The translations under genes and the position numbers were made by a program. A stretch of DNA of 64,000 bases from the NCBI GenBank assembly GCA_021818925.1, contig JAKASU010000001.1:231972-295971 (forward strand). Reading direction: 5' to 3'. Shown piece after piece: positions 1 through 64,000 of the stretch. How positions within the stretch are numbered: position 1 is the stretch's first letter; every line of letters begins with the position of its first letter. The stretch comes from Microcaldota archaeon (GTDB lineage Archaea > Micrarchaeota > Micrarchaeia > Micrarchaeales > CABMGC01). The notes under the pieces were generated by a model, which was not told the DNA's origin, made no database searches, and worked only from the letters and a program-made list of their open reading frames with translations.

Positions 1-355
1 CGATCACCTCCTGTCTGGTCATGCGCTTCCCGTTGAGCCTGTACACGGTCTTGCCGTCGGCGCGTATGCCCCTCGTTATCTCCATCTTCTCGTCGCCGTC
101 GAGCTCGATCTTGACGTGCGCTTTCGACATGCTGGCCGCGCCGCGGCTGGAGCCTTCCCTGATCAGATATTGCAGCCTGTCGACACGTAGCCTGTGCAGA
201 GAGCTCTCCCCGAGGGAGAAGAGTAGCGCGTCGATTATGTTGCTCTTTCCGCTTCCGTTTGGCCCGACTATGCAGTTGAAGCCCTTGTTGAAGATAACGT
301 TGATGTGCTTGAATGACTTGAACCTGTCTATGCTCATGGATTTGAGGTACAGCAC
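1..355 (-). CDS. smc: SMC chromosome-condensation ATPase, N-terminal part (cut by window edge)
   Basis: The reverse strand encodes the first ~118 residues of an SMC ATPase, which organises and segregates DNA. The Walker A motif reads GPNGSGKSNIIDAL around residues 31-44 and is followed by the usual SMC segment with LFSLGE. The reading frame stays open to base 1, so the gene continues outside the window. It is not in the supplied ORF track. I chose the GTG at 355 because it gives MLYLKSMSIDRFKSF, the normal SMC N-terminus. The ATG at 337 would remove the first strand. Rad50 is less likely because the Walker A context and the FKSF start are SMC-like. Confidence 0.85.
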   Translation of the reverse strand, partial: MLYLKSMSIDRFKSFKHINVIFNKGFNCIVGPNGSGKSNIIDALLFSLGESSLHRLRVDRLQYLIREGSSRGAASMSKAHVKIELDGDEKMEITRGIRADGKTVYRLNGKRMTRQEVI

Positions 356-399
356 TGCACCACTGGTCGCGAGTATTCATCAGTTGTGAAGAGTTTAAA

Positions 400-1467
400 T
401 TACTTACCCTTGCGCTTCCCGAGCACATGGAGTGAGAGAAACGCCTGGATGTGCGATATCGTGACAACTCCAACAAGCTTGCCCTTATGCGTCACAGCCG
501 CTATCCCCGACTCATTAGATTCCATAGATCCGAGCGCATCGACGATGTTCTCGTTCATGTCAACGCTGGGTATCATGACGGCTATGTCCCTGGCCCACAT
601 GTCCGGCTTCAGCCTCTCCTTCCTCAGTATGTTGACGTATGCGTAGCCGCCCTCGAGTTTCGTGATGAGTAGATGCTCTCTTGTGCGCTTTACCGCCTGG
701 TACAGGTCGCCGATGCTGCTGCTGGGGCTGACAAGCACGAAGTGCTTGGTGGCCAGGCTCCTTAACTTCACTCCCTTGGATTCTCGCTTTATCTCCATTG
801 TCTGCATCTCCTGCTGCGCCCCGCTGTACAGGAAGAAGGCGATGAAGAGGTCCCAGAGGAAGAAGAACTCCTTGTAAGCGAACGGCGCCGTGATCATGAG
901 AACGTATATCACGGTCGCGACCATGAAGAGCAGCATGACTATCTTGCTCGCGGTTACCGTAAGCGCCGTGGCCCTGTACTCGTCGTACTTCCTCTCGAGA
1001 TAGCTCCTGAACACCCTGCCGCCGTCAGTCGGGAATGCGGGCAGCAGGTTGAAGCCGCCCAGCAGCAGATTGAGTAGGAAGAGAGACTGCAGTATCTCTG
1101 TCAGCGCGCCGGGAGGGGCGAAAAGGACAAGGAAACCGAACACCGCTCCGAGAAGCAGGCTCATCAGCGGGCCCGCGATGGAGATGTTGAACTCGAGGTC
1201 CGGGCTCAGGCTCGAGACGTCTATTATGGATGCGCCTCCGAGGGGAAGCAGGATTATCCTGCTCACCTTTACCCTGTTCTGCAGTGCAACGAACGAATGC
1301 GAGAGCTCGTGTATGAGAACGCAGACGAAAAGCAGCGTTATGAGGATGAAGATGAATATGTCCGAATAAACTCCGATAACGAAGGCAACAAGGAGAAGGG
1401 CGGCGAGGGTCCAGTGGAGCTCTATGTCTATGCCCCAGATCTTCGCTATCTTGTACGCTTCGGCCAT
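400..1467 (-). CDS. Site-2-protease-like M50 metalloprotease with CBS domains
   Basis: This is a polytopic intramembrane zinc protease of family M50 (355 aa). HELSH at residues 53-57 gives the HExxH zinc site inside a membrane helix. NLLPAFPTDGGR around 140-151 supplies the third ligand, Asp148. The last ~120 residues look like a CBS pair, a common C-terminal addition in archaeal and bacterial members that may sense nucleotides. The substrate is unknown; the family usually cuts membrane-anchored regulators or signal-peptide remnants. The gene is divergent from the phosphoesterase at 1525, with an AT-rich TATA-like stretch (taagtatattaaacc) between them. Both catalytic motifs are intact. Confidence 0.9.
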   Translation of the reverse strand: MAEAYKIAKIWGIDIELHWTLAALLLVAFVIGVYSDIFIFILITLLFVCVLIHELSHSFVALQNRVKVSRIILLPLGGASIIDVSSLSPDLEFNISIAGPLMSLLLGAVFGFLVLFAPPGALTEILQSLFLLNLLLGGFNLLPAFPTDGGRVFRSYLERKYDEYRATALTVTASKIVMLLFMVATVIYVLMITAPFAYKEFFFLWDLFIAFFLYSGAQQEMQTMEIKRESKGVKLRSLATKHFVLVSPSSSIGDLYQAVKRTREHLLITKLEGGYAYVNILRKERLKPDMWARDIAVMIPSVDMNENIVDALGSMESNESGIAAVTHKGKLVGVVTISHIQAFLSLHVLGKRKGK

Positions 1468-1524
1468 GCAGTCGAGAGATAGTTGGCGATTAAGTATATT
1501 AAACCTGTTTGAGAAGAGAGCATT

Positions 1525-2262
1525 ATGCTTGTTTCCTTCATCAAAAATGTCCCCGCACTGCTTGTCGATGGGGAGAAAACTCTAGTCGTTGGCGATCTTC
1601 ACATAGGCATGCACCTGAAACTCAGGGAGAAGGGCTTCTACTTTCAAGGGGCTACTGAGCGCATGGCACGGAGTCTGCTCGATGCGTACAAAAAGTCAGG
1701 GGCAAGGAGCGTTGTGCTCCTTGGTGACGTGAAGGAGAGCATAGGCTCTCCGAAGTTCGCCGAGTACAAGGAGCTCAAGACCTTCTTCGACACGATAGCG
1801 GGGATAGACACAAGGATAGTGAAGGGCAACCATGACGGAGGGCTCGAGAAGGCAATCGCAAACATGGGCTTCAATATCCCGGTTTCAAAAGAGATACTCC
1901 TTGGAGGGGTAGCGCTCATGCACGGCAACTCGTGGCCTTCGGCAGAGGCGATGGGCATGCGATACGTGGTTGTGGGCCATGGCCACTATGCGCTGCTGAG
2001 GAATGGATCCTTGGAGAAGGTATGGGTCGTTTCGGAAGTGACCAAAATGGCGTCGAAAAAATATGCGGACTATAACAAGAGCGCCAAGATGATAGCCACA
2101 CCTTCGTTCAATGCGCTCATAATAGGCAGCGCGCTAAGCCCAAAAGCGAAGAATTATCTTCCGCCTTTCAAGCACGATTTCTTTGATTTCGAAGGCGCGA
2201 AGGTGTATGACATTAGAGGAAGACTCGAAGGAAGCGTAAGAGATCTCACAATGATGGGATAA
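1525..2262 (+). CDS. Metallophosphoesterase, SbcD/Mre11-related archaeal type
   Basis: A calcineurin-like metallophosphoesterase of 245 aa. The metal-binding blocks are in order: GDLHIG (DxH) near residue 23, LLGDVK near 65, KGNHD near 94, MHGN near 132 and VGHGH near 149. This matches the small archaeal phosphoesterase family related to SbcD/Mre11 but without its nuclease accessory domains. The substrate is unknown; a nucleic acid or nucleotide phosphodiester is plausible. The ATG at 1525 follows an AT-rich promoter region shared with the divergent M50 protease. Confidence 0.85.
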   Translation: MLVSFIKNVPALLVDGEKTLVVGDLHIGMHLKLREKGFYFQGATERMARSLLDAYKKSGARSVVLLGDVKESIGSPKFAEYKELKTFFDTIAGIDTRIVKGNHDGGLEKAIANMGFNIPVSKEILLGGVALMHGNSWPSAEAMGMRYVVVGHGHYALLRNGSLEKVWVVSEVTKMASKKYADYNKSAKMIATPSFNALIIGSALSPKAKNYLPPFKHDFFDFEGAKVYDIRGRLEGSVRDLTMMG

Positions 2263-2475
2263 AATTGAGTAATCCATAGATCAAAAACAGGTTCTCCCTC
2301 CTGGGACTGCCAACAAAACTACACTATAGTTGATTGACGAGTGTAGAAACGACAAATCTATGATGTGGAAAGAACCGACTTAAAGACGCACATGTTTAGA
2401 GCCGTAAGATTTGCGAGTTTCTCAAATCGCAAAGCAATATTTATATATGCTCTAAGAGATGTGAATAGGGGACAT

Positions 2476-2757
2476 ATGTCAAACGTCGAAAAAACTGCAG
2501 AAAGTAAAATTAAGGTTACTGAAGAAGTTTCCCGAATCGTTTCCCCCGCCTTAAAAGAAACGCTGAATCTGTTAAAAGATAGGATGGTGCAGTTAAGTAA
2601 GGCAGAAGGGATAGACGGGGAAACGGTAGAATTTGCTAACAGATATGCCTTGTCTAGTTTGCCGCCCGGACCACGAAGCAGACTGGAAATTGATGCTCAT
2701 ATAAGAGCAGAAATAAGCGGGGATTCAAAAAACTACAAAAAGCAATGGATGCTGTAA
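2476..2757 (+). CDS. Hypothetical protein, first gene of an overlapping orphan pair
   Basis: A 93-aa protein I do not recognise. The ORF track begins at 2365, but a clear TATA box (atttatatatg, about 2439-2449) lies downstream of that start, so I place the start at the ATG at 2476, shortly after the expected transcription start. The protein is soluble and mostly helical by composition, with a Lys/Glu-rich N-terminal half and a central PPGPRSR stretch. Its last 13 bases overlap the next gene, indicating coupled translation. It lies in an AT-rich island next to a toxin-antitoxin pair, so recent acquisition is likely. Function cannot be assigned. Confidence 0.55.
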   Translation: MSNVEKTAESKIKVTEEVSRIVSPALKETLNLLKDRMVQLSKAEGIDGETVEFANRYALSSLPPGPRSRLEIDAHIRAEISGDSKNYKKQWML

Positions 2758-3026
2758 TCAGTGACATTGTTTTGATTTCTGAAGCACGCGATTTAAACGC
2801 GGGTGAGTTCGCCGGAAGAATAAGACGGTGGGGAGAAGAGAGCAAGATGCAGGCTATGGAATTCAGAGCTGCGATTGAGAGAAACAAAAGGAGCATAGCC
2901 GACGCAAAAACCTACAACGAAGTGCTCGGTCAAGCTGCACGATTACATAATGAACTTCACACTATAGTCACAGGGCTCCCTGAGTATCTCTCTTCCTATG
3001 CAAACAATGACATACGTCACGATTGA
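2745..3026 (+). CDS. Hypothetical protein, second gene of the orphan pair
   Basis: A 93-aa soluble, charged, mainly helical protein with no recognised motif and no membrane segment. Its ATG lies 13 bases before the stop of the upstream gene, in another frame, so the two are almost certainly co-transcribed and translationally coupled. Two small overlapping genes in an AT-rich accessory island resemble the layout of toxin-antitoxin or small defence pairs, but no family signature supports that. Confidence 0.5.
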   Translation: MDAVISDIVLISEARDLNAGEFAGRIRRWGEESKMQAMEFRAAIERNKRSIADAKTYNEVLGQAARLHNELHTIVTGLPEYLSSYANNDIRHD

Positions 3027-3129
3027 GTTCTTAGGTACTGTTTTTGAAGCCACAAACCGAGCTTATTATAGTGAAGTTTCTTTTCATATCCTTTCCAGAA
3101 GATTTTCCATTCTCTGCCATTCATGAGGG

Positions 3130-3399
3130 CTAGTGTTTTATTAGAGATGCTCGTTTTGAAGTGAGATACTCTGCTAGCCTATCACCATTGGTAAAGAGCT
3201 CTTGCGGATCGTATGTCGTGAGCCTGAAAAGAACTTGGTGCTTCAGATCCTGCGGATCAAGAAGCGGTTTATTTTCAGCAACGAAATCGTTGACTCTCTG
3301 GGCTACAACTGGCCTTATAGATGATAGAAGAGGATCCGTAGGCCAGTTTTGCGACTGGAACTTAGATTCGGTTTTAATTCTTCCATCACGCAAGAGCAC
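3130..3399 (-). CDS. Hypothetical protein in the AT-rich island
   Basis: An 89-aa reading frame starting at GTG 3399. A TATA-like stretch (caatataaataag on the minus strand, about 3460-3470) lies upstream. The sequence is hydrophilic, with a VAQRVNDFVAENKPLLDPQDLKHQVL block that looks like a real helical protein rather than a shadow. The frame stays open upstream for about 22 further codons but has no ATG there, so the start is uncertain. It is convergent with the orphan pair at 2476-3026. Function unknown. Confidence 0.4.
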   Translation of the reverse strand: MLLRDGRIKTESKFQSQNWPTDPLLSSIRPVVAQRVNDFVAENKPLLDPQDLKHQVLFRLTTYDPQELFTNGDRLAEYLTSKRASLIKH

Positions 3400-3662
3400 T
3401 CTTAGCTCCTCTCTTCGTAATTTCTCCGTTATCCCCGCCCCCGAGCCCTCCCTGGCTCTTATTTATATTGTGATTTTCTGCCTATTTAAACGAACTTGCA
3501 GCTTTGTTTTCATAGCCAAATAACGAAATCAAAGATCATAGAATATCGTTTGCTATTAAACGCTATAGAAAGGGCTCCTCACTCAAAGCGAGCCGCCCTC
3601 CTGGGGCTTTCAACCCTCAAAAGCGTGGTGGGGCTAATTAGTGGTTTTATAGATTTCTTGTA

Positions 3663-3684
3663 TTAGTTATCATTTGATAACTAA
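3663..3684. promoter_or_regulatory. Perfect palindrome, probable AbiEi operator
   Basis: TTAGTTATC-ATTT-GATAACTAA is a perfect inverted repeat with 9-base arms and a 4-base spacer. It ends 7 bases upstream of the TATA box that serves the AbiEi gene. AbiEi-family antitoxins are known to repress their own operon by binding inverted repeats in the promoter, so this is the natural operator candidate. The binding itself is inference. Confidence 0.65.
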
Positions 3685-3690
3685 CAATAG

Positions 3691-3700
3691 AAATAAATAT
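3691..3700 (+). promoter_or_regulatory. TATA box of AbiEi/AbiEii operon 1
   Basis: AAATAAATAT centred near 3695 is about 26 bases upstream of the ATG at 3721, the normal archaeal TATA-to-start distance. This makes the transcript essentially leaderless and favours ATG 3721 over the TTG at 3703 used in the ORF track. Confidence 0.55.
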
Positions 3701-3720
3701 CTTTGCACCATAACATTATC

Positions 3721-4365
3721 ATGCAGACGAGTGAGTTCCTGAGGTTCCTGGAAGACAATGGCATGCACGTATTTAACGTCAACGATGCCGCAAAAATACT
3801 ACACCAGAAGAGGGGCTACACCAAGCTCTTCCTGCACAGATGCGCCAGCAGAGGTCTGATAGCCAGAATTGAGAGGGGGCTATACTACCTAAGGGAAAAA
3901 ACAAACGAGTATGAGATTGCATCGAGCATCTTAAGCCCTTCATATGTCAGCATGGTATCGGCACTGTATTACTACGGCTTAACCACCCAGATATCGCACA
4001 CCATATACGTCATCTCGAGCAAGTGGCATCATAAAATAAATGACGCCATGGGGTATGAGATATCATTCAGGACCGCCAGAAAGGATATGCTGTTCGGCTA
4101 CCACAAGGAGGCTGGCGGAAACATATCAATAGCCGATCCGGAAAAAGCCATAGTTGACATATACTATTTTAATGATATAAACGACCTGGATGAGAAGGCG
4201 CTCGATAGACCAAGCAGGATAGACGTGGCCAAGCTGGTCAGATACGCAGGAATGAGCGGCAGAGATACCGTAAAGTCAAGGGTGGCAACCCTACTGGCTG
4301 AACACGGATACAAAAGGGAAGCTACAAGACTGCTTGGGATGCAAGAAAAGAGGCGGGCTAAATGA
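3721..4365 (+). CDS. AbiEi-type antitoxin / transcriptional repressor
   Basis: A 214-aa AbiEi-family antitoxin. The N-terminal winged-helix region (about residues 1-60, with NDAAKILHQKRG and a GLIARIERGLYYL wing) is the DNA-binding part. The rest is the conserved antitoxin domain, including ALYYYGLTTQ and DPEKAIVDIYYF. The ATG at 3721 is supported by the TATA box. The stop overlaps the toxin gene by 4 bases (ATGA). Expected role: neutralise the downstream nucleotidyltransferase toxin and repress the operon through the palindrome at 3663-3684. Base composition is AT-rich compared with the core genes. Confidence 0.85.
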   Translation: MQTSEFLRFLEDNGMHVFNVNDAAKILHQKRGYTKLFLHRCASRGLIARIERGLYYLREKTNEYEIASSILSPSYVSMVSALYYYGLTTQISHTIYVISSKWHHKINDAMGYEISFRTARKDMLFGYHKEAGGNISIADPEKAIVDIYYFNDINDLDEKALDRPSRIDVAKLVRYAGMSGRDTVKSRVATLLAEHGYKREATRLLGMQEKRRAK

Positions 4366-5138
4366 TAGACAAAGAATCACTGTTTGCACGGGGCGGCTAT
4401 GAGCAGCCGTACCAGAATGAGAAGGACTACATCGAAGAAATGTTCCTGTCTGGGATATTCAACAGCCTCGACTCTGTTGTATTCAGAGGCGGCACATCCA
4501 TTTCAAAGTTCTATGGCTCTGTGAGATTTTCAGATGATCTGGACTTTTCTTTCGTACAGGATAAAGCGCAACAAAATGTAGCTGGTGTACTAGAAAAAGT
4601 TATCAAGAGCCTTTCGGAGTGGTATCCGATAAAAATAATGAGAAGAACGAACTCCGCTGGAATGCTTACATATGAACTCAGCATAAGGGGTCCGCTATTC
4701 GAAACGCTCAACAAGTACCAACATCTGAAGATAGAGATAGACAAGAAGGCTTCTGTAGTGGAAACTATAGGTAGATTTAGAAGAAATCCGAAGTATGATG
4801 ATTTGAGGCCTTACTTGGCGCTTGTCATGAGCGAGAAAGAGATATTAGCTGAGAAGGTTGTTGCACTGCTGTTCAGGCGCAACCTCAAAGCTAGGGATTT
4901 GTATGATATCTATTATCTGGTAAATAAGAATGTTGAGATCAAGGTGGGCTTGATTGATAGGAAGATGAAAGAGTACGGCCACACCTTCAGTTCCGAAAGG
5001 CTGCACAAGAGGCTGATGGGCATATCAAAAATATGGGAGAAGGAACTGCGAAGGCTTCTGCCGAGCAAAGGTTTTGTTGATTATGAGATTGCGAAAGACG
5101 CCGTTGTCGCCAGCTTCACTAAAGCAGCTCTCATATGA
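4362..5138 (+). CDS. AbiEii-type nucleotidyltransferase toxin
   Basis: A 258-aa member of the AbiEii / DUF1814 nucleotidyltransferase family. The signature FRGGTSISKFYG (about residues 42-53) followed by RFSDDLDFSF gives the polymerase-beta-type G-G/T-S and DxD active site. A later EKVVALLFRRNLKARDLYDIYYL block is the other conserved family segment. Known relatives transfer nucleotides to tRNA 3' ends and inhibit translation; some act in phage abortive infection. It is co-translated with the antitoxin (ATGA overlap). The key residues look intact, so the toxin is probably active. Confidence 0.88.
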   Translation: MIDKESLFARGGYEQPYQNEKDYIEEMFLSGIFNSLDSVVFRGGTSISKFYGSVRFSDDLDFSFVQDKAQQNVAGVLEKVIKSLSEWYPIKIMRRTNSAGMLTYELSIRGPLFETLNKYQHLKIEIDKKASVVETIGRFRRNPKYDDLRPYLALVMSEKEILAEKVVALLFRRNLKARDLYDIYYLVNKNVEIKVGLIDRKMKEYGHTFSSERLHKRLMGISKIWEKELRRLLPSKGFVDYEIAKDAVVASFTKAALI

Positions 5139-5216
5139 CTGCCTTAAAGATTATGTTGGCGAGAATATGGCAAACTGAATAAGCCACAACCAAAAAAGAG
5201 TTATCCTACCTGGAGC

Positions 5217-6656
5217 TCAGACCGGATTGGGAGGGAATCTCGCCTTCGCCTCGGCTATCTCCCTGGTTACAGACTCTCTCCACGCCTTGAACTCGCCAAT
5301 GCTCTTCGGATACTTCTTGTACATCTCGATGAGCTTCTTCATCTTGCTGTGCGCGAAGATCAGGTTCTTGAAGGCGCTGATGTTGCCGAGGCCGCTCAGC
5401 ACCTTGCTGAACGTGCTTGCGAGCGTTATCTCGGGCACGAGCCCGTAGGCCATAGCTGTCGTCTCCTCCTTGGTCAGGAAGTGCGCCATTCCGTAGTCGA
5501 TCTGCTCGTTGTTCAGGCTCTGCAGGAATATCCTGAAGACCTCAAGGCCGGCGGTCTTGTTGCCGTAGGCGTCGTTGAACCTCTGGTTGTATCTCCAGAG
5601 GAACTCCATACTTGTGTCTTTGGCAGCTATCGCCTCGGCCGCGGTCTTGCCGGCGAGTATACCGGCCACCATCGCCGGGCCTATGCCCCCGGCGCTTATC
5701 GGGTTGGGCATTGTCATTGTGTCTCCGGCTCCCATATAGTTCTTGTAAACAAGGCTGTCGAACTGCCTCCTGACAGCGACAGACCAGTAGCCCTTGCCGT
5801 TGTGGTCGGTCTCGTCGACATTCATGTTTTTGAGTATCGGATTCCACGCAACGTACTCGTCTATTAGCTTGTGAAGCGTGTCGGCCTTTCCCATCTTCTT
5901 GTTCCTCATGTCCAGGCTCTTCTTCTCCACGCCGATGCCTATGTTTATCTTGCCGTCGCTCTTCGGGAAGACCCAGCCGTAGCCTCCGGGAGCGAGCTGC
6001 TGGTTGAGGTGTATTATCGCGTTCTTCGGGTCGTAGAAGTTGAGGTCTTCGCCAGTGTGGTCGAATCTCGCTATGTACCTGCCAGTCGACTCTATGTCGT
6101 CAATGCTCACGTCCTTCTCTATGAACTCGTTAGGCGGCAGCCTCCTTCGCAGCGTGCTCGCCATCCCGAGGCAGTCGATTATCACCCTTGCGCGGATCTC
6201 GAAGTGCTGCGTGTTCTTGTCCTTGCCGAACACACCCACCAGCTCGCCGTTCTCTATTACTGGACCCTCGACCTCGTGCTTGGGCCTGTAGTCAGCTCCG
6301 GCCTTTACCGCCTCGTTGGTCATCCTCCTAGCGTACTTCGGCCTGTCGAGCGTGTAGCCCTCGCCGTCGAAGAGGAACTTGTTCTTCATGTTGGGGCTAA
6401 GAACGTATACGCCGTCTACTTTGTGGTCGATCTCAGGAGCCGACAGTTTTATGCCCGCCTCCTTTTCTATAAAATCTATGTGCGCCTTTGCGCACGCATC
6501 GCCACAGACCCAGCCCCAGTTGGTCTTCTTGCCGGCTTCCTGCGCATCGTTCCTATCAAGCAAAATAGTCTTCGCGCCGCCCTTCGCGGCCATTATGGCG
6601 GCGAGCTCGCCGGCCATTCCTGCCCCAGCAACTATGACGTCGAACTGCTCGCTCAT
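5217..6656 (-). CDS. Geranylgeranyl reductase family flavoprotein (archaeal lipid saturation)
   Basis: A 479-aa FAD-dependent oxidoreductase of the geranylgeranyl reductase family. It begins with the dinucleotide-binding motif VIVAGAGMAGE (G11, G13, G16), then the acidic LLDR end of strand 2 and an NWGWVCGDACAK segment typical of the group. A GAGDTMTMPNPISAGGIGPAMVAG block around residue 315 is the second FAD motif. Such enzymes hydrogenate geranylgeranyl chains of archaeal ether lipids. The start ATG shares one base with the stop of rpoK, so the two form an operon. GGGP synthase, an earlier enzyme of the pathway, is at 60363. Confidence 0.88.
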   Translation of the reverse strand: MSEQFDVIVAGAGMAGELAAIMAAKGGAKTILLDRNDAQEAGKKTNWGWVCGDACAKAHIDFIEKEAGIKLSAPEIDHKVDGVYVLSPNMKNKFLFDGEGYTLDRPKYARRMTNEAVKAGADYRPKHEVEGPVIENGELVGVFGKDKNTQHFEIRARVIIDCLGMASTLRRRLPPNEFIEKDVSIDDIESTGRYIARFDHTGEDLNFYDPKNAIIHLNQQLAPGGYGWVFPKSDGKINIGIGVEKKSLDMRNKKMGKADTLHKLIDEYVAWNPILKNMNVDETDHNGKGYWSVAVRRQFDSLVYKNYMGAGDTMTMPNPISAGGIGPAMVAGILAGKTAAEAIAAKDTSMEFLWRYNQRFNDAYGNKTAGLEVFRIFLQSLNNEQIDYGMAHFLTKEETTAMAYGLVPEITLASTFSKVLSGLGNISAFKNLIFAHSKMKKLIEMYKKYPKSIGEFKAWRESVTREIAEAKARFPPNPV

Positions 6657-6838
6657 TACTTCTGCACCTTGCCTCTCATCACTACTATAGGTATGGCGTC
6701 GTTCTGGAATTCCAGTTCTGCGAGTGCAAGCGGATCAGTGACACTTTCTGGGACCTTGATAAGGGGCGGCGCCCCGTAGGCGAGCTGCAGCGCCCTCGCG
6801 CCTATGATTCTCGCCTTTTCAAATTTCGTGTATTCCAT
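6656..6838 (-). CDS. rpoK: DNA-directed RNA polymerase subunit K (Rpb6/omega homologue)
   Basis: A 60-aa protein with the diagnostic Rpb6/omega core TKFEKARIIGARALQLAYGAPPLI and a C-terminal IPIVVMRG strand. The subunit helps assemble and stabilise the archaeal RNA polymerase by holding the largest subunit. The length matches short archaeal RpoK proteins. It is the first gene of a two-gene operon with the geranylgeranyl reductase. A TATA box (CTTTATAAGG, 6863-6872) stands about 28 bases upstream of the ATG. Confidence 0.93.
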   Translation of the reverse strand: MEYTKFEKARIIGARALQLAYGAPPLIKVPESVTDPLALAELEFQNDAIPIVVMRGKVQK

Positions 6839-6862
6839 CGGATCAGCTAACCTCTCTGGTTG

Positions 6863-6872
6863 CCTTATAAAG
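6863..6872 (-). promoter_or_regulatory. TATA box of the rpoK operon
   Basis: CTTTATAAGG on the minus strand, roughly 25-34 bases before the rpoK ATG, implies a leaderless or very short-leader transcript. Confidence 0.6.
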
Positions 6873-6931
6873 AGCTCATAAGCTATTTGCTGGCAAGGTT
6901 TATATTGTTTGCTAAGCGCAAAACGCCTGTT

Positions 6932-7645
6932 TCAGCGGATGGGCTCGTAGTACTCCTTCGGCTTCCGGAGAAAGTGGTATCGCGCCATGTTGCCGACGTG
7001 ATAGCGGAAGAAGCCCAGTATGCCCCAGGCCCGTATCCTCCTCGCGCTTGTGTACGCGAGTGCCTTGTCAAGAAAGACTATGCGGCCCTCTCTCTTAAGC
7101 CTGAGCGAAAGGTCCCAGTCCTCGTATGTGGCGTATCTCTCGTCGAATCCGCCTATGCGTGTGAACGCGTCCCTCCACACTGCGAAATTCAGTCCCACGA
7201 TAGAAGGCCTCCCGAAAAGAATTGAGGACTTTACGAATAAGACAGAGACGAACTTGAACCCGAGCTTGACTCTCTTGCTAGACTTCTCCAGCGGCTCTAT
7301 GGGCCCTGTTGCAGCAACTATCTTCTTTCTTGCGAATGCGTCATGGTACGTGCGCAGCAGGTTGCGGCTCGGTTTCGTATCCGCATCTAGGAATACGAGT
7401 AAGCCGCCGATTGCGGCAGCTGCGCCCCTGTTCCTGCCGACTCCGATGCCTTTCTCCTTTACAACGACCACCTTCGCACCGTAGGACTCGGCTATCTCCT
7501 TTGTCGAGTCGCTGCCGGGCCTGAGCGCGACTATGGTCTCGAAGTTCTTGAACGTCTGGTCTCGCAGGCCATCAAGCACGTTGCGTATGTACTTCTCCTC
7601 ATTGTAAGCCGGCACTATAACGCTTATTTCTACCCTTCTCTGCAT
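6932..7645 (-). CDS. Glycosyltransferase family 2
   Basis: A 237-aa GT-A fold glycosyltransferase. It starts with ISVIVPAYNEEKYI, has the FLDADTKPS metal/sugar-nucleotide motif near residue 90 and a later YEDWDLSLRLKREG acceptor-side motif. The ORF track extends this frame to 7720, through the tRNA-Leu gene, which cannot be right; the ATG at 7645 gives the standard family N-terminus. The C-terminus RYHFLRKPKEYYEPIR is basic. It probably adds a sugar to a lipid or protein-linked glycan at the membrane. The tRNA-Leu lies immediately upstream on the same strand. Confidence 0.88.
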   Translation of the reverse strand: MQRRVEISVIVPAYNEEKYIRNVLDGLRDQTFKNFETIVALRPGSDSTKEIAESYGAKVVVVKEKGIGVGRNRGAAAAIGGLLVFLDADTKPSRNLLRTYHDAFARKKIVAATGPIEPLEKSSKRVKLGFKFVSVLFVKSSILFGRPSIVGLNFAVWRDAFTRIGGFDERYATYEDWDLSLRLKREGRIVFLDKALAYTSARRIRAWGILGFFRYHVGNMARYHFLRKPKEYYEPIR

Positions 7646-7682
7646 GCTTTTATTCCGAGTCCAAGGCATAAAAAGGCATTTG

Positions 7683-7771
7683 TGGTGCAGGGGGAGAGAT
7701 TTGAACTCTCGCAACCACAAAGGTAACGGGTCCTAAGCCCGCCGCATTTGGCCAAGCTCTGCCACCCCTGC
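7683..7771 (-). tRNA. tRNA-Leu (anticodon UAG)
   Basis: A class II tRNA on the minus strand. The acceptor stem is GCAGGGG/CCCCTGC, the anticodon loop CTTAGGA gives anticodon UAG, there is a long variable arm, and the T-arm is GAGAG-TTCAAAT-CTCTC. The CCA end is encoded in the DNA (7683-7685), unlike the other tRNAs in this window. Its promoter appears to be the symmetric TATA element at 7791-7800 shared with serS. Confidence 0.95.
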
Positions 7772-7790
7772 ACGATAGCATATACACACC

Positions 7791-7800
7791 CTTTATATTT
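7791..7800. promoter_or_regulatory. Shared bidirectional TATA element between tRNA-Leu and serS
   Basis: CTTTATATTT reads as a TATA box on both strands (AAATATAAAG on the minus strand). It is about 25 bases from the tRNA-Leu 5' end at 7771 and about 28-37 bases from the serS ATG at 7828. I see no better-placed second TATA box for either gene. Confidence 0.5.
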
Positions 7801-7827
7801 ATTTGATACCCACGGTAGCGTGAGCAC

Positions 7828-9129
7828 ATGCTTACGGCGAAATACGTCAGGGACAACCTTGATGCTATAAGGAAATCGCTCCAGAAGAGGGGCAGCAAAT
7901 ACCCGCTTAATGAGCTTCTGCAGCTCGATGAGAAACTCGGGAAAGTGAACAGAGAGCTCCAGGAACTCAGGGCTGAGAGGAACAAGGGCAGCCAGCAGAT
8001 CAACATGCTGAAAAAAACCGGCAAGGAGCCTGACAAGGCGCTGACAGACAGCATGAGTGGGATCAAGAAGAAGATTGAGGGCATTGAGAAAGACACACCT
8101 GTCCAAGAAGCGCGTATGCAGACACTTTTGTGGAGCATGCCAAACATACTGGACGAGTCTGTGCCTGTTGGAGAGCCCCCCGATGGCAACAAGGTAATCA
8201 AGAAGTGGGGAAATCCTGCACCAAAGAATATTCCAACCCACGAGGAGATACTGGGAAAGCTGAACATGCTTGATGTTGAAAGGGCGGGAAAAACGACAGG
8301 GGCAAGGTTCTACTTCATGAAAGGGGACCTCGTCCTTCTGGAGATGTCGCTGCTAAGGTATGTGATGGATCTCTTGACGAAACGCGGCTACACCCCCGTG
8401 CTGCCTCCGTTCATGCTCAAGAAAAAGTACTACAGAGGTGCGGCACCGCTTGCAACATTCGAAGACGCTCTGTACAGGGTCGGAGAGACAGAGGAGGCCT
8501 CAAAACTAAAGGACGTTGAGCATGTTGAAGACGAACTTTTCCTGATAGGCACAGCGGAGCATGCTCTAGCGACGATGCACGCCGAGGAGGTGTTTTCAGC
8601 CAACGATCTGCCATTCAAATACGCGGGCATAAGCCCATGCTTCAGGAGAGAGGCCGGGGCTCATGGAAAGGATACGAAGGGCATTTTCCGAGTACATCAG
8701 TTCGACAAGATTGAACAATTTATCTACTGCAAAAAAGAGGACGAACAAAAATACTTTGACGAGTTGCTGGGCAACACGGAGAAGATATGGCAAGAACTCA
8801 ATGTTCCGTACCGGCTAGTCATGCTTTGTAGCGGAGACACAGGTCACCAGATGACAAAAACTGTTGATATAGAATGTTACATGCCAGGCCAAAAAGCCTA
8901 TAGGGAGCTGGGCTCTTGTTCAAGCGCTGGGATTTGGCAGAGCATGAGGCTTGACATAAGGTACGATGAGAAGCAGGAGCGAAAGTATGTCTACACGCTT
9001 AACAACACTGCAGTGCCAGCCCAGAGGGCGCTTGTTTGTATAGTTGAGAACTACACTAATCCAGATGGCTCAATAACTGTTCCTGACGTCCTTGTCCCCT
9101 ACATGGGCAAGAAGGTAATCGGCCGGTAG
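7828..9129 (+). CDS. serS: Seryl-tRNA synthetase
   Basis: A 433-aa class II synthetase that charges tRNA-Ser. The N-terminal ~100 residues form the long coiled-coil arm (KLGKVNRELQELRAERNKG) that grips the tRNA-Ser variable arm. The catalytic core has motif 2 as FRREAGAHGKDTKGIFRVHQF and a class II motif 3 near NNTAVPAQRALVCIVENY. Motif 3 is slightly divergent from the usual NGSGLA form. The length is normal for bacterial-type SerRS, not the unusual methanogen form. The ATG at 7828 is close to the expected transcription start from the shared TATA box. Confidence 0.95.
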   Translation: MLTAKYVRDNLDAIRKSLQKRGSKYPLNELLQLDEKLGKVNRELQELRAERNKGSQQINMLKKTGKEPDKALTDSMSGIKKKIEGIEKDTPVQEARMQTLLWSMPNILDESVPVGEPPDGNKVIKKWGNPAPKNIPTHEEILGKLNMLDVERAGKTTGARFYFMKGDLVLLEMSLLRYVMDLLTKRGYTPVLPPFMLKKKYYRGAAPLATFEDALYRVGETEEASKLKDVEHVEDELFLIGTAEHALATMHAEEVFSANDLPFKYAGISPCFRREAGAHGKDTKGIFRVHQFDKIEQFIYCKKEDEQKYFDELLGNTEKIWQELNVPYRLVMLCSGDTGHQMTKTVDIECYMPGQKAYRELGSCSSAGIWQSMRLDIRYDEKQERKYVYTLNNTAVPAQRALVCIVENYTNPDGSITVPDVLVPYMGKKVIGR

Positions 9130-9185
9130 CACAGGGCGCCTTTACGCCAAAGGTTAAATGAACCAAGAGCATAATCTAGGATCAT

Positions 9186-10379
9186 ATGAAGCAGGAATAT
9201 TCGTTGCTTAGGGAGATAAAGAGGCTGAAGTCGATCAGGGGCAGTGGAACCCAGCTTGTCAGCGTCTACATACCCGCGGGCTACAACATCAGTGAAGAGG
9301 TCTCGAGGCTGCGCAACGAGTACAGCACGAGCAGCAACATAAAGTCGAAGCAGACCAGGACGAACGTGCTAGGCGCGATAGACAAGATATTGCAGTACCT
9401 GAAGCTCTACCGCGAGACGCCGAAGAACGGCCTAGTGGTGTTCGCCGGCAACATAGCCGGGGACCAAAGCAAGAGCGACATACAGCTCTTCTCTATGGAG
9501 CCGCCGGAACCGCTGAAGGTGAACATCTACAGGTGCGACTCCACCTTCGTGCTGGATCCGATAGAGGCCATGGTAGAGAAGAGGGACACGTACGTGATGG
9601 TGGTGATGGATGGGAGGGAGGCGACGGTCGCCACGCTGAAGGGCACGCACATACAAGTGGTGAAGAAGGTGCACTCGATGGCCCACGCGAAGATAAAGAA
9701 AGGAGGACAGTCGGCCAACAGGTACAAGCGTGCGATAGAGGAGAGCATTGACGACTACTACAAGCAGGTCAGCGACGTGATAAACGACATCTTCCTGAGG
9801 GGCGAGTTCAAGGAGAAGGGGCTCATCGTGGGAGGGCCAGGTCCCGCAAAGGAGAACTTCGTAAAGACCAAGGCGCTCAACTACCAGGTCAAGATACTTG
9901 GCACGTACGACACCGGATACACGGATGAGACGGGGCTCAACGAGTTGGTGGAGAAGGCCAGCGACCTGCTCAAGGAGCAGGAGGCGGCAAAGGAGAGGAG
10001 GGTGCTGGAGAGGTTCATGAAAGAGGTGGCGGTAGGGGGCCTTGCGGTCTACGGCTACGACAAGACAAGGGCTGCGTTGGAGAAGAAGCAGGCGAACACG
10101 CTGATACTCAACGATGCTTTGGAGATGTACGTGGTGAAGTACAAGTGCAGCGTGTGCGGCTCGGTCCTCGAGAAGGTGGAGACAGGCAGCGAGAGGCAGA
10201 CGAAGCACAACGACGGCGGGACGTTCGGCATAGTGGAGGAGAAGGACGCGATAGAGGAGCTGATAGACATGGCCGACGCCAACGGCGTTGAGACGGTCTT
10301 CGTGTCTATGGAGAGCTCACTGGGCAAGGAATTCATGATGGGATTCAGGGGCGTTGGTGCATTGCTGAGGTACAAGTGA
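9186..10379 (+). CDS. prf1: Peptide chain release factor aRF1
   Basis: A 397-aa archaeal class I release factor. Domain 1 carries the stop-codon recognition motif NIKS at residues 51-54 within TSSNIKSKQTR. Domain 2 carries the GGQ motif at 173-175 (KKGGQSANR), which triggers peptidyl-tRNA hydrolysis. The C-terminal domain holds a single CxxC pair (KCSVCGS). It reads all three stop codons at the ribosome A site together with aRF3/EF1A and ABCE1. The length is typical. Confidence 0.96.
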   Translation: MKQEYSLLREIKRLKSIRGSGTQLVSVYIPAGYNISEEVSRLRNEYSTSSNIKSKQTRTNVLGAIDKILQYLKLYRETPKNGLVVFAGNIAGDQSKSDIQLFSMEPPEPLKVNIYRCDSTFVLDPIEAMVEKRDTYVMVVMDGREATVATLKGTHIQVVKKVHSMAHAKIKKGGQSANRYKRAIEESIDDYYKQVSDVINDIFLRGEFKEKGLIVGGPGPAKENFVKTKALNYQVKILGTYDTGYTDETGLNELVEKASDLLKEQEAAKERRVLERFMKEVAVGGLAVYGYDKTRAALEKKQANTLILNDALEMYVVKYKCSVCGSVLEKVETGSERQTKHNDGGTFGIVEEKDAIEELIDMADANGVETVFVSMESSLGKEFMMGFRGVGALLRYK

Positions 10380-10462
10380 CCGCCACTACTCGCGCTTTCG
10401 CGGATGGTTTTTAAACCTAATTTTGGAATAGGTACTACGCATTTTTCTGAACAGGTGTTTTG

Positions 10463-10744
10463 ATGGGGGAGAGGGCATTCAGCCTGTACGATATAGAGCA
10501 GTTCATAAGGGAGGCGGGAGCCGAACGCGTCACCGAAGACGCGGTGCTCGACCTTGAGAGAAGGCTTGAGAGGCTGACCGAGACGCTGGCAAACAAGGCA
10601 AGCAGGTACGCGGCTCACGCGGGAAGGAAGAGGCTCATAACAAAGCAGGACGTGCTGCTGACAAAAAGGCGAGTCTACAGGAATCCTGCGAGCTTCAGGC
10701 CGAAAGCCAGGACCACGAAGAGCGCCTCGATAAGCGACATGTAG
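10463..10744 (+). CDS. Archaeal histone-fold protein
   Basis: A 93-aa protein with one histone fold: helix 1 (DIEQFIREAG), loop AERVTE, a long helix 2 (DAVLDLERRLERLTETLANK), loop GRKRLI and helix 3 (TKQDVLLTKRR). It should dimerise and wrap or bridge DNA. At 93 residues it is longer than the ~67 of HMf-type histones because of a ~20-residue basic tail (RNPASFRPKARTTKS). That tail is encoded in the 70-base overlap with the convergent gene at 10675. I chose ATG 10463 over TTG 10460. A TATA-like GGTTTTTAAACC lies at 10406-10417. Confidence 0.82.
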   Translation: MGERAFSLYDIEQFIREAGAERVTEDAVLDLERRLERLTETLANKASRYAAHAGRKRLITKQDVLLTKRRVYRNPASFRPKARTTKSASISDM

Positions 10745-11715
10745 AGGGCAATCTCTTTCTCGTTCATCCTCTTGATGTTCATCAGGAAATGGGTCCAGCT
10801 GTAGATTCTCTTGCCGTACGGAGCCTTGAAGGTCCCGTCCCTCTGCCTCGTCCCGACGTCTGTCACGTTGAACTTCCTCCTCAGGTGCATGAAGAACTCG
10901 AGTATCCAAGGGAAGAAGACTATTATCCCGAACGCTTCGGAGTTGCCCATAGCCATTATCGCCACGAAGATCGCGCCTATCGCGTAGGTGAAGCTGTCTC
11001 CGGGTATTATCTTCGCCCTATACGCGTTGAATGGGAGGAATGCGAGCAGCGATGCGAAGAGTATCGATGAAAGAAGGGCGCCTATGTAGTTGCCGAAGAG
11101 CACCGAGTAGGCCAGGAATCCTATGCTCGCCACGATCGCGGTTCCGGGCTGGAGGCCGTCATAACCTCCGAGAAGATTGAACGCGTTTGATACGAACACT
11201 ATAGCAAGCGGCAGGATTATGAGAGGGTAAATTATCCCGAAGTCTACGGGGCCGAAGAAAGGCACATTGACAATGCTAACTCCGGCGCTTATGGCCATGA
11301 GGGGAAGTGCGCCGATCACGGTGAGCAACGGCTTCTGCCACTTCTCAAGCCCCTTCTTCCTGTCCATGAGGTCCGTCGTCATAACCTCGCGGCCCTTGAT
11401 GTGGATGTCGTCGATGAAGCCGACAAGGGTTATCAGGAGTATAGAGAGGCCTACGGCGAAGAGGCTTGAGGTGTCAATGACAGGCGTGAACACGAACGTG
11501 CCTCCGAAGGTGTACACAAGTATGCCGACTATTATGCCGAAGGCCACTGCGACGCCGCCGCTTGTGGGCAGGCGTACCGGTCTCTCCTTGTTCTTGTCGT
11601 CGATGGTTATGCCAGAGGATGAAAGGTAGCTTATCAGGAACTTTGTGGCTATAATAGTGATTACAAATGACACCAGCGCGGGCACTATCAGAGTCTGGAA
11701 CGTATGGTATGCCAT
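10675..11715 (-). CDS. UDP-GlcNAc/hexosamine-1-phosphate transferase-like membrane protein (GPT/MraY family)
   Basis: A 346-aa polytopic protein of the PF00953 family, which moves a sugar-1-phosphate from UDP-sugar to a polyprenyl phosphate. Family signatures are GFIDDIHIKG (the Asp-Asp pair near residue 97) and SNAFNLLGGYDGLQPG around 190, the eukaryote/archaeal GPT version of the motif. About ten hydrophobic segments are visible. It would start lipid-linked glycan synthesis for N-glycosylation, fitting AglB at 37867. The ATG at 11715 begins just before the first membrane segment; the track's longer N-terminus is low-complexity shadow. Its 3' end overlaps the histone gene by 70 bases. Confidence 0.85.
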   Translation of the reverse strand: MAYHTFQTLIVPALVSFVITIIATKFLISYLSSSGITIDDKNKERPVRLPTSGGVAVAFGIIVGILVYTFGGTFVFTPVIDTSSLFAVGLSILLITLVGFIDDIHIKGREVMTTDLMDRKKGLEKWQKPLLTVIGALPLMAISAGVSIVNVPFFGPVDFGIIYPLIILPLAIVFVSNAFNLLGGYDGLQPGTAIVASIGFLAYSVLFGNYIGALLSSILFASLLAFLPFNAYRAKIIPGDSFTYAIGAIFVAIMAMGNSEAFGIIVFFPWILEFFMHLRRKFNVTDVGTRQRDGTFKAPYGKRIYSWTHFLMNIKRMNEKEIALYMSLIEALFVVLAFGLKLAGFL

Positions 11716-11780
11716 GGTGAGAGTTTGCTGCGTAGCAATAAAAATGTTGTGTAGTGTCGGGACAGGATTATAATCCTTTG

Positions 11781-12881
11781 ATGCCGATTCTGCGCATGCA
11801 ACCTCTTCTTGAGGCCTACCTTGGCTTCGTCTGCCTCGTGTTCCTCTTCCTGATCGCGCTTGACGTCTCGGGAGTTGCAAGGAGGGAGACGGACAGCTGG
11901 AATACGAGAAAGGGCTATGCCCCAAAGACCCTGGTCATAATCCCGTGCAGAGGGGAGGAGCCGATGCTATACGAGAACTTCATCGCGGCGAAGACCCAGA
12001 GCTACAGGAACTACAAGTTGCTCGCGGTGGTGGACAGGAACGACGGCGCCTACGGGATAGCGAGGAAGGCGAGGGTTGCCTGCCTGCAACCAAGCACGCG
12101 TTTCAAGAGATGCAGCGACAAGGTGCGACGTATCGCCAGCGCGATAGTTGCGTTTCGTGGCTATGACGTGTACGTGATACTCGACTCCGATGAGAAGGTG
12201 GGTGAGAGGTGGCTCGAAGAGCTTCTCGCGCCTCTCTCCGATGCCCGTGTCGGGATCTCTGTAATGTTTCCGGTGTTCAAACCAACGGATCGAGGATTCT
12301 GGTCCAGAATCAAGCAGGTGTGGGGCTTTGTCGGCCAGAGCCTGCTCGAGTCGCGAAGAACCCGGTTCGCGGCTGGAGGATCTATGGCCTTCAGGAAGGG
12401 CCTGCTCGACAGCGGCTCTTTCCGTTTCTTCACAAGCTCGAAGTACTCAATATCAGACGACATAACGCTGAACCTCATAGTGAGGAAGAAAGGGCTGGAA
12501 GTGGCCTACAACGCGGACATGCACCCGATAACCTATGTGAGGGAGAACGCGGCCACGCTTTTCGAATGGGCAAACAGGCAGACGGCGCTCTCGATCTTCG
12601 CCAACAGGAAGATACTGTACTACGGCGTATGCTACTACTCCGCGGAGATACTGGTGCTCCTGACTGGGATAGTGGGAACTTTTGCGGTGTCGCCGTTGCT
12701 TCTTCTGCTCCTGCTGCACGCGGCGAGCAGCGTGATGAAGAACGTGTCGAGGACAGGGGAGCCTAGCGCCGGCCTTGTGCTCATAAGCCTGATCATGCCC
12801 TTCTTCTACCTCTCCAACCTGCTCGTGGCGAGCACGATGAGGAGCATCACCTGGCGCGGGATACGCTACAGCCTCAGGTAG
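11781..12881 (+). CDS. Membrane-bound glycosyltransferase family 2
   Basis: A 366-aa GT2 enzyme. One N-terminal membrane segment (YLGFVCLVFLFLIALDV) is followed by a GT-A domain (LVIIPCRGEEPMLYENF, VYVILDSDEKVG as the DxD-like motif, then ISDDITLNLIVRKKG) and by two or three C-terminal membrane helices. This layout matches processive or ceramide/dolichol-type glycosyltransferases at the cytoplasmic face. Start choice is uncertain: the track begins at GTG 11754, but ATG 11781 or 11796 suits the nearby TATA-like element better. It is divergent from the GPT-like gene, so both may serve the same glycan pathway. Confidence 0.82.
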   Translation: MPILRMQPLLEAYLGFVCLVFLFLIALDVSGVARRETDSWNTRKGYAPKTLVIIPCRGEEPMLYENFIAAKTQSYRNYKLLAVVDRNDGAYGIARKARVACLQPSTRFKRCSDKVRRIASAIVAFRGYDVYVILDSDEKVGERWLEELLAPLSDARVGISVMFPVFKPTDRGFWSRIKQVWGFVGQSLLESRRTRFAAGGSMAFRKGLLDSGSFRFFTSSKYSISDDITLNLIVRKKGLEVAYNADMHPITYVRENAATLFEWANRQTALSIFANRKILYYGVCYYSAEILVLLTGIVGTFAVSPLLLLLLLHAASSVMKNVSRTGEPSAGLVLISLIMPFFYLSNLLVASTMRSITWRGIRYSLR

Positions 12882-12940
12882 CCTATATAAACCAGCGCAA
12901 TCGTGCAACCGTTTAAAAAAGCGGCTAGTGACTTGTGATT

Positions 12941-12948
12941 CTTTATAT
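12941..12948 (+). promoter_or_regulatory. TATA box upstream of the HExxE protein gene
   Basis: TTTATATA lies about 40 bases before GTG 12985 and supports transcription starting near 12973. The only nearby ATG, at 12973, leads to an immediate stop, so GTG is the workable start. Confidence 0.5.
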
Positions 12949-12984
12949 ACCTGACCGAAGATAAGCGTAGAGTATGGTGATCTA

Positions 12985-13404
12985 GTGTCAGCAGAGCGCG
13001 AGATCCGTTATGTCTTCAAGGTAGTCCCGCACCGCAAGCAGCGTTACGAGACGATAGGCGACTGGATTCCGGGGAGGCCGGCCCACGTGGTCGCCTCAAG
13101 GCTGAACAACAGCGACTACGAGTTCCTTGTGCTCCTTCACGAGATGGTGGAGCAGGAGCTGTGCAAGAAGCGCGGAATCAGCGACAGCGTGGTTGTAGCA
13201 TTCGACAAGAAGTTTGAGCGCGAGAGGGCGCGCGGCCTGCACTCTCCTTACGCAGAGCCAGGCGGCAGCAGAAAGGCGCCGTACAGGCGCGAACACGCCT
13301 TCGCCACGAAAATTGAGAGGATGATGGCCAAGGAGATGGGGATTGGCTGGAAGAGGTATGTGCGCGCGGTGGCGAAGATCATGGCCAGCGACGCATCGAG
13401 GTAG
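12985..13404 (+). CDS. Uncharacterised protein with HExxE-type motif, phage-protein-like
   Basis: A 139-aa protein starting at GTG. It contains LLHEMVEQELCKKRGI near residue 50, an HExxE metal-site-like helix, then FDKKFERERARG, an EPGGSRKAPYRREH segment and a C-terminal IERMMAKEMGIGWKRY block. I recall this arrangement (HE.xE..LC, EPG..APY..EH..A..IE) from uncharacterised phage and prophage proteins, but cannot name a family with certainty. Function unknown; a small metalloprotein is possible. It stands alone and is convergent with the peroxiredoxin gene. Confidence 0.65.
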   Translation: MSAEREIRYVFKVVPHRKQRYETIGDWIPGRPAHVVASRLNNSDYEFLVLLHEMVEQELCKKRGISDSVVVAFDKKFERERARGLHSPYAEPGGSRKAPYRREHAFATKIERMMAKEMGIGWKRYVRAVAKIMASDASR

Positions 13405-13407
13405 GAT

Positions 13408-13869
13408 TCAACCGGCCTTGGCGGACTTGAGGAATGCTAGCACCTCCTCGTTGTGGTGCTCCGGCTTTACCTTCTCGAATATCTTTACAATGACACCCTT
13501 GCCGTCTATCACGAACGTCTTCCTGAGCGTGCCCATCCCGAAGATCCCCCTGTCACCGTAAGAATCGAATGCCTTTATCACCTTGCTTTCCGGATCCGAC
13601 AGCAGGAGGAAGTTGAGCTTGTACTTGTCCCTGAACTTCCCGTGCGAATCTACGTTGTCGCTGCTTATTCCGACAACCTCCGCTCCCGCCTTCCTGATGT
13701 CGCTTATCATGTCCCTGAATCCGCAGGCCTCTGTGGTGCATCCCGGGGTGTCGTCCTTCGGGTAGAAGTAGAGAACGAGATACCCGCCCTTGAACTCGCT
13801 GAGCTTGTGCGTCTTGCCGTCTGAACCCTTCAGTTCGAAGTCTGGGGCCTTTGAATTGATACCTATCAT
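13408..13869 (-). CDS. Peroxiredoxin, PrxQ/Bcp type
   Basis: A 153-aa thioredoxin-fold peroxidase. TPGCTTEAC holds the peroxidatic Cys44 and a resolving Cys49 five residues later, the hallmark of the PrxQ/Bcp class. The GTLRKTFVID segment is also conserved. It reduces hydrogen peroxide and organic peroxides in the cytoplasm using a thioredoxin-like donor. Length and start are standard. It is divergent from the gene at 13940. Confidence 0.93.
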   Translation of the reverse strand: MIGINSKAPDFELKGSDGKTHKLSEFKGGYLVLYFYPKDDTPGCTTEACGFRDMISDIRKAGAEVVGISSDNVDSHGKFRDKYKLNFLLLSDPESKVIKAFDSYGDRGIFGMGTLRKTFVIDGKGVIVKIFEKVKPEHHNEEVLAFLKSAKAG

Positions 13870-13939
13870 GTTATTCTGGGGTTATTACGCAAAAAAAGCT
13901 TATAAGTTAAAGCGTACAGTTAGGATACTGAGGGTTGCT

Positions 13940-14626
13940 TTGGTAAAGCTTTCTGACCTATTCAAGGGCTTGGGAAAGAAGGAACCGGCGTCCAATACGG
14001 TGATAACGAGCATAAGCATAGACTACCAGGGGGATAAGCACGGCCTTGACGGGATGAAGGTAAACGAGAGCGTCTTCGAGATAAGCATCCCGTTCCAGAA
14101 CAAGACAGGCAGCGACCTGCTTGATGACAGCCTGAAGAGGCCCGATCTGAGGATAGAGAGCGCGAGCGTCAGTAAGCCGTTCGAGCTGGTCGACGTGTCT
14201 CCAAAGCTTCCCGTAGCAGTGAAGTACAAAGAAGGCGTCACGATGAAGCTCAGGATAAGGGCCCCATCGGTGCCGTACACCGGTCCGATGAGCGTGTCAC
14301 TCGGCGAGAAGTCCAGCGGAATGGTGCGCGTCCAGATACAGAAGATAATAGCGGTCAGGAACGGTGTGAAGACTGTGCTGGAGGAGATGCCGAGCGTGCT
14401 GAGCGTTCAGAAAGGCCAGGTGCTAAAGCGCGACGTGCAGCTCTACAAGATGATGAAGTACGGGGACAAGGTCAGCTCCATACGGGTGAGCCCTCCGTTC
14501 GTCATGTCGGGCAGCGAGCCGCCCGCCCCTTTCAGGATCGACAAGGAGAACAGCTTCATAATAAGCATATTCGTGCTGGCTCCACAGGACAGCTACGCCG
14601 GGCCGCTTGAGATAACTATCTCATAG
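13940..14626 (+). CDS. Hypothetical beta-rich soluble protein
   Basis: A 228-aa protein I do not recognise. The ORF track starts at 13790 inside the peroxiredoxin gene. A TATA box (gcttataagtt, about 13896-13906) and a weak GAGG upstream favour TTG 13940, giving MVKLSDLFKGLGKK. After a basic N-terminus the protein is rich in alternating hydrophobic strands and PPFV/PPAPF turns, with two similar halves ending in sentences like SIRVSPPFV and RIESASVSKPFEL. That suggests a duplicated beta domain. No signal peptide or membrane segment is evident. It overlaps the convergent PLD-like gene by 6 bases. Confidence 0.7.
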   Translation: MVKLSDLFKGLGKKEPASNTVITSISIDYQGDKHGLDGMKVNESVFEISIPFQNKTGSDLLDDSLKRPDLRIESASVSKPFELVDVSPKLPVAVKYKEGVTMKLRIRAPSVPYTGPMSVSLGEKSSGMVRVQIQKIIAVRNGVKTVLEEMPSVLSVQKGQVLKRDVQLYKMMKYGDKVSSIRVSPPFVMSGSEPPAPFRIDKENSFIISIFVLAPQDSYAGPLEITIS

Positions 14627-15190
14627 AGAGTTCCAGAGCGTCCAGAACTGCCGCTTGAGTGCGTCGACGGCCTTAGGGTCGACGACCTGCCTTATGCTCT
14701 CTATGTTCTTGTGCATGCCGGCGTATGTGAGGTTGGCCGATCCCTCTATCGCTTCGCTGTCGCCCACGTACATCTTCGCATGTACGAACTCCTGCGGTAT
14801 TTTGAGGAAGATGCTGTTCCTGTGCGTGAGCGAGAGGAAGACAAGCGCCATCCCGATCGTCACGGACGAGAAGGTGAAGAGAGGGTTCGAGGCGTTGAGC
14901 ACGAAGAGGAGCCAGTTCACGGAAACTGTGATGAATGCTGCTGTGAACGAGCCGCCGAGCGAATCATCCCTGCGCAGCTTCTTGGCCGCGGTGCTGGCTA
15001 TAGAAGATGAGATTATGTATATCTTCTTACCGCGCGAATGCCTCGCTAGATAGGACGCGTAGTAGTCATCGATGTAGGGCGAGACTATCAGCAGGTCCCT
15101 GCTCTCCCTCAGCAGTCTGTCGACGTATTTGTACGCCCTTTTTCCGTAGTATGAACCTGGTCGCTCCTTGAATAGGCTTAATAAGCCCAT
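14621..15190 (-). CDS. Phospholipase D-like (single HKD) membrane protein
   Basis: A 189-aa protein with one PLD-type catalytic motif, HAKMYVGDSEAIEGSANLT, beginning at His137. Before it, the start of a PLD domain (LLIVSPYIDDYYASYL) is interrupted by a hydrophobic hairpin at about residues 82-122. One HKD motif implies a dimer. Relatives include nucleases and phosphatidyl transferases; the substrate cannot be told here. The membrane hairpin inserted in the domain is unusual and would hold the active site at the membrane. Confidence 0.75.
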   Translation of the reverse strand: MGLLSLFKERPGSYYGKRAYKYVDRLLRESRDLLIVSPYIDDYYASYLARHSRGKKIYIISSSIASTAAKKLRRDDSLGGSFTAAFITVSVNWLLFVLNASNPLFTFSSVTIGMALVFLSLTHRNSIFLKIPQEFVHAKMYVGDSEAIEGSANLTYAGMHKNIESIRQVVDPKAVDALKRQFWTLWNSL

Positions 15191-15225
15191 GATTATATTA
15201 GGTACGAGAAGGAATAAATGGTTTT

Positions 15226-15966
15226 ATGGCCAGCACACAGAAGCTAGACATCATAATGAGACGCAGAACGCACCACATTGAGAAGCATTCGCGCCCGACG
15301 CTGCTTTCCAACTTCATACTGGGTTGCCAGGACGGGCTTGTGAACGTGCTGGGAATAATACTAGGGGTCAGCGCGGCGACAAGCGAGGTGCGCATCATAT
15401 TCGTTGCGGCGCTTGCCGCGCTCGCGGCAGAATCAATTTCCATGGGAGCCGTGTCATACACATCAACCATCGCGAGAAGGAAGCACTACCTAAGGGAGCT
15501 CGAACGTGAGAAGATGGAGATGAGAACCGTGCCTGAAACTGAGAGGAAGGAGGTCGAGGACATCTTTAGGAAGTGGGGCTACAGGGGCGTCGCGCTGAAG
15601 GACGTAACCGACAAGATAGTCGCAAACCCGAAGGCGTGGCTTGAGTTCATGATGGCGCACGAGCTGGACCTCGAGCCCGTGGAGAAGTCAGCTGCATTGC
15701 AGAGCGCGTGGGTCGTCGGGGCCTCTTCGGTTGTGGGCTCGATAGTGCCGCTGATCCCGTTCTTCTTCATCGCAGGCAGCATGGCTCTCGGCACCGAGGC
15801 ATCAATAGTCATAAGCGGAGTGACGCTGTTCGTCATAGGCGCGTACGAGGCGAGGACAACCGTCGGGTCCATATGGAGGAGCGGGCTGCAGATGGCCGTC
15901 ATCGGCCTTATTGCGGGCCTTGCGGGCTACGCCATAGGCAGTCTGCTGGGAGCAGCGCCCGTATGA
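15226..15966 (+). CDS. VIT1/CCC1-family iron/manganese transporter
   Basis: A 246-aa membrane protein of the VIT/CCC1 family. The first helix region has GCQDGLVNVLGIILGVSAAT, the family's conserved metal-translocating segment, followed by AAESISMGAVSYTSTIARR. A charged cytosolic stretch (residues ~80-145) precedes three C-terminal helices. Such proteins move Fe2+ or Mn2+ out of the cytoplasm. The stop overlaps by 4 bases with the start of a PIN fragment. ATG 15226 is the natural start. Confidence 0.9.
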   Translation: MASTQKLDIIMRRRTHHIEKHSRPTLLSNFILGCQDGLVNVLGIILGVSAATSEVRIIFVAALAALAAESISMGAVSYTSTIARRKHYLRELEREKMEMRTVPETERKEVEDIFRKWGYRGVALKDVTDKIVANPKAWLEFMMAHELDLEPVEKSAALQSAWVVGASSVVGSIVPLIPFFFIAGSMALGTEASIVISGVTLFVIGAYEARTTVGSIWRSGLQMAVIGLIAGLAGYAIGSLLGAAPV

Positions 15967-16166
15967 CGCTCCGAAAAGCAATAAGGATATTGCTTGAGGC
16001 GATAAAGATTATTTCAGAAACGGGGATTGATGGGTATGACGCAATTCATGTGGCAACCATGAAAATGGAACGTATAAGCACAGTCATCATTGAGAATTAC
16101 AAGGATTTCAAAAAGGTAAGATGGCTAAATATCATAAGACCATTGGATTACTCACGCAAACTCTAA
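15963..16166 (+). pseudogene. C-terminal fragment of a PIN-domain (VapC-like) ribonuclease
   Basis: A 67-aa frame whose sequence matches only the C-terminal third of PIN toxins: GIDGYDAIHVATM (the DAxHxA motif) followed by TVIIENYKDFKKV. The N-terminal half with the first Asp and the Glu is missing, so the nuclease cannot be active as encoded. The frame could start at ATG 15963, overlapping the VIT gene (ATGA), but this looks like the remnant of a deleted toxin gene. Confidence 0.6.
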
Positions 16167-16290
16167 CAAGATCAGACTATGAACAAACAACCAGTAGTCT
16201 GGCCGGGGCTGCTTCGAATCAATGTACGTCGATTAACCCCACCGAACTAACCTATAGGCGAAAAATAGGTTATAAGAATATTTGTTGCAT

Positions 16291-17448
16291 ATGAGTTTGG
16301 GAGAGAGCTTGGAGGCGAAGGGCAAGGCGGAACTGAAGAGCAGGATACTGAGGCTTCTCAGCGTCGACGCCAGGATAAGCATGCAGGACCTTGCAAACGA
16401 CCTGAAGACCACCAAGGTCAACGCCTACAACCTTTTCAACGAGGTATCGAACGAGTACGGCATGAGGTTCGTGCCAGAGATAAGCATAGACAAGCTCTGG
16501 AAATGGGAGTTCATCAAGAGAGCCAGGCTCAGGACGAAACGCGGCATACTCGCCGAGGCGGTGGAGGAGCTGCCCCTGACGGGTTTTGGCGAATACCTTG
16601 TATTCATCAAGTTCTCCGGAAAGAAACCGGATGACGCTGAAATAGTAAAGGCGATGGGAACGTCATATGCGGCGCAGTTCGCTGCGAGGACCAGGGGCGA
16701 GTACGACCTTGTGATCTACGTCGTGGAGAGGAGCTACGAGGATGCGGTAAGGTTCACTGACATGCTGAGCAGGAACCTGGGCAAATACAAGATGCTGGCG
16801 TACACGAGCAGGGTCTGGGGAAGCTTCGGCTTCTTCCCGCTCAACAACAAGCTCATTGAGCAGTTCGACATATTCGACACCTACAAGAACCTGCTCTTCG
16901 GCCTCAACGACGGCGGCAGGAGCACGTTCACCGAGATAGGCAAGCGCTACAGCCAGGGGCCTGCGCAGATGCTGTATGCGTATGACAGGCTCGCTCGAAC
17001 AGAGATACTGAAGCGCGTCACCTATTTTGAGTCGAGGCCTGGCAACAGTTTCTCCATCGTCGCAATCGTGAAGACCCAGAGCGAGAACCAGTTCGACGAA
17101 TCGAAGGACAGGTGGTTCGCGAGCCTGGTCAGGAATTACGACAAGAATACAAACGAGTGCATCTTCATGTGCGACACGCCCACGCCGAAGGGGATGGTTG
17201 TAGTGGGCAGCTTCGCGAACAAGAGCGCTGCGGACAGGTTCCTGTCGGCGATGAAATCGGGCCTGAAGGGCGCGCAGGTTGGGAGCATGCAGATCTTGAA
17301 GGTGATTGTAGGAAGCCTGGGAGTGCGGGACTTCGACATGCGCTACGCACCGCAGTACAAGCACCTGGAAAGGAAGAAGATGGTGCCGGCCCTGGCTCGG
17401 AAAGGGGTTGAAGCCCCGGTGGAAGACCCGAACGCTTTAGATCGGTGA
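16291..17448 (+). CDS. Winged-helix transcription regulator, Lrp-like architecture
   Basis: A 385-aa protein. The N-terminus (residues ~10-60, AELKSRILRLLSVDARISMQDLANDLKT) is a DNA-binding helix-turn-helix like those of Lrp/AsnC. An alpha/beta segment near 100-160 (EYLVFIKFSG, EYDLVIYVVE) resembles a ligand-binding RAM-type fold. A second region (FTEIGKRYSQGPAQMLYAYDRLARTEILKRVT) looks like another HTH, followed by a second alpha/beta half. So it appears to be a tandem duplication. A TATA-like stretch precedes ATG 16291. Target genes unknown. The 3' end overlaps the VapC gene by 12 bases. Confidence 0.7.
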   Translation: MSLGESLEAKGKAELKSRILRLLSVDARISMQDLANDLKTTKVNAYNLFNEVSNEYGMRFVPEISIDKLWKWEFIKRARLRTKRGILAEAVEELPLTGFGEYLVFIKFSGKKPDDAEIVKAMGTSYAAQFAARTRGEYDLVIYVVERSYEDAVRFTDMLSRNLGKYKMLAYTSRVWGSFGFFPLNNKLIEQFDIFDTYKNLLFGLNDGGRSTFTEIGKRYSQGPAQMLYAYDRLARTEILKRVTYFESRPGNSFSIVAIVKTQSENQFDESKDRWFASLVRNYDKNTNECIFMCDTPTPKGMVVVGSFANKSAADRFLSAMKSGLKGAQVGSMQILKVIVGSLGVRDFDMRYAPQYKHLERKKMVPALARKGVEAPVEDPNALDR

Positions 17449-17847
17449 CCTGAGCGGTATTACTTTCACAGCCGCCACTTTTTTGAAGTCCTTTACGTTA
17501 TCGGTGAGCACGCTCGCACCCAAATCGATTGCTTGCTGCGCTATAAGCGCGTCGTTTATCCTGATCCCAAAATCTCGGGAAAGCGCCATCGCTTTTACTA
17601 TGGAAGCGGGAGAAAACTCAAGGTAGTCCATGTCGGGAGAGGTGAGAAATCGCGAGATTCTCGTTGTCGCCTCTACGGCGCCGAGGAACTTCTGCAGCGA
17701 ATGAAATACTTCAGAGACTATGATTGCATTAATCCCAACTCTTCCCTGATTAACGGCGTCTTTGATCTTCTCTACGGCCCTCGCGTGTTCGGGCGCGCTA
17801 GCCCCCTCTGAAAAAATGTGAATGTTGGAGTCTATTATAATCATCAT
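17437..17847 (-). CDS. VapC-type PIN-domain toxin
   Basis: A 136-aa PIN ribonuclease. MIIIDSNIHIF gives the first catalytic Asp, VSEVFHSL the Glu, RINDALIAQQA the second Asp and VLTDNVKDFKKV the last acidic residue, so the active site looks complete. PIN toxins cleave tRNA or rRNA. The ATG at 17847 overlaps the antitoxin stop (ATGA). It should be held inactive by the AbrB-type partner. Confidence 0.9.
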   Translation of the reverse strand: MMIIIDSNIHIFSEGASAPEHARAVEKIKDAVNQGRVGINAIIVSEVFHSLQKFLGAVEATTRISRFLTSPDMDYLEFSPASIVKAMALSRDFGIRINDALIAQQAIDLGASVLTDNVKDFKKVAAVKVIPLRSPI

Positions 17848-18095
17848 TCCCACTGCTCTTCTCCGATCTTCTCGAGCAACTCGGTCGTGATGGGAAAGTC
17901 TGTACGAAATGGTCTTTCAATCATGTCTTTGAACCACGGACTCATGCGGCTGCCCTTCTTCGGTTTGCTTATCACTATCCTGCCATTTTCAAAGATCACA
18001 GTAACGGCTTCCTTGCTCCTGGCGCCGAAGGCGTCGCTAACTCTCTTTGGTATCCTGATTCTCATCTTCTGGTCTATGACAGCCGTTTCCTCCAT
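17844..18095 (-). CDS. VapB antitoxin, AbrB/SpoVT DNA-binding type
   Basis: An 83-aa antitoxin. The N-terminal swapped-hairpin AbrB domain is visible as TAVIDQKMRIRIPKRVSDAFG with the following VTVIFENGRIVISK strand pair. The C-terminal WFKDMIERPFRTDFP region would wrap around the PIN toxin. ATG 18095 is chosen over the track's 18125 because the longer start would lie within the operator/promoter. Translation is coupled to vapC by a 4-base overlap. It probably autoregulates through the palindrome at 18097-18119. Confidence 0.88.
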   Translation of the reverse strand: MEETAVIDQKMRIRIPKRVSDAFGARSKEAVTVIFENGRIVISKPKKGSRMSPWFKDMIERPFRTDFPITTELLEKIGEEQWE

Positions 18096-18096
18096 A

Positions 18097-18119
18097 ATTC
18101 CCACAAATATAGTGGGAAT
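18097..18119. promoter_or_regulatory. Palindromic operator of the VapBC operon
   Basis: ATTCCCAC-7 bases-GTGGGAAT is a perfect 8-base inverted repeat ending one base upstream of the vapB ATG. The minus-strand TATA box (GTTTATATA, 18125-18133) lies just beyond it, so the palindrome covers the transcription start. AbrB-type antitoxins bind symmetric sites; occupancy here would block initiation. Confidence 0.7.
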
Positions 18120-18187
18120 ATACATATATAAACTTTTCTGTATGTGAGTAAAACTGCGTCGAAGTAAAATTCGGGCAGGTGTATGTG

Positions 18188-19600
18188 CTATTCAAGCTTG
18201 CCCTGCTCCTTGGTGTAGAGTATCAGCTCCGGGTGCCTTCTCGGCATCGGGTTGGCCCTTATGCCGTATATGGCCTTTATGCCCTTGTCGAGCGACAGCT
18301 CCACAAGCCTCTGGGTTATCACTCCGTCAAGCACCAGTGCGTAGGCGCCGCGCATGTCCTGCAGAGTGGTGAGGAGCTCGCGTATCGGCACCTCCCTGAT
18401 CACTTCGCCGTCAGGCGAGTATATCCTGCTCCTCAGCGAGCCCGAAAGCTCGACAAGGCCGTTGGCCAGCTGCGCCAGGAGCGCGCTTTCGAGTATCGGC
18501 TTGACCTGGGCTCCGGCGTTGCCCGAGAACGTTTGCGCGGTATCTATCTTCTGCAGCGAAGGCGTCGGTTCCTCGTCGTCGTTTCTCAGGTCCTTTATGT
18601 ACGGTTTGTCAACCTGCTCGAACATCTCGTCCCCCGCACCCTGGTCCGGCCTGGGCGTCTGAGGCGGCGGTTGGTGCATCGGCGCCTGCTCGTGCTGTGT
18701 CGTGTGCTGATCCCTCGCGCCCCTCGGGTCGTGCCTGTCGTTGCGGTGCGAGTTCATCTTCGCCTTCTCGATGCCGAGGTACTGCTCTATCGGCATCATG
18801 GTCCTGAGCGCCTTGATCACTTCCTTCCTCGCGAGCTCCTCAACCTCCTTTCCGTCAGGAGCGCGTGCGACAAAGTCTATGTCGAGGACGTTTAGCAGCG
18901 ACCTTATCACCATCTCGCCTCCCCTGTCGCCGTCGACAAAAACAATCACCTCCTTCTCCGACGCAAGGTTGACTATCGTCTTTGGTATGTTTGATGTGGC
19001 TCCGCCTATCGCTATGGAGTTGGTTATGTTGTTCCTCAGCAGGTTTATCACGTCGGCCCTGCCCTCAACGAAGATCACCTCGTTGGCCTTCGCTATGTCA
19101 GGTCCAGCGGGCAGCTTGTCCGGCCCGTACTCCACGATCTCGCTGCTCTTTACCTCGCTCTGCACAAGCTCGGAAAGCTCCTTGCTGTCAGGTATCTCGG
19201 TTGAGAGAAGCTGCTTCATGAGAAACTTTGCGCGGTCGAGTATCTTCCTGCGCTTCTCCGCTCTCGTGTCCTCAACCTTGTCGACCTGGAACTGCGCCTC
19301 GAAGGGCCCCACACGGTCCACAGATTCGACTGCGGCCGCGAGTATGCACGTCTCGACCCTGTCGAGCGACGCTGGCAGGAAGAGCTTGCCGTAGGTCTTG
19401 CTCCCGCTCTGCGAGACGTCTATCTCTATCCTTCCTATCTTGCCGCTCTTCTGCAGCTCCCTGAGGTCGAGCTCGTCGCCCAGAAGCCCCTCGGTCTGCC
19501 CGAACACGGCGCCTATTATGTCAGGCTTGTCAACAAGCCCGTCTATGCTGAACTTAGCCAGCACCATATACTTTACAATGTCCAAATATGTTTTTGCCAT
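18188..19600 (-). CDS. dnaG: Archaeal DnaG-type primase (Toprim; exosome-associated)
   Basis: A 470-aa archaeal DnaG homologue. The Toprim domain runs from EVIFVEGRADVINLL (Glu motif) to VIVFVDGDRGGEMVIRSLL (DxD motif) in the middle of the protein. A His/Pro/Gln-rich low-complexity linker follows, then a C-terminal domain ending GIRANPMPRRHPELILYT. In archaea this protein is a stable exosome subunit that favours poly(A) RNA and can make primers. ATG 19600 (MAKTYLDIVKYMVLAKF) is the normal start; the track's extra 29 residues belong to the upstream gene. The start overlaps the upstream stop by one base. Confidence 0.92.
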   Translation of the reverse strand: MAKTYLDIVKYMVLAKFSIDGLVDKPDIIGAVFGQTEGLLGDELDLRELQKSGKIGRIEIDVSQSGSKTYGKLFLPASLDRVETCILAAAVESVDRVGPFEAQFQVDKVEDTRAEKRRKILDRAKFLMKQLLSTEIPDSKELSELVQSEVKSSEIVEYGPDKLPAGPDIAKANEVIFVEGRADVINLLRNNITNSIAIGGATSNIPKTIVNLASEKEVIVFVDGDRGGEMVIRSLLNVLDIDFVARAPDGKEVEELARKEVIKALRTMMPIEQYLGIEKAKMNSHRNDRHDPRGARDQHTTQHEQAPMHQPPPQTPRPDQGAGDEMFEQVDKPYIKDLRNDDEEPTPSLQKIDTAQTFSGNAGAQVKPILESALLAQLANGLVELSGSLRSRIYSPDGEVIREVPIRELLTTLQDMRGAYALVLDGVITQRLVELSLDKGIKAIYGIRANPMPRRHPELILYTKEQGKLE

Positions 19601-20010
19601 CAAAATACACCTCTTGTCCTGTCCTCGATCTCCAGCTCGGCCCTTCTCATAAGGTCCGCGGCCGGCTTCCTCATCTCCTCCACGCACCTGACCCCAACTA
19701 TCCTGAGCATTCTTGGAACCACAGTGGTATTGATCCTGGTGCCCGGATGCCTCTCCCGCAGGCAGATCAGCGCCTTCCTCTCCTTCTCCTCCCCTCCCCT
19801 GTCCAGATCCATGCCCACGTATGCTACCTTGCCGCTGAGGTCTATCCCGTTTGCCAAAAGCTTGGAGAGCGTTATGCTCTCAACCCCGAAATCGCTCCAC
19901 GTTGAGGTATCGTGGTTGCCTTCCGAGACTGTTGTGCTCCTCTTGTCCCTCAGAACCTCCAGCAGGTGCATGAACTGCCTGGCGTTTGCTTGATCCTTGT
20001 TTCGCTGCAT
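19600..20010 (-). CDS. Small Toprim-domain protein
   Basis: A 136-aa stand-alone Toprim protein. The two acidic motifs are visible as TTVSEGNHD (residues ~26-34) and VGMDLDRGGEEK (~66-77). Single-domain Toprim proteins include RNase M5-like and OLD-like nucleases and primase-like factors; which activity applies is unknown. The stop codon overlaps the dnaG start (TGATG), so both Toprim proteins are made from one transcript. That suggests a shared RNA or DNA processing role. Confidence 0.75.
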   Translation of the reverse strand: MQRNKDQANARQFMHLLEVLRDKRSTTVSEGNHDTSTWSDFGVESITLSKLLANGIDLSGKVAYVGMDLDRGGEEKERKALICLRERHPGTRINTTVVPRMLRIVGVRCVEEMRKPAADLMRRAELEIEDRTRGVF

Positions 20011-20189
20011 CTCTTACACTGCGCAGCTGCGGCTAATAGAATTAGTATGCCTTGGCTATTTTCTCTCGACAAAAAGTGAGGAAAGTGTAAATTGCCATCT
20101 GCCAAACCCATTAGCCTTGAGCTGTATCCCTATTGCTCAGGATACCATTATATAGGTTTTCTATAGGTTAGCAATATAGCGGCGACCTG

Positions 20190-20576
20190 ATGAGCAGATA
20201 CGACAAAGGTGCTAGGAGCGAGAGGGAGCTGCTCGGCATGCTTGACGGGGAGGGCTATTCGGTGCTCAGGAGCGCCGGAAGCGGGGTGAACGCCCTTTCG
20301 CCAGACCTGGTGGCGATGAAGAAGGGCAGGTGCATAATAATAGAGTGCAAGGCCTGGGAGAAGGGGAGCCTGAGCTTGGCGCCGGAGCAGTTCGAGAAGA
20401 TACTGGAATGGGAGGCAAGGACAGAGTTCCCCACGTTCATCGCCTGGCGCATGAACGGCATGGGCTGGTTCTTCATAAGGCCGGGGGAGTTCGAGAAGGG
20501 AAGGAGCAACTACAACATAACGAGGAAGAAGGTTCTTGCCACGAACCGCAAGCTAGACGACATAGTAAAGCTATGA
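20190..20576 (+). CDS. hjc: Holliday junction resolvase Hjc
   Basis: A 128-aa archaeal Holliday junction endonuclease. The active-site residues of the fold are present: Glu11 in RSERELL, Asp39 in SPDLVA and the Glu52-x-Lys54 pair in IIECKAW. The SAGSGVNALSPDL loop is the family signature. The dimer cuts four-way junctions during recombination and fork repair. A TATA box (cattatatagg) lies about 35-45 bases upstream. The 3' end overlaps the convergent gene by 6 bases. Confidence 0.94.
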   Translation: MSRYDKGARSERELLGMLDGEGYSVLRSAGSGVNALSPDLVAMKKGRCIIIECKAWEKGSLSLAPEQFEKILEWEARTEFPTFIAWRMNGMGWFFIRPGEFEKGRSNYNITRKKVLATNRKLDDIVKL

Positions 20577-21113
20577 GAGGTCCACGGCTATCGGGCATCG
20601 GGCCATGTACTGCGCGTCTCCGTTGACGTAGAGCCTGTACGGGGTTATTCCGGTTGAGTTGCCGGCGCTGTAGTTGAGGAAGACGCTCGGCTCGGCGTCA
20701 GCCATGCTGACGCAGTTCTGTATCGTGTTGGTGGCCAGGGAGACCTGGTGGCCGAGCCCGCCTATCGGATAGGTGCACATCGTTCCGTTGAGCACGTAGA
20801 AGTCTATAGTGGATGCGTTCCTAGTGTGCGCGACTATCTGCACCAGCTGCGTGGCGCACTGGAGCACCACTCCGGACTGGTTCTGGTCCGTGTATGACGC
20901 CACCACGGCCACCCTCCGACCGGCAAGGTAGTTGCTCTTGAAGGTGCTGAACGGTACGGAGAGCGACGGGAGCACGACGACGAAGAAGATCGCGAACGCC
21001 AGAACTATAGGAACGGCTATGAGCAGCGCCTTCCTGAGAGTTGCGTCGCTCTGCTTGCTCTCCCTGTCTTTTGCGTCTTTGTCCTTGCTCTGTTTTCCTG
21101 ATGATTTTGCCAT
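20571..21113 (-). CDS. Membrane-anchored extracytoplasmic protein, paralogue of the next gene's C-terminal domain
   Basis: A 180-aa protein: a Lys/Asp/Ser-rich cytosolic N-terminus (~27 residues), one membrane helix (ALLIAVPIVLAFAIFFVVVLP) and an outside domain with several Asn sequons and Cys residues. The outside domain resembles the last ~120 residues of the 702-aa protein encoded just upstream: both begin F-x-S-x-Y after the helix and share a run of Cys-containing strands (LQCATQLVQ / LTCASKISQ, GTMCTYP / NGLCTVS). The two genes are 4 bases apart and co-oriented, so they form an operon. Function unknown. Confidence 0.75.
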   Translation of the reverse strand: MAKSSGKQSKDKDAKDRESKQSDATLRKALLIAVPIVLAFAIFFVVVLPSLSVPFSTFKSNYLAGRRVAVVASYTDQNQSGVVLQCATQLVQIVAHTRNASTIDFYVLNGTMCTYPIGGLGHQVSLATNTIQNCVSMADAEPSVFLNYSAGNSTGITPYRLYVNGDAQYMARCPIAVDLS

Positions 21114-21117
21114 GCGT

Positions 21118-23226
21118 TCACCTGTTAAGTAGCAGAGACACGTAGCAGTCGTTCATCACAGTTGAGTTGCCGCTGACTCTCAGCACTGTGCCGTACAGCG
21201 AGTAGAGGCTCAGGCCGCTTCGTGAGCTGTTCGTGAGTACTATGACAGGTATGTTGGTCTTGCCGTAGAAGTTAAGACAAGAGTCTACGGTCTGGGTGTT
21301 GTTGGATACGGTGCAGAGGCCGTTGTTGAACATTGCCACCACAGCGGTCTTGTTCTGCGAGATCGCCTGCTGGCTTATCTTGCTCGCGCAGGTTAACTCG
21401 TTCAGCGTTGGCGTGCCGTTTATGGCGACGACAACGTAGCCCGATGACCTGTAGGCGCTCTGGAATGCGCCGAACGGCGCGCGCGCGTTGGCTCCAGCAA
21501 GCACATACCATGTCGCCAGGAAGTAAACCAAGACTATCGCCCCCAAGATTATGAATACCGTCTTCCAGTTCTGCCTCGTGCGGCTGTTCGAGACGAGCCT
21601 GTGGTGCGTCTCAAGGTAGAAGCGGGCGAAGAAGAGGAGGCTGATGAGCGCTATGCCTATTATGAGCGAGAGCAGCGCGCCTACGAACGGGGCTGATGCC
21701 ACCGCGCTGGCATACGAGAGCCCGAGCGCCGATGAGAAGCTGCGTATGAACGGTGAGTCTATGGCGCGGGCTACATTGTTGAGCGTGAGCGGCGATGTAG
21801 GGTACGTGTTTATCTGCGCTGCGAGTGCGCGCAACTGTTGGTCAAGCAGGCTTAGGTTTGTGAGCCCTCCGAGAGAGATCTGGCCGTTCAGCGCGAGCTG
21901 CGCCAGTGCGAGATTGGTGATCTGCGGAGAGGCGTAGACGTAGCTCGAGAGCTGTATCTCGATCAGGTGGGCTGTGTTGTTCTCCGCCAGGCTGATTACG
22001 TCGCTGTACGTCCGGTTGAGCTGCTGGTACGTGGCTTCGAGGCCCGCGTACTGCGTTGCGAGCGTTATGTTCGCCTTGCTGAAGTTGGTGTAGAAGTAGT
22101 TGCTGGTTATGTTGTCGTAGTTGTCCATCAGCGCGTTCAGCTGGGCCTTGAGCGTGGCGTTGCTGACGTGCGACAGGAGAATGGCGCTGTCGTTTACAAG
22201 CGCGGCATAGTCAGGCGCTGTCTTGCTGAGCGTCTTGTTCAGCATGGCGAGGCGCTCCTTGGAGAGTATCGGGTACGCGTACGTGCTCTCGTTCGCGCTT
22301 ACGTTAAATGCAAGGGAGAAGATCTGCGTGTTGGTGAGAGGCAGAAGGTTGATGTTGCCGAGCACGTAGCCAATGTAGGCGAGCTTTGTGTAGTTGAAGT
22401 TCGTGTTCTCGCAGTAGCCTATCGAGGAGCAGTACCACGGCGCTATGCTCTGGTTAACGTAGCTTGCGCAGCCCGCTATCTGGTTGGGGGTGACGTTGGC
22501 CGAGGGTGGGAAGATCGGGTTATGCGATATGCTGTACGAGATGTTGCTTATGTTCGCGTATGCGGAGTTGATCCTCGCGAGGTTCTGCAGCACGTTGTTA
22601 AGGTTCGTGCTGTTCGTCGAGCTGAGGAAGGTGTTGTAGCTCGAGTTCAGCGTGGCGTAGGCGCTGGCGAACTGGATTATGCCCTTGCCGAAGTAGCCCG
22701 TGACGCCGCCTCCTGGAGGCACTGATGATGCCGGAAGGTTGGGAGGGCAGTCGGTTCCGGTAAGGTCGCACCTGCAGAGGGGGACGAAGAGGCAGGACTG
22801 GCAGTTGTTCTGCACGGTGCACGTTGCGCCTGTGTTTAGTCCCGTCTCTACGAGGCAGTCGGCCAGCGGCCCTGACGACGCCTGCTTGTAGAGCTGCATC
22901 TGCATGTTGAGGAGCGTGAAGTTAGCGCGAGAGAGCGACGTGGTTATCGTGTAGTTCCTGATTATGTTGTATATCGCTGTGGAGTTTAGCACAATAGAGT
23001 ATGCGCCTGTGAGGTTGATTATGAAGTAGGGGTAGGTGTCGTTGTACATGCCAAGATACTGGTCGCCCGCGTATGAGAGCGGAACCGGATGCAGCGTGCT
23101 TATCCGAGAGCCCGGAACGTTGTAGCTCGCCAGCAGGGAGTTTACCTCCGGGAGCGAGTACGCGTTCGAGACCGCGGATATGGAGAGCAGTATGAAAACG
23201 AAGACTAGCGCCTGCCTTGTGTCCAT
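21118..23226 (-). CDS. Large secreted/membrane surface protein, Asn- and Ser-rich
   Basis: A 702-aa surface protein. It opens with a signal peptide or anchor (ALVFVFILLSISAVSNAYS), then a long outside region with many N-x-S/T sequons and a Cys cluster (CTVQNNCQSCLFVPLCRC) near residue 145. Two hydrophobic segments near residues 505-540 and 560-585 are followed by a ~120-residue C-terminal domain similar to the ectodomain of the downstream gene product. I prefer ATG 23226 over GTG 23235. It is probably N-glycosylated by AglB. No family recognised. Confidence 0.75.
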   Translation of the reverse strand: MDTRQALVFVFILLSISAVSNAYSLPEVNSLLASYNVPGSRISTLHPVPLSYAGDQYLGMYNDTYPYFIINLTGAYSIVLNSTAIYNIIRNYTITTSLSRANFTLLNMQMQLYKQASSGPLADCLVETGLNTGATCTVQNNCQSCLFVPLCRCDLTGTDCPPNLPASSVPPGGGVTGYFGKGIIQFASAYATLNSSYNTFLSSTNSTNLNNVLQNLARINSAYANISNISYSISHNPIFPPSANVTPNQIAGCASYVNQSIAPWYCSSIGYCENTNFNYTKLAYIGYVLGNINLLPLTNTQIFSLAFNVSANESTYAYPILSKERLAMLNKTLSKTAPDYAALVNDSAILLSHVSNATLKAQLNALMDNYDNITSNYFYTNFSKANITLATQYAGLEATYQQLNRTYSDVISLAENNTAHLIEIQLSSYVYASPQITNLALAQLALNGQISLGGLTNLSLLDQQLRALAAQINTYPTSPLTLNNVARAIDSPFIRSFSSALGLSYASAVASAPFVGALLSLIIGIALISLLFFARFYLETHHRLVSNSRTRQNWKTVFIILGAIVLVYFLATWYVLAGANARAPFGAFQSAYRSSGYVVVAINGTPTLNELTCASKISQQAISQNKTAVVAMFNNGLCTVSNNTQTVDSCLNFYGKTNIPVIVLTNSSRSGLSLYSLYGTVLRVSGNSTVMNDCYVSLLLNR

Positions 23227-23388
23227 CAGATTCACTGGTCTGGGTTAATAGAGAAGTCAAACTTTAAATAAGTTCCTTATCGGTTTTGCTCTTTTTTTCG
23301 ACGAGAAAATATGGAGAAGCGCCATTGGAAAGGATTATTATCTTTGGGTTCGTTTTATATGCGAAAGACGCGAAAGCGGGAAAGGGAT

Positions 23389-23697
23389 ATGAGAATTAAC
23401 AACGCAATTGTGCTCATACTTGGCATAGCGGTAATAGTGACAGTGATACTTGCCACGGTGTTCCTGTTCACCGACTATCCCAGCTACTTGAGGGAGCAGG
23501 ACTTCCTCACGAGGAACGCTTTCCTCTACGGCTTCTTCCTGAACAGGAGCAACTGGGCCGTATTCACCTCGACTTGGAGCTGCGGAGGCGTCAACATAAC
23601 CGTGGCTTTCTTCGAGCCTGCCTTCAACGGGCTTCTGTTCAACAGGTCCAGCGGAGTCTCCTACAACAATAACAAGACATGCGTGAGGTTGGGCTGA
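23389..23697 (+). CDS. Small membrane-anchored protein with extracytoplasmic domain
   Basis: A 102-aa protein starting at ATG 23389, downstream of a TATA box (cgttttatatgcg, about 23351-23362) and an AAAGGG ribosome-binding sequence. One N-terminal helix (AIVLILGIAVIVTVILATVFLF) leads to an outside domain with three Asn sequons and two Cys (STWSCGGVN, NKTCVRLG). It is the first of three overlapping genes of small membrane proteins. Function unknown. Confidence 0.7.
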   Translation: MRINNAIVLILGIAVIVTVILATVFLFTDYPSYLREQDFLTRNAFLYGFFLNRSNWAVFTSTWSCGGVNITVAFFEPAFNGLLFNRSSGVSYNNNKTCVRLG

Positions 23698-23993
23698 TGC
23701 AGCGAGTGTACCTTATAATTCTTTTCGCGCTCATGTGGATGGCAGGCATACTGATACTGCATTCGGGCAAGTCTACGCAGCCGTCGCCCGCGGTCCTTCA
23801 GACGCCATGGAACATAGACGCGAACATGGTCATAGGCTTCACCTTCGCCCTGGCCTACATCTTCATCTGGGTGTGGGAGGCTGTGGTCAGGCGCTTCTCT
23901 GATCGCGACTTCATGATAAAGTTCATAATAGCATCGAGTGCGATAATGGCAGTCGTAATGTGGGCCTTTGCTGTAGTACCAGGTGTGATATGA
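23697..23993 (+). CDS. Small three-helix membrane protein
   Basis: A 98-aa protein with three hydrophobic segments (residues ~4-20, ~48-66 and ~80-97). The ATG at 23697 shares one base with the stop of the previous gene (TGATG). The longer start in the track would lie within that gene. Not recognised. The compact coupling with both neighbours suggests the three products form one membrane complex. Confidence 0.68.
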   Translation: MQRVYLIILFALMWMAGILILHSGKSTQPSPAVLQTPWNIDANMVIGFTFALAYIFIWVWEAVVRRFSDRDFMIKFIIASSAIMAVVMWAFAVVPGVI

Positions 23994-24238
23994 CCGCTTT
24001 GGAGAAGGCGATAATGGAGATGCCTACAGTTGCAGGCATATCGATAGGCTTCCTGCTGGCAGTCTACCTCTTCCTGCTGCCCTCAATCTACACGATGGCG
24101 GGCCTATATCCGCTTGCCTTCGCCTTCGCGGCGTTGGGCGTGGCCTTCTTCTGCTCGTTCATAGGGGCGATCGTAGGCATAACGCTCAACGTAATCCTGG
24201 AGCCGGATTTCTTCAAGAAGTACATGGAAAGTAACTGA
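23990..24238 (+). CDS. Small two- to three-helix membrane protein
   Basis: An 82-aa protein beginning at ATG 23990, which overlaps the upstream stop by 4 bases (ATGA). Hydrophobic stretches occur at ~12-33 and ~38-68, with a charged C-terminus (LEPDFFKKYMESN). It is the last gene of the three-gene unit, facing the terminator of the convergent S-layer gene. Function unknown. Confidence 0.68.
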   Translation: MTALEKAIMEMPTVAGISIGFLLAVYLFLLPSIYTMAGLYPLAFAFAALGVAFFCSFIGAIVGITLNVILEPDFFKKYMESN

Positions 24239-24300
24239 GCCCGCAGGCAGAATTTTGTAAATTCTAGAATGTTCTAGAATGCTGCGGCTAATGACTTGAA

Positions 24301-24342
24301 AGAGAAAAAAAGAAGAAAAAGAGAGGCAAAACGCCTCTCTTT
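24301..24342 (-). terminator. Terminator of the S-layer gene
   Basis: On the minus strand a 10-bp hairpin (AAAGAGAGGC / GCCTCTCTTT, 24318-24342) is followed by a T-rich run (ttcttctttttttctct). It lies 25 bases after the S-layer stop codon. A strong hairpin plus T tract fits a very highly expressed gene. Confidence 0.75.
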
Positions 24343-24366
24343 CAAACGCTACTTGCTACCGTCTGC

Positions 24367-27291
24367 TTATGACGAGCCGCTCAGCAGGGCCTGTATGAAC
24401 TGGTTTCCTGCCTGGACTGTCTGGTTCGCGTAGTATCCCGCAACCAGGATCCTGTTGCTGCCGAACGCCTGAAGCACGACTGAGCCTGTGTTGAAGCTCG
24501 AGTCGAGGCTTGGGTTCTGCGAGAAGATCTGCTGCGCTACGCTGTTCACGAACTTGCTCCCGATTACTATCAGGGTCGAGGCAGAGTTCGCGTTGCTGTC
24601 CAGGACTACCAGCGGCGTCTGAGCCGTGTTCAGCGACACAGGTGTCGATGCGCTCGATACGCTAGGCACAGCCGTCAGGTTGCTTATGCCGCTCACAGTG
24701 CATCCCGAGCCGCTTGCTCCAACGCTGCACTTCGCCGTTACGTTGGCGATGGTGACGTTAGGCAGGTTTGTGCTCTGGCCTACGCTGTAAGGCCCAACCA
24801 TCTTCTTTGCGCTAGTTACCGTTGCGTTGACAGGTCCCACGACCAACTGCAGCGAGTCCACGTTCTCCGCGAGGTTGAAAGTCAGCTGCGTTGGTCCTAT
24901 CGCAGTCACTTTGCTGCCACGCTCAGAAACGAAGCCCACCTGCGCGTTTACGTTGTTCCCGGAGCTTGACTGGTACGTGACGTTGTTCTGCGTCCCTGTA
25001 GTCGAGTAGTTCAGGTAGAACATCGGCGTCGCCGATATGCCTGTCGTCGAGTTCAGGATGTTGAACGAGAACGCGTCCTGCGAGTTCGTGTTGCTAGGTA
25101 CGTTGATCTCAGCCACGTTGTACGTGAAGAACCCGAACTGAGGGCCTGTGCCAGCCTTGGCATAAGGCGCCATGTTCGTTATCGTGAACGTAGACGTTGG
25201 CTGTCCGTTCTGCTGGTTGTAGATCACGCTAGCTCCGCTTACAGTGCTGTAGTACGTCTGTCCCGAGAGCGGTCCGTAGATTATCTGCGGTGTCGTGCCC
25301 GAGGTCAGTGTCGCCATCACGTTTGCGGCCGTGTACTGTCCGCCCGTAGCGATCTGCGCGGCACTCACGGTTATTCCAGGCAGAGCCCTGTTCAGCTTAA
25401 TCTGCGTTATGTTGTAGAACGACGAGGATGTCGGCAACATGTTGCCCGAGGTTGCGCTGGTGAATGTCACCGACGTACTCTGAGCCGAGGATGCCGTGTT
25501 GCTCGGGAATCCCGAGATCGTCACTACCAGAGGGTTCGAGGTGCTGATGAAGTTCGCCGTAGGGTAACCGGTTGTAGCAGCCAGAGCCACGTTGACCGGA
25601 TCTCCGGTAACTGCGCCGTTAGCTGTTACCGCGTTGGCGTTCTCCGTAAGCACGTACGGTGTCAGCAGGTATGTTGCCGTGCTGCCCGTGAAGCCTCCGT
25701 CGTTGAACGCGCTAGGTATCTGCGATGTCACGACAAGCTCCTGCGCAGGCTCGGTTATGTTGTTTATGTTACCTAGGCCACTGTCCTTGTTAGTAGGTGT
25801 GTTTGCGTAGTTGACGCTGCTTGCGTACTGCGAGCTTATCGAGAGCGCGTCGAAGTTGTTTCCGAGCGTGTCACCGGTGAAGGTTACCTTGTAGGCCTTC
25901 GGGTTCTGTATGAAGGTGAAGCTCTGACCAGGTGTCAGGGTCACCGGGGTTGTGTTGTACAGGATTATGCCCGCGAGGTCTGTGTAGTGGTTTGCGCCGT
26001 TCGCCGTGGTGTTGACCCAGAGCAGGTTCACGTTCCAGCCAGGATCTCTTGTCTGGTTGAAGACGCCGCCATCGGTGATGTTGTAGAGTCCAGAGTACAT
26101 CTGGATCTTCGCCCACTTCTGGTACGCGTACAATCCCGCGAATGTCTGGTTTACCTTGACCCAAAGCTGTGTGCCCGAGACGTTGTACTTCACTGTGTTG
26201 CCTGGGAAGATTGACGATGAGTTCGTCAGCACTCCGTGGTAGTAGACGTTTATGGCCGCTGTGCTTATGCCTGCGTTGTTCGCCGTGCCCAAGTCCGCCA
26301 GCTGAACCGTGAACGGTCCGCTTGTCAGGTTCTTGCCTACATATACTGTAGATAGGGGAACCAACGAGGACGCAAGTCCGAGCTTGCCGCCGTGGGTTGC
26401 CACTGTAGATGAGGAAGGCGTGCCAGCAGGCAGCGTGTAGCTGACTATGGTCCAGTTTTGGCCAAGCAGTGTGAACGCAGCATTGTTAACCGAGTTGCCC
26501 GTAGTGTAGTAAGGCTCGTGTATCGGGTGGTTGAACAGCACCTCGTATGCGCCTCCCGCGTTCATTATCGCGAAGTTCTTTATTGCAGGGGTTGTCTGCT
26601 GGTTGTATACTGGAAAGCCTGTTAGGAACAGGTACTCGCTCTCGCCTGTGCTTCCGGAGTTGCTCAGAAGAGAAGGAAGCTGCGAGTTTCCAATCACCAT
26701 CAGGTTGTCTATCTTGCCGCTCGTGAACGTGGTGAACGACAATCCACCTCCGTTGCTTGCAGCGCTTACTGATGTTGATGTGGGAACGTAACCTGCTGCG
26801 GTGTACGGCGAGTCAGGAGGGCTGTTTGTCGTTGTGAAGCCCTGCTGGGATCCGTATGTTGATGTGGTGGCTAGATACTTTGTGCTCGATGGTGAGCCGA
26901 GTGTTATTCCTCTGTTGAGTACAGAGCCGATGAGCGCTGTGAAGCCGTAGCTTCCGGTTGGCGCAGCAACTCCAGCCTCACCCAGGTAAACCTGGGCGCC
27001 CGTTACCGAGCACGTGGCCGTTGTCACAACGCAGCTCAATCCGCTTTGTCCGCTGACCGTAGCGGTTATCGGAGTGGATGTGAAGGCAAGGTTGCCTATC
27101 ACCGCAGCGATGTTAGCTGCAACGACTCCGTCGCTAGGTTGCGCCTGGGATCCGACTACTATCTGGACCACAGGCTGTCCGGCGCTGTTTATTATCGGTA
27201 TGTTGCTGAAGGACACAGGTCCTGCAACCGCGAGTCCAAAAAGAAGGCTCGCTGCCAAAACTCCTATTCGCTTTGCGTTTAGTCTATTCAT
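24367..27291 (-). CDS. S-layer protein, methanogen-type family
   Basis: A 974-aa secreted protein that should form the surface lattice. After a signal peptide (RIGVLAASLLFGLAVAGPVSF) comes the S-layer N-terminal signature PVVQIVVGSQAQPSDGVVAA with a following IAAVIGNLAF. The C-terminus has the matching domain (STLIVIGSKFVNSVA, then SNRILVAGYYANQTVQAG). Both ends are those of the Methanococcus-type S-layer family, while the ~750-residue centre is a Ser/Thr/Asn-rich beta region full of Asn sequons. Acidic and basic residues are sparse in the centre. Expression signals are strong: TATA CCTTTAAA at 27330-27338 and a hairpin terminator. Confidence 0.92.
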   Translation of the reverse strand: MNRLNAKRIGVLAASLLFGLAVAGPVSFSNIPIINSAGQPVVQIVVGSQAQPSDGVVAANIAAVIGNLAFTSTPITATVSGQSGLSCVVTTATCSVTGAQVYLGEAGVAAPTGSYGFTALIGSVLNRGITLGSPSSTKYLATTSTYGSQQGFTTTNSPPDSPYTAAGYVPTSTSVSAASNGGGLSFTTFTSGKIDNLMVIGNSQLPSLLSNSGSTGESEYLFLTGFPVYNQQTTPAIKNFAIMNAGGAYEVLFNHPIHEPYYTTGNSVNNAAFTLLGQNWTIVSYTLPAGTPSSSTVATHGGKLGLASSLVPLSTVYVGKNLTSGPFTVQLADLGTANNAGISTAAINVYYHGVLTNSSSIFPGNTVKYNVSGTQLWVKVNQTFAGLYAYQKWAKIQMYSGLYNITDGGVFNQTRDPGWNVNLLWVNTTANGANHYTDLAGIILYNTTPVTLTPGQSFTFIQNPKAYKVTFTGDTLGNNFDALSISSQYASSVNYANTPTNKDSGLGNINNITEPAQELVVTSQIPSAFNDGGFTGSTATYLLTPYVLTENANAVTANGAVTGDPVNVALAATTGYPTANFISTSNPLVVTISGFPSNTASSAQSTSVTFTSATSGNMLPTSSSFYNITQIKLNRALPGITVSAAQIATGGQYTAANVMATLTSGTTPQIIYGPLSGQTYYSTVSGASVIYNQQNGQPTSTFTITNMAPYAKAGTGPQFGFFTYNVAEINVPSNTNSQDAFSFNILNSTTGISATPMFYLNYSTTGTQNNVTYQSSSGNNVNAQVGFVSERGSKVTAIGPTQLTFNLAENVDSLQLVVGPVNATVTSAKKMVGPYSVGQSTNLPNVTIANVTAKCSVGASGSGCTVSGISNLTAVPSVSSASTPVSLNTAQTPLVVLDSNANSASTLIVIGSKFVNSVAQQIFSQNPSLDSSFNTGSVVLQAFGSNRILVAGYYANQTVQAGNQFIQALLSGSS

Positions 27292-27329
27292 TTTCTCACT
27301 TGACTTGGGATACTCATAAACTATAAGCT

Positions 27330-27338
27330 ATTTAAAGG
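27330..27338 (-). promoter_or_regulatory. TATA box of the S-layer gene
   Basis: CCTTTAAAT on the minus strand lies about 40 bases before the ATG, giving a short leader of about 15 bases. Confidence 0.55.
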
Positions 27339-27532
27339 TTGCGCAGTTGTGGCATATCGCCATATGAAAAGTTCGTCAGTTGTTGTAGAAGCCTTCTTGT
27401 ATAGACTAAGTCATTCGACGAAAGGCAAACCCGCGCCTTCCCTACTCCGATGACTCCGCGTCTAGGTTTGTCCATCGCTGCACACTCCCTATATATAGTA
27501 TAATAGGCATTAAAGCTTCATAAAGGGATCGG

Positions 27533-29338
27533 ATGTGCGGCATAGTGGGCTATGTCAGCGGCAAGGAAGACGGGGCTCCCGCCATAGTGCTCGAAGGGCT
27601 CAAGCGTCTTGAGTACAGGGGCTATGACTCTTGGGGCATGGCCTCGCTCGACAGCAAGGGCGGGATTTCCACGCTCAAGAGAGTCGGCAGGATAGGAGGG
27701 GCCGGCTCTGCGATGGTTGCGAGGAAACTGGGCGGGGGCGGCGTGGCCCTTGGGCATACGAGATGGGCCACACACGGCGGCATAAGCGAGAGGAACGCGC
27801 ACCCGCATCTCGACTGCACCGGCAGGATCGCCATAGTACATAATGGTATAATAGAGAACTATCAGGAGCTCAAGGCGGGCCTGGTTGCGAGGAAGCACAG
27901 GCTCTCGTCAGACACAGACACGGAGATACTGGCTCACTACATAGAAGAGGGCATGCGAAGAGGAATGGGCTTCGCTGAGGCCACGAGGAGCATAGCGAAG
28001 AGGCTGAAGGGCAGGTCCGCCTTCGTGGCGCTAGACTCTTCGGGCAGGCAGATGGCCGCCGTAAGGCTCGGAGCGCCGCTGATAGTAGGTGTGGGAGATG
28101 GGGGAGAGCTCTTCATAAGCTCAGACGTGAACGGCTTCCTGGAGCGCACGAACAGGGTAATGTACATAGACGACGATGAGATGGCCCTGATCTCTTTCAG
28201 GAGAGGGGCCCCTGGCGCCCCGAAGTTCGTGAGCGTGCCGAGGGGTGGTGAGGTGCGGAAGAGGGTTATAAAGATCGGCTGGAAGCGCGAGAGCTGGAGC
28301 AAGTCCGGCTACAAGCACTTCCTGATCAAGGAGATAATGGAGCAGAAGTACACGATTGCGCAAGCGATAAATCAGGACGATGCGAGGATAATGAGGGTGG
28401 CGAACGGCATCAGGAACGCTTTCGGAGTGTTCATCGTAGGCGCGGGCACAGCCGGAAGGGTCTGCGCAGCAGGCCAGTACCTATTTTCCGACATAGCGAA
28501 GAAGCACGTGAACGCGACCGTGGCTTCGGAGTTCTCGAGCTACAGGCACTACCTCACAAGGAGAACGCTCATGATAGCGGTCTCGCAGAGCGGAGAGACC
28601 GTAGACCTGCTCGATGCGATAGGCGTCGCAAGGTCGAAGGGCACGAGGATACTATCGCTGGTCAACGTCTTCGGGTCTACGCTGATGCGCGTCAGCGACG
28701 AGTCTCTCATGCTAAACGCAGGCACAGAGAAGTCTGTTGCAAGCACAAAGGCCACGACGGCGCAGCTCTCACTGCTCACCCTGCTCGCGTACGCGACGGC
28801 CGGCAGGCTAAAGGAGGGCAAGAGGCTGCTGCTCAACACCGCGGAGCAGGTCAACGACATGCTGAACCCCAGATATGAGGAGAGGCTGAGGAAGCTTGCA
28901 AGGCAGCTGAGGAGGAGCAGGGACATCTTCATAATCGGCAGGGGGGTCAACTTCCCTATGGCAGAAGAGGCAGCGATAAAGCTGCAGGAGACCAGCTACA
29001 TACACGCGCACGGGTTCGCCGGAGGGGAGCTGAAGCACGGCCCGCTCGCGCTAATACGGAAGGGCACGCCGTGCATCGTGCTCGTCGCAAACGACGACAC
29101 AAAGCACGAGACTATCAGCAACGCGATGGAGGTGAGGGCCAGAGGAGGATACGTGATAGGCATAGCGCCCGAGAGGAACGACGCCTTTGACTACTGGATA
29201 AGGGTGCCGGATGCGGGAGAGGCGAGCCCCATCGTAAACATAATACCAGTACAGGTACTTGCTTACCATCTGGCTGTCGCTCGCGGCATAAATCCCGACT
29301 ACCCGAGAAACCTGGCGAAATCTGTAACCGTGAAGTAG
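27533..29338 (+). CDS. glmS: Glutamine-fructose-6-phosphate aminotransferase (isomerising)
   Basis: A 601-aa GlmS, which makes glucosamine-6-phosphate from fructose-6-phosphate and glutamine. The N-terminal glutaminase domain starts with the catalytic Cys2 (MCGIVGYVSG) and LEYRGYDSWG; a Trp replaces the usual Ala in the last motif. Two SIS sugar-isomerase domains follow (VFIVGAGTAG, AVSQSGETVDLLDA, then IIGRGVNFPMAEEAA) and the C-terminal tail PRNLAKSVTVK is the family signature. It supplies amino-sugar precursors for the adjacent glycan genes. A TATA box (CTATATATAGTATAATAG, 27490-27507) lies 26-43 bases upstream. Confidence 0.97.
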   Translation: MCGIVGYVSGKEDGAPAIVLEGLKRLEYRGYDSWGMASLDSKGGISTLKRVGRIGGAGSAMVARKLGGGGVALGHTRWATHGGISERNAHPHLDCTGRIAIVHNGIIENYQELKAGLVARKHRLSSDTDTEILAHYIEEGMRRGMGFAEATRSIAKRLKGRSAFVALDSSGRQMAAVRLGAPLIVGVGDGGELFISSDVNGFLERTNRVMYIDDDEMALISFRRGAPGAPKFVSVPRGGEVRKRVIKIGWKRESWSKSGYKHFLIKEIMEQKYTIAQAINQDDARIMRVANGIRNAFGVFIVGAGTAGRVCAAGQYLFSDIAKKHVNATVASEFSSYRHYLTRRTLMIAVSQSGETVDLLDAIGVARSKGTRILSLVNVFGSTLMRVSDESLMLNAGTEKSVASTKATTAQLSLLTLLAYATAGRLKEGKRLLLNTAEQVNDMLNPRYEERLRKLARQLRRSRDIFIIGRGVNFPMAEEAAIKLQETSYIHAHGFAGGELKHGPLALIRKGTPCIVLVANDDTKHETISNAMEVRARGGYVIGIAPERNDAFDYWIRVPDAGEASPIVNIIPVQVLAYHLAVARGINPDYPRNLAKSVTVK

Positions 29339-29339
29339 T

Positions 29340-30308
29340 CTATCTCCTTGTCGCTATGACATGGCCGTTAAGCATCGGCCTTGAGCCGAAGCCCCTGAAG
29401 TTGTAGACGGGCTTTGTGTAGCTCACCCTGAAGCCTTCCTTCCTCAGCCTCTCTACTATGTCCCTGTAGCCGTAGTGGTACTCGACGTGTATAGCGTCGA
29501 AACTTTTCAGCGACTTGCTCGACGCGTGCCTGAAGATGCCGTACTCGCAGCCCTCGCAGTCGACCTTGAGCGCACCGTGGCTTATTCTGAGCCCGTCGAC
29601 CACTGAATCGAGGGAGACAACCTTCACGCTTCTTCCTTTTGACCTCGATTTCGAATCCACGAGTCCGAAGCTCGTGAACCTTGAGCTCAGCGAAGCCTTG
29701 CCGGCATCTCCGGCAACAGCCATGTTGAAGGTGGTGATCTGCTTCCCCAGGCCGTTCGCGTTCACGTTCCTCACCCCTGTCATGTAGAGGTACGGCATCG
29801 GCTCGAACGCGTACACGTGCCTCGCCTTCTCGTGCAGTGCATAGTATATGGCAGTGTCGTCGACGTAAGCGCCTATGTCGACGACGTCCTTCCCCCCGAC
29901 TTTGATCATGCTGTGCTCGTTTGTGCTAACCTCTATGGCCACAGGGTTCGCCACCTCTATGTCGAGCCTGAGCCGCTTCCCGCCGACGCGCATCAAGGCG
30001 GAATTGCCCAGTATCTTTATTCTGAGCCTCCTCTTTGCGCCTTCGGGCAGGTTGCTGAACTCAGCCAAACTCACAATTTTGCCGAGGTCGTTCTTGCTGG
30101 CCCTGACTGTCACTCCGTTCCTGAAGCGTATGGTCGCCGAATCTACGATTCCAAGAAGTATGAATACAGCGTCCCACCAATTCTCGGCTCCTTTAATCAA
30201 CTGTCCCAGCGTCTCGTTCGTGTGCCTCACCAATGAGGCGATGAGGTGGAACGGCAGACCCAGACAGATGCGGATCCTGTCACTGTCATATACGTTGCTG
30301 ATTTGCAT
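29340..30308 (-). CDS. FkbM-family methyltransferase
   Basis: A 322-aa SAM-dependent methyltransferase of the FkbM family, which usually O-methylates sugars or polyketides. The SAM site is VVDIGAYVDDTAIYYAL near residue 137, followed by HVYAFEPMPYLY and, further on, KVDCEGCEYGIF and the HVEYHYG motif. The usual third glycine of motif I (DxGAxxGD) is Asp here, unlike the paralogue at 36985 (DVGASIGD), so activity may be altered. The gene is convergent with glmS, with only one base between stops. Confidence 0.85.
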   Translation of the reverse strand: MQISNVYDSDRIRICLGLPFHLIASLVRHTNETLGQLIKGAENWWDAVFILLGIVDSATIRFRNGVTVRASKNDLGKIVSLAEFSNLPEGAKRRLRIKILGNSALMRVGGKRLRLDIEVANPVAIEVSTNEHSMIKVGGKDVVDIGAYVDDTAIYYALHEKARHVYAFEPMPYLYMTGVRNVNANGLGKQITTFNMAVAGDAGKASLSSRFTSFGLVDSKSRSKGRSVKVVSLDSVVDGLRISHGALKVDCEGCEYGIFRHASSKSLKSFDAIHVEYHYGYRDIVERLRKEGFRVSYTKPVYNFRGFGSRPMLNGHVIATRR

Positions 30309-30364
30309 GCGACCTTCAGCTTATCTGTTGTGCGTATGAAATAAAAACGCTTGTTGCAATCCAA

Positions 30365-30748
30365 TCAGTAGGGCTTCTCTGCGGTTATCTCGGATACCTT
30401 TGCGAAATCCCTGATGTCCTGGGTCAGCAGCTTGCAATGCAGGCTCGACGCCGTAGCCGCAATCACTGCGTCAGTTAGGCTGACACCGTGGCGTCTCTTA
30501 ATCTCGCCCGCCGCCTTTGCTATATCCTCGCTAACTTCAATCTTCGTGAAGAGGTTGAGCATCTCTTCCCACACAATCCTCTTCGAGGGATTTTCGGCGT
30601 CCCTGCCTGAAAAGAGCTCGGCAAGAGTCAGAGTAGAAACATAGCCAGAAACGAGTCCGTTTTTTACCTGCTCGAGCAGTTTTGTGGCTTCTTTAAAATT
30701 CCTGAGGTGATCGATGATTATGCTTGTATCAAATACAACATCTACCAC
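30365..30748 (-). CDS. VapC-type PIN-domain toxin (second VapBC pair)
   Basis: A 127-aa PIN ribonuclease with all expected acidic residues: VVFDTSIIIDHL, TLAELFSG, VSLTDAVIAATA and LLTQDIRDFAKV. Start is GTG 30748, 8 bases after the antitoxin stop. It probably cleaves a structured RNA when released. The PIN sequence differs clearly from the toxin at 17437, so the two pairs were gained separately. Confidence 0.9.
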   Translation of the reverse strand: MVDVVFDTSIIIDHLRNFKEATKLLEQVKNGLVSGYVSTLTLAELFSGRDAENPSKRIVWEEMLNLFTKIEVSEDIAKAAGEIKRRHGVSLTDAVIAATASSLHCKLLTQDIRDFAKVSEITAEKPY

Positions 30749-30756
30749 GAATATCC

Positions 30757-31020
30757 CTATTCCTCGTGCAGTATCCTTTTCAGCCTCTTTTCAGACTCTC
30801 TTCTCAGGCGCCTCGTGTACTGCAATCCGGTTTCTTTCATTGTCCAGGTACCCGCGGATCTCTCCAGGATGTCGTTGGGTGCTTTGCCTTTTTTGATAAT
30901 TACCTTCAGCTTCTCGTTTATCAGCCTAGAGAGCGCCTTCGTGGTTCCGTACTTGTGTATGGTTTCCTTGAAGAGTTCCCTATATACTTCAGTATCAAGA
31001 TTTATAGTAGTTTTCACCAT
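30757..31020 (-). CDS. VapB-type antitoxin with ribbon-helix-helix-like N-terminus
   Basis: An 87-aa basic protein. The N-terminus VKTTINLDTEVYRELFKETI looks like the beta strand and first helix of a ribbon-helix-helix domain. The rest is a charged helical tail that would bind the toxin. Located directly upstream of the PIN gene. A TATA-like CATATAATGC lies at about 31036-31045. No clear palindrome is visible in this promoter, unlike the AbrB-type pair at 18 kb. Confidence 0.8.
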   Translation of the reverse strand: MVKTTINLDTEVYRELFKETIHKYGTTKALSRLINEKLKVIIKKGKAPNDILERSAGTWTMKETGLQYTRRLRRESEKRLKRILHEE

Positions 31021-31136
31021 GACATTTACCCAGCATTATATGACGCGTGAAATATTAAAAACTTTCGTTGGAGGATGGCTCCTCCCAGAGAGGTGCGCAC
31101 ACACAGGATAAAAACGTTTATTGTTGAAGATTCATT

Positions 31137-32231
31137 ATGCAGAAGCTGTCGGTTCTCGTCTTTTCAAAGGACGACCTTGAGCAGGCGCTGGCCCTTATCA
31201 GGGATTCGTACCACATTGCGGACGAGATAGTGCTCATGGACGCGAGCTCCGGCAGGCAGAAATCCTGGATCAAGGCCGAGAAGCGCAGGCTCGGATTGGG
31301 AAAGCTGAGGATTTTCGATGTCATAGCGCTCGGCTACAGGGAGCCGCTGATGGAATATGCGCTGGGCAAGTGCGCAAACAGGTGGGTGCTGGCGCTCAAC
31401 ACTGACGAGCGCATGTCTGCCGGATTGAGGAGGGTGCTGCCGGCGCTGCTTAACACGTCTGAGTATGACGCCTACTCGATACCCCTGTACAGCGTGTGGA
31501 GCAAGAGCAACAGGACGTTCGTATCAACGCAGGTGAGGCTCTTCAAGAAGGGCAGCGTGGAATTCCGCGGTCTTCTCCATGAGAAGCCGATAGTGCATGG
31601 AAAGTTCAGAGTTCTGCAAAGAGAGGAGAGCATCGAGCACATGACAACGGGAATGAGACACACCGCCAAGGAAGAGTACCTGGAGATGGAACGGTTTGAG
31701 AGGTTCACGTACGCGCAGCACAACCTCAGGCTTATCGACCAGATAGACAGGGCGCGTGGCAGAGAGACAGGAGGGGAGGTCAGATTCTCAGCGGGAAAAC
31801 GCGCCGTGCTCGGCCTGCTTAGGCTCTACGAGGCTCTCGGGCTCAAGTCGCCGGAGCAGGAGATAAGCAACCTAGACTACTATCTGTTCCGGCTCGCGCG
31901 CACTGCTGCGCACCAGGCAAGAAGGCGGAGCTTACGGGGTATGCTCTCAGCGTTACCGGATGCGGCCAGATACTCGCGCAGGATGAAGGAGTGGAGGTCG
32001 GGCAGGAGCGGCGATGAGGATTTCGAGATAGCAAGGGAGATAAACAGAATGGGCGTGACAAGGTATCTTGGCCTAGACGACCCGAAGGTGGTCGAAGCGC
32101 TCGGCAGGAAGTACAGGGGCAAGAAACAGGGAGCGGGGCTGCTTATACACCTCTTGCGATTGAGGTATTCGGATTCGGACAAGAAACGAAAAGATAGAAA
32201 AATTAATAACTTAGTTATAAGAGAAAAGTGA
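31137..32231 (+). CDS. Glycosyltransferase family 2-like protein
   Basis: A 364-aa GT2-like protein. The N-terminus (LSVLVFSKDDLEQALALIRDSYHIADEIVLMDASS) and LALNTDERMSAGLRRVL (DxD position) match the GT2 family members that resemble SunS/WaaE sugar transferases, with a GLLHEKPIV block further on. The C-terminal ~150 residues are basic and helical. It opens a run of five co-oriented genes (31137-36054), probably for one surface glycan. Confidence 0.8.
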   Translation: MQKLSVLVFSKDDLEQALALIRDSYHIADEIVLMDASSGRQKSWIKAEKRRLGLGKLRIFDVIALGYREPLMEYALGKCANRWVLALNTDERMSAGLRRVLPALLNTSEYDAYSIPLYSVWSKSNRTFVSTQVRLFKKGSVEFRGLLHEKPIVHGKFRVLQREESIEHMTTGMRHTAKEEYLEMERFERFTYAQHNLRLIDQIDRARGRETGGEVRFSAGKRAVLGLLRLYEALGLKSPEQEISNLDYYLFRLARTAAHQARRRSLRGMLSALPDAARYSRRMKEWRSGRSGDEDFEIAREINRMGVTRYLGLDDPKVVEALGRKYRGKKQGAGLLIHLLRLRYSDSDKKRKDRKINNLVIREK

Positions 32232-32240
32232 TGTGATACT

Positions 32241-33443
32241 TTGACCCTTACCAGCGGCACTCATCCACAACTTTATAAAGCGGGGTTAAAGATTGCGAAA
32301 GTAAGCCCGACGCTATTCGAGTACGGATGGAAGGCGCTGACGCTGCCTAGTGAAGCGTACCAGCAGTCGAAGCTGATGCTGGGAGACAGGGGAAAGGCCG
32401 ATAAGATAAAGATGGTCGACATAGAAATGACCATCGTCTGCAACCTGAGGTGCTGGTTCTGCTGGTGGTGGGGCACAGAAGGAATAGCATTCAAGCTAGT
32501 CAAGGACAGGGACCCGTTGGTGACGCAAGAACTGACCACACAGGAGATACTCAACATCGTCGACCAGGTAACGGAGAACAACAAGCCCTCATTCTATCTT
32601 TCCGGAGGCGAACCCTTCCTCAGGAAGGACACCGTGGACATAATAGAATACATGGACAAGAAGGGAGGATCGATAACGCTTAACAACAACGGTACGCTGC
32701 TTACTGAGGAGAAGCTTCAGAGGCTGGCCAAAGTCAAAAAACTCGCTATAAACTTCTCGATAGACGGCCCGAGGGAAGTGCATGATAAAATAAGGGGCCA
32801 GGGCAACTTTGAAAGGACAACGAACAACATAAGGAGGCTCATAGAGTTAAGAGGCGATTCTGCTTTCCCGTCTATAAAGACGAACACTACATTCTCGCCA
32901 TGGATTGTTGGGCGTGTGGATGAACTGATCAGGTATCTGCAGGAAGATGTTGGAGTTGATGCAAACAGGCTGAACCACCTCTGGTTTACGGACCAGAAGC
33001 ATGCAGAACAGCACAAGGCAATGCTCAGATCAGTATTCGGAACCAATGAGACCGGTGTTGACGCACATGTTATGGGAGCTCACGACCCTGAATACATACA
33101 GAAACTGGCAGAAGAGATCGGCAAGATAGAGAAGACAAGATACAAGAAACCCGTGTTCGTTCATCCTCGCATGTCACGCGACGAGATAACAAAATATTAT
33201 ACAGATCTCAGGTTTACGAAGAGGAAGATGTGCACCATCGCCTGGGACCAAATACAGATAAAGGCCAATGGTGACGTGATGTTTTGCCCCGACGAGTGGA
33301 TGATGGACTTTAAACTTGGAAACGTGAGACAGAACACGGTAGAGGAACTGTGGACCGGGGCGAAGGCAAGACAATTCAGAGAGGCCCTGTACAAGTACAA
33401 GCTCTTCCCTGCGTGCGCTAGATGCTGTGCAATAAACTTTTAA
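32241..33443 (+). CDS. Radical SAM / SPASM enzyme
   Basis: A 400-aa radical SAM enzyme. The [4Fe-4S]/SAM site is CNLRCWFC (Cys67, Cys71, Cys74), followed by LSGGEP near 121. The C-terminal SPASM region (MCTIAWDQIQIKANGDVMFC... GNVRQNTVEELW ... PACARCC) holds Cys ligands for auxiliary clusters. Enzymes of this type modify peptides, sugars or cofactors. Here the neighbours are glycosyltransferases and a phosphatase-superfamily enzyme, so a sugar or surface-glycan radical reaction is the likeliest use. The start is TTG 32241; no ATG is available near the N-terminus. It begins 9 bases after the previous stop. Confidence 0.88.
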   Translation: MTLTSGTHPQLYKAGLKIAKVSPTLFEYGWKALTLPSEAYQQSKLMLGDRGKADKIKMVDIEMTIVCNLRCWFCWWWGTEGIAFKLVKDRDPLVTQELTTQEILNIVDQVTENNKPSFYLSGGEPFLRKDTVDIIEYMDKKGGSITLNNNGTLLTEEKLQRLAKVKKLAINFSIDGPREVHDKIRGQGNFERTTNNIRRLIELRGDSAFPSIKTNTTFSPWIVGRVDELIRYLQEDVGVDANRLNHLWFTDQKHAEQHKAMLRSVFGTNETGVDAHVMGAHDPEYIQKLAEEIGKIEKTRYKKPVFVHPRMSRDEITKYYTDLRFTKRKMCTIAWDQIQIKANGDVMFCPDEWMMDFKLGNVRQNTVEELWTGAKARQFREALYKYKLFPACARCCAINF

Positions 33444-33511
33444 GTTTCAACTTTTCAGGGTAAGTGACAGCCGCGTTGCCTCATGATGATATCAAACCAA
33501 CAGGGCATAGA

Positions 33512-34822
33512 ATGCAAAAACCGAACGTCATAATCATAATCTGCGACACTCTTAGGAAGGACATAATAGATTTATATGATGGCCCTGCCAAGATGCCGAA
33601 CGTGCGCGAGCTCGCGAAAGATTCCGTAGTGTACTGGAACGCGATTGCACCAGCTCCCTGGACGTTCCCGTCTCACGTTTCCTTGTTCACTGGGCTCTAT
33701 CCCAGCGAGCACGGCATACATGAAACCAAAGGGATGAAGATGCCGCAAATAGTAGAGGCGCATCTTCGCTCAAGGCACGCAACGATTGCAGAGTATCTGA
33801 AAGATCAGGGTTATTCAACGCTTGGCGTCTCGGCCAACCTCATGATCTCGAAGCTTACGGGCTTTGACAAAGGTTTCGATACTTTTTTCACCTTCACACA
33901 TTCCCCTTGGATACAGAGCGATATAGCGACGCAGGCAAGGAACCTTGGAGCGGATATGGCGCAGGTAGCGATGATGCTGCTGAAAAAAGGAGAGGCAAAG
34001 GAGATAGCTAAGTACGGTATAGAGTACTTGAAGATAAAGATGCGCGAACGCCAGATGGACTATCCTTTGAAGAAAGGCGCTGAAGTGGTAAATAAGAAAG
34101 CAGCGTCGATGGTGCACAGACGGCCGTTCTTCCTCTTTCTCAACTATTATGAGGCACATGAGCCGTACAAGAAATTCAGCGACAAGGAGACTCAGGACCA
34201 CATGCTAGGTATAAAGCAGATAGACCCTAAGAAGGTCGCGTATCTCAAGAGCCAGTACGTACTTGCATCAGAATACCTGGACTCGCAATTTGGTGTCTTC
34301 ATCTCGTGGTTAAAGAAGAAAAAAATGTACGATGATTCTCTGATAATACTGACGTCAGACCATGGCCAGGCGTTCAATGAGCACGGTTTCATGTATCACG
34401 GAATATACCTTTACGACGAGTTGGTGCGCGTGCCAATGCTGATAAAGTATCCGCAGAATAGGAAAATCAAAGCGGGAGACGGCTACCAGAGCCTAACGGG
34501 AGTGTTCAGCTTGGTTAGAGACGTCGTTGCCGGGCGCGTAGTCAGCATCACGAGCGATTTTGCCTACGCCGAATCCTTTGGAAATGCTGAATTTTTCCCC
34601 GAGAGTTACAAGCACAGGATGTGGTACGTGCAGAAGCACTATGAGAAGCGCAGAAGGGCGCTATATATGAACGGCTACAAGCTTGACCTTGATCTAAGCG
34701 AAGGCAAAGTAGAGGAATTCATGAAAGGCGACAGGACTGTGAACCCCAAATCAGCCGAGAACAAGAAAACATTCAAGACACTCGAGAAAAAGTTACGTTC
34801 TCCTCTCAGTGAACATCGGTAA
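33512..34822 (+). CDS. Sulfatase-like alkaline phosphatase superfamily enzyme
   Basis: A 436-aa cytosolic or peripheral enzyme of the alkaline phosphatase superfamily. IIIICDTLRKD (Asp12) and APWTFPSHVSLFTGLYPSEHG are the metal and nucleophile regions; LTSDHGQAFNEHG near residue 290 is the second metal site. The nucleophile position is Thr51 rather than the Cys/Ser that becomes formylglycine in true sulfatases, so it more likely transfers or hydrolyses a phosphodiester, as in phosphoglycerol/phosphoethanolamine transferases. ATG 33512 is preferred to GTG 33464. No signal peptide is visible. Confidence 0.82.
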   Translation: MQKPNVIIIICDTLRKDIIDLYDGPAKMPNVRELAKDSVVYWNAIAPAPWTFPSHVSLFTGLYPSEHGIHETKGMKMPQIVEAHLRSRHATIAEYLKDQGYSTLGVSANLMISKLTGFDKGFDTFFTFTHSPWIQSDIATQARNLGADMAQVAMMLLKKGEAKEIAKYGIEYLKIKMRERQMDYPLKKGAEVVNKKAASMVHRRPFFLFLNYYEAHEPYKKFSDKETQDHMLGIKQIDPKKVAYLKSQYVLASEYLDSQFGVFISWLKKKKMYDDSLIILTSDHGQAFNEHGFMYHGIYLYDELVRVPMLIKYPQNRKIKAGDGYQSLTGVFSLVRDVVAGRVVSITSDFAYAESFGNAEFFPESYKHRMWYVQKHYEKRRRALYMNGYKLDLDLSEGKVEEFMKGDRTVNPKSAENKKTFKTLEKKLRSPLSEHR

Positions 34823-34860
34823 TTAAAGTTTCTCTAGTGTAGTAGCAACTGCTGACCTTT

Positions 34861-36054
34861 ATGCCAAAGAGAATCAGAGAAAAACGCAAAATCGCGATTG
34901 TAACCAATAGCTTGTACACTTTTGGAGGAGGAGAGAAGATGGCCTTGGGGCTAGCTGAAGGACTCAAGAGCCATTTCGATATTACGATACTGAACACTAC
35001 CTCTCCAAATGACATCAGGGTAATAAGCAGGAAGGAAATCGAAAAACTCTATGATCTCTCTACGGTTCGCATAATCGACGTACAGAGCACGGGAATAAGG
35101 ACAAAGGCCTTCGGAAAGGAGCCCTTTGTTCTGAGACTTTTCAAACCATCCGCGTTCGCAATATTCGCAGGAGAGCTCCGAAGGGCAGACGCGGTTTACG
35201 AGATGAGCAACAACCCGCTGGTCCTTCTCAATTCAGTCATGTTCGCCAGGCTCTTTGGCAAGAAACTGGTTTTTGGAATACACAACTTCTCCATATCGAA
35301 GATACTTGAAAGCAGGGAGACTGTGAGCGAGAAGGTGTTGCGGAAGAACCTGTTTGTCGGGATGAAGCTCGTGAAATACTTCCATGTTATAAACAGCAGG
35401 GACTTCAACATGGTAAAAAGATTTTTCCCTAAAGCCAACGTCAGGATGATCCCTAATTACATTACAGAAGACCACGCCAGAATAGGCGCAGGTGCAAGAG
35501 ATTTCAACTGCCTGTACGTAGGAAGGCTCGAGAAGAACCAGAAAGGCATCGACCTCTTATGCAGAATAATTGATATGACGCTGGCGAAAAACAGGAGCAT
35601 AAAGTTCACAATAGTAGGAAAGGGGGGCGATGGCGAGGAACTCGTTGAATCACTTAGAAACAGGTACAAGAAGAACGTAAGGTGGCTTGGCTTCCTGTCT
35701 GGAAATAAGCTGGCAAAAGCGTATGAAGGAGCCGATCTCTTTGTGTTTCCGGCGAGATATGATACCTTCTCCCTTGTTTTGCTAGAGGCTCAGGGCCACG
35801 GCATACCTGCAGTAGCCTTTGACATCGACGGACCTAAAGACATACTGAAAGAACCAGAGCAGGGAAGACTGATAGGCGCATTTGACACTGAGGAGTTTTC
35901 CAAAGCAATAGAGCAGTACCACAGACTTTGGCGCAATAGGAAGGCGTACGCTGCGCTCAAAAGAAGGATAAGCAATCACGCATATCTAAAATTTGGAAAA
36001 GACGCGATATTCAAGGAATGGAAGATGTTTTTTGACGATCTGATGGGAAGATGA
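34861..36054 (+). CDS. Glycosyltransferase family 4 (GT-B)
   Basis: A 397-aa GT-B enzyme. The N-terminal domain has IAIVTNSLYTFGGGEKMA, the Gly-rich acceptor loop, and the C-terminal domain begins FNCLYVGRLEKNQKGIDLL with the nucleotide-sugar site FVFPARYDTFSLVLLEAQGHG (the E-x7-E motif). It adds a sugar from a UDP/GDP donor to a growing lipid-linked glycan. It ends the five-gene run that starts at 31137 and is convergent with the PIG-L gene. Confidence 0.9.
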   Translation: MPKRIREKRKIAIVTNSLYTFGGGEKMALGLAEGLKSHFDITILNTTSPNDIRVISRKEIEKLYDLSTVRIIDVQSTGIRTKAFGKEPFVLRLFKPSAFAIFAGELRRADAVYEMSNNPLVLLNSVMFARLFGKKLVFGIHNFSISKILESRETVSEKVLRKNLFVGMKLVKYFHVINSRDFNMVKRFFPKANVRMIPNYITEDHARIGAGARDFNCLYVGRLEKNQKGIDLLCRIIDMTLAKNRSIKFTIVGKGGDGEELVESLRNRYKKNVRWLGFLSGNKLAKAYEGADLFVFPARYDTFSLVLLEAQGHGIPAVAFDIDGPKDILKEPEQGRLIGAFDTEEFSKAIEQYHRLWRNRKAYAALKRRISNHAYLKFGKDAIFKEWKMFFDDLMGR

Positions 36055-36069
36055 TGCGTTACGGCAATA

Positions 36070-36918
36070 TCACGAATGCCTCCACAGCACAACCTCTCCT
36101 AGCTTCTCCCCCACAGTGTGTATCGCTTCGCTCGTTCTCTTCTCGTACTGGCTGCCGTAAATCCTTCTAAACAGTCCGTCCTTCTTTTTAGGATCAAAGT
36201 ATGTAACTGTCGTCTTTGAGAATCCTTCCGGGGCCTTTGCGCGTAGCTTGTCTATACTCATGTTGCCGCTCATGTAAACATAGGGTATCTCGGCATATAG
36301 CCCGAGCTTGGTTGAGCGAGGGAATTCGTTGGTGAGGCGAGCTATAACTCCGTGATCTAAATGCGTTCCGATACCGAGAGGGACAAGCACATTTTTGATG
36401 TTGCTTCTGAACTGCCTCAATAGCGGCGCAAGCGATGACCCGAGCTGCAATTCCCTGACATAGCTGGCCACCATCCTGTTGTAAAGATTCAGCCCTGCTT
36501 TCCGAGCGGTTCCTTCCGGAAGTCTGCCTATTGCTCCTGAAGCTATGAACTCATAATACCTCTCTATCGACGCGTCCTTAAGGCCCATGAAGGCAGGAAG
36601 ATAGTTTATGCCCTGCAGGAAGAGCACTCTGGAAAACTCGAGCTCCTCGTTCATCCTGATCAGGCTTGTCTTAACTATCGTAGAGAAGGTTGTGTCGACA
36701 TTTGTGCTCACCGCGCTGTCGCTGGAGGTGAAGAAGTTGACTCCTATGATGTTCTTGCCCAGTTTCCCTGAGGACAGCGTCGCGTACAGCGAGAGGAAGA
36801 TGTCATCCAGGTGCGGAGAGAGTATCAGCGTAACTTTTTCTCCCTTCAGCTCGGCTATGTTCTTCCACCTAGTGGCGAACCTTGCATAGTGCAGTTTCCC
36901 CGCTCCCTTGTCCTTCAT
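36070..36918 (-). CDS. PIG-L/LmbE-family deacetylase
   Basis: A 282-aa zinc deacetylase. The family motifs are SPHLDDIFLS (His36, Asp38, Asp39) and GIGTHLDHG (His186 to His189). PIG-L enzymes remove the N-acetyl group from GlcNAc linked to lipids or small thiols. Among glycosyltransferases and a GlcNAc-1-P transferase, it could deacetylate an amino sugar of the surface glycan. The C-terminal YGSQYEKRTSEAIHTVGEKLGEVVLW is typical. Confidence 0.88.
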   Translation of the reverse strand: MKDKGAGKLHYARFATRWKNIAELKGEKVTLILSPHLDDIFLSLYATLSSGKLGKNIIGVNFFTSSDSAVSTNVDTTFSTIVKTSLIRMNEELEFSRVLFLQGINYLPAFMGLKDASIERYYEFIASGAIGRLPEGTARKAGLNLYNRMVASYVRELQLGSSLAPLLRQFRSNIKNVLVPLGIGTHLDHGVIARLTNEFPRSTKLGLYAEIPYVYMSGNMSIDKLRAKAPEGFSKTTVTYFDPKKKDGLFRRIYGSQYEKRTSEAIHTVGEKLGEVVLWRHS

Positions 36919-36984
36919 GCCCTGCAGAGATGATTTGGTTAAATAAAGCTTAAAAAGAAGCTATTCAGTTAGAGTAAGGCTGGC

Positions 36985-37710
36985 ATGCCCATTCGTGAGC
37001 AGATACGCGGGATGAAGAACGAAATAGGGGTAGCGCTTGCAATATTCAGGACGACAAAGAACCCATTCTCGTACTGCCTATTCAGAATGCACCTCGCTAA
37101 GTCAGCCGCACTGCTTCCGAAATTCGGAAACGCATCGGAGCTGCTGCTGCGGCGCGGAAGCGCAGAGATAACGTACATGGGCAAAAACCTAGTCTTTGAG
37201 TACAACACGGGAGCTCTATGCTTCGTGCCCCTCGCGCTCGGAGAGATATTCACATACGAGTCGTACAAGAACCTGAAGGTGAAGGGCAGGGGCGTGGTTG
37301 ATGTCGGTGCCAGCATCGGGGACACCGCGGCGTACTTCATCTCCAAAGGCGCAAGGAAAGTCTATTGCTTTGATACAGATGTGTACAGACTCGCGGTTCT
37401 GAAGCGCAATCTTAGGAGAAACAAGTACCTGCAATGCGCTGAGATCTTCCACGGCCAGTTCGACAGGCGCAAGCTTAAGCTGAAAGGCCGTACGAATGTG
37501 CTGAAGGTCGACTGCGAGGGCTGCGAGTACGCACTCTTCGACCCAAAGGGGCCGCACCTCGCGTACATAGCATCGACATTCGGTCAGATAGTAATGGAGT
37601 ACCACAACGGAGAGGCGGCGATAAGAAGGGCTCTGGAATCGCACGGCTACAGCGTGAACGTAAACAGGGCCAGCAGCACGATAGGCATACTCTACGCAAG
37701 CAAACGCTGA
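36985..37710 (+). CDS. FkbM-family methyltransferase (second copy)
   Basis: A 241-aa SAM-dependent methyltransferase. The SAM motif is intact (GVVDVGASIGDTAAYFI), with VYCFDTDVYRL and the characteristic VLKVDCEGCEYALF and IVMEYHNGE motifs. It probably methylates a sugar hydroxyl of the surface glycan. It is a shorter relative of the protein at 29340, sharing the DCEGCEY block but with a normal glycine pattern. Confidence 0.87.
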   Translation: MPIREQIRGMKNEIGVALAIFRTTKNPFSYCLFRMHLAKSAALLPKFGNASELLLRRGSAEITYMGKNLVFEYNTGALCFVPLALGEIFTYESYKNLKVKGRGVVDVGASIGDTAAYFISKGARKVYCFDTDVYRLAVLKRNLRRNKYLQCAEIFHGQFDRRKLKLKGRTNVLKVDCEGCEYALFDPKGPHLAYIASTFGQIVMEYHNGEAAIRRALESHGYSVNVNRASSTIGILYASKR

Positions 37711-37808
37711 TTGCGCCTCCTGGCCAGCCCTTCTCCTATGTCTGACTGACTTACTTGAGTTTAGATTGTACAAGTACCGATTTAGATGATTGGTGAGCGA
37801 AACTCTAC

Positions 37809-37818
37809 GCATATAAAC
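37809..37818 (+). promoter_or_regulatory. TATA box of aglB
   Basis: GCATATAAAC lies downstream of the ORF-track start (37786), so that start cannot be used by this promoter. Transcription from here, plus a GAGGG sequence at 37854-37858, points to TTG 37867 eight bases further on. Confidence 0.55.
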
Positions 37819-37866
37819 TTAACATACAAAATCCTTTCTGCTTACACCTTCTTGAGGGTAATTCGT

Positions 37867-40290
37867 TTGGAGGAAGCTGCACACGATACACACGCTACCA
37901 CGAGCGCTGGCGCTTCTCAGCGCAACCTTCTCAAGTTCGTCAGCGACAATTCCCTCTTGGTTTTCCTTCTTGCGGTAGTCATCATAGTGCTCGTCACCGT
38001 ATACTTCAGAATCCCGATGCTGTCCTTCTACGGCTTCTATGAGCCAGACGGCTACTTCCATTATTCCATCATAAGGCTCGCTGTCAACAACGGCTTCTCC
38101 ATACCGCAGATTGACCCGCTTAGCGGCTGGCCCCCGAACTGCAACAGCTTTGCAAGCAACGGCTGCGGGGTTCCGCAGGTTCCGCACCACGAGCCCTTCG
38201 GCCTCTACTGGGTCACGCTCATACCGTACTTCTTCCTACAGTTTGCCGGAGTTGGCTACTATGACATAATGCGCCTCATGCCCGTCCTGTTCGCAGTGCT
38301 GGAGGTCATTGGCGTCTACTTCCTTGCCAGGTACTGGAGCAGGAGCCGCTTCCTAGGGCTGCTCGCCATGCTCCTCGTTGCGCTGAACATGGGCAACGCC
38401 GCGCGCACAAGCGCGCTCATCTACCGCGGCGACAGCTTCGTGACCCTCTTCGCCATTGTAGCAATAATCGCCACGATTGCAGTATTCAGAGCCGAGAGCC
38501 GGAGGCGCAAGGTAGCGTACGCTGTGATTGCCGGGGCGCTGCTGAGCCTCTGCAATCTCGTGTGGAACGGGGGCCCGTTTGTCATAGCCATCTACTTCTT
38601 CGCAATCATGCTCATACTTATCCTGGGCTTCGCCTTCGAGAAGCGTAAGCTGGTCGGAGACACCGGCTACGTGCTGCTCTCGCTCATTGTCTGGTTTCTG
38701 CTAGTATATCTCTACAGGTCGCTGATGTGGATAGTCAGCCTGCAGACTTTCACAGGCTTCAACTTCTTCCTTCTTCTTGTGCCCACGGTCCTAGGCTGGC
38801 TCTTTGCGCTCTATGTGATGGACAAGATGCATGGGAAGCTGCCGCATATTGGTACGCCAGTCAGGAAGATCGCTTTGGGAGTAGGAATAGCGGTGGTGAT
38901 CTTCCTGCTTGTGTATATTCTGATACCAAGCTCCGTTAACGACATCTTTGTCACGTCCGGCTTCGACATAACCAGCGCCTTCGCCTCCACAATACAGGAG
39001 CAGCAGCCGCCCACGTACGCGTTCCTCTTTGCAAGCTTCAACTTCCAGAACTTCACCACGCCGATGAACATAATAATGGTGATAGATACCTTCTTCTCCG
39101 GCCTGCACATTTACTGGTGGATAGTGCTGCTCGCGCTGTTCGCCCCCTACTTCTTCATGCAGATCGATGATCCGGAAAGCGGGCTCCTTGGCGGCACCGC
39201 GAGGTGGCGCTTCGAGTTCAACGAGGCAACGCTCTTCCTTGTCTCCTACTTCGCGCTGACCGCATACCTCCAGATGAACGCGATAAGGTTCAACTCCCTC
39301 ATCTCCATACCCATGTCCATATTCAGCGCCTACACGATCTACTGGCTCATCGTCTTCCTGAAGAGGTACAGGTTTGCCTACTACGCCTCTTTCGTGCTCG
39401 TTGCGTTGCTCATAATCTTCGTGGTGCAGACGGATCTCGGCTATATAACCGGGCTGGCGCCCGCAGATCAGATCAACCCGGCGTTCATCCAGGCGCTCAT
39501 GTGGATGAAGAACAACACGCCGAGCAACAGCGTGGTGCTCACCCTGTGGCCCGACGGTTCTGTGGTTGAGGGCGTGGCGCAGCGGATCAGCGTCACCGAC
39601 AGCGTGGGCTCGCAGTACGCGTTCAAGGCTGATCCATTCGCGGCATGGCTCTACAACTCCAGCCCCGATCCCGGATTCCTGCTAGCCAACATAACGGGCA
39701 AGCCTGATTACTTGCTCGTTAGGCAGGCGTGGATGGTCGAGACCGGAGGCATATTCACCGAATCTGGCATAAACGTCAGTGCAGGAAATTACGGCTACAA
39801 CCCGTTCACAAGCCTGAACGAGCGCGTCAACAAGACTTCGCAACTGTACCAGTTCTTCGGCAGCGGGCTGGAGGAAGACACGGTGCTCACGAACACTTCG
39901 ACAGGACAGACAGTAGCCAGCTACCTGAAGTTCAGCCAGGGCATACAGCCTTTCGAGTACGTTGACTTCTACAACATTCTTACCGGAAACTGGTCCATAG
40001 TGAAGCAGACCGCGTTCAACGTGACCAACAACCAGACCTTCCTCATAAGCTACTCTCCGATACCCGCGCCCAACCTCTACGTCAACATCACCTCGGCGTA
40101 CATGCTCGGCCCTGCGCTCGCGGACAGCAACATGGTCAAGTTCCTCTTCCACTGCAACGCGCAGGCGTGCCTGTGGAACAACAACGTCGCCGGCCTCAGG
40201 CTGGTCTACATCAACCAGGACACCAAGATCTTCCAGATACTCTACAACGAGAGCAACGCTACCGTTGCTGCTGCAAACTTCCCGCGATAA
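37867..40290 (+). CDS. aglB: Oligosaccharyltransferase AglB/STT3
   Basis: An 807-aa polytopic STT3-family enzyme that transfers a lipid-linked glycan to Asn in N-x-S/T. The first luminal loop has FYEPDGYFHY with the catalytic Asp61, and LIYRGDSFV around residue 180 is the second acidic motif. About 12 membrane helices precede a ~300-residue outside domain. The usual WWDYG acceptor-binding signature is replaced by LWPDGS near 559. Start is TTG 37867, supported by the TATA box and SD-like GAGGG. It is the central enzyme of the glycan island. Confidence 0.9.
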   Translation: MEEAAHDTHATTSAGASQRNLLKFVSDNSLLVFLLAVVIIVLVTVYFRIPMLSFYGFYEPDGYFHYSIIRLAVNNGFSIPQIDPLSGWPPNCNSFASNGCGVPQVPHHEPFGLYWVTLIPYFFLQFAGVGYYDIMRLMPVLFAVLEVIGVYFLARYWSRSRFLGLLAMLLVALNMGNAARTSALIYRGDSFVTLFAIVAIIATIAVFRAESRRRKVAYAVIAGALLSLCNLVWNGGPFVIAIYFFAIMLILILGFAFEKRKLVGDTGYVLLSLIVWFLLVYLYRSLMWIVSLQTFTGFNFFLLLVPTVLGWLFALYVMDKMHGKLPHIGTPVRKIALGVGIAVVIFLLVYILIPSSVNDIFVTSGFDITSAFASTIQEQQPPTYAFLFASFNFQNFTTPMNIIMVIDTFFSGLHIYWWIVLLALFAPYFFMQIDDPESGLLGGTARWRFEFNEATLFLVSYFALTAYLQMNAIRFNSLISIPMSIFSAYTIYWLIVFLKRYRFAYYASFVLVALLIIFVVQTDLGYITGLAPADQINPAFIQALMWMKNNTPSNSVVLTLWPDGSVVEGVAQRISVTDSVGSQYAFKADPFAAWLYNSSPDPGFLLANITGKPDYLLVRQAWMVETGGIFTESGINVSAGNYGYNPFTSLNERVNKTSQLYQFFGSGLEEDTVLTNTSTGQTVASYLKFSQGIQPFEYVDFYNILTGNWSIVKQTAFNVTNNQTFLISYSPIPAPNLYVNITSAYMLGPALADSNMVKFLFHCNAQACLWNNNVAGLRLVYINQDTKIFQILYNESNATVAAANFPR

Positions 40291-40340
40291 GGTGCGAGGA
40301 GCATAGTCGAAACACACGAAGATATGGAAAGGTAAGCACA

Positions 40341-41054
40341 ATGATCGAAATCGAGACTCGTAAGTATGGTTTACTGAGGATCAAACAGATCTGGTACGCC
40401 CAGACACCGAGAGACGTAACGGGATGCGATATTGTCATGTACCATTACCCCGAGAATGAACCTACTGAAAAAGGCAGCTTCTTAGAACAGAGGAGTAAAA
40501 TTCAGTGCTTAGATTTGACTAAGCCCATAGAGCGCATATATCAGGAGTTTGACAGAAATACGCAAAAGGAGATAAGGAGGGCAAGAAAAGAAGCATTTAG
40601 AGTTTCTGTAAACGAGGATTACGCTGAATTCCTCACATTGCTAAACAAGTTCATAGGAGCTAAGAAGCTAAATGTGCCAAAGATAGCTTTTGATGATATC
40701 AAACACCAGACACATCTGTTAGTCAATATCTTTAAAGCGGATCAATTGCTAGCCTCGGACTTCGCAGGCCTCCAAGGAAGCTCGATTTTTTTGCTTTGGA
40801 TATGCAATAGTAAACCACTTGGAGAAAATAAAAAACTTGTTAGCATGGCTTCCAGACTTGCGCATTTTGAGGCAATGAAATGGGGGAAGGAGAATGGATA
40901 TAAAGAGTTTAGCGTAGGTGCTTTGACCTCCAATCTAAGCCCAAACAAACAGTTCAAAAAAGGATTTGGTGGATACGAAAAAGAAATCAAGACGTATATC
41001 AAGATTTACAATCCGATTCTTAAGCTGCTGAATATGGCTTTGAAAATCCTATAA
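40341..41054 (+). CDS. FemAB/GNAT-like acyl- or aminoacyl-transferase
   Basis: A 237-aa protein with the GNAT-fold layout of FemAB-type enzymes: a first half with FDRNTQKEIRRARKEAFRVSV (the basic helix that follows the conserved Arg) and a second half with LLWICNSKPLGENKKLVSMASRLAHFEAMKWGKENGYKEFSVG, the acyl-donor region. The group transfers amino-acid or acyl groups to sugars or peptides; here a decorated sugar amine is plausible. The base composition is distinctly more AT-rich than the aglB gene just upstream, suggesting recent transfer. Start ATG 40341. Confidence 0.75.
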   Translation: MIEIETRKYGLLRIKQIWYAQTPRDVTGCDIVMYHYPENEPTEKGSFLEQRSKIQCLDLTKPIERIYQEFDRNTQKEIRRARKEAFRVSVNEDYAEFLTLLNKFIGAKKLNVPKIAFDDIKHQTHLLVNIFKADQLLASDFAGLQGSSIFLLWICNSKPLGENKKLVSMASRLAHFEAMKWGKENGYKEFSVGALTSNLSPNKQFKKGFGGYEKEIKTYIKIYNPILKLLNMALKIL

Positions 41055-41108
41055 TTCGCGTGTTGAAAGCGTAGTTTGCATGATCCGCTCACTCTAACTG
41101 ACTGGAAC

Positions 41109-41205
41109 AAAAAAAGAAAAAGGGAAGCAAAAACAAAAGGAACTCTTCCCTATCTACATCCTCTTGCCGCTAAGCGCGGTTCAGAGGAAGGTCAGGACGA
41201 AGCCC
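41109..41205 (+). repeat. 97-bp direct repeat, copy A (left of AbiE pair 2)
   Basis: Matches copy B at 42691-42787 at 95 of 97 positions, same orientation. It contains a copy of the last ~17 codons and the terminator hairpin of the membrane-protein gene that ends at 42736, but no longer belongs to a gene. Differences are at the CCTATC/CCTGTC and GGTTCAG/GGTTCCG positions. Confidence 0.85.
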
Positions 41206-41293
41206 GCATACAGAAAGCATTAAATACCCTTAGTTTTATATATGTATATCATTACAAAAAAGTGTAATAAAATACACTTATAAAAATGAGGGA
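41206..41293 (+). promoter_or_regulatory. Promoter region of AbiE pair 2
   Basis: An AT-rich stretch directly after repeat copy A. TTTTATATA at 41234-41242 is the probable TATA box, placing the transcription start inside the palindrome at 41260-41279. Confidence 0.5.
41260..41279. promoter_or_regulatory. Palindrome, probable operator of AbiE pair 2
   Basis: AAGTGTA-ATAAAA-TACACTT is a perfect 7-base inverted repeat located 14 bases before the AbiEii start. Its sequence differs from the operator candidate of AbiE pair 1, which suggests each antitoxin has its own site. Confidence 0.6.
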
Positions 41294-41968
41294 ATGGAGT
41301 TTAAGAACGCGCAGCAGCTGGAAAAGGCGAAGCTTGAAGACGCACTCATCAGCCTGCTGTACGGCAGGTACAACGGGCTCGTCTTCCACGGGGGCACAGC
41401 GATATGGCGATGCTACTCGGGGAACAGGTTCTCCCACGACATAGATTTCTACCTGCATGTGCCAGACAAGGACAGGGAGAGACTTTACAGGGAAATATCC
41501 GAGTTCCTAAGGGAATGCGGGTTTGCACTGAAGGAGAAAGGATACAGCAGGGATACAAACACAATGCACTTCCTTGTGGAATCGAACACGAAAATGAAGG
41601 TCGACATCAATCTTGGTCACAAGAAAGGCGTACCTGTCGAGTACGCGCGGGTGGACGGCAGCAAGATGCTGGTGCTGTCGCTGACCCCCGAGGAGCTGCT
41701 GAAGGAGAAGATCGGAGCCTATGAAAGCAAGATGCGCAACGAGGAGGGTTTCAGGCAGGCAGAGGTGCAGGACCTTTATGACATCTACCACCTGATAGCG
41801 CTGGCAAGCAAGAAGGATCCGGCTACCGTCCGAGCGCTTGGCGCGCTGGTCGAGAGCGTGGAGAAGAGCCCTCCGCCGAACGTGCGCAGTCTGGACCACC
41901 TGATACTAAGCGGAGTGACGCCCTCTTTGGAAGTGATGGTAAAGCGGATAAAGGAATGGATTGCATGA
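41294..41968 (+). CDS. AbiEii-type nucleotidyltransferase toxin (second pair)
   Basis: A 224-aa nucleotidyltransferase toxin. FHGGTAIWRCYSGNRFSHDIDFYL holds the G-G-T and D-x-D active site near residues 34-56; KMKVDIN supplies a further Asp and EVQDLYDIYHLI is the conserved C-terminal segment. It is shorter and clearly different from the toxin at 4362. Here the toxin gene comes first and overlaps the antitoxin gene, the reverse order of pair 1. The pair lies between two 97-bp direct repeats. Confidence 0.87.
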   Translation: MEFKNAQQLEKAKLEDALISLLYGRYNGLVFHGGTAIWRCYSGNRFSHDIDFYLHVPDKDRERLYREISEFLRECGFALKEKGYSRDTNTMHFLVESNTKMKVDINLGHKKGVPVEYARVDGSKMLVLSLTPEELLKEKIGAYESKMRNEEGFRQAEVQDLYDIYHLIALASKKDPATVRALGALVESVEKSPPPNVRSLDHLILSGVTPSLEVMVKRIKEWIA

Positions 41969-42588
41969 ACGCCGGTAGGAAGATAATAGGAAAGTTTTCG
42001 CAGTACCCCGCCTTCACCTACAAGGAAGTAGAATTTTATACGGGAAGGAGCGTGCCGGACCTCGCTCGCGTTCTCTCTTACATGAAGAAGACTGGCAGGA
42101 TATACACGATCAGAAAAGGCGTTTACACCACAACAAAAGACAGTATGCTCTCCGGGTTTGCCTACACCCCATTTTACTACGGCATGCTCTCGGCGATGAC
42201 CATAAGGGGCCTGTGGACCCAGGAATCCAGGCCGGACATAATCACGATCAGGAAGGTAAGGAACTCCAGGAAGGCGGTGTTTGGGGACAGGACAGATGTT
42301 GTGTTCGTGCACCACATACCTGCAAGATATTTTTTCGGGTACGACATTGTGAAATACGGCAGGTTCATGCTTCCTGTTTCGGATGCGGAGAAGACGCTCA
42401 TCGACCTGTTCTACTACAGGGTTAGGCTGGCGGTGCAGAACTACGGAAACCTGCTTGCCGCGGTGCGCCAGAGAAAGCTGAAGGAATATTTGATGACGTA
42501 CGATGCCCACACGGTCTCTTCTGTAACAAATTTCGTTAAGAGATACAAGCGAGCCGCAGATTCTGGCAGGCTTACAAGCGAATACTGA
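41965..42588 (+). CDS. AbiEi-type antitoxin (second pair)
   Basis: A 207-aa AbiEi-family protein. The N-terminal winged-helix part reads YPAFTYKEVEFYTGRSVPDLARVLSYMKKTGRIYTIRKGVYTT, followed by PFYYGMLSAMTIRGLW and VSDAEKTLIDLFYY, the antitoxin core. The ATG at 41965 overlaps the toxin stop by four bases (ATGA); the track uses ATG 41956, which is also possible. Expected to repress its own promoter and block the AbiEii enzyme. Confidence 0.85.
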   Translation: MNAGRKIIGKFSQYPAFTYKEVEFYTGRSVPDLARVLSYMKKTGRIYTIRKGVYTTTKDSMLSGFAYTPFYYGMLSAMTIRGLWTQESRPDIITIRKVRNSRKAVFGDRTDVVFVHHIPARYFFGYDIVKYGRFMLPVSDAEKTLIDLFYYRVRLAVQNYGNLLAAVRQRKLKEYLMTYDAHTVSSVTNFVKRYKRAADSGRLTSEY

Positions 42589-42680
42589 TGCGGAAACAGG
42601 CCTGTGGCAGTCGCCAGGCTCCTGCAATTTTGCCATGCTCCTTGCCAATGTGCGCCGCCGCCCGCGCTGAAGGTAGGAAA

Positions 42681-42733
42681 ACAAAAAAGAAAAAAAAGAA
42701 AAAGGGAAGCAAAAACAAAAGGAACTCTTCCCT
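42681..42733 (-). terminator. Terminator of the 42736 membrane-protein gene
   Basis: On the minus strand, AGGGAAG/CTTCCCT (42703-42733) forms a 7-bp stem just after the stop codon, followed by a long T-rich run. The same element is duplicated at 41121-41151 inside repeat copy A. Confidence 0.65.
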
Positions 42734-42787
42734 GTCTACATCCTCTTGCCGCTAAGCGCGGTTCCGAGGAAGGTCAGGACGAAGCCC
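42691..42787 (+). repeat. 97-bp direct repeat, copy B (right of AbiE pair 2)
   Basis: This copy is in place: it spans the terminator and last ~17 codons of the membrane-protein gene on the minus strand. Copy A starts 1582 bases to the left, so the unit between equivalent points is 1582 bp and holds only the AbiE pair and its promoter. Confidence 0.85.
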
Positions 42788-43104
42788 AGGACGCTGGCCC
42801 ATAGCCACGTCTGGTTGCCCCAAGTAAGCGCCGATAGCGTGAGTCCAGCAACAGCAGCTGTCTCCAGGCCCATCAGGCTCATCTGAGGTCCGCTCCATCC
42901 CGTTATCTGTCCGAAGCTAGCGAAGAACAGCGCCACAGACGCGATCACCGCTGCGCCCACGAATATCGGGGCCCAGAAGGATCCGCTTCCTGCGAACACT
43001 CCTCCCGTAGCTGACCAGGATCCCGCGAACACAACTCCTAGGAAGACCAGGCTCCCTATGAGCTGCAGAACGAAGGCACCCCAGTTCTGTTGTGCTCTTG
43101 CCAT
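42736..43104 (-). CDS. Small four-helix membrane protein (paralogue 1)
   Basis: A 122-aa very hydrophobic protein starting MARAQQNWGAFVLQLIGSLVFLGVVF, with about four membrane helices, a Gly/Ser-rich loop (SWSATGGVFAGSGSF) and the ending FLGTALSGKRM. It matches the protein at 43506-43889 along its whole length (SIGSLxFLxVVF, FASFGxI, FLGxAxSGxxx). The ATG at 43104 lies ~30 bases after TATA TTTAAAAATT; the track's longer N-terminus overlaps that TATA box. Few polar residues; no channel or enzyme motif recognised. Strong promoter and terminator suggest abundant expression. Confidence 0.75.
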   Translation of the reverse strand: MARAQQNWGAFVLQLIGSLVFLGVVFAGSWSATGGVFAGSGSFWAPIFVGAAVIASVALFFASFGQITGWSGPQMSLMGLETAAVAGLTLSALTWGNQTWLWASVLGFVLTFLGTALSGKRM

Positions 43105-43134
43105 GCAATTCACTGCATTAAACTCGGTACCAAA

Positions 43135-43144
43135 ATTTTTAAAC
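43135..43144 (-). promoter_or_regulatory. TATA box of membrane paralogue 1
   Basis: TTTAAAAATT on the minus strand, about 31-40 bases before the ATG at 43104. The same element type sits before paralogue 2. Confidence 0.55.
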
Positions 43145-43285
43145 CTATTCCAGGCATACGTCAATGGTTTGACAAGCGTCGAAGCCATCATTACAGGTGA
43201 CGATTCTTCATTCGTCCATTGTTGATTGGCTTCTGGCTGCTGCCTTTGACTTTCGGAACCTTCTTCTAAGCCACACCTGACCTGT

Positions 43286-43331
43286 GAGAGGAAGTTTGAC
43301 GGCCTATCGATGAAAACAGGCCGCTCCTCTC
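43286..43331. other. Two-part inverted repeat, possible structured RNA
   Basis: Outer arms GAGAGGA/TCCTCTC (7 bp) enclose an asymmetric internal loop and inner arms CGGCCT/AGGCCG (6 bp) with a 12-base loop. There is no T tract after it on either strand, so it does not look like a simple terminator. Confidence 0.4.
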
Positions 43332-43358
43332 CTCCTCTGACGTAAAAGGCTGTTATTA

Positions 43359-43383
43359 CTAGATTTGCACTCTTAAAATCTAG
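43359..43383. promoter_or_regulatory. Perfect 8-base palindrome (operator-like)
   Basis: CTAGATTT-9 bases-AAATCTAG is a perfect inverted repeat whose spacer contains a TTAAAA TATA-like core. No adjacent gene starts immediately downstream on either strand, so the site may be a relic or serve an unseen RNA. Confidence 0.35.
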
Positions 43384-43455
43384 GTTAAACAGATACGAAT
43401 AAAATGCTTGATGCGCTTACGCACGGCAGTTTGCAGTTGCAACTACGCCTGCTGA

Positions 43456-43498
43456 CAAAAAAAAGAAAAAAGGAAAGAGAAAACAAAAACGCTCTTCC
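43456..43498 (-). terminator. Terminator of membrane paralogue 2
   Basis: Minus-strand stem GGAAGAG/CTCTTTCC (with one bulged base, 43472-43498) followed by a T-rich run, a few bases after the stop codon. Organisation matches the terminator of paralogue 1. Confidence 0.55.
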
Positions 43499-43505
43499 CT
43501 TCTTC

Positions 43506-43889
43506 TTACACCTTCCTTCCGCTCATCGCAGCTCCAAGGAAGCTCAGTATGAAGCCGATCAGCGACATCCACAGGTACACGCCCTGTCCGCCAGACCACG
43601 ACCACGTCATAGCGATCAGTGCCAGCGCAGTTATCGCCGCATCGCCCATTCCAAGCACGCTAAGCCTTGGGCTCTGCATTCCGGAGATGTTTCCGAAGCT
43701 CGCGAAGAACATCGACACAGACCCGATCACTGCTATTCCTACGAATAGCGGCAGGAAGAAAGCTCCTGCTCCAGCGAAGGTCGCCGACGGCGAGCCGCTC
43801 AGTCCTCCTCCGAAAACTACGTATAGGAAGGCCAGGCTCCCTATCAGTTCCAGGATGAAGGCCGAGAAGTTCTGTTTGCTCTTTGCCAT
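43506..43889 (-). CDS. Small four-helix membrane protein (paralogue 2)
   Basis: A 127-aa paralogue of the protein at 42736. It starts MAKSKQNFSAFILELIGSLAFLYVVF and ends FLGAAMSGRKV, with a Gly/Ser-rich loop (GGGLSGSPSATFAGAGAF) after helix 1 and FASFGNISGMQSP in the middle. The track start at 43949 lies beyond the TATA box (43921-43930), so ATG 43889 is preferred. The basic first residues and last SGRKV suggest both ends are cytosolic. Unknown function; the tandem duplication with conserved promoter layout points to a structural or abundant membrane component. Confidence 0.75.
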   Translation of the reverse strand: MAKSKQNFSAFILELIGSLAFLYVVFGGGLSGSPSATFAGAGAFFLPLFVGIAVIGSVSMFFASFGNISGMQSPRLSVLGMGDAAITALALIAMTWSWSGGQGVYLWMSLIGFILSFLGAAMSGRKV

Positions 43890-43920
43890 TCCATCACTGA
43901 ATGAGACAGGTATGAGTAAG

Positions 43921-43930
43921 TTTTTAAACG
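43921..43930 (-). promoter_or_regulatory. TATA box of membrane paralogue 2
   Basis: CGTTTAAAAA on the minus strand, about 32-41 bases before ATG 43889, in the same relative place as in paralogue 1. Confidence 0.55.
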
Positions 43931-44002
43931 TATGCACGGGATTAGACACGCGTTGTAGTGATTGCTTTTTAATTTTGTATGCGTGATGCTTACACTGGTC
44001 CT

Positions 44003-45127
44003 ATGCGCATCGCCTTCGCCTCTGACAGCGCCTACCCGTGGTTCAAGGGCGGGATAGAGAAGAGGAGGTACATAATAATGCGCAGGCTCGCGGAGGAGGG
44101 CCACCAGGTGCACTGCTTCACCATGCACAGGAAGGGCATGCCAGGCCACGCGTTCACCTACAGGGGCATAAGGTACCACTGCGTGGGCGAGGCGCTGGAC
44201 TGGAAGGGCATGTACAGGGGAGGCAGCAGGCGCAGGAGCATACGCATGCCGCTTATCTTCAGCATCAAGCTCTTCTTCAAGATACTGCCGTACAGGTTCG
44301 ACGTGCTAGACGCCGACTCCTTCCCGTTCCTGCACCTCATACCGCTCTTCCTGTACTCGAGGATACGCAACGTGAAGTTCGCTGTTACGTGGCACGAGGT
44401 CTGGGGCGCGGACTTCTGGAAGAGGTACCTGAGGGGCTTCGGCTTAATCGGCTACACAGTGGAGTGGCTCTGCTCAAGGATGGCTGACGTGCACATCGCA
44501 AACTCGAGCACGACAAAGCGGCTGCTCGAGAGCGTGCTCGGGGTCCGGCCCAGCAGGATACTCACCTTTCCGGTGGCGATAGACAGCGATGAGATCAGGA
44601 GGTTTGGCTCAGAGAAGAGGAGGAAGAAGGACCAGTTCATAGTGGTCAGCAGGCTTGTTGGCCACAAGCGCGTATGGCTCGCCATAGACGCGGTGGCGAA
44701 GACGAAGGCGAGGCTGCTGATAGTGGGCAACGGCCCTGACCTTGAGAAGCTTACGGAGCTGGCGGAAAAGAAGGCGCCAGGAAGGGTGGTGTTCAGGCAC
44801 GACCTTACCGACGCTCAGCTCTTTGCGTGCATAATGGAGTCGAGGGCTATGATCATGCCCTCCGAGCGGGAGGGGCTCTCGCTGGCAACCATAGAGGCGC
44901 TTGCGGTCGGGGTGCCGGTGGTTGTTGCCGATACCAGCTCGCTGCCTGTGGAGGTGAAGAGCATGTGCGTTGAGGCGAAGGAGAAGAGGCTGGGAGCGCT
45001 TCTCAACAAGATCCTCTTGGAAAGCGGGTCTTACACGGGCAGAGCCATGGCGCTGCGTTCCGAGGTGCTACGCGAGTTCTCCGGTGACAGCGCGGGAAAG
45101 GTGTACGCCAGGGTCGAGAAGGCATAG
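44003..45127 (+). CDS. Glycosyltransferase family 4 (GT-B)
   Basis: A 374-aa GT-B glycosyltransferase. MRIAFASDSAYPWFKGGIEKRRY is the N-terminal acceptor-side loop; FIVVSRLVGHKRVWLAIDAV begins the donor domain and MIMPSEREGLSLATIEALAVG is the E-x7-E nucleotide-sugar site. The ATG at 44003 is ~30 bases after an AT-rich TATA element (gctttttaatttt); the track start at 43979 is too close to it. Probably part of the same surface-glycan pathway as the island to its left. Confidence 0.9.
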   Translation: MRIAFASDSAYPWFKGGIEKRRYIIMRRLAEEGHQVHCFTMHRKGMPGHAFTYRGIRYHCVGEALDWKGMYRGGSRRRSIRMPLIFSIKLFFKILPYRFDVLDADSFPFLHLIPLFLYSRIRNVKFAVTWHEVWGADFWKRYLRGFGLIGYTVEWLCSRMADVHIANSSTTKRLLESVLGVRPSRILTFPVAIDSDEIRRFGSEKRRKKDQFIVVSRLVGHKRVWLAIDAVAKTKARLLIVGNGPDLEKLTELAEKKAPGRVVFRHDLTDAQLFACIMESRAMIMPSEREGLSLATIEALAVGVPVVVADTSSLPVEVKSMCVEAKEKRLGALLNKILLESGSYTGRAMALRSEVLREFSGDSAGKVYARVEKA

Positions 45128-45176
45128 GCGTCTGCTCACTTATTTATAACTTATATATGACTAATAATAGAGTTTA

Positions 45177-48100
45177 ATGCGCACCGCTTCTGGTTCCATC
45201 CTGCTCCTCTTTGCGCTTGCGGCCGCGATCCTCATTGTGCCAGCAAACGCAGCCACTTACGTGCGCATCGGAACCAGTTCAACGACCACGACCACCACCA
45301 CAACGTCCAGCACAACCACCACTATCGCACTTTCGTGCAGCAACTACTGCAACACCGGGGGGCCATACGGCGGCAGCGCGTGCAGCAGCACGGCCGAAGC
45401 GCCCTATCCTACCACGTGCTACGTTGCACAGAAGTTCAACACCGCATACCAGCAGTCGAGCAACCCGCTATTCAACAACCCCTCGACCATAAGTCCCTAC
45501 TACCAGTCTCCAGCCAACAGCGTGAGCTCCTACAACGTGTACAACGCGCCCTGGTTTCTCACCTGCCCCGTGAATCCGTACAGCTCGCCCAACCCGACAG
45601 ACTCACGGCTCTTCTACACCTCGCCGTACAACAACAACCAGTTCCCTTTCGTCGCTGGCGACGTCTGCCTGGCGAACACGCAGGACCTCACGACGCAGCT
45701 CAGACTGCCGGTCACAATAACCTGGACCAGCAGCACGCCGGCGAAGGCGACGGTCAGGGCGCTGGAGACAACGGGCGCGGCCGACCTGCAGATAAGCGCG
45801 CTGGCCTATTCGCCTATGTACCAGGCAGGGCTGCAGAACGTAATATCGTCCACGTACTACAACAGCTCCTACATCTTCCAGAAGGTCCCGGCAGCTGCGC
45901 AGAACGCGATTTGGACGTGGAGCGCCACATACGCCAACTTCAGCGGGGCGGTGCAGGACACGCAGACCGTCAACGCGAACCCGATAATAGACAAGGCATG
46001 GCCGATATCTTCCAGCGCTGACGACGACTCAAATGGCGCTCTGGCGGGAAGCACGGCACATTCGGCGGAGAACGGAACGTTGGCGCTGACGCAGAGCGGC
46101 GGCGCTGCGGCGGAGAATTCAAGCGGCGGTCCTCAGTTCAGGCAGATAGGAGGGGAATGCTCGTGCAACAGCTGCGATGGGAGCGGTAGCTGCGATTACT
46201 GCCCTGCCTCCTGTCCCGCAGTCAGCGTCTCGACAAACATCTGCTCATCGGGCTACTTCTGCTCTTCGCCAGGCACGAGCTCGACTTCGACCTCGACCTC
46301 CACCACAACCACGAGCCCGACGACAACGATAGAGAGCTATACCTGCCAGTACAGCTACAAGTACAGCGAGACGACTTCGCTGCAGAGCGTGAACAACCAG
46401 CAGGTTCCGTTCACCGAGGTGGAGCTCAGAGGCTCCGGAAGCAGCCAGCAGGAGGCCCTGAACAGCTTCAGCACCAGCATACTCCCATACTTCACCTACA
46501 ACTTCTCTGCGCCAAGCCCCGATAGCCAGGCTCTTAGCCTCTCGTACGACATCTTCGGCCCCTGGAACTACTACACGCCTGCGAACAGCATAGACCTCTT
46601 CCCGATAGACACGCCAGATTCCTTCTACATAAACTACAACGGCCTGCTAATATCAGGACCCGTATCCAGCCTGCTCAACGGCAACGCGCTGCAGAGCCTG
46701 CTGAGCAACATAGAGAAGGTGCTGCAGAACGCGGGAAACATAGGCGGACTGCTCAATGCGCTTAGCCACCGCAAGCTCTCAAGCCCAGCGATATCGGCGC
46801 CGATTGCGATAGCGGCGATGCCGAACGACTACATCTTCGTGCTCAACCAGAGCAGCAGCAACAGCAACTACTACATAAGCGTGCTAAGGCTCATCCCGCA
46901 CGGCTACTACAACAGCTCATCCGACCAGCCGAGCGGCGTGCAAAACGTGAGCGTGGACTCGAGCCAGCAGGCGCAGGGCGCGCAGCAGTACGCAAACGCG
47001 TGGAGCTCGTACTGGAACAACGTGACCGCTCTCCAGAACCAGACAACGTACGTGGTGGACAGCGTCGACATAACGACGCTGCTGCAAGGCTACACGTACT
47101 GCACTCAGGGCAGCGGAAGGGCGAGGGGCTTCTGCTATCCGTTCACGCCTCTGAACATAAGCGTTGACGACCGCGGTGACATATACATGTCTGGATACTT
47201 CGCCAGCGTGAACAAGCCAGGGCTGGTAAAGATAACTGGCATACTGAACAACAGCCTCAGCATGACCCACGCATCATCGGGCTGGACCGCAAACGAGACG
47301 CAGATACTTCCGCTCGTCGCCGCGACGCCCACCAGCGGGCTGGTCTTCATGGGCGGTCCGAACAGCGGCTACCTTTACGAGTTCAGCGGCAACGACCTCT
47401 CCAGCCTCGGCAGCCTTAGCCTATCGTTCAACGCGACAAATAACACAGTGCCTGGCGAGAACATAGCGCTCAACATACCCGCTTACCTGCAGGACGGCGG
47501 GCTCTACAATCTCTCTATACCGGGCCTGTACAGCTACGGCACGAAATTCAACCCCGGAACAGACTTCGACAAGGCGAGCTACCACCACGTGCTTGGCCTG
47601 CAGGAGGTCAACGGCTACCTCTACGTGCTCGACGACTGGGCCGCGGGGCTCAACAGTCAGAGCTGCTACACCTTCTTCACGTGCCCAAACGCTAACATGA
47701 ACATACTGATGGTGCGCGTGCTCAACAGCACAGGCTTCAACGTACCGCTCAGCCCCACGCTCACCAACGACCTGTACCAGCAGCAGAAGTGCACAGCCAC
47801 GGGCAGCACCAACCTCCTCAACACATGCACGAACAAGCCGCCAAGCTCCTCGCAGGTGCAGTGCCTGCCGAGCAGCTACTGCTCGATACAGGAGACCGGC
47901 ATATGCGGGGGCAGGGGAAGTATAGAGGCGCAGTACGACTGCGTGGCCAGCGGGACCAAGACCAGCACATACTACGCTACGGCCACAGGACTGTTCGGCA
48001 ACACAAGCACGTATCCGCCGTACGGCTGGGTGCTGTCAGCGAACATAACCGTAAGCGGCTGGGCAACGATAAACTTCTGCTCATCTTCGAACAACGCCGG

Positions 48101-50948
48101 CTCCAATCCGGCGTGCGGCTGGAATCCTGGGCATCTGCCGCAAAGCTACAAGGGCAACTTCAAGCCCATAGGGCCTGCTCTGGGTGACGTGTATGTCACG
48201 CCGACAGATGTGGGCTTCAGCGTGAACTACAACAACACGGTAAACCTGATAATAAAGCCAGGCAGCTCTGGTTCGTGGCACCTCTGCACCGCCTTCGGTG
48301 TCCTGCCTCTTCCTTGTTACACGACAGTGACCAGCCCGCACTACAGCGAACTGATAGTGGGCACGACGCTGAATGTTGAGAACTACACCAAGCTCTTCGA
48401 CGGCATCAGCACTGGTCCCGTTTACTGCTATACCGACTCGTCCGCGGACGCGGCGCCTCAGGGCTCTTCGAACGGATGCCAGCTGCTCAGCGGCGTCAGC
48501 GAGATGAACGCGCCCGTCTACACGGTAGCCAACCCGTTCAGATACTTAGAGAGCCTTGGCGCGGCGCAGCAACTCACGTTCGCAGGCGCCGTATCCTCGG
48601 GGCTCCCGCCAGGCATCGCGAACAGCAGCTGCGCGAGCCAGCTGATAAACGGGCAGCCATGCAGCGGCACGCCGTACAAGACGAACGGTCCGCCGTCGAT
48701 GCAGATACAGCAGGCTCCCGTGGGCTGGGGCCTCGCCGACCAGATAACGGTGCAGTCGCCAAGCAGCTCCAACACCGTGGAGATACTCATAAACGGAACC
48801 GAGGTGGCGTCGGCGCAGGGAACCGCGACCTACGTCATATGCTCCACACCGGCGTTCTGCCTGCAACCGGGTAACTACCAGATACAGGGCAGGGACGCAA
48901 CCTCTGGCAAGAGCGTGAGCTACACGCTCCAGGTAAACGCAACGCCGTTGCTCACGCTTACGCCGGGGGTGCAGGTCGAGGGCAACACAGAATACATGAC
49001 GGTCAACACGTTCAACAACCAGGACAAGGTTGAGCTGCTGAAGAACGGAGTCGTAGTGGTGCCTCCCAGAACAGGCAGCATAAGCTACAACGAGAGCAAC
49101 TACAGCTCTGCTCCTGGCTATTACGTGATGGACGCGATGGACATCACGAACGGAAAGCAGAGCGCCGTGGTGCTCTACGTGGTGTCGAACGCGACCTCCT
49201 CGGCATCGGGTCAGCCCAGCGCGGCAACGGAGAGCCTGACGAGCCAGATAGGCGGCTATGTGCTCGTGCCATACGAGTACACGTACAGGTTGCAGCAGAG
49301 CTGGAGCAATCCTTCGCCCACGACCAACGGCACGACGCACGATGGGGTTATACAGGTGTATGACAGCGACGACTACGGCAACGGATGCTCGACCAGCGGC
49401 GTCTTCGCGCAGCAGGGGACGAGCAGCACCAGCACGATAAGCGTCTTCTCCACGGCGCTGACCGGGGCGACGAGCAACAAGCTCTCGGCAACGATAGAGG
49501 GCGGCTACACCTACCTGCACGACCTCTTCAACAACGACTACTTCATACCCAACCTCACAGACACGGGGCTCATACTGCCGCCGCAGATACAGTACGAGAT
49601 ACAGAACGACAGGCTCTTCGCGACAGTCTACGCAAACTCAACGCTCTGCCCGATGAGCGGCGGCGTCGTTGACTGCTCGAAGAACACGCAACTCGTTCTC
49701 AACGCGAGCAACCAGAGCTACTACCAGGTGCTGTACCACATACAGAGCGGGCCGAACACCCCCAGCCAGATAGACGGCGGCTACAAGGTGTTCAGCACCT
49801 ACCCGACGTTCGACCAGAACTCCGCTTCTCTGGTGCACGGCACGCCGGCGGCGTTCACGTCAAACGGCGCGGTCTTCAACTACAGCAGCCTCTTCATACC
49901 TACGAGCGTTCCGCTCTTCTCGCTCTACAAGCAGGTAGTCTATGACAGCACCCTCAACCTGTACCTCAACGGAACAAGCTACGCTGGAAGCGGACTGTCG
50001 CTTCTAGGATACCAGCGCCTAACATACGTCTTCGTCGACAGGTTCGGCAACAGGATATACGCGCCCATAGACGCAGACATAGCCTATCCTGTCACCGTAA
50101 CGCTCAAAGTCAACTCGCACGTCTCGCTAAACAACTCCAACCTGACCACGGTCAACATAACTGGCCAGGCGGGCGTCTTCTCCAATCTCAACTCCGCGTT
50201 CACGCCGCTGGGGGCAGGAAACAGCATCTACCTCTACTACAACAAGGACCTCAACTTCGTGAACTACAACCCGCGCACAGACCCGGTCAACGCGATCTAC
50301 TGCGCCTACAGCTTAAACTCGACGTTGCACCTCAACTGCACGCAGTCCAACCCGGTGCTCGTAGGCGACGGAGCCAACGACAACATAAGCACGTATGCGC
50401 CCATGTACAACGCGTCGGGGACGTGCGGCCCTCCGCCGAACGGGCTGCTGGAGAGGAACGTGAGGGCGTGCAACATCTACAACTCGCTGGGACTCTCTGC
50501 CAGATGCCCCAGCACCGCATCGAGCGCGGGCTCGGAGGAGTTCTGCTCTCCAATATACCTCAACGGCACAGGCTTCTGCACCTCGCAGCTCGGCCTCATC
50601 ACCATAGCGAAGACCGGCGTCAACGGCACCTTCAACTACACAACTACCGCGTGCGGCAACAGCCAGGACCAGATACTGGGCAGGTTCTACGGCTATCCCG
50701 GCCCGGAGCCGGTGCCCGTGAAGCAGGCGCCGCTCGGCCTCTCGCAGAACTCGATAGGCTCGTACTCGGGCCAGCTGACGCAGACGAACAACCTCAACTA
50801 CCAGTACGCGCCCTCGAAGGAGGCAGCGGCAGTGTTCCAGGTAGGGCTCTTCCTGCTCAGCTACAATAACATAGGAATAGTCGCGCTTCTCGCCAGCGCG
50901 GCCACCGCTTTGGCGCTGCTCTTCATGAAGAGGCGGGGGCGCGGATAG
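45177..50948 (+). CDS. Giant surface protein with signal peptide and C-terminal anchor
   Basis: A 1923-aa secreted protein. The signal peptide (ILLLFALAAAILIVPANA) is followed by a Thr/Ser run near residues 35-50. A Cys-rich knot (CSCNSCDGSGSCDYCPASC) near 327-345 precedes a second Thr/Ser linker near 368-384. The bulk is Asn/Ser/Tyr-rich beta structure with many N-glycosylation sequons; two tandem Ig-like repeats of ~70 residues lie at ~1190-1340 (each ends in a GxY..xxxD/A.xxT.GK pattern). A last membrane helix (GIVALLASAATALALLFM) and RRGRG tail anchor it. No enzyme motif was found; adhesion or cell-contact is plausible. Own TATA box (tatttataacttatatatg) upstream. Confidence 0.85.
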   Translation: MRTASGSILLLFALAAAILIVPANAATYVRIGTSSTTTTTTTTSSTTTTIALSCSNYCNTGGPYGGSACSSTAEAPYPTTCYVAQKFNTAYQQSSNPLFNNPSTISPYYQSPANSVSSYNVYNAPWFLTCPVNPYSSPNPTDSRLFYTSPYNNNQFPFVAGDVCLANTQDLTTQLRLPVTITWTSSTPAKATVRALETTGAADLQISALAYSPMYQAGLQNVISSTYYNSSYIFQKVPAAAQNAIWTWSATYANFSGAVQDTQTVNANPIIDKAWPISSSADDDSNGALAGSTAHSAENGTLALTQSGGAAAENSSGGPQFRQIGGECSCNSCDGSGSCDYCPASCPAVSVSTNICSSGYFCSSPGTSSTSTSTSTTTTSPTTTIESYTCQYSYKYSETTSLQSVNNQQVPFTEVELRGSGSSQQEALNSFSTSILPYFTYNFSAPSPDSQALSLSYDIFGPWNYYTPANSIDLFPIDTPDSFYINYNGLLISGPVSSLLNGNALQSLLSNIEKVLQNAGNIGGLLNALSHRKLSSPAISAPIAIAAMPNDYIFVLNQSSSNSNYYISVLRLIPHGYYNSSSDQPSGVQNVSVDSSQQAQGAQQYANAWSSYWNNVTALQNQTTYVVDSVDITTLLQGYTYCTQGSGRARGFCYPFTPLNISVDDRGDIYMSGYFASVNKPGLVKITGILNNSLSMTHASSGWTANETQILPLVAATPTSGLVFMGGPNSGYLYEFSGNDLSSLGSLSLSFNATNNTVPGENIALNIPAYLQDGGLYNLSIPGLYSYGTKFNPGTDFDKASYHHVLGLQEVNGYLYVLDDWAAGLNSQSCYTFFTCPNANMNILMVRVLNSTGFNVPLSPTLTNDLYQQQKCTATGSTNLLNTCTNKPPSSSQVQCLPSSYCSIQETGICGGRGSIEAQYDCVASGTKTSTYYATATGLFGNTSTYPPYGWVLSANITVSGWATINFCSSSNNAGSNPACGWNPGHLPQSYKGNFKPIGPALGDVYVTPTDVGFSVNYNNTVNLIIKPGSSGSWHLCTAFGVLPLPCYTTVTSPHYSELIVGTTLNVENYTKLFDGISTGPVYCYTDSSADAAPQGSSNGCQLLSGVSEMNAPVYTVANPFRYLESLGAAQQLTFAGAVSSGLPPGIANSSCASQLINGQPCSGTPYKTNGPPSMQIQQAPVGWGLADQITVQSPSSSNTVEILINGTEVASAQGTATYVICSTPAFCLQPGNYQIQGRDATSGKSVSYTLQVNATPLLTLTPGVQVEGNTEYMTVNTFNNQDKVELLKNGVVVVPPRTGSISYNESNYSSAPGYYVMDAMDITNGKQSAVVLYVVSNATSSASGQPSAATESLTSQIGGYVLVPYEYTYRLQQSWSNPSPTTNGTTHDGVIQVYDSDDYGNGCSTSGVFAQQGTSSTSTISVFSTALTGATSNKLSATIEGGYTYLHDLFNNDYFIPNLTDTGLILPPQIQYEIQNDRLFATVYANSTLCPMSGGVVDCSKNTQLVLNASNQSYYQVLYHIQSGPNTPSQIDGGYKVFSTYPTFDQNSASLVHGTPAAFTSNGAVFNYSSLFIPTSVPLFSLYKQVVYDSTLNLYLNGTSYAGSGLSLLGYQRLTYVFVDRFGNRIYAPIDADIAYPVTVTLKVNSHVSLNNSNLTTVNITGQAGVFSNLNSAFTPLGAGNSIYLYYNKDLNFVNYNPRTDPVNAIYCAYSLNSTLHLNCTQSNPVLVGDGANDNISTYAPMYNASGTCGPPPNGLLERNVRACNIYNSLGLSARCPSTASSAGSEEFCSPIYLNGTGFCTSQLGLITIAKTGVNGTFNYTTTACGNSQDQILGRFYGYPGPEPVPVKQAPLGLSQNSIGSYSGQLTQTNNLNYQYAPSKEAAAVFQVGLFLLSYNNIGIVALLASAATALALLFMKRRGRG

Positions 50949-51018
50949 GCCGATTGTCTCTTTATAAGGATATGTATTTATAGCAAGAAATGCATATTTT
51001 ATATCGAGGAGGAGTGGA

Positions 51019-52299
51019 ATGCTGCCTATAATTCTGAGCTTCGGTTCGATAGACGCGCTCATCCCGCTTATCATAATAGTTGTGCTCATAGCAGCGGCCG
51101 CGGGCCTCACAAGGGGCTTCGACATGCTCAAGTTCTTCGGCATAGAGACGATGGCGGGCATAGGCGCCGGAGCGGCGGCAAAGGGCTCGCTGCTCAAGAA
51201 GACGGCGTTCACAAAGACGGCAGGACAGGCCCTCGTGGGCAAGGGAGGCAGTATAACCAGCAAGGTGTTCTCGCCTTCGAAGATGGCCGCTAACAGCATG
51301 GCCAAAAGAACGGCCAGGAACGCTGCCTTCCAGAATGAGCTTAAGAACCTGGGCGTGAAGACGACCGCCAAAACAGCCTCGGCAGGCACGCTAAGGGGCT
51401 TTGCTGTACGAGCAGGCGGAACGGCTGTTAGGTTGGGACACACTATAGCGCCGGTTACTACGGTGGGGGCCGTGGCGGGAGTTGCAGGCGGAAAGGCAGT
51501 CATAAGGGAAGTGAAAGGCAGGTTCTCGAACACCAAGATAGACACCAGCGGCCTGAACAAGGACATCGCCAATATAGAGACGCCATTCAAGAATGAACTT
51601 GGGGGCCTGAAAGGCAAGACAAGCGTCGATACCAGTGAACTCCAGCTCAAGCTCGACAACAGCAAGAGAGCGTTTTCAAGGTCGGCCATAAAGTCGGATA
51701 GGCTCAGACTAAGGAAGGAGATCGCGGATCTGAGCAAGCAGATAGAAAATCGCGGTACCTTGGAGAGGAGGATGGCATTCCTGCAGTCAAAGGAGAAGGC
51801 GTTGCAGGAGGCGCGCGCCGACTTCTTGAAGGATGGAGACGTTGCGAAATTCAGGCAGCAGTTCAACAAGGTATGGAACTCTGCTTACAATACGCGATCC
51901 TCAAATGCCTATGCCGCGTACGCGATTGCGACGGCGGCGCCGGGGATAGCCCTTAACCTGTTTAATGAAGGAAAGAGGAGTGCTAATCTGAACAGGCTTG
52001 AGAGAAAGCTGAGAAACGATAACGCCACAAGAGGGCAATTCGAAATGCCGAAGGAAGAGAAGATAACACAGCTCGAGAGCCAGAACAGGCTCAGCGCTGC
52101 TATTGAAAGGATGAAAGAGAGGCGTAAAACTGAAGCGGCGGAGAAGAAGGAGAAGAATCAGGAGCTCCTGCGCAGCAGGATAGAGGACAGCCGCCTTGTA
52201 GTAGCGAACAAGAAAGTCGAGGCCAAGATAAGGGACGCGCGAGACAGCCTGCGCTCAAGGCTCAAGAAAAAGAATGAGAATGAGGAAGAAAGCAGCTAG
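51019..52299 (+). CDS. Membrane-anchored coiled-coil protein
   Basis: A 426-aa protein. One N-terminal helix (LIPLIIIVVLIAAAAGLTRGFD) is followed by a Gly/Ala/Lys-rich segment with another weakly hydrophobic stretch (VTTVGAVAGVAGGKAV, ~145-165) and then a long Lys/Glu/Arg-rich coiled coil (from ~225 to the end). A strong ribosome-binding sequence (GAGGAGGAG) sits just before ATG 51019. It begins 70 bases after the giant surface protein and is probably expressed with it. Function unknown; a cytoplasmic linker for the surface protein is a guess. Confidence 0.75.
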   Translation: MLPIILSFGSIDALIPLIIIVVLIAAAAGLTRGFDMLKFFGIETMAGIGAGAAAKGSLLKKTAFTKTAGQALVGKGGSITSKVFSPSKMAANSMAKRTARNAAFQNELKNLGVKTTAKTASAGTLRGFAVRAGGTAVRLGHTIAPVTTVGAVAGVAGGKAVIREVKGRFSNTKIDTSGLNKDIANIETPFKNELGGLKGKTSVDTSELQLKLDNSKRAFSRSAIKSDRLRLRKEIADLSKQIENRGTLERRMAFLQSKEKALQEARADFLKDGDVAKFRQQFNKVWNSAYNTRSSNAYAAYAIATAAPGIALNLFNEGKRSANLNRLERKLRNDNATRGQFEMPKEEKITQLESQNRLSAAIERMKERRKTEAAEKKEKNQELLRSRIEDSRLVVANKKVEAKIRDARDSLRSRLKKKNENEEESS

Positions 52300-52424
52300 A
52301 ACTCTTCCGATTCCTCGCTGTCGAAGTCGTCGTCGCCCTCATCGCTGTCGTCATCCATGTCCTCGTCAGTGTCATCGTCGTCGTTCTCGTCGTTCGTATC
52401 CTCGTCGTCTTCTTTCTTCGCCAT
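52296..52424 (-). CDS. 42-residue highly acidic protein
   Basis: Too short for the ORF track. ATG 52424 opens MAKKEDDEDTNDENDDDDTDE and ends FDSEESEEF before a TAG, so about two thirds of the residues are Asp or Glu. The TATA box TCCATATAAT (52461-52470, minus strand) lies about 40 bases upstream, with GGGGTGCC between. Its stop overlaps the stop of the coiled-coil gene by 3 bases. The strong acidic bias and clear promoter support a real protein; it may bind the very basic coiled-coil neighbours or cations. The 66-aa ORF listed here is a different frame. Confidence 0.6.
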   Translation of the reverse strand: MAKKEDDEDTNDENDDDDTDEDMDDDSDEGDDDFDSEESEEF

Positions 52425-52460
52425 ATTAAGGCACCCCTTCGGTTTCCCGAAGTCAATTCC

Positions 52461-52470
52461 ATTATATGGA
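52461..52470 (-). promoter_or_regulatory. TATA box of the acidic small protein
   Basis: TCCATATAAT on the minus strand, with the expected start near 52440, giving a ~15-base leader before ATG 52424. Confidence 0.5.
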
Positions 52471-52541
52471 AAAGTTATTTAAAGCTATGTTAACCGGCCG
52501 GGATATCCGAACCTACGGCGATAGAGTTACGTCTCTGCTCG

Positions 52542-54098
52542 TTAATCGAGAGAAAGCAGCTCCACCCTTGCGGCTTCGCTGGCCTGCTGCGCAGGCTTGT
52601 ACTTTCTCAGGAGTATGCTAAGCTCGAGCTGCCTCTTCACGAAGTCGTCGAGCGATTCCTGTACGTCTTTGACCTTTATGTTGTAGGTGCTGGAGAAGAG
52701 CTTGATCAGGTCCCAGTAGGTCCTCCTGCTCAGGTCCATGATCTCTTCTTCGTCCCAGTTAGCCGAATCGGTGAAGTGCTCTATCATGCGGTTTATGTGC
52801 TCGCTCGTTATCACTTTGGTGGAGAGCTTAAGGTCAAGCTGCTTCGCCTTCTTGTCCATTGCCGCCTCCAGCTCGTGTCTCATTTCGGTGAGCTTCTTGG
52901 ACTCCTCTTCAGGTATGCTTTTCTGGAACGTGGACGGTATCGCGTAGCCCAGCTCGACGATGGTCTGCAGGTACAGGCTGTTCAGCCTCTTCATGCGCTT
53001 CTTATCCGACTTGTCTTTGAGAGCATTGAACTCCTCAAGCAGCTCCTTTACCTTGTTCTCCTCGTACTCAACAAAATTAGTGCCGGCCACCTGCCTGGCC
53101 TCTCCCAAGAGCACTTCCGGGGTCCTGATCAGCACCGAGTTTGAAATGCCAAGGTCCTTGAGGTCCTCCGTGCTTAGGCTGTTGAGGAAGTCTGAAGATG
53201 CGTGCACCGCCTTCCTCCTCTTCACCTCGGCCTGAGCTTCGTCGATCGCGTTGATCATTATCACGTTCTCTTCGAATTTTGCAACCTCGGCGCGAGCCCC
53301 TGCAAGGTTGATCTCAGCGAGCGAATCGAGCACGGTCTCTGTCTGTCCGGTTTTGCTCTTGAACAGGGTGAGCGCCTGGCCTATCGCATAGAGCTTCTTG
53401 CCCCTCCCGCTTTTGCCCCTGTACTGCTCTATCTCGTGGAAAAGTTTGTTGAGCTTGCCGATCTCAGAATCCTTGTCATTGAATGATTTAAGCTCATTTT
53501 CGCACCTCTTCTTCTCTTCCTCGAGCATCTTCTCGAATTCGTCAGGATTGGATAGCGTTGCCTTGCTTGCGAGGGCCTTGATCCTTTCGTGCGCCCTCAG
53601 CGGTGCGTCCTCAAGTGCCACCTCAAACGAATTCCTTTCGTACTCGCTGCAGTTCTTGTTTGCAACTCTAAGCTTTTCCAGCCTTTCTTGCTCAGTTTCA
53701 TATTTTGTTGTTGCTTCGTTGAACTTCTTGTCCACACGAAGCAGCTTCGGAGGCATGCGCTTCTTGAGCGCTTCCAGTTCCTCGCCGGTCTCATGAAGCT
53801 CCAGGGAGCTTTCGCTTTTGGCGGCTTTCGAAGCGAGCTGCTTGTAACGGTCATAGTCGTTGAGTTCGTCGTGGCTGAGAAGGCTTACGACCTTATTAAG
53901 ATTCGATGCCTGCAGGTCCTTTTCGCTCTGCGCGGCCGCGACCCTTGACTTCTGGGCCTCTATCTCCTTAGGGACAAATTTAGCAACGAGCGGCAGTATC
54001 TCGTTGGCCGTGCCGATCCTTGGGGCCATCTCGACTATGGCCTTCTCGCTCTCGCGAACCTCGTTGCTTTTATTGAAAGACTTGACGTTCAGCACCAT
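52542..54098 (-). CDS. Long soluble coiled-coil protein
   Basis: A 518-aa Lys/Glu-rich protein with several coiled-coil stretches (EALKKRMPPKLLRVDKKF, EKMLEEEKKRCENELKSF, KVKELLEEFNALKDK). No membrane segment or signal peptide. The C-terminus (NIKVKDVQESLDDFVKRQLELSILLRKY) is also helical. ATG 54098 follows an AGGGGAG ribosome-binding sequence; the track's extra ten residues lack this. Not recognised as any known family. It faces the coiled-coil gene at 51019 across the acidic gene, so the group may act together with the giant surface protein. Confidence 0.75.
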   Translation of the reverse strand: MVLNVKSFNKSNEVRESEKAIVEMAPRIGTANEILPLVAKFVPKEIEAQKSRVAAAQSEKDLQASNLNKVVSLLSHDELNDYDRYKQLASKAAKSESSLELHETGEELEALKKRMPPKLLRVDKKFNEATTKYETEQERLEKLRVANKNCSEYERNSFEVALEDAPLRAHERIKALASKATLSNPDEFEKMLEEEKKRCENELKSFNDKDSEIGKLNKLFHEIEQYRGKSGRGKKLYAIGQALTLFKSKTGQTETVLDSLAEINLAGARAEVAKFEENVIMINAIDEAQAEVKRRKAVHASSDFLNSLSTEDLKDLGISNSVLIRTPEVLLGEARQVAGTNFVEYEENKVKELLEEFNALKDKSDKKRMKRLNSLYLQTIVELGYAIPSTFQKSIPEEESKKLTEMRHELEAAMDKKAKQLDLKLSTKVITSEHINRMIEHFTDSANWDEEEIMDLSRRTYWDLIKLFSSTYNIKVKDVQESLDDFVKRQLELSILLRKYKPAQQASEAARVELLSLD

Positions 54099-54204
54099 GC
54101 ACTCCCCTGAATATATTCTGCTTTTCACAGTATTTAAGCATTAGCTTTATACTTGCGGGAGAGCCGCTTAGGGTTATATAATTGCAAGAGAGTATCTTAT
54201 GGAA

Positions 54205-54276
54205 GGGCTCTTAGCGCAACGGTAGCGCGTCCGCTTTGCAGGCGGAAGGTTGCGGGTTCGAATCCCGCAGAGTCCA
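54205..54276 (+). tRNA. tRNA-Ala (anticodon UGC)
   Basis: Standard 72-base tRNA: acceptor GGGCTCT/AGAGTCC with one G-U pair, anticodon stem-loop TCCGC-TTTGCAG-GCGGA giving UGC, T-arm GCGGG-TTCGAAT-CCCGC. Discriminator A; CCA is not encoded. No intron. Confidence 0.96.
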
Positions 54277-54422
54277 CTGACACTCCTGCCTCTTGCGTGA
54301 TTTTCCTCTTTAAAAACATTGGCATAACTCATGCTTTGTTTAGAAATTACCTATTGTTAAACACCTTTGGCGATTATTAAACAAATTTTTAAACATGAAG
54401 TGTTAAATATGCTGAAACGAGA

Positions 54423-54677
54423 ATGTGTACGATGATTATAATGAGGACGCTACCTGTTTTAGTTGGAAGCCAACTTTTCGATAAAAAGATTGTATCGCAA
54501 GACGGGAAAGAAATGGGTACTGTCGAGGATGTGATAGTTGATATAGAAAAAGGCGGAGCAGTAGGGCTGGTGCTTCGAGACGGGGATTCTAAGAAAACTG
54601 TTAACTTGAACCAGTACGCTGCTTTAGACATTACTCCAGATCCTAATGTTTTTGTCTTGTTAAGAAGGGAAAAATAG
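54423..54677 (+). CDS. PRC-barrel domain protein
   Basis: An 84-aa small beta-barrel protein. The PRC-barrel pattern is visible: VLVGSQLFDKKIVSQDGKEMGTVEDVIVD followed by GLVLRDGDSKKTVNLNQYAAL. PRC barrels bind proteins or RNA, for instance in ribosome maturation or photosynthetic reaction centres; this stand-alone form is common in archaea. Starts at 54423, 54432 or 54441 are all possible; the TATA-like element at about 54385-54396 favours the first. Confidence 0.82.
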   Translation: MCTMIIMRTLPVLVGSQLFDKKIVSQDGKEMGTVEDVIVDIEKGGAVGLVLRDGDSKKTVNLNQYAALDITPDPNVFVLLRREK

Positions 54678-54781
54678 CAATAATATTTTTAAACAGCTTT
54701 TCGATTTTTAAACAAAGCTCATAACTCATGGCGCATGGGAAATCGCCTTTATAATTTTGCATCCAAGTACTATTTGATAAA

Positions 54782-55138
54782 ATGTTCCCAAACATGGACC
54801 CGAAGGCGCTGAAAGGAATGCTGGACAAGCTCGGCATAAAGAGCAAAGAGATAGATAGCTCACAGGTGGTCATACACTGCAACGACAAGGACATAGTGAT
54901 AGACGCGCCGCAGGTAACGCTGATAGAGGGCCAGGGGCTGCGCAGCTTCCAGATAAGCGGGACGGTGAGCGAGATAGACAGGAGCAAGGTTGAGGTAAGC
55001 GACGACGACATTAAGCTTGTGCAGGAGCAGACGGGCGTGAACGACACAGCACTGATAAGGAAGACGCTGGAGCAGAACCACGGCAACATCGCCGATGCGA
55101 TACTTGTGCTGAAGAACGAGAGGGACCAGCAGTCCTAG
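54782..55138 (+). CDS. nac: Nascent polypeptide-associated complex protein (aNAC)
   Basis: A 118-aa archaeal NAC. The NAC domain begins PNMDPKALKGMLDKLGIKSKEID and continues with VVIHCNDKDIVIDAPQVTLIEGQG; a UBA domain fills the C-terminus (DDDIKLVQEQTGVNDTALIRKTLEQNHGNIADAILVL). The homodimer binds ribosomes near the exit tunnel and shields nascent chains. Length and domain order are normal. Confidence 0.94.
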   Translation: MFPNMDPKALKGMLDKLGIKSKEIDSSQVVIHCNDKDIVIDAPQVTLIEGQGLRSFQISGTVSEIDRSKVEVSDDDIKLVQEQTGVNDTALIRKTLEQNHGNIADAILVLKNERDQQS

Positions 55139-55141
55139 CGG

Positions 55142-55456
55142 CTAGAACACGTCGACCTTGAAGACCTGCACGAACGGGACCTTGCCTATGCGCTTTACCT
55201 CCCCGTTGCCCACTATGCCCTTGCTTATCATTATCGCCACGGACCTCTCGCCAACGACGTTGGCCGAGTATATCTCCTCGCCGTCGACCATCCCCTGCGC
55301 CTTCTGCTCGCTCGTGAGCTCGCCCCTGTAGAAATCGGCGTACTTGTCAAGGTCCAGGAAGAGCTTGCCCTCCTTGAGCACCTTTCCTATCAGCTCCTCG
55401 TCGCACATGGCCAGTATCACGCCCTGGTCCGCGGCGTGCTTCTTCAGGAAGATCAT
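55142..55456 (-). CDS. DUF424 family protein
   Basis: A 104-aa conserved archaeal protein. The pattern CDEELIGKVLKEGKLFLDLDKYADFYRGEL and the later SANVVGERSVAIMISKGIV match DUF424, which is widespread in archaea. The function is unknown, but the family often sits near translation genes, as here next to aNAC. It is 4 bases from the next gene on the same strand, so the two are co-transcribed. Confidence 0.85.
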   Translation of the reverse strand: MIFLKKHAADQGVILAMCDEELIGKVLKEGKLFLDLDKYADFYRGELTSEQKAQGMVDGEEIYSANVVGERSVAIMISKGIVGNGEVKRIGKVPFVQVFKVDVF

Positions 55457-55459
55457 AGG

Positions 55460-57022
55460 CTAACCGTATCTCAGGAAGAAGAAGAAGGTGGAGGTGTAGA
55501 GTATGCTGTACCACAGCATCCAGAGCGCTCCGGAGATGTTGGAGAGCAGCATCGCCACCGCGCTGCCTAAGAAGAGGATTGCGGAGAACGCGAGCTCCGC
55601 GCTGGAGTTCCTAACCGAAACGAGTATGCGGCTCGACCTGTCACGGACTATGCTGCCCTTGAACCAGCCCTTGAGCGAGCTTGAAGCGAACATGGCAGAT
55701 ATGGCTCCCCTAAGCCTTGTGAAAGAGAGTGCGAAGTTGAGGAAGAAGAGCATGAGGCCCTCAAGATATGAATCGAAGTAGGCCTTTGTGAGCGCGATCG
55801 GCACTATGAGCGAGAGCAGGAACGATGCCGCTCCGAGTATCTCGAGGTTTATGGCTGTGGATGAGGCGTTGATGAACTGCGACGTGCTCGAGTAAGCGAA
55901 CGGTGCGGCTGAGAAGACGGTCAGCAGCGACACGACGGTGAAGAGTACCAGTATCGCGGAGAGGTAGTTGAGCCCGAAGCCGTGGGCCAGGTAGTCGACC
56001 TTTGAGAATAGCGTTGCCCTGTGGCTCTTGTCGGACCTTATGCGCCTCAGGAAGTAGAAGAGGAACTGGGTGTCGCCGTAGTTGTAGCGCCACTGCTGGC
56101 TGCAAAGCTCCGAGAATGTGAGCGGCTTGCCGAGCGCGTACGCCCTGGGCACGTAGACGCTCTTGAAGTTGTGCATGTCTGACTCGAAGCTGAAGAACGT
56201 GTCCTCTGTGACATACGCAGGGAATCCTCCTATCGAGTCTATGGCCGAGCGCCTTATCAGGCCGCACGAGCCGGCGAATATCGCGGTGCCGTTTAGCGCC
56301 CTTGCAGGCTGTATGAACCTGAAGAACAGCGTGTCGAAGAGGTCTACGCTGTCTGAGAAGAGCGACGCCTTCTCGAACCTCTTCTCTGTCTGCACAAATG
56401 CCACGCGCTCGTCCTGGAAGTACGGGAGCAGGTCCTTCACGAAGTTGGGATTGACGAGGCGCTCGTCAGCGTCGAAGATGGCGACGAACTCCTCTTTGGA
56501 ATGCTGCAGCGCGTTGTTCAGCGCGCCGACCTTGAAGTCCTTCCTGCTGTCCCTGTGTATGTAGTTCACGCCGTACTTCTCGCACAGGGCGCGCTTGCCG
56601 CTTATCATCGCCTCGTCCTGCGAATCGTCAGCAAGGTAGAAAGCTATCCTCTTCGGGTCGTAGTCAATCTCCTTCAGGCTTTTGAGGTTCTTCTCTATGA
56701 ACTCGGGGGTTTCGGAGTAGGTGGGTATTAGCACTGCGACTGTCGGGTACCTCTTTATCGGCCTCAGGCCTTGTGTCAGCTTCTCGAGGTACTCGTCGTA
56801 GAAGTAGGACTTGTAGTACGAGTACGAGGTGACGGCGTTGAACACCAGCGATATGAGCGAGAGTATGCCGTAGGCTACGGCGAGCGCGAAAACGATGCCG
56901 TTAGCAGCTGTGAGCATCAGGTAGACCGCGAACGCCATGCTGAGAAGGGATATTGTTATGAACAGCGCAACAATGAACAGCCTAAGCGGCCTGCTCTTCC
57001 TGTTTTCACTCATATTTACCAT
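55460..57022 (-). CDS. Membrane glycosyltransferase family 2, cellulose-synthase-like
   Basis: A 520-aa processive-type GT2. Two N-terminal helices, then VAVLIPTYSETPEFIEKNLKSL, FYLADDS (first Asp), AIFDADERL (DxD), TEDTFFSFE (catalytic base) and QQWRYNYGDTQF (QxxRW product-binding motif), followed by three to four C-terminal helices. It should make or extend a polysaccharide or glycolipid while passing it across the membrane. ATG 57022 follows an AT-rich promoter (ttaattaatatta); ATG 57013 is an alternative. Confidence 0.9.
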   Translation of the reverse strand: MVNMSENRKSRPLRLFIVALFITISLLSMAFAVYLMLTAANGIVFALAVAYGILSLISLVFNAVTSYSYYKSYFYDEYLEKLTQGLRPIKRYPTVAVLIPTYSETPEFIEKNLKSLKEIDYDPKRIAFYLADDSQDEAMISGKRALCEKYGVNYIHRDSRKDFKVGALNNALQHSKEEFVAIFDADERLVNPNFVKDLLPYFQDERVAFVQTEKRFEKASLFSDSVDLFDTLFFRFIQPARALNGTAIFAGSCGLIRRSAIDSIGGFPAYVTEDTFFSFESDMHNFKSVYVPRAYALGKPLTFSELCSQQWRYNYGDTQFLFYFLRRIRSDKSHRATLFSKVDYLAHGFGLNYLSAILVLFTVVSLLTVFSAAPFAYSSTSQFINASSTAINLEILGAASFLLSLIVPIALTKAYFDSYLEGLMLFFLNFALSFTRLRGAISAMFASSSLKGWFKGSIVRDRSSRILVSVRNSSAELAFSAILFLGSAVAMLLSNISGALWMLWYSILYTSTFFFFLRYG

Positions 57023-57089
57023 CAAAGATACAGATGATTGAAGATACGTTAGATACTAATATTAATTAAGTGTTGAGATACCTATCGAT

Positions 57090-57175
57090 GCCGGGGTGGC
57101 AGAATCTGGTCATCGCGCTGGTCCCGAAAACCAGTGCCCTTTACGGGCTTTAGGGTTCAAATCCCTACCCCGGCG
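57090..57175 (+). tRNA. tRNA-Ser (anticodon CGA) with C33
   Basis: Class II tRNA: acceptor GCCGGGG/CCCCGGC, a long variable arm (CCC...GGG stem) and T-arm TAGGG-TTCAAAT-CCCTA. The anticodon stem CTGGT/ACCAG encloses CCCGAAA, so the anticodon is CGA but position 33, nearly always U, is C. The D-stem also shows an A-C mismatch at 12-23. Discriminator G fits serine. CCA not encoded. Confidence 0.92.
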
Positions 57176-57319
57176 TTTGCTTTGCGCAACCGACTTCAAA
57201 ACCGAACAGTTTTGTCTCGTATTATATAAGTTGAAGTCGACATAATATCAAGGGCGTGGCGGCGGGCGTTCACTACCGGTTCTCCCCGATCCATGTGTCT
57301 CTTGCCCTGCCGCTCTTCC

Positions 57320-58522
57320 CTATGCGCCTTTTGTGAACTCGGAAAGAAGCACGGTAGCGTACGCGCCCTTCGGAAGCGAGAACGAGACCACGAGTCCGCC
57401 GTCATCCCTGCATGCGAGATCCTTAACGGGAGACAGAAGAGGCCTGTACGAGCCCTTCATAGAGAGCTCCGGCATTGCCTTTATCGAAAACATCTCCTTT
57501 GACAACTGCATGCGTTCCATCGCCTCCCTGGCGTATTCGCTGATATGATCGTCGTTGCTCTCGTAGCCTACGAGCGCGCCGAGCGGGAAGTCGCCGCTCT
57601 CATGAACATTCTCCTCATCCGGGAAGCCGAAGATGTTGCTGCCCGCATATGCGATGCTTTTGAAGTCCTCGTTCCTTATCCTCTGCTCGAGCTCCTCGTT
57701 GAATATCTGAGACTGCACCGCGTGTATGAACATCATCGCTATTCCCCTCGGCAGAAGGCGCAGAGCGTTCGCATAGTTGCCAGGATATCTCGATAGGTGG
57801 TAGAGAACCTTGCGCTCGCCGCGCATGTATCTCGGAAACGTGTCAAGCGCCTGCTTGAAGTCCAGCGTATCATGCAGCGCGTTCCTCGCCTCCCTCATCC
57901 GCGCGTTCCTCTCGTTGCCCGTTCCCGTCAGGTACTCCATCGCCGCACTCTCGAAATCGCCCCTGAGAATGGACAGGCCGATGGAGGCGTTGTTGCCGCG
58001 CTCGCCGAACCGCTGCGAGCCGAAGTAGTTTGGCATGCGCCCCTTGAGCTCCTCGATTATCGGCTCCGCGTTCTCGGGATGCTGCGCTTCGCGTAGCCTG
58101 GCCTCGAACGAGTTCCCGAGGAGCTGGCCGAGCTCCACGCCGTTGCTCCTCCACTGGCCGTTTATGCTTATCCCGCTTATGCGCACGCTGCCCAAATCGT
58201 AATCCGTTGTGTGGAAGACGCTCGCGAGCTGCACGCTCACAGACTTCTTGTCCTTGGAACCCGCGTATGCTATCGACTTCCTGCCGTGGCCCATCTTCTT
58301 GGCGATGGCGAGGAGCGCGTCGACAGTGTTCCAGTCCCTCTTCTGCAGCACGAACGCTATGTGCTTGCCTCCTGGTACCTCCTCGCATCCTGCACTTTTT
58401 GCGTCGTATCTCATGCCTGGAGCCAGGACCGCGCCGCCACTGGTTATCTCCTTGACCACGAAATCTTCAGGCGACAGCTTGGCGACGCCGCCGGTGCCAG
58501 CGTGTCTCGTTAACGTCAGCAT
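57320..58522 (-). CDS. truD: tRNA pseudouridine synthase TruD
   Basis: A 400-aa TruD, which makes pseudouridine at position 13 of tRNA. The catalytic Asp91 is in YAGSKDKKS; FVVKEI near the N-terminus, YFGSQRFG near 160 and FIHAVQSQIFNEEL are the other family blocks. The length is typical of archaeal TruD. Divergent from the gene at 58579. Confidence 0.94.
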   Translation of the reverse strand: MLTLTRHAGTGGVAKLSPEDFVVKEITSGGAVLAPGMRYDAKSAGCEEVPGGKHIAFVLQKRDWNTVDALLAIAKKMGHGRKSIAYAGSKDKKSVSVQLASVFHTTDYDLGSVRISGISINGQWRSNGVELGQLLGNSFEARLREAQHPENAEPIIEELKGRMPNYFGSQRFGERGNNASIGLSILRGDFESAAMEYLTGTGNERNARMREARNALHDTLDFKQALDTFPRYMRGERKVLYHLSRYPGNYANALRLLPRGIAMMFIHAVQSQIFNEELEQRIRNEDFKSIAYAGSNIFGFPDEENVHESGDFPLGALVGYESNDDHISEYAREAMERMQLSKEMFSIKAMPELSMKGSYRPLLSPVKDLACRDDGGLVVSFSLPKGAYATVLLSEFTKGA

Positions 58523-58536
58523 GGAACCATTAAAAA

Positions 58537-58548
58537 GGATATAATACC
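58537..58548 (+). promoter_or_regulatory. TATA box of the PRODH-like operon
   Basis: GGATATAATACC lies about 32-42 bases before TTG 58579; TTAGGGG further down provides a ribosome-binding sequence for that start. Confidence 0.5.
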
Positions 58549-58578
58549 ATTACTATACCTATTATTTAGGGGTTTAGT

Positions 58579-59388
58579 TTGGCCGAACGCGCAATAGCGG
58601 AAAGGCTGCTATATAGGATAATCAAGAAGCACATAGCAGGCACGACTATGAGCTCAGCGATAGAGAAGGCGAGGGAGCTCAACGACAAGAAACTGCCCGT
58701 TTCCATAGCATTCCTCAGCGAGAGCGCGAGGGACAGCACGAAGGCGAGATACGCTACGACAACGTACCTCGAGCTGATAAGGCGGATAGCAAGGATGGGC
58801 CTGAAGGCGAGCGTGCAGGTGCCGCTGGACCAGATAGGATTCGATATCTCTGACGAGGTCGCGGAGAAGAACGTGAACGACATACTCAATACAGCAAAAA
58901 CCTACGGGGTTTTCGTCTGGCTCGAGATACGCGACCACAGGTTCACACTGCCGGGCTTCCTCCACGACGCGAAGGGCGTGGGCTACGCGATCAACGCAGA
59001 TCACGCGGACGATTACCTGCGTGTCAACAGAGGCCATATACGCGCCGTCAAGATACTCTGCACCGAGTCTCACGGCGACGGCAAGGAGACCGCGAAGAGG
59101 GTATCGGGCAGCGTAAAGAACGCGGTGAAGTCGGTGGCCAGCGCGGTGGTCCAGTCAGCGCCTGACGGCACCCTGCGCGAACTCCTCAACGGCTCAAACG
59201 TGAAGAAGTCGCTCATATTCGAATTCCAGCTCGGGTACAACAGCCAGAAGATCGGAAAGATTGTGAGAAGGGGGGCGCGGACGAGCATATACGTGCCCTT
59301 CGGGAAGGACTGGGAGCACTACGCAGTAAGCAAGACCCCGGAGCGATATGCAAGATTCCTCGCAACGAGGATACTGAAGGAGGCTTAG
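58579..59388 (+). CDS. Proline dehydrogenase-like protein
   Basis: A 269-aa TIM-barrel protein resembling monofunctional proline dehydrogenase. Matching segments: PVSIAFLSESARD, then LIRRIARMGLKASVQVPLDQIGFDISDEVAEKN, and the C-terminal FEFQLGYN with SIYVPFGKDWEHY, which in PRODH lines the FAD/substrate pocket. Slightly shorter than typical (~300 aa), and no P5C dehydrogenase is adjacent, so the substrate may differ. Starts at TTG 58579 behind a TATA box. It is followed after one base by the epimerase gene. Confidence 0.72.
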   Translation: MAERAIAERLLYRIIKKHIAGTTMSSAIEKARELNDKKLPVSIAFLSESARDSTKARYATTTYLELIRRIARMGLKASVQVPLDQIGFDISDEVAEKNVNDILNTAKTYGVFVWLEIRDHRFTLPGFLHDAKGVGYAINADHADDYLRVNRGHIRAVKILCTESHGDGKETAKRVSGSVKNAVKSVASAVVQSAPDGTLRELLNGSNVKKSLIFEFQLGYNSQKIGKIVRRGARTSIYVPFGKDWEHYAVSKTPERYARFLATRILKEA

Positions 59389-59389
59389 G

Positions 59390-60352
59390 ATGCAGCAGAA
59401 CGATGCCGATGATGTTGTTTTCGTCACAGGCGCTACCGGCAGGCTGGGCCGCGCAGTGGTGAAGACGCTGACGCAGGACGGATGCACCGTAAGGGCGCTG
59501 ATGATAGCTAAGGAGGAGGTGAGGCACCTTCCCCCGGGAACGGTGCCGTTCTCAGGCACGCTCCTGAACAAGCAGGTACTTGACGATGCGTGCAGGGGAG
59601 CCGGAGTCGTGTTCCACTTTGCGGCGATAGTAGGCGTTGCGAACGCAACTGCCGAGGAGGCGATGACCACCAATGTCGAGGGCACAAAGAACCTGCTTGA
59701 TGCGTGCAAGAGGAACAACGTAAAGCACCTCATATTCAGCAGCAGCATCGACGTGTACGGCAGCAAGAGGAAGGGCAGCCTGAGCGAGGAGACGAGGCCA
59801 ATGCCCACGGACAAGTACGGCTACAGCAAGATGCTCGCCGAGCAGGAGATAATGAAGAGCGGTGTGCCATACACTATACTGCGCATAGGCACGATATACG
59901 GGCACGGGTTCGAGCACTCATTCTTCAAGGTCTTCCGAGCGATAAGAGAGGGCAAGATGGTGATAGTGGGGAGGGGCAACAACCACATGTCGCTGATAAG
60001 CCTGCAAGACCTGATCAAGGCGATAATGCTCGTCAAGGAGAACAGGCAGACCGCGACGGACAGGGTGTACAACGTAAGCGACGGCGTAGCGTATACGCAA
60101 GAGGGGCTGATAGACACCGCAGCGGACCTCCTGAAGGTGGAGAGGCCGAAGAGGCACGTGTCAGAGCTGCTGGTCAAGATGCTGGCGAAATCGAGGGGCC
60201 TTGACAGCGACGAGCTGAGGTTTCTGACATCGGAACGGGTGCTTGACATAAGCAGGATAAAGAAGGATCTGGGGTTCGCTCCAGACATCGACATAAAGAC
60301 AGGGATGGGAGAGCTGGTAAACGAATTCTTAAATAGGGCTAAGACGAAATAG
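59390..60352 (+). CDS. NAD-dependent epimerase/dehydratase (extended SDR)
   Basis: A 320-aa extended short-chain dehydrogenase. VFVTGATGRLGRAV is the NAD site, SSSIDVYGS and YGYSKMLAEQ (Tyr-x3-Lys) the catalytic centre, and RIGTIYGHG the substrate loop. It probably converts a nucleotide sugar or a terpenoid/sterol-like substrate. It is co-transcribed with the PRODH-like gene (1-base gap) and 10 bases before GGGP synthase. Confidence 0.9.
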   Translation: MQQNDADDVVFVTGATGRLGRAVVKTLTQDGCTVRALMIAKEEVRHLPPGTVPFSGTLLNKQVLDDACRGAGVVFHFAAIVGVANATAEEAMTTNVEGTKNLLDACKRNNVKHLIFSSSIDVYGSKRKGSLSEETRPMPTDKYGYSKMLAEQEIMKSGVPYTILRIGTIYGHGFEHSFFKVFRAIREGKMVIVGRGNNHMSLISLQDLIKAIMLVKENRQTATDRVYNVSDGVAYTQEGLIDTAADLLKVERPKRHVSELLVKMLAKSRGLDSDELRFLTSERVLDISRIKKDLGFAPDIDIKTGMGELVNEFLNRAKTK

Positions 60353-60362
60353 GTTTGTTTCT

Positions 60363-61157
60363 ATGTCTATAAGGATCGGGAAAGTTGAGAAGTACATAAA
60401 CGACACTCTGGCGAGCAAGGGCTCGATGCTGTTCATGCTCATAGACCCTGTCGACTACAAGAGCGCGGAGGAGGCGATAAAGACGGGCGCGTCCAGCGCC
60501 GAGGGGGGAGCGGATCTTGTGCTTATCGGAGGCAGCATAGGAGCGCAGGGCGAACTGCTCGATAGCGTGACAAGGGGGATAAAGGAGAGGGTGAAGCACG
60601 TGCCCGTTGTGCTCTTCCCCGGAAACATAGCGACGCTTACGCCCTACGCAGACGCCGTATACTTCATGTCGTTGCTCAACGCAAGGAATCCCTACTGGAT
60701 CACGCAGGCGCAGATGCTTGCGGCTCCGCTAATCAAGCACATGAAGATAGAGCCGCTGCCTATCGGCTACATAGTGGTGGAGCCGGGGGGCACTGTCGGA
60801 TGGGTCGGTGACGTCAACATGGTCCCGAGGGCAAAGCCGAGAATCGCTGCTGCGCTCGCGAACGCTGGCGAATATCTTGGCAACAGAATAATAATAACCG
60901 ATGCCGGATCGAATCCGCAGCTGCAGGGCTTCGGGCCCATACCCACAAGCATAATCAGCGCGGTCAAGAACTCAATAACGGTCCCGTACATCGTCGGAGG
61001 CGGCATAAGGACCACGGAGCAGCTCAGGAACGCTTACAGGGCTGGGGCCGACATTGTGCAGATAGGCGCGGTGCTTGAGGAGAAGAACGGCGGCACCAAG
61101 GTGCTCGTCTCCAAGTTCGCAAAAGTGGCGAAGGAGGAGGGGAAGAGAAGAAGGTAG
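60363..61157 (+). CDS. Geranylgeranylglyceryl phosphate synthase
   Basis: A 264-aa TIM-barrel prenyltransferase that joins geranylgeranyl diphosphate to glycerol-1-phosphate, the first committed step of archaeal membrane lipids. Signatures: FMLIDPVDY, LVLIGGSIGAQG, PVVLFPGNIATLTPYADAVYFMSLLNARNPYWIT, YIVVEPGGTVGWVGD, IIITDAGSNPQ and IVGGGIRTTEQ (phosphate-binding). Length normal. It precedes the NFACT and RNase Z genes on the same transcript. Confidence 0.95.
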   Translation: MSIRIGKVEKYINDTLASKGSMLFMLIDPVDYKSAEEAIKTGASSAEGGADLVLIGGSIGAQGELLDSVTRGIKERVKHVPVVLFPGNIATLTPYADAVYFMSLLNARNPYWITQAQMLAAPLIKHMKIEPLPIGYIVVEPGGTVGWVGDVNMVPRAKPRIAAALANAGEYLGNRIIITDAGSNPQLQGFGPIPTSIISAVKNSITVPYIVGGGIRTTEQLRNAYRAGADIVQIGAVLEEKNGGTKVLVSKFAKVAKEEGKRRR

Positions 61158-61163
61158 GGCAGC

Positions 61164-62018
61164 GTGCCCGGCAAGATCCGCCCGCTTTCCTCTGCTGAAC
61201 TGCATGTGATAGCGGAGGAGTTGCAGGCCATAGTATCCTCGCATTTCAAGAACTTCTATGAGCTTAGGGAGGGCTCGTTCCTAATCGCGTTCTCCAAGGA
61301 GAGGAGGGAGACGGACGTGTACGTCAACCTCGCCAATACGGTCAACATAACCGAGTTCAGGGAGAAGGTTGGGGCCCCGACCGAATTTGCGCTGGCTGTG
61401 AGGAAGAGGCTCGACGGCAGCAGGGTCGAGAGCGTGGAGCAGCACGGCACCGACAGGATACTCGTGATAAGGTTTTCCGGAAAGGAGGAGAGGCGAATGG
61501 TGATAGAGATGTTCAACAAGGGCAATCTCCTGCTTGTGAGCAAGGATGGCATAATAGAGCAGGCGTACAGCAGCAGGGACTTCAAGGAGAGAAGCGTGAG
61601 GAGGAGCATGCTCTACAGCTTCCCTGAGCAGAAGGGCAGGGCTACGCACGAGGCTGAATCTGAAAGGCTGGAAAGCATGAAAGAGAAGGGCTTCAAGACA
61701 CTAAGCCAGCTCATGGACTCGCTCTTCGCCGAGGAGAGGTCGGCCGCAGCGGTAAATCCTGAGAAGAACAGGGAGGTGGAGGAGCTGAGGAAGAGTGTGG
61801 AGAAGCTGCGCAGGCAGATAGATGAGATGAGGGCCAACGGCGAGCAGTACAAGAGGATAGCGAACAGGATCTTCGAGCGGATGCGGGAGGTTAACGATCT
61901 ACTCGAGCAGGCCAGGAAGAGCAAGGCCAGACGCGCTGAGGAGCTGACGCCAAGTGCGGGGATAGCAGTTAAAAGGGTTGATGCGAAGAAGAAGACTGTG
62001 ACAGTGGAGATGGACTGA
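61164..62018 (+). CDS. NFACT-N domain protein (truncated Rqc2/NEMF homologue)
   Basis: A 284-aa protein resembling the N-terminal third of NEMF/Tae2/RqcH. The NFACT-N pattern is visible: ETDVYVNLANTVNITEF, GAPTEFALAVRKRLDGSRVESVEQHGTDRILVIRF and RMVIEMFNKGNLLLVSKDGII. A coiled coil (~205-260) follows, but the NFACT-R domain, present in the full ~600-aa protein, is missing, and the C-terminus ends in a short strand pair. Rqc2 homologues handle stalled 60S/50S subunits. Whether this short form can do that is unknown. GTG start at 61164, 6 bases after GGGPS. Confidence 0.8.
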   Translation: MPGKIRPLSSAELHVIAEELQAIVSSHFKNFYELREGSFLIAFSKERRETDVYVNLANTVNITEFREKVGAPTEFALAVRKRLDGSRVESVEQHGTDRILVIRFSGKEERRMVIEMFNKGNLLLVSKDGIIEQAYSSRDFKERSVRRSMLYSFPEQKGRATHEAESERLESMKEKGFKTLSQLMDSLFAEERSAAAVNPEKNREVEELRKSVEKLRRQIDEMRANGEQYKRIANRIFERMREVNDLLEQARKSKARRAEELTPSAGIAVKRVDAKKKTVTVEMD

Positions 62019-62022
62019 GCCG

Positions 62023-62916
62023 ATGAAGATCAAGACGATAATACTTGGCACCGCGGGTTCCGCGCCGACGGTAGAGAGGCGCATGCCCAGCGTTGCGGTC
62101 ATGTTTGAGGGAGACGTGCTGCTCTTCGACTGCGGAGAAGGTACGCAGTTCCGCATGCTTGAGCACAGGATCAACCCGGTGAGAGTCAGGGCGATATTCA
62201 TCAGCCACGCGCACGGGGACCACACGATAGGGATAGCGGGCCTTGTTAGGACGATGGGGATGAACAACAGGAGGACGCCGCTCCACATCTTCGTTCCGGC
62301 AGGCGACGAGAAGATAATATCGAGCCTGATAACCTTCGACAAGGCGCTCATCGGCTACAAGATAATCGTCAAGGGCGTAAGGTCGGGGCTTGTGTACTCA
62401 GGCAGGGACTACGAGGTCATTGCGTTCAAGCTCAGGCACACAATACCCACCTACGGCTACGTACTTAGAGAGAGGAGCAGGATCAAGTTCAACAAGGAGG
62501 CGGCGCACAGGCTGGGCCTGCGCGGCGAGATGTTCTCGAAGCTCGAGAGGAGCGGCAGGATAAGGATAGGCAAGAGGACCGTGAAGCTGAAGCAGGTCAG
62601 CTGGAAGCAGGAAGGCAAGAAGATAGTGTACGCGACGGATACGAGGCCCACGCCAGCGACAGTGGCAGCGGCGAAGGACGCGGATCTGCTGATACACGAG
62701 TCGTCCTACAAAGCGGCGGAGATAAACCTCGCGAGGCAGAGGATGCACTCGTCGGCAGGGGAGGTGGCGCAGCTAGCGAAGAGGGCGCACGTCAAGAGGC
62801 TTGTGCTCACCCACATAAGCGCGAGGCACAGGACGGATGACGAGCTGTTGCGCGACGCAAGAAAATATTTCAAGAACACTGTGGTCGCGAAGGACGGCTA
62901 CACTCTCGTTATTTAA
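62023..62916 (+). CDS. rnz: RNase Z (tRNA 3' endonuclease)
   Basis: A 297-aa metallo-beta-lactamase nuclease that trims tRNA 3' trailers. The zinc site FISHAHGDH has His62, His64, Asp66 and His67; further ligands are in KLRHTIPTYGY and YATDTRP, and LTHISARH is motif near the C-terminus. The exosite loop (RLGLRGEMFSKLERSGR) is typical of the short form. Its tRNA-Val neighbour starts 23 bases downstream. Confidence 0.95.
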   Translation: MKIKTIILGTAGSAPTVERRMPSVAVMFEGDVLLFDCGEGTQFRMLEHRINPVRVRAIFISHAHGDHTIGIAGLVRTMGMNNRRTPLHIFVPAGDEKIISSLITFDKALIGYKIIVKGVRSGLVYSGRDYEVIAFKLRHTIPTYGYVLRERSRIKFNKEAAHRLGLRGEMFSKLERSGRIRIGKRTVKLKQVSWKQEGKKIVYATDTRPTPATVAAAKDADLLIHESSYKAAEINLARQRMHSSAGEVAQLAKRAHVKRLVLTHISARHRTDDELLRDARKYFKNTVVAKDGYTLVI

Positions 62917-62939
62917 TCTTAATTACGAAAGATTTTCGC

Positions 62940-63010
62940 GGAGGCATCGTCTAGTGGCAGGACGGCAGATTGACATTCTGCAAGCACGAGTCCGATTCTC
63001 GTTGCCTCCA
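62940..63010 (+). tRNA. tRNA-Val (anticodon GAC) with C55
   Basis: Acceptor GGAGGCA/TGCCTCC, anticodon stem-loop GCAGA-TTGACAT-TCTGC giving GAC. The T-arm ACGAG-TCCGATT-CTCGT has C at position 55, where U (pseudouridine) is nearly universal. Discriminator A; CCA not encoded. Confidence 0.93.
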
Positions 63011-63013
63011 TTT

Positions 63014-64000
63014 TCAAGATATCCTGACAGGCGGCTGGCCCGCGGGCGTGTAGTTGAGGACGAGCACAAGGCCGTTTCCTCCGGATGCAGCATCGTTCTG
63101 TCCTGATCCTCCAGTGACTCCATAGTTTCCTTGCGAATAGCCACCTGGCCCGTAGGCGAGCAGGATCGCACCACCGCCTCCTCCGCCGCCAGCATCGGGG
63201 GATCCGACCGCACCCTGCTGTCCTAACGCGCTGATGTTTCCTGCGATAAGCCTGTTCGCTTCTATAAATACGCCGTATGATCCGCTGCCTCCGGTTCCGC
63301 CCACGCCGCTGCATCCGCTGCCCTTGTTAGTGTAAGAGCCCCCGGGAGCCGTTGTGTTGCCTCCTGACGCCGCATAACCGTTGTGCGTGCATCCTCCGCC
63401 GCCTCCGGCGCCTGTCAGGTACTTCAACATTCCTGCTGAATACCAGCTCTGGACCAGCGCCGCCGTAAGCTTGGGCGCGCCGGGCGTGGATCCCGAGTTG
63501 GAGTTTCCTCCGCCGCCGCCTCCGGCCCCGCCAGAGCCCCCGAACGATCCGGGATAGCTCTCACCCTTCACGCCCAGCGAGGCGTTATCGTGCGGATTGC
63601 CCGCGGTTATCGTGCCGTTGTTCTCGAAGGTTCCGCCGGCGAGCATGCTGTGGCCGTTCGTCCTCACCGTAACTCCGTTCTCTATGGTTATGTTGTACGC
63701 GGTAGCGACATCCGAGGAGAGCGTTGTGTTGCCATCATATACCAGATTGGCTGTGTAGTTGAGCCCGTTGGTCGGGTTCAGCACCACCGGGAAGATGGTG
63801 GTGGATTGCAGAGCCACTGTTGTGGTAGCGTTCTGTGACTGCTTGCCTCCGTTGCCGAGAAAGAAGAAGACAGCGAATGCGATTACAATAATTGTCAGCG
63901 CGGCGAGCAGCACGGTCCTCAGGTTTGCCACAGCCTCGCCCACCACGTACGAGAAGCTCTTGGTTGTGGACAGAGACCTTCCGCACTCGTTGCAGTACTT
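63014..64000 (-). CDS. Zinc-ribbon, membrane-anchored Gly-rich surface protein (cut by window edge)
   Basis: The frame stays open to base 64000, beyond the start shown in the ORF track, and adds KYCNECGRSLS, half of a zinc ribbon. After that come one membrane helix (LLAALTIIVIAFAVFFFLG) and an outside region with many Asn sequons. Two long Gly-rich stretches (GGSGGAGGGGGG, and GSPDAGGGGGGG) mark the region ~155-285. So a cytosolic zinc ribbon is joined to a secreted Gly-rich domain. Gly-rich repeats resemble cell-surface or silk-like assembly regions; function unknown. The N-terminus is outside the window. Confidence 0.75.
   Translation of the reverse strand, partial: KYCNECGRSLSTTKSFSYVVGEAVANLRTVLLAALTIIVIAFAVFFFLGNGGKQSQNATTTVALQSTTIFPVVLNPTNGLNYTANLVYDGNTTLSSDVATAYNITIENGVTVRTNGHSMLAGGTFENNGTITAGNPHDNASLGVKGESYPGSFGGSGGAGGGGGGNSNSGSTPGAPKLTAALVQSWYSAGMLKYLTGAGGGGGCTHNGYAASGGNTTAPGGSYTNKGSGCSGVGGTGGSGSYGVFIEANRLIAGNISALGQQGAVGSPDAGGGGGGGAILLAYGPGGYSQGNYGVTGGSGQNDAASGGNGLVLVLNYTPAGQPPVRIS

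Follow-up and report, generated by a model that had tools for sequence, protein, structure and literature searches.

The DNA analysed here (the window, a stretch of 64,000 nucleotides) comes from a 761-kb Micrarchaeota genome (G000) and includes a toxin-antitoxin pair lying between a gene for an STT3/AglB-like oligosaccharyltransferase and the 3' end of a gene for a small membrane protein, designated P1. With positions counted from the first letter of the window, the features of this region are as follows.

37786-40290, + strand: STT3/AglB-like oligosaccharyltransferase gene, left border of a variable slot (Pfam PF02516, E 3.8e-9)
40341-41054, + strand: FemAB/GNAT-like gene between STT3 and the orphan repeat (weak TIGR03019 match)
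41109-41205, - strand: orphan copy of the P1 3' end and terminator, the left direct repeat (95/97 identical to 42691-42787; GGA>TGA nonsense change)
41206-41293, + strand: putative cassette promoter region with a TATA-like TTTTATATATG and the palindrome AAGTGTA-N6-TACACTT (by eye; function inferred)
41294-41968, + strand: AbiEii-type nucleotidyltransferase toxin gene, 224 aa (PF08843, PADLOC)
41956-42588, + strand: AbiEi-type antitoxin gene, 210 aa, overlapping the end of the toxin gene (PADLOC AbiEi, E 5.1e-16)
42589-42690, no strand: 102-bp spacer from the antitoxin stop codon to the right repeat (from the sequence)
42691-42787, - strand: intact P1 3' end and terminator, the right direct repeat (present once at the empty site in the relative G002)
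42736-43104, - strand: P1, the target gene, encoding a small multi-span membrane protein of 122 aa (conserved within the genus; no Pfam family)
43506-43889, - strand: P2, a paralogue in tandem with P1 that has a similar terminator of its own, given as context and outside the cassette (53% identity to P1)

Self-comparison bears out the direct repeats reported in a preliminary description of this DNA: the two copies are 97 nt long, identical at 95 positions and in the same orientation, with a start-to-start distance of 1582 bp. As that description also held, the right copy is the true end of P1, comprising its final 52 nt with the stop codon and an A/T-rich terminator, and the left copy is an orphan. 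The orphan differs from the P1 tail by one base just after the stop codon and by the nonsense change that converts a glycine codon to a stop; its changes are of the decay type only. No third close copy of the repeat was found in the genome by BLAST, the only other match (62%) being the end of the tandem paralogue P2, at 43461-43557. The outer flank of the orphan, CTGGAA before an A-tract, is similar to the native flank in two relatives, G002 and G004. P1 has relatives at 98, 95, 87, 73, and 63% identity, and the named ones all come from "Candidatus Micrarchaeota" metagenome-assembled genomes (MAGs). Relatives of the P1/P2 tandem of small membrane proteins, neither of which belongs to a Pfam family, occur in 64 of the 79 family genomes searched and adjoin STT3 in several genomes of the genus.

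The contents of the 1582-bp unit are likewise as first described, with only the AbiE pair and a promoter, the latter recognized by eye, and no further convincing open reading frame. The AbiEii protein passes the Pfam cut-off (PF08843, E 5.1e-17), matches the PADLOC AbiEii model (E 6.1e-17), and has an unbroken reading frame in which a GGTA..RFSxDID motif can be seen by eye; for its partner, the match to Pfam AbiEi_4 (E 0.0023) falls short of the cut-off. The identity of the pair as an AbiE toxin-antitoxin system is confirmed insofar as domains and adjacency can do so, toxicity and neutralization not having been shown. The palindrome upstream of AbiEii is a possible operator for AbiEi, an inference from its sequence and position. 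In the canonical AbiE order the AbiEi gene comes first, as it does in most of the other cassettes described below; in the subfamily of the window pair the toxin gene comes first. The earlier statement that no integrase is present also stands, as no recombinase gene was found between the repeats of this unit or of the other two-gene units that were read.

Repeats of this kind are rare in the genome. In a self-comparison of practically the whole 761 kb, the direct repeats of 22 bp or more that lie less than 3 kb apart and are not intragenic numbered just two pairs, this one included, and the bracketing repeats can therefore not be ascribed to chance or to common repetition. The second pair, an exact 53-bp copy of the 3' part of tRNA-Arg(GCG) (C1:56720-56772 and 57465-57517), encloses only a VapBC-like pair (C1:56720-57517, or L115:16720-17517), with a PIN domain that matches PF10130 (E 1e-22). 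At the same tRNA gene, the relative G001 has instead an AbiEii-AbiEi pair, toxin first, whose proteins are 34 and 32% identical to the AbiEii and AbiEi of the window, respectively, and five other relatives (G003-G007) have no toxin-antitoxin insert. At a third site in G000 (C3:213380-214096), a VapBC pair lies between tRNA-Glu(CTC) and a sequence 87% identical to the 3' part of that tRNA; this is probably an older, decayed cassette. Three further toxin-antitoxin loci of the window (3703-5138, 17437-17853, and 30365-30748), consisting of one AbiEi-AbiEii pair and two VapC genes, have no detectable bracketing repeats.

Comparison of the P1 site among relatives provides an empty state, with one complication. 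In G002, the closest relative available, about 50 bp separate STT3 from one terminator copy, next to which comes P1, and the flanks of the window, joined without 40291-42690, align continuously with this arrangement. An empty site with one repeat copy, the outcome that the preliminary description named as supporting insertion, thus exists; G002 also lacks the FemAB-like gene, so that the 1582-bp unit is not isolated by the comparison and the two insertions, which may represent two acquisitions or one compound event, are not separately resolved. The FemAB-like gene has a GC content of 0.40, against 0.54 for the window, was not found in this slot in the relatives examined, G002 included, and is probably a separate acquisition, the second foreign-looking gene in the slot. 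The other proposed check, a search for the same tail around different cargo, is satisfied by G004, in which a VapBC pair lies between exact 32-bp copies of the P1 terminator. The same slot of G004 contains two more toxin-antitoxin pairs, one AbiEi-AbiEii and one VapBC, together with a GH5-like gene that has a 30-bp copy of the STT3 3' end on either side. The serial arrangement of toxin-antitoxin pairs and the GH5-like gene in this slot (L029, G004:C5, about 2300-6680) resembles stepwise accretion at one site. In G003 the same VapC as in G004 lies next to P1 at a contig end; in G001 the slot holds an AbiEi-AbiEii pair without a detectable repeat and with no upstream tail copy beside it; and in G007 there is no insert. 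The states named beforehand as refuting an insertion were not seen: no relative has the orphan without the pair, and the repeat does not belong to a larger tandem duplication.

Such variable contents (FemAB-like gene and AbiE; AbiE alone; VapBC, AbiE, VapBC, and a GH5-like gene; or nothing) might also arise by ordinary flux through the STT3-P1 slot, in which homologous recombination between flanking genes exchanges the inserts and the P1 tail was independently duplicated in tandem, in line with the existence of tandem P1 paralogues. The minimal mobile elements of Neisseria depend on flanking-gene homology in this way and are not known to have bracketing gene-tail repeats. The likeness lies in a slot between conserved genes that holds different small inserts in different strains. 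The term itself occurs, for example, in PMC2784325. Flux of this kind gives no account, however, of repeats that bracket exactly toxin-antitoxin pairs at many loci and targets, nor of their rarity elsewhere, and the family survey weighs strongly enough against it that we regard it as highly improbable.

In that survey, extended across the Micrarchaeota order, copies of a host-gene 3' end, 23-102 bp long, were found on both sides of about 28 solitary AbiE or VapBC pairs, distributed over about 22 genomes. The loci were top-scoring matches rather than a random draw, the genomes are mostly MAGs and single assemblies, and several gene names were assigned by eye. In the first family sample, 12 of 30 AbiEii loci had spanning repeats compared with 4 of 600 random windows, three of which fell on two cassettes already known; with those three left out, the Fisher p value is about 2e-16. 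A second AbiEii set gave 11 of 40, about seven of them with clear gene tails, and PIN loci gave 4 of 30 and 1 of 20. No repeat could be detected at 18 of the 30 and 29 of the 40 AbiEii loci. A further family of the order (f2) contributes three repeat-bracketed AbiE pairs, two with clear gene tails, and no gene-tail repeats were seen at the AbiEii loci sampled at class level outside the order.

Several candidates were set aside. In other Micrarchaeota families outside the order, the AbiE pairs of two loci (L240 and L245) are bracketed by a different, structured repeat of 58-130 bp that is not a gene tail; these repeats look dispersed or of IS/MITE type and the loci were not counted. The repeats of L183/L184 map to no clear gene end and were left unassigned, and eight other loci (L177, L209, L252, L285, L291, L302, L307, and L322) were excluded as having repeats that are ambiguous or that derive from paralogy or dispersed repeats.

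The cassettes that remain are uniform in contents and varied in target. Transfer RNA genes are strongly over-represented (tRNA-Leu in seven cases, along with Arg, Glu, Ser, Asn, and Cys), RNase P RNA is used twice (Rfam RF00373), and the protein-coding targets include parvulin-like genes three times as well as SAM synthetase-like, NrdR-like, GNAT, and other genes, named by eye. AbiE cassettes mostly measure 1.4-1.9 kb and VapBC cassettes 0.7-0.9 kb, often with 2-15 bp between the toxin-antitoxin stop codon and the tail, and remnants of other genes are absent. In two cases the cargo is of another type: G004 has the GH5-like gene, and G050 has an alpha/beta hydrolase, the latter at tRNA-Asp. A single site can hold different pairs and related pairs occupy different sites. 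The ferredoxin gene end, for example, is occupied by an AbiEii-AbiEi pair between 102-bp copies in G004 and by a different AbiE pair in G017, a member of another genus, and a related group of AbiE pairs is found at tRNA-Leu tails in G001, G063, G028, and G074. The tRNA at G001:C1:118537-118640 is called by ARAGORN as an intron-containing tRNA-Gly(CCC), its sequence resembles tRNA-Leu(UAA), and its neighbor is a PAC2-like gene, an arrangement shared with L196 and L197. At L216 and L217, VapBC pairs lie with copies of parvulin-like gene tails; several pairs occur serially in L216, and two tail-like copies 65 bp apart in L217 suggest repeated insertion at one site.

How the repeats came to bracket these pairs depends in part on whether the tail was duplicated from the host or was brought in. 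A transposon or MITE would be expected to produce a fixed short target duplication, which repeats of such varied length do not provide, and no terminal inverted repeats were found between 36 and 48 kb in the window. A long target-site duplication, made by an unknown transposition or break-repair process that copies the host end and involves no travelling tail, would be consistent with the decay-type changes of the window orphan and with the observation that the two copies at a site are usually 95-100% alike and nearer to each other than to relatives (at P1, 98% within G000 against 91% to G002). Such a process does not readily explain the variation in repeat length, nor why the outer edge of the repeat falls at the tRNA end in tRNA cases and in or near a stop codon or terminator in coding cases. 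Further evidence against it comes from the orphan tails themselves. The variable loop of tRNA-Arg(GCG) reads AA in G000, G003, G004, G005, and G007. In G001 and G006 the intact gene has GG instead, yet the orphan tail of G001 reads AA. This match to another clade points to a foreign tail with a crossover inside the repeat, in one case and on two adjacent bases. In coding tails, the differences between copies are synonymous in 13 cases and nonsynonymous in seven (L023 was counted by eye), which gives p of about 2e-4 against the 0.25 expected for decay of a dead copy and 0.02 against the roughly 0.4 expected for two neutrally diverging lineages, both expectations being our own estimates. The synonymous excess over dead-copy decay provides a second line of evidence for a travelling tail. 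These comparisons suggest that the tail probably travels with the cassette, and leave duplication of the host end with little to recommend it. Two other cases did not help. A donor test on the ferredoxin tail was uninformative, as the two G004 copies resemble one another more than they resemble those of relatives; at L250, a tRNA-Glu site, the orphan tail is 14% diverged with an apparently compensated stem pair, and nothing decisive about its source was found in three genomes of its genus.

A second confounding possibility is that the units are att-bounded remnants of larger integrase elements, comparable to the cis-mobilizable elements (CIMEs) of bacteria, from which only the addictive toxin-antitoxin pair was kept. 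Integrase elements at tRNA genes are frequent in the family, and addiction would keep just the pair. One such element lies in G000 itself at tRNA-Arg(CCT) (C3:379961-387477), where 26-bp repeats bound 7.4 kb with the sole tyrosine integrase found in the genome, along with a PadR-like regulator and a copper-type P-ATPase-like gene, both named by eye. Independent decay of such elements would, however, leave varied debris, whereas the units are uniformly minimal and free of gene remnants, and tRNA-Leu, a frequent cassette target, was not seen among the integrase-adjacent tRNAs. Decay from larger elements therefore seems unlikely, if less so than the other alternatives.

The reading that we prefer, and hold with some confidence, is that a self-contained AbiEii-AbiEi operon joined to a single copy of the P1 3' end makes up a non-autonomous cassette, the 1582-bp unit, which became integrated by recombination of that tail. 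A donor molecule, circular or otherwise, would carry the toxin-antitoxin operon with one gene tail, and the cassette tail would recombine with the chromosomal tail of P1. P1 would keep a complete 3' end, with the displaced tail copy, which could be either the old or the new one, left on the far side in the way that attL and attR form; addiction to the toxin would then retain the unit. The structure of the unit, the empty site, the exchange of pairs among sites, and the common architecture of about 28 loci within one order are direct observations; the circle, the recombination step, and retention by addiction are inferred. The proposal in the preliminary description of a non-autonomous toxin-antitoxin cassette that enters at the end of a gene and restores that end accordingly gains support as the best reading available, without a demonstration of present-day mobility or of a recombinase. 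Excision, a circular form, transfer, and toxicity have none of them been shown, so that the mobility of the cassettes is likewise an inference. Searches of plasmids and IMG/VR viral contigs with the AbiEii protein returned no relatives.

The enzyme responsible is less certain than the cassette. A tyrosine recombinase acting in trans, supplied by the tRNA-integrating elements of the family, is slightly favored over a RadA route, although even this version falls a little short of an even chance. It is suggested by the abundance of tRNA-sited integrases, the preponderance of tRNA targets, and repeat lengths like those of archaeal att sites. Integrase genes above the cut-off occur in 52 of 78 family genomes, and 30 of the 36 that were inspected lie within 1.5 kb of a tRNA gene. 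The distribution of these genes and of their sites fits the cassettes imperfectly. The only PF00589 gene of G000 lies inside the separate 7.4-kb element, none was found in G004, G006, or G007, and cassette-bearing G004, G058, and G062, all incomplete MAGs, gave no PF00589 match; the serine recombinase family PF00239 was not found in the genus. Against the integrase version, tRNA-Leu accounts for 7 of 15 tRNA cassettes and for none of 30 integrase-adjacent tRNAs (p about 1e-4), and a gap of 2-15 bp between stop codon and tail, found in many cases, would hardly accommodate arm sites there. Recombination across short homology by the host RadA pathway, a serious candidate that we nevertheless cannot rate as probable, would account for targets and lengths being so varied, and would fit the use of ends from tRNA, RNase P RNA, and ferredoxin genes, which are conserved enough for recombination between species. 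The shortest repeats, of 23-28 bp, are short for such a process and count against it. A broader proposition, in which a toxin-antitoxin operon with a stolen gene tail constitutes the whole mobile unit, inserted by short homology, kept by addiction, and offering a general route for toxin-antitoxin spread in Micrarchaeota without integrase or transposase, can be advanced only as a tentative conjecture.

Integration at gene 3' ends with restoration of the tail is a classical theme, and bacteria are known to have att-bounded elements that are non-autonomous. Archaeal tyrosine-integrase elements of the SSV/pNOB8 type and thaumarchaeal integrated mobile elements (PMC6563490) resemble the cassettes in having att-like repeats at the 3' ends of tRNA or protein genes, and the 29-69 bp reported for crenarchaeal att sites (PMC6563490) overlap the cassette repeat lengths. 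Unlike the cassettes, with two genes and no recombinase, these elements have many genes, extend over many kilobases, and typically encode their own integrase. Judged as an integrated element, the window unit thus has repeats that restore the gene end and a one-copy empty site, subject to the caveat of the FemAB-like gene, and lacks an integrase of its own. The CIMEs and integrase-less islets of bacterial integrative and conjugative elements (ICEs) are also bounded by att-like sequences, have no integrase, and could be moved in trans, but CIMEs are in most cases degraded relics of ICEs, located where one integrase acts; the cassettes differ as minimal toxin-antitoxin units at many unrelated gene ends, and no related integrase element was found at the P1 att. 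Integron cassettes combine one gene or operon with one recombination site, have minimal spacers, and commonly carry toxin-antitoxin cargo. Neighboring insertions in one slot are a further similarity; in contrast to integron cassettes, the units described here use a copy of a host gene 3' end as their site, carry their own promoter, and are scattered over many loci. By inspection the repeats are not attC-like, and no IntI was noticed near the sites. The cargo is of two types, type IV AbiE pairs of an AbiEii nucleotidyltransferase with AbiEi and type II VapBC pairs of a PIN-domain VapC with an antitoxin-like partner.

In the open-access literature, no published account was found of uniformly minimal units of this type, carrying only a toxin-antitoxin pair at gene tails across an archaeal order. 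It has long been asked how small toxin-antitoxin pairs spread when no vehicle can be seen, and in these genomes the scars of insertion can be read. The carrier and the recombinase thereby become directly searchable, in a group of reduced archaea about whose gene exchange little is known.

Follow-up and report, generated by a model that had tools for sequence, protein, structure and literature searches.

The locus described here, part of a 64,000-nucleotide stretch of DNA from a Micrarchaeota archaeon (the window), encodes a giant surface protein together with a membrane partner, and with moderate confidence we interpret it as an envelope-spanning cell-contact apparatus of Micrarchaeota, the outer part of which is re-tooled from lineage to lineage. 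This giant–partner surface unit is previously undescribed. It is widespread in the order of the window's genome, occurs in single copy, is predicted to face outwards and has defined companion genes; probably, it serves to touch or attack cells nearby. It is an open question by what means DPANN archaea recognise their hosts and hold on to them, and for Micrarchaeota few candidate molecules have been named.

Gene content and conservation of the locus

The initial annotation had proposed a giant anchored surface protein followed by a membrane-anchored coiled-coil protein, a small acidic protein and a second coiled-coil protein, none of them recognised. All four open reading frames are present, next to a glycosyltransferase gene:

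43979..45127, plus strand: GT4-family glycosyltransferase upstream of the giant (Pfam; neighbour comparison)
45177..50948, plus strand: giant surface protein, 1923 aa (open reading frame and orthologs)
51019..52299, plus strand: partner, single-pass membrane protein, 426 aa (open reading frame, orthologs, fusions)
52296..52424, minus strand: acidic protein, 42 aa (MAKKEDDEDTNDEN...; conserved neighbour in the window's clade)
52542..54098, minus strand: soluble, mostly helical protein, 518 aa (divergent homologs beside giant or partner in other genera)

The giant begins with a signal peptide (MRTASGSILLLFALAAAILIVPANA) and ends with a helix followed by KRRGRG, in agreement with the proposed export and C-terminal anchoring. 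The partner gene follows after 70 bp on the same strand; its product has one N-terminal hydrophobic segment, and the rest is helical and rich in K/R/E. The 42-aa and 518-aa genes lie on the opposite strand, convergent with this pair, and therefore the four genes form a linked cluster, which is a real unit but not a single operon; in this point the initial description is corrected. A Pfam scan of all four proteins gave nothing above family cut-off and an NCBIfam scan of the giant, the 426-aa and the 518-aa proteins nothing acceptable, so that the description as unrecognised is borne out and neither coiled-coil protein matched an unrelated known function in these databases. The GT4 glycosyltransferase gene is also directly upstream of the giant in two congeners (L015, L016) and several genes upstream in a third (L013), and its membership in the unit is uncertain. 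Further upstream, an AbiEii-like nucleotidyltransferase toxin gene and a weakly AbiEi-like gene (41294-42588, plus strand) are a candidate type IV toxin–antitoxin pair.

Orthologs of the giant were found in 44 of 59 relatives, one per genome, and those of the partner in 43/59, with conservation of the latter confined to the first ~70 aa. Among 68 fetched loci, the partner is the next gene after the giant in 33, lies within 3 kb in 6 more and is fused to it in 2; none was detected in 23 loci, for each of which 3 kb or more had been fetched downstream, and the remaining 4 are cut by contig ends. The adjacency recurs in independent genera, which marks the pair as a conserved gene unit, and in many relatives the genes are not scattered, as the initial annotation had considered possible. 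A profile of the giant's C-domain matched 80 of the 196 genomes sampled across the phylum; 77 of these belong to the window's order, and the other 3, which are remote, to another family within the same class. With the same profile the giant was undetected in at least 20 genomes of the order, some of them >90% complete. When each prokaryote species was represented by one genome, a scan recovered 67 loci, almost all of them on contigs titled Micrarchaeota; the few that bear the titles Marsarchaeota, 'bacterium' or uncultured archaeon probably come from bins with a wrong label or no name.

The two genes on the minus strand are also conserved in relatives. The 42-aa protein consists of 64% Asp/Glu, and an acidic open reading frame occurs at the same position and strand in 30/68 fetched loci, opposite in strand and after giant or partner, all in the window's half of the tree. 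These frames encode 28-52 aa (with a 73-aa reading in L050), mostly start with MAKK and contain 40-76% Asp/Glu. The 518-aa frame starts at ATG (528 aa from an upstream GTG) and seemed genus-specific in a single-sequence search (5/59 relatives). Profiles recovered diverged homologs in L052, L053, L069, L072, L075, L107 and L044, all beside giant or partner, and placed the family in 15/59 whole genomes, all within the window's family; several strong matches adjoin giant or partner where positions are comparable (G012, G022, G023, G030).

Architecture of the giant and predicted topology of the pair

By comparison of orthologs and by modelling, the giant divides into the following parts, all on the plus strand:

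45354..45968: N-domain, aa 60-264 (alignment and segment profiles)
46329..46676: B-domain, aa 385-500 (alignment and segment profiles)
46674..46799: insertion site, aa 500-541 (alignment, segment profiles)
46797..47816: beta-propeller, aa 541-880 (AlphaFold, Foldseek, profile match)
47979..48686: M-region, conserved and Cys-containing, aa 935-1170 (alignment, segment profiles)
48741..49181: extra region, modelled as Ig-like sandwiches, aa about 1189-1335 (segment lengths, model, Foldseek)
49203..50816: Cys-rich C-domain, aa 1343-1880 (profiles, model, Foldseek)
50874..50939: C-terminal transmembrane helix, aa 1900-1921 (model helix and sequence)

These parts are joined by long Ser/Thr-rich linkers, and the protein contains 46 Cys. 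The order N–B–propeller–M–C–membrane helix is the constant core of the orthologs, which when complete span about 1,559-4,050 aa; the C-domain is the best conserved part, and the N-domain has a near-constant length (about 160-240 aa) in most of them. Extra length is located N-terminally, between B and propeller, and inside the propeller. For example, the giants of L057 and L023 carry N-terminal extensions of several hundred aa, with Ser/Gln-rich and PKD-like repeats, respectively, and therefore the outer end of the giant is also exchanged. The insertion site is a short linker in the window's giant and holds SLT/lysozyme modules at the equivalent place in relatives. The segment of the extra region is about 165-225 aa long within the window's genus but does not exceed 70 aa in any other genus of the alignment.

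Structure prediction, which the initial annotation had suggested, places a propeller in aa 380-1175 and describes the remainder as all-beta with a terminal helix. For aa 380-1175, AlphaFold with 42 orthologs gave a moderate model (pLDDT 70.5), the best Foldseek match of which is the YncE propeller (E=8e-6, prob 1.0), and the profile of the giant matches the YVTN surface-layer propeller 1l0q (2.5e-7). We therefore assign an extracellular beta-propeller to the giant, as one domain only and at moderate pLDDT. The part from aa 1175 was modelled with a pLDDT of 74; its better-supported Foldseek matches are short Ig-like ones, which would belong to its first ~160 residues. The C-domain fold had no convincing match among PDB and viral structures, the matches being generic Ig-type. 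Like YVTN/NHL-type surface proteins, the giant thus possesses an extracellular archaeal propeller; unlike them, it is a much larger anchored protein in which a single propeller is embedded beside N-, B-, M- and C-regions that belong to no known family.

The window also encodes components of the cell coat:

24367-27291, minus strand: S-layer protein, 974 aa (PF05124 and TIGR01564)
37786-40290: STT3 oligosaccharyltransferase

Glycosyltransferases are also encoded in the window, and together these genes fit an N-glycosylated coat. The giant and the archaeal S-layer proteins are surface proteins of the same cells, but the giant matches neither PF05124 nor TIGR01564, and the separate S-layer gene rules it out as the S-layer protein. 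The true S-layer protein shows no obvious C-terminal membrane helix or anchor. Glycosylation of the giant was also considered from its sequon count, an argument that we dropped, as the 44 sequons observed are not exceptional against 34 expected from shuffles.

Fusions between the two proteins suggest how the pair is arranged. In L102 (3,361 aa) and L078, sister lineages with 99% support in the C-domain tree, the two proteins form one open reading frame, in which a single membrane segment connects the C-domain of the giant to the cytoplasmic part of the partner. The same layout recurs in another family of the class: L111-L113 encode a 2,707-3,218-aa giant and, after it, a protein of 1,828-2,813 aa that has a membrane segment near its N-terminus; the two genes are 21 bp apart in L111 and only 2 bp apart in L112. 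Partner tails bear DnaJ domains in L107 (8e-12) and L085 (7e-10), and the partner part of the fused L078 protein contains pentapeptide repeats; because of these domains and repeats, the partner tail is likely cytoplasmic. The fusions and DnaJ domains thus support the initial view, in which a long protein outside the cell has a partner on the inside. HPD is present in both the L107 and L085 domains, and the DnaJ domain on the L102 partner tail is degenerate. The membrane segments of giant and partner have a common LSxGxI motif; this motif and the fusion junction are suggestive of a common origin, which we did not retain, as profile scores were no better than a hydrophobic control. In L124 (10419-13373), where no giant was detected, two partner genes in tandem precede a type IV secretion (T4SS)-like cluster.

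Peptidoglycan-hydrolase modules in orthologs of the giant

Pfam found no hydrolase module in the window's giant but NlpC/P60, SLT and M23 domains in its orthologs. At the insertion sites, SLT/lysozyme-like modules occur in L018, L019, L022, L024, L025 and L028 (some below family cut-off), NlpC/P60 in L019 and L028, and M23-like modules, below cut-off, in L022 and L024; with custom profiles, such modules were found around the propeller of at least 14 fetched orthologs. For the NlpC insert of L060, the closest matches are mycobacterial RipA/RipB-type endopeptidases (5e-11), and its catalytic Cys and His are kept. By inspection, the hydrolase inserts retain catalytic Glu and Cys, and the M23-like modules are without the usual metal-ligand His. 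In the 59 whole genomes, above-cut-off NlpC/P60 domains are found only inside the giant. SLT lies inside the giant in G028, G023 and, weakly, G035, and is free-standing in G038 (twice) and G043. On the C-domain tree the hydrolase label requires 6 changes, at least 3 of them forced by well-supported branches; 44 of the 57 orthologs scored there, the window's included, have no hydrolase, and the window's genus falls in a hydrolase-free group. Hydrolase-bearing orthologs are probably no chimeras, because L061 and L103 have near-identical copies from separate assemblies. The giant of L069 contains, next to an intact NlpC/P60 domain, a second copy (aa 271-412) in which the catalytic Cys is replaced by Pro (FDPSG). 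A phage origin of the lysozyme-like insert was considered and rejected, as it matched none of 50,697 phage records; one sequence search of the PDB returned chance matches only.

Several known proteins resemble the hydrolase-bearing orthologs. Castelle et al. (2021, PMC8204110) described fam00969, a family of large surface proteins with a murein transglycosylase from Pacearchaeota and Woesearchaeota; for large transglycosylase proteins of DPANN archaea, binding or degradation of bacterial walls has been proposed (PMC8204110, PMC9723730). Like fam00969, with proteins of up to 3,000 aa, the family described here is extracellular, from DPANN archaea and, in orthologs of the window's giant, equipped with a murein transglycosylase domain. 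Compared by description, however, the transglycosylase defines fam00969, whereas here the hydrolases are optional inserts of several types and the conserved part is a propeller scaffold without transglycosylase, as in the window. Another resemblance is to VirB1/PrgK/TraG of monoderm T4SS, in which lysozyme/SLT and NlpC/P60 or M23 are combined in one membrane-tied protein. Transglycosylase and peptidase likewise occur in one protein in L049, L060 and, with a degenerate M23, L052, but not in the window. The giant differs from VirB1/PrgK/TraG in being far larger, archaeal, optionally equipped with hydrolases and generally unlinked to virB4.

Function of the unit and alternative explanations

The sequences themselves show the signals for export and anchoring, the constant order of domains, the linkage and fusion of the genes, the propeller, the J-domains and the hydrolase modules of relatives; complex formation, topology, glycosylation, the contact function and the target cell are inferred. 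In the proposed mechanism, the giant would be exported, N-glycosylated and held by its C-terminal helix, so that a rod of beta-propeller, Cys-rich and Ig-like domains projects through the separate S-layer or above it. The partner would cross the membrane beside it, or as the same chain in the fused forms, and put a helical or J-domain tail into the cytoplasm, thereby linking the giant to the cytoplasm; there, the tail and the soluble 518-aa protein may organise or signal. The outer modules of the giant would determine what is touched, and in several relatives the peptidoglycan-cutting modules around the propeller could act on bacterial walls. As these hydrolases belong to an archaeon without peptidoglycan, they are therefore presumably pointed outwards, to bacteria. 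However, wall cutting cannot be the general function, because the window's giant has no enzyme and the host of the cultured micrarchaeon Ca. M. harzensis is a Thermoplasmatales archaeon bounded by a single membrane (PMC8975820). In the window's genus, Ig-like domains between propeller and membrane and no hydrolase suggest binding rather than cutting. Contact is thus best read as the general role of the scaffold, to which particular lineages have added wall cutting. In favour of contact, each genome has a single ortholog throughout most of the order, and cultured Micrarchaeum attaches to its host by filaments at contact sites (PMC8975820). For the contact or attachment apparatus initially suggested, the hydrolase modules of orthologs provide indirect support, but the window's giant has no such module and no partner was detected nearby in 23 loci. 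The presence or absence of hydrolases in the orthologs would predict whether a given micrarchaeon encounters bacteria or archaea that have no peptidoglycan. It is also possible, if tentative, that the contact apparatus is general to Micrarchaeota, being conserved across the order and probably the class, armed in several lineages with bacterial-type wall hydrolases and coupled by J-domain tails to cytoplasmic chaperone action; if true, bacteria and not archaea are what the hydrolase-armed lineages attach to, feed on or enter.

The single copy and near-universality of the giant are also compatible with a structural envelope protein. One such explanation, which we consider rather unlikely, could be that the giant is a SlaB-like membrane anchor or stalk of the S-layer, with the partner tying it to the cytoplasm and the hydrolase modules as lineage-specific extras, e.g. 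for defence against bacteria. S-layer anchoring in Micrarchaeum was described as unknown (PMC8975820), and a widespread, single-copy giant beside an S-layer protein without C-terminal membrane helix agrees with such a role, but very variable length and inserts are unusual for a lattice part, and both the enzyme modules at the propeller and the failure to detect the giant in some nearly complete genomes argue against it. The enzyme modules could instead point to an anti-bacterial weapon, a tethered wall-hydrolase carrier protecting the archaeon or its host from bacteria. Archaeal peptidoglycan hydrolases have indeed been shown to kill bacteria (PMC12352652), the inserts keep their catalytic Glu and Cys, and one free-standing SLT protein of G038 lies 0.7 kb beyond the giant–partner pair. 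Yet hydrolases are missing from those 44 of 57 orthologs, and a weapon role is therefore derived at most; together with the M23-like modules devoid of metal-ligand His, this makes the explanation improbable.

We likewise give little credence to the giant forming the surface component of an exchange machine that resembles type IV secretion (VirB4/VirB6, Ced/Ted-like), in which the SLT, NlpC and M23 modules would take the VirB1/PrgK role of monoderm conjugation systems. Monoderm VirB1 combines a transglycosylase with a peptidase domain, to which CPR homologs add M23 (PMC12102498), and a VirB4/HerA-type ATPase match is present in all 59 relatives, the window's genome included, accompanied by a VirB6-like multi-TM protein in the clusters examined. 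The distance between such a cluster and the partner is about 0.5-4.2 kb in L124 and L065, and the partner abuts VirB6-like genes in L125. Against this, about 36 kb separate the cluster from the giant in the genome of the window, in most relatives the cluster is unlinked, no homology between giant and VirB proteins was found, and a handful of adjacencies in about 45 genomes is near chance; adjacencies in three genomes are too rare to claim an association of the partner with T4SS. In L125 (489-5899, minus strand), four VirB6-like multi-membrane proteins without Pfam match are encoded right after the partner gene. The Ced/T4SS-like cluster of the window's own genome, outside the window (L126 8690-12981; contig C3, about 316.7-321.0 kb), comprises a VirB2-like small protein, a VirB6-like 6-TM protein, the VirB4/HerA-type ATPase and further proteins.
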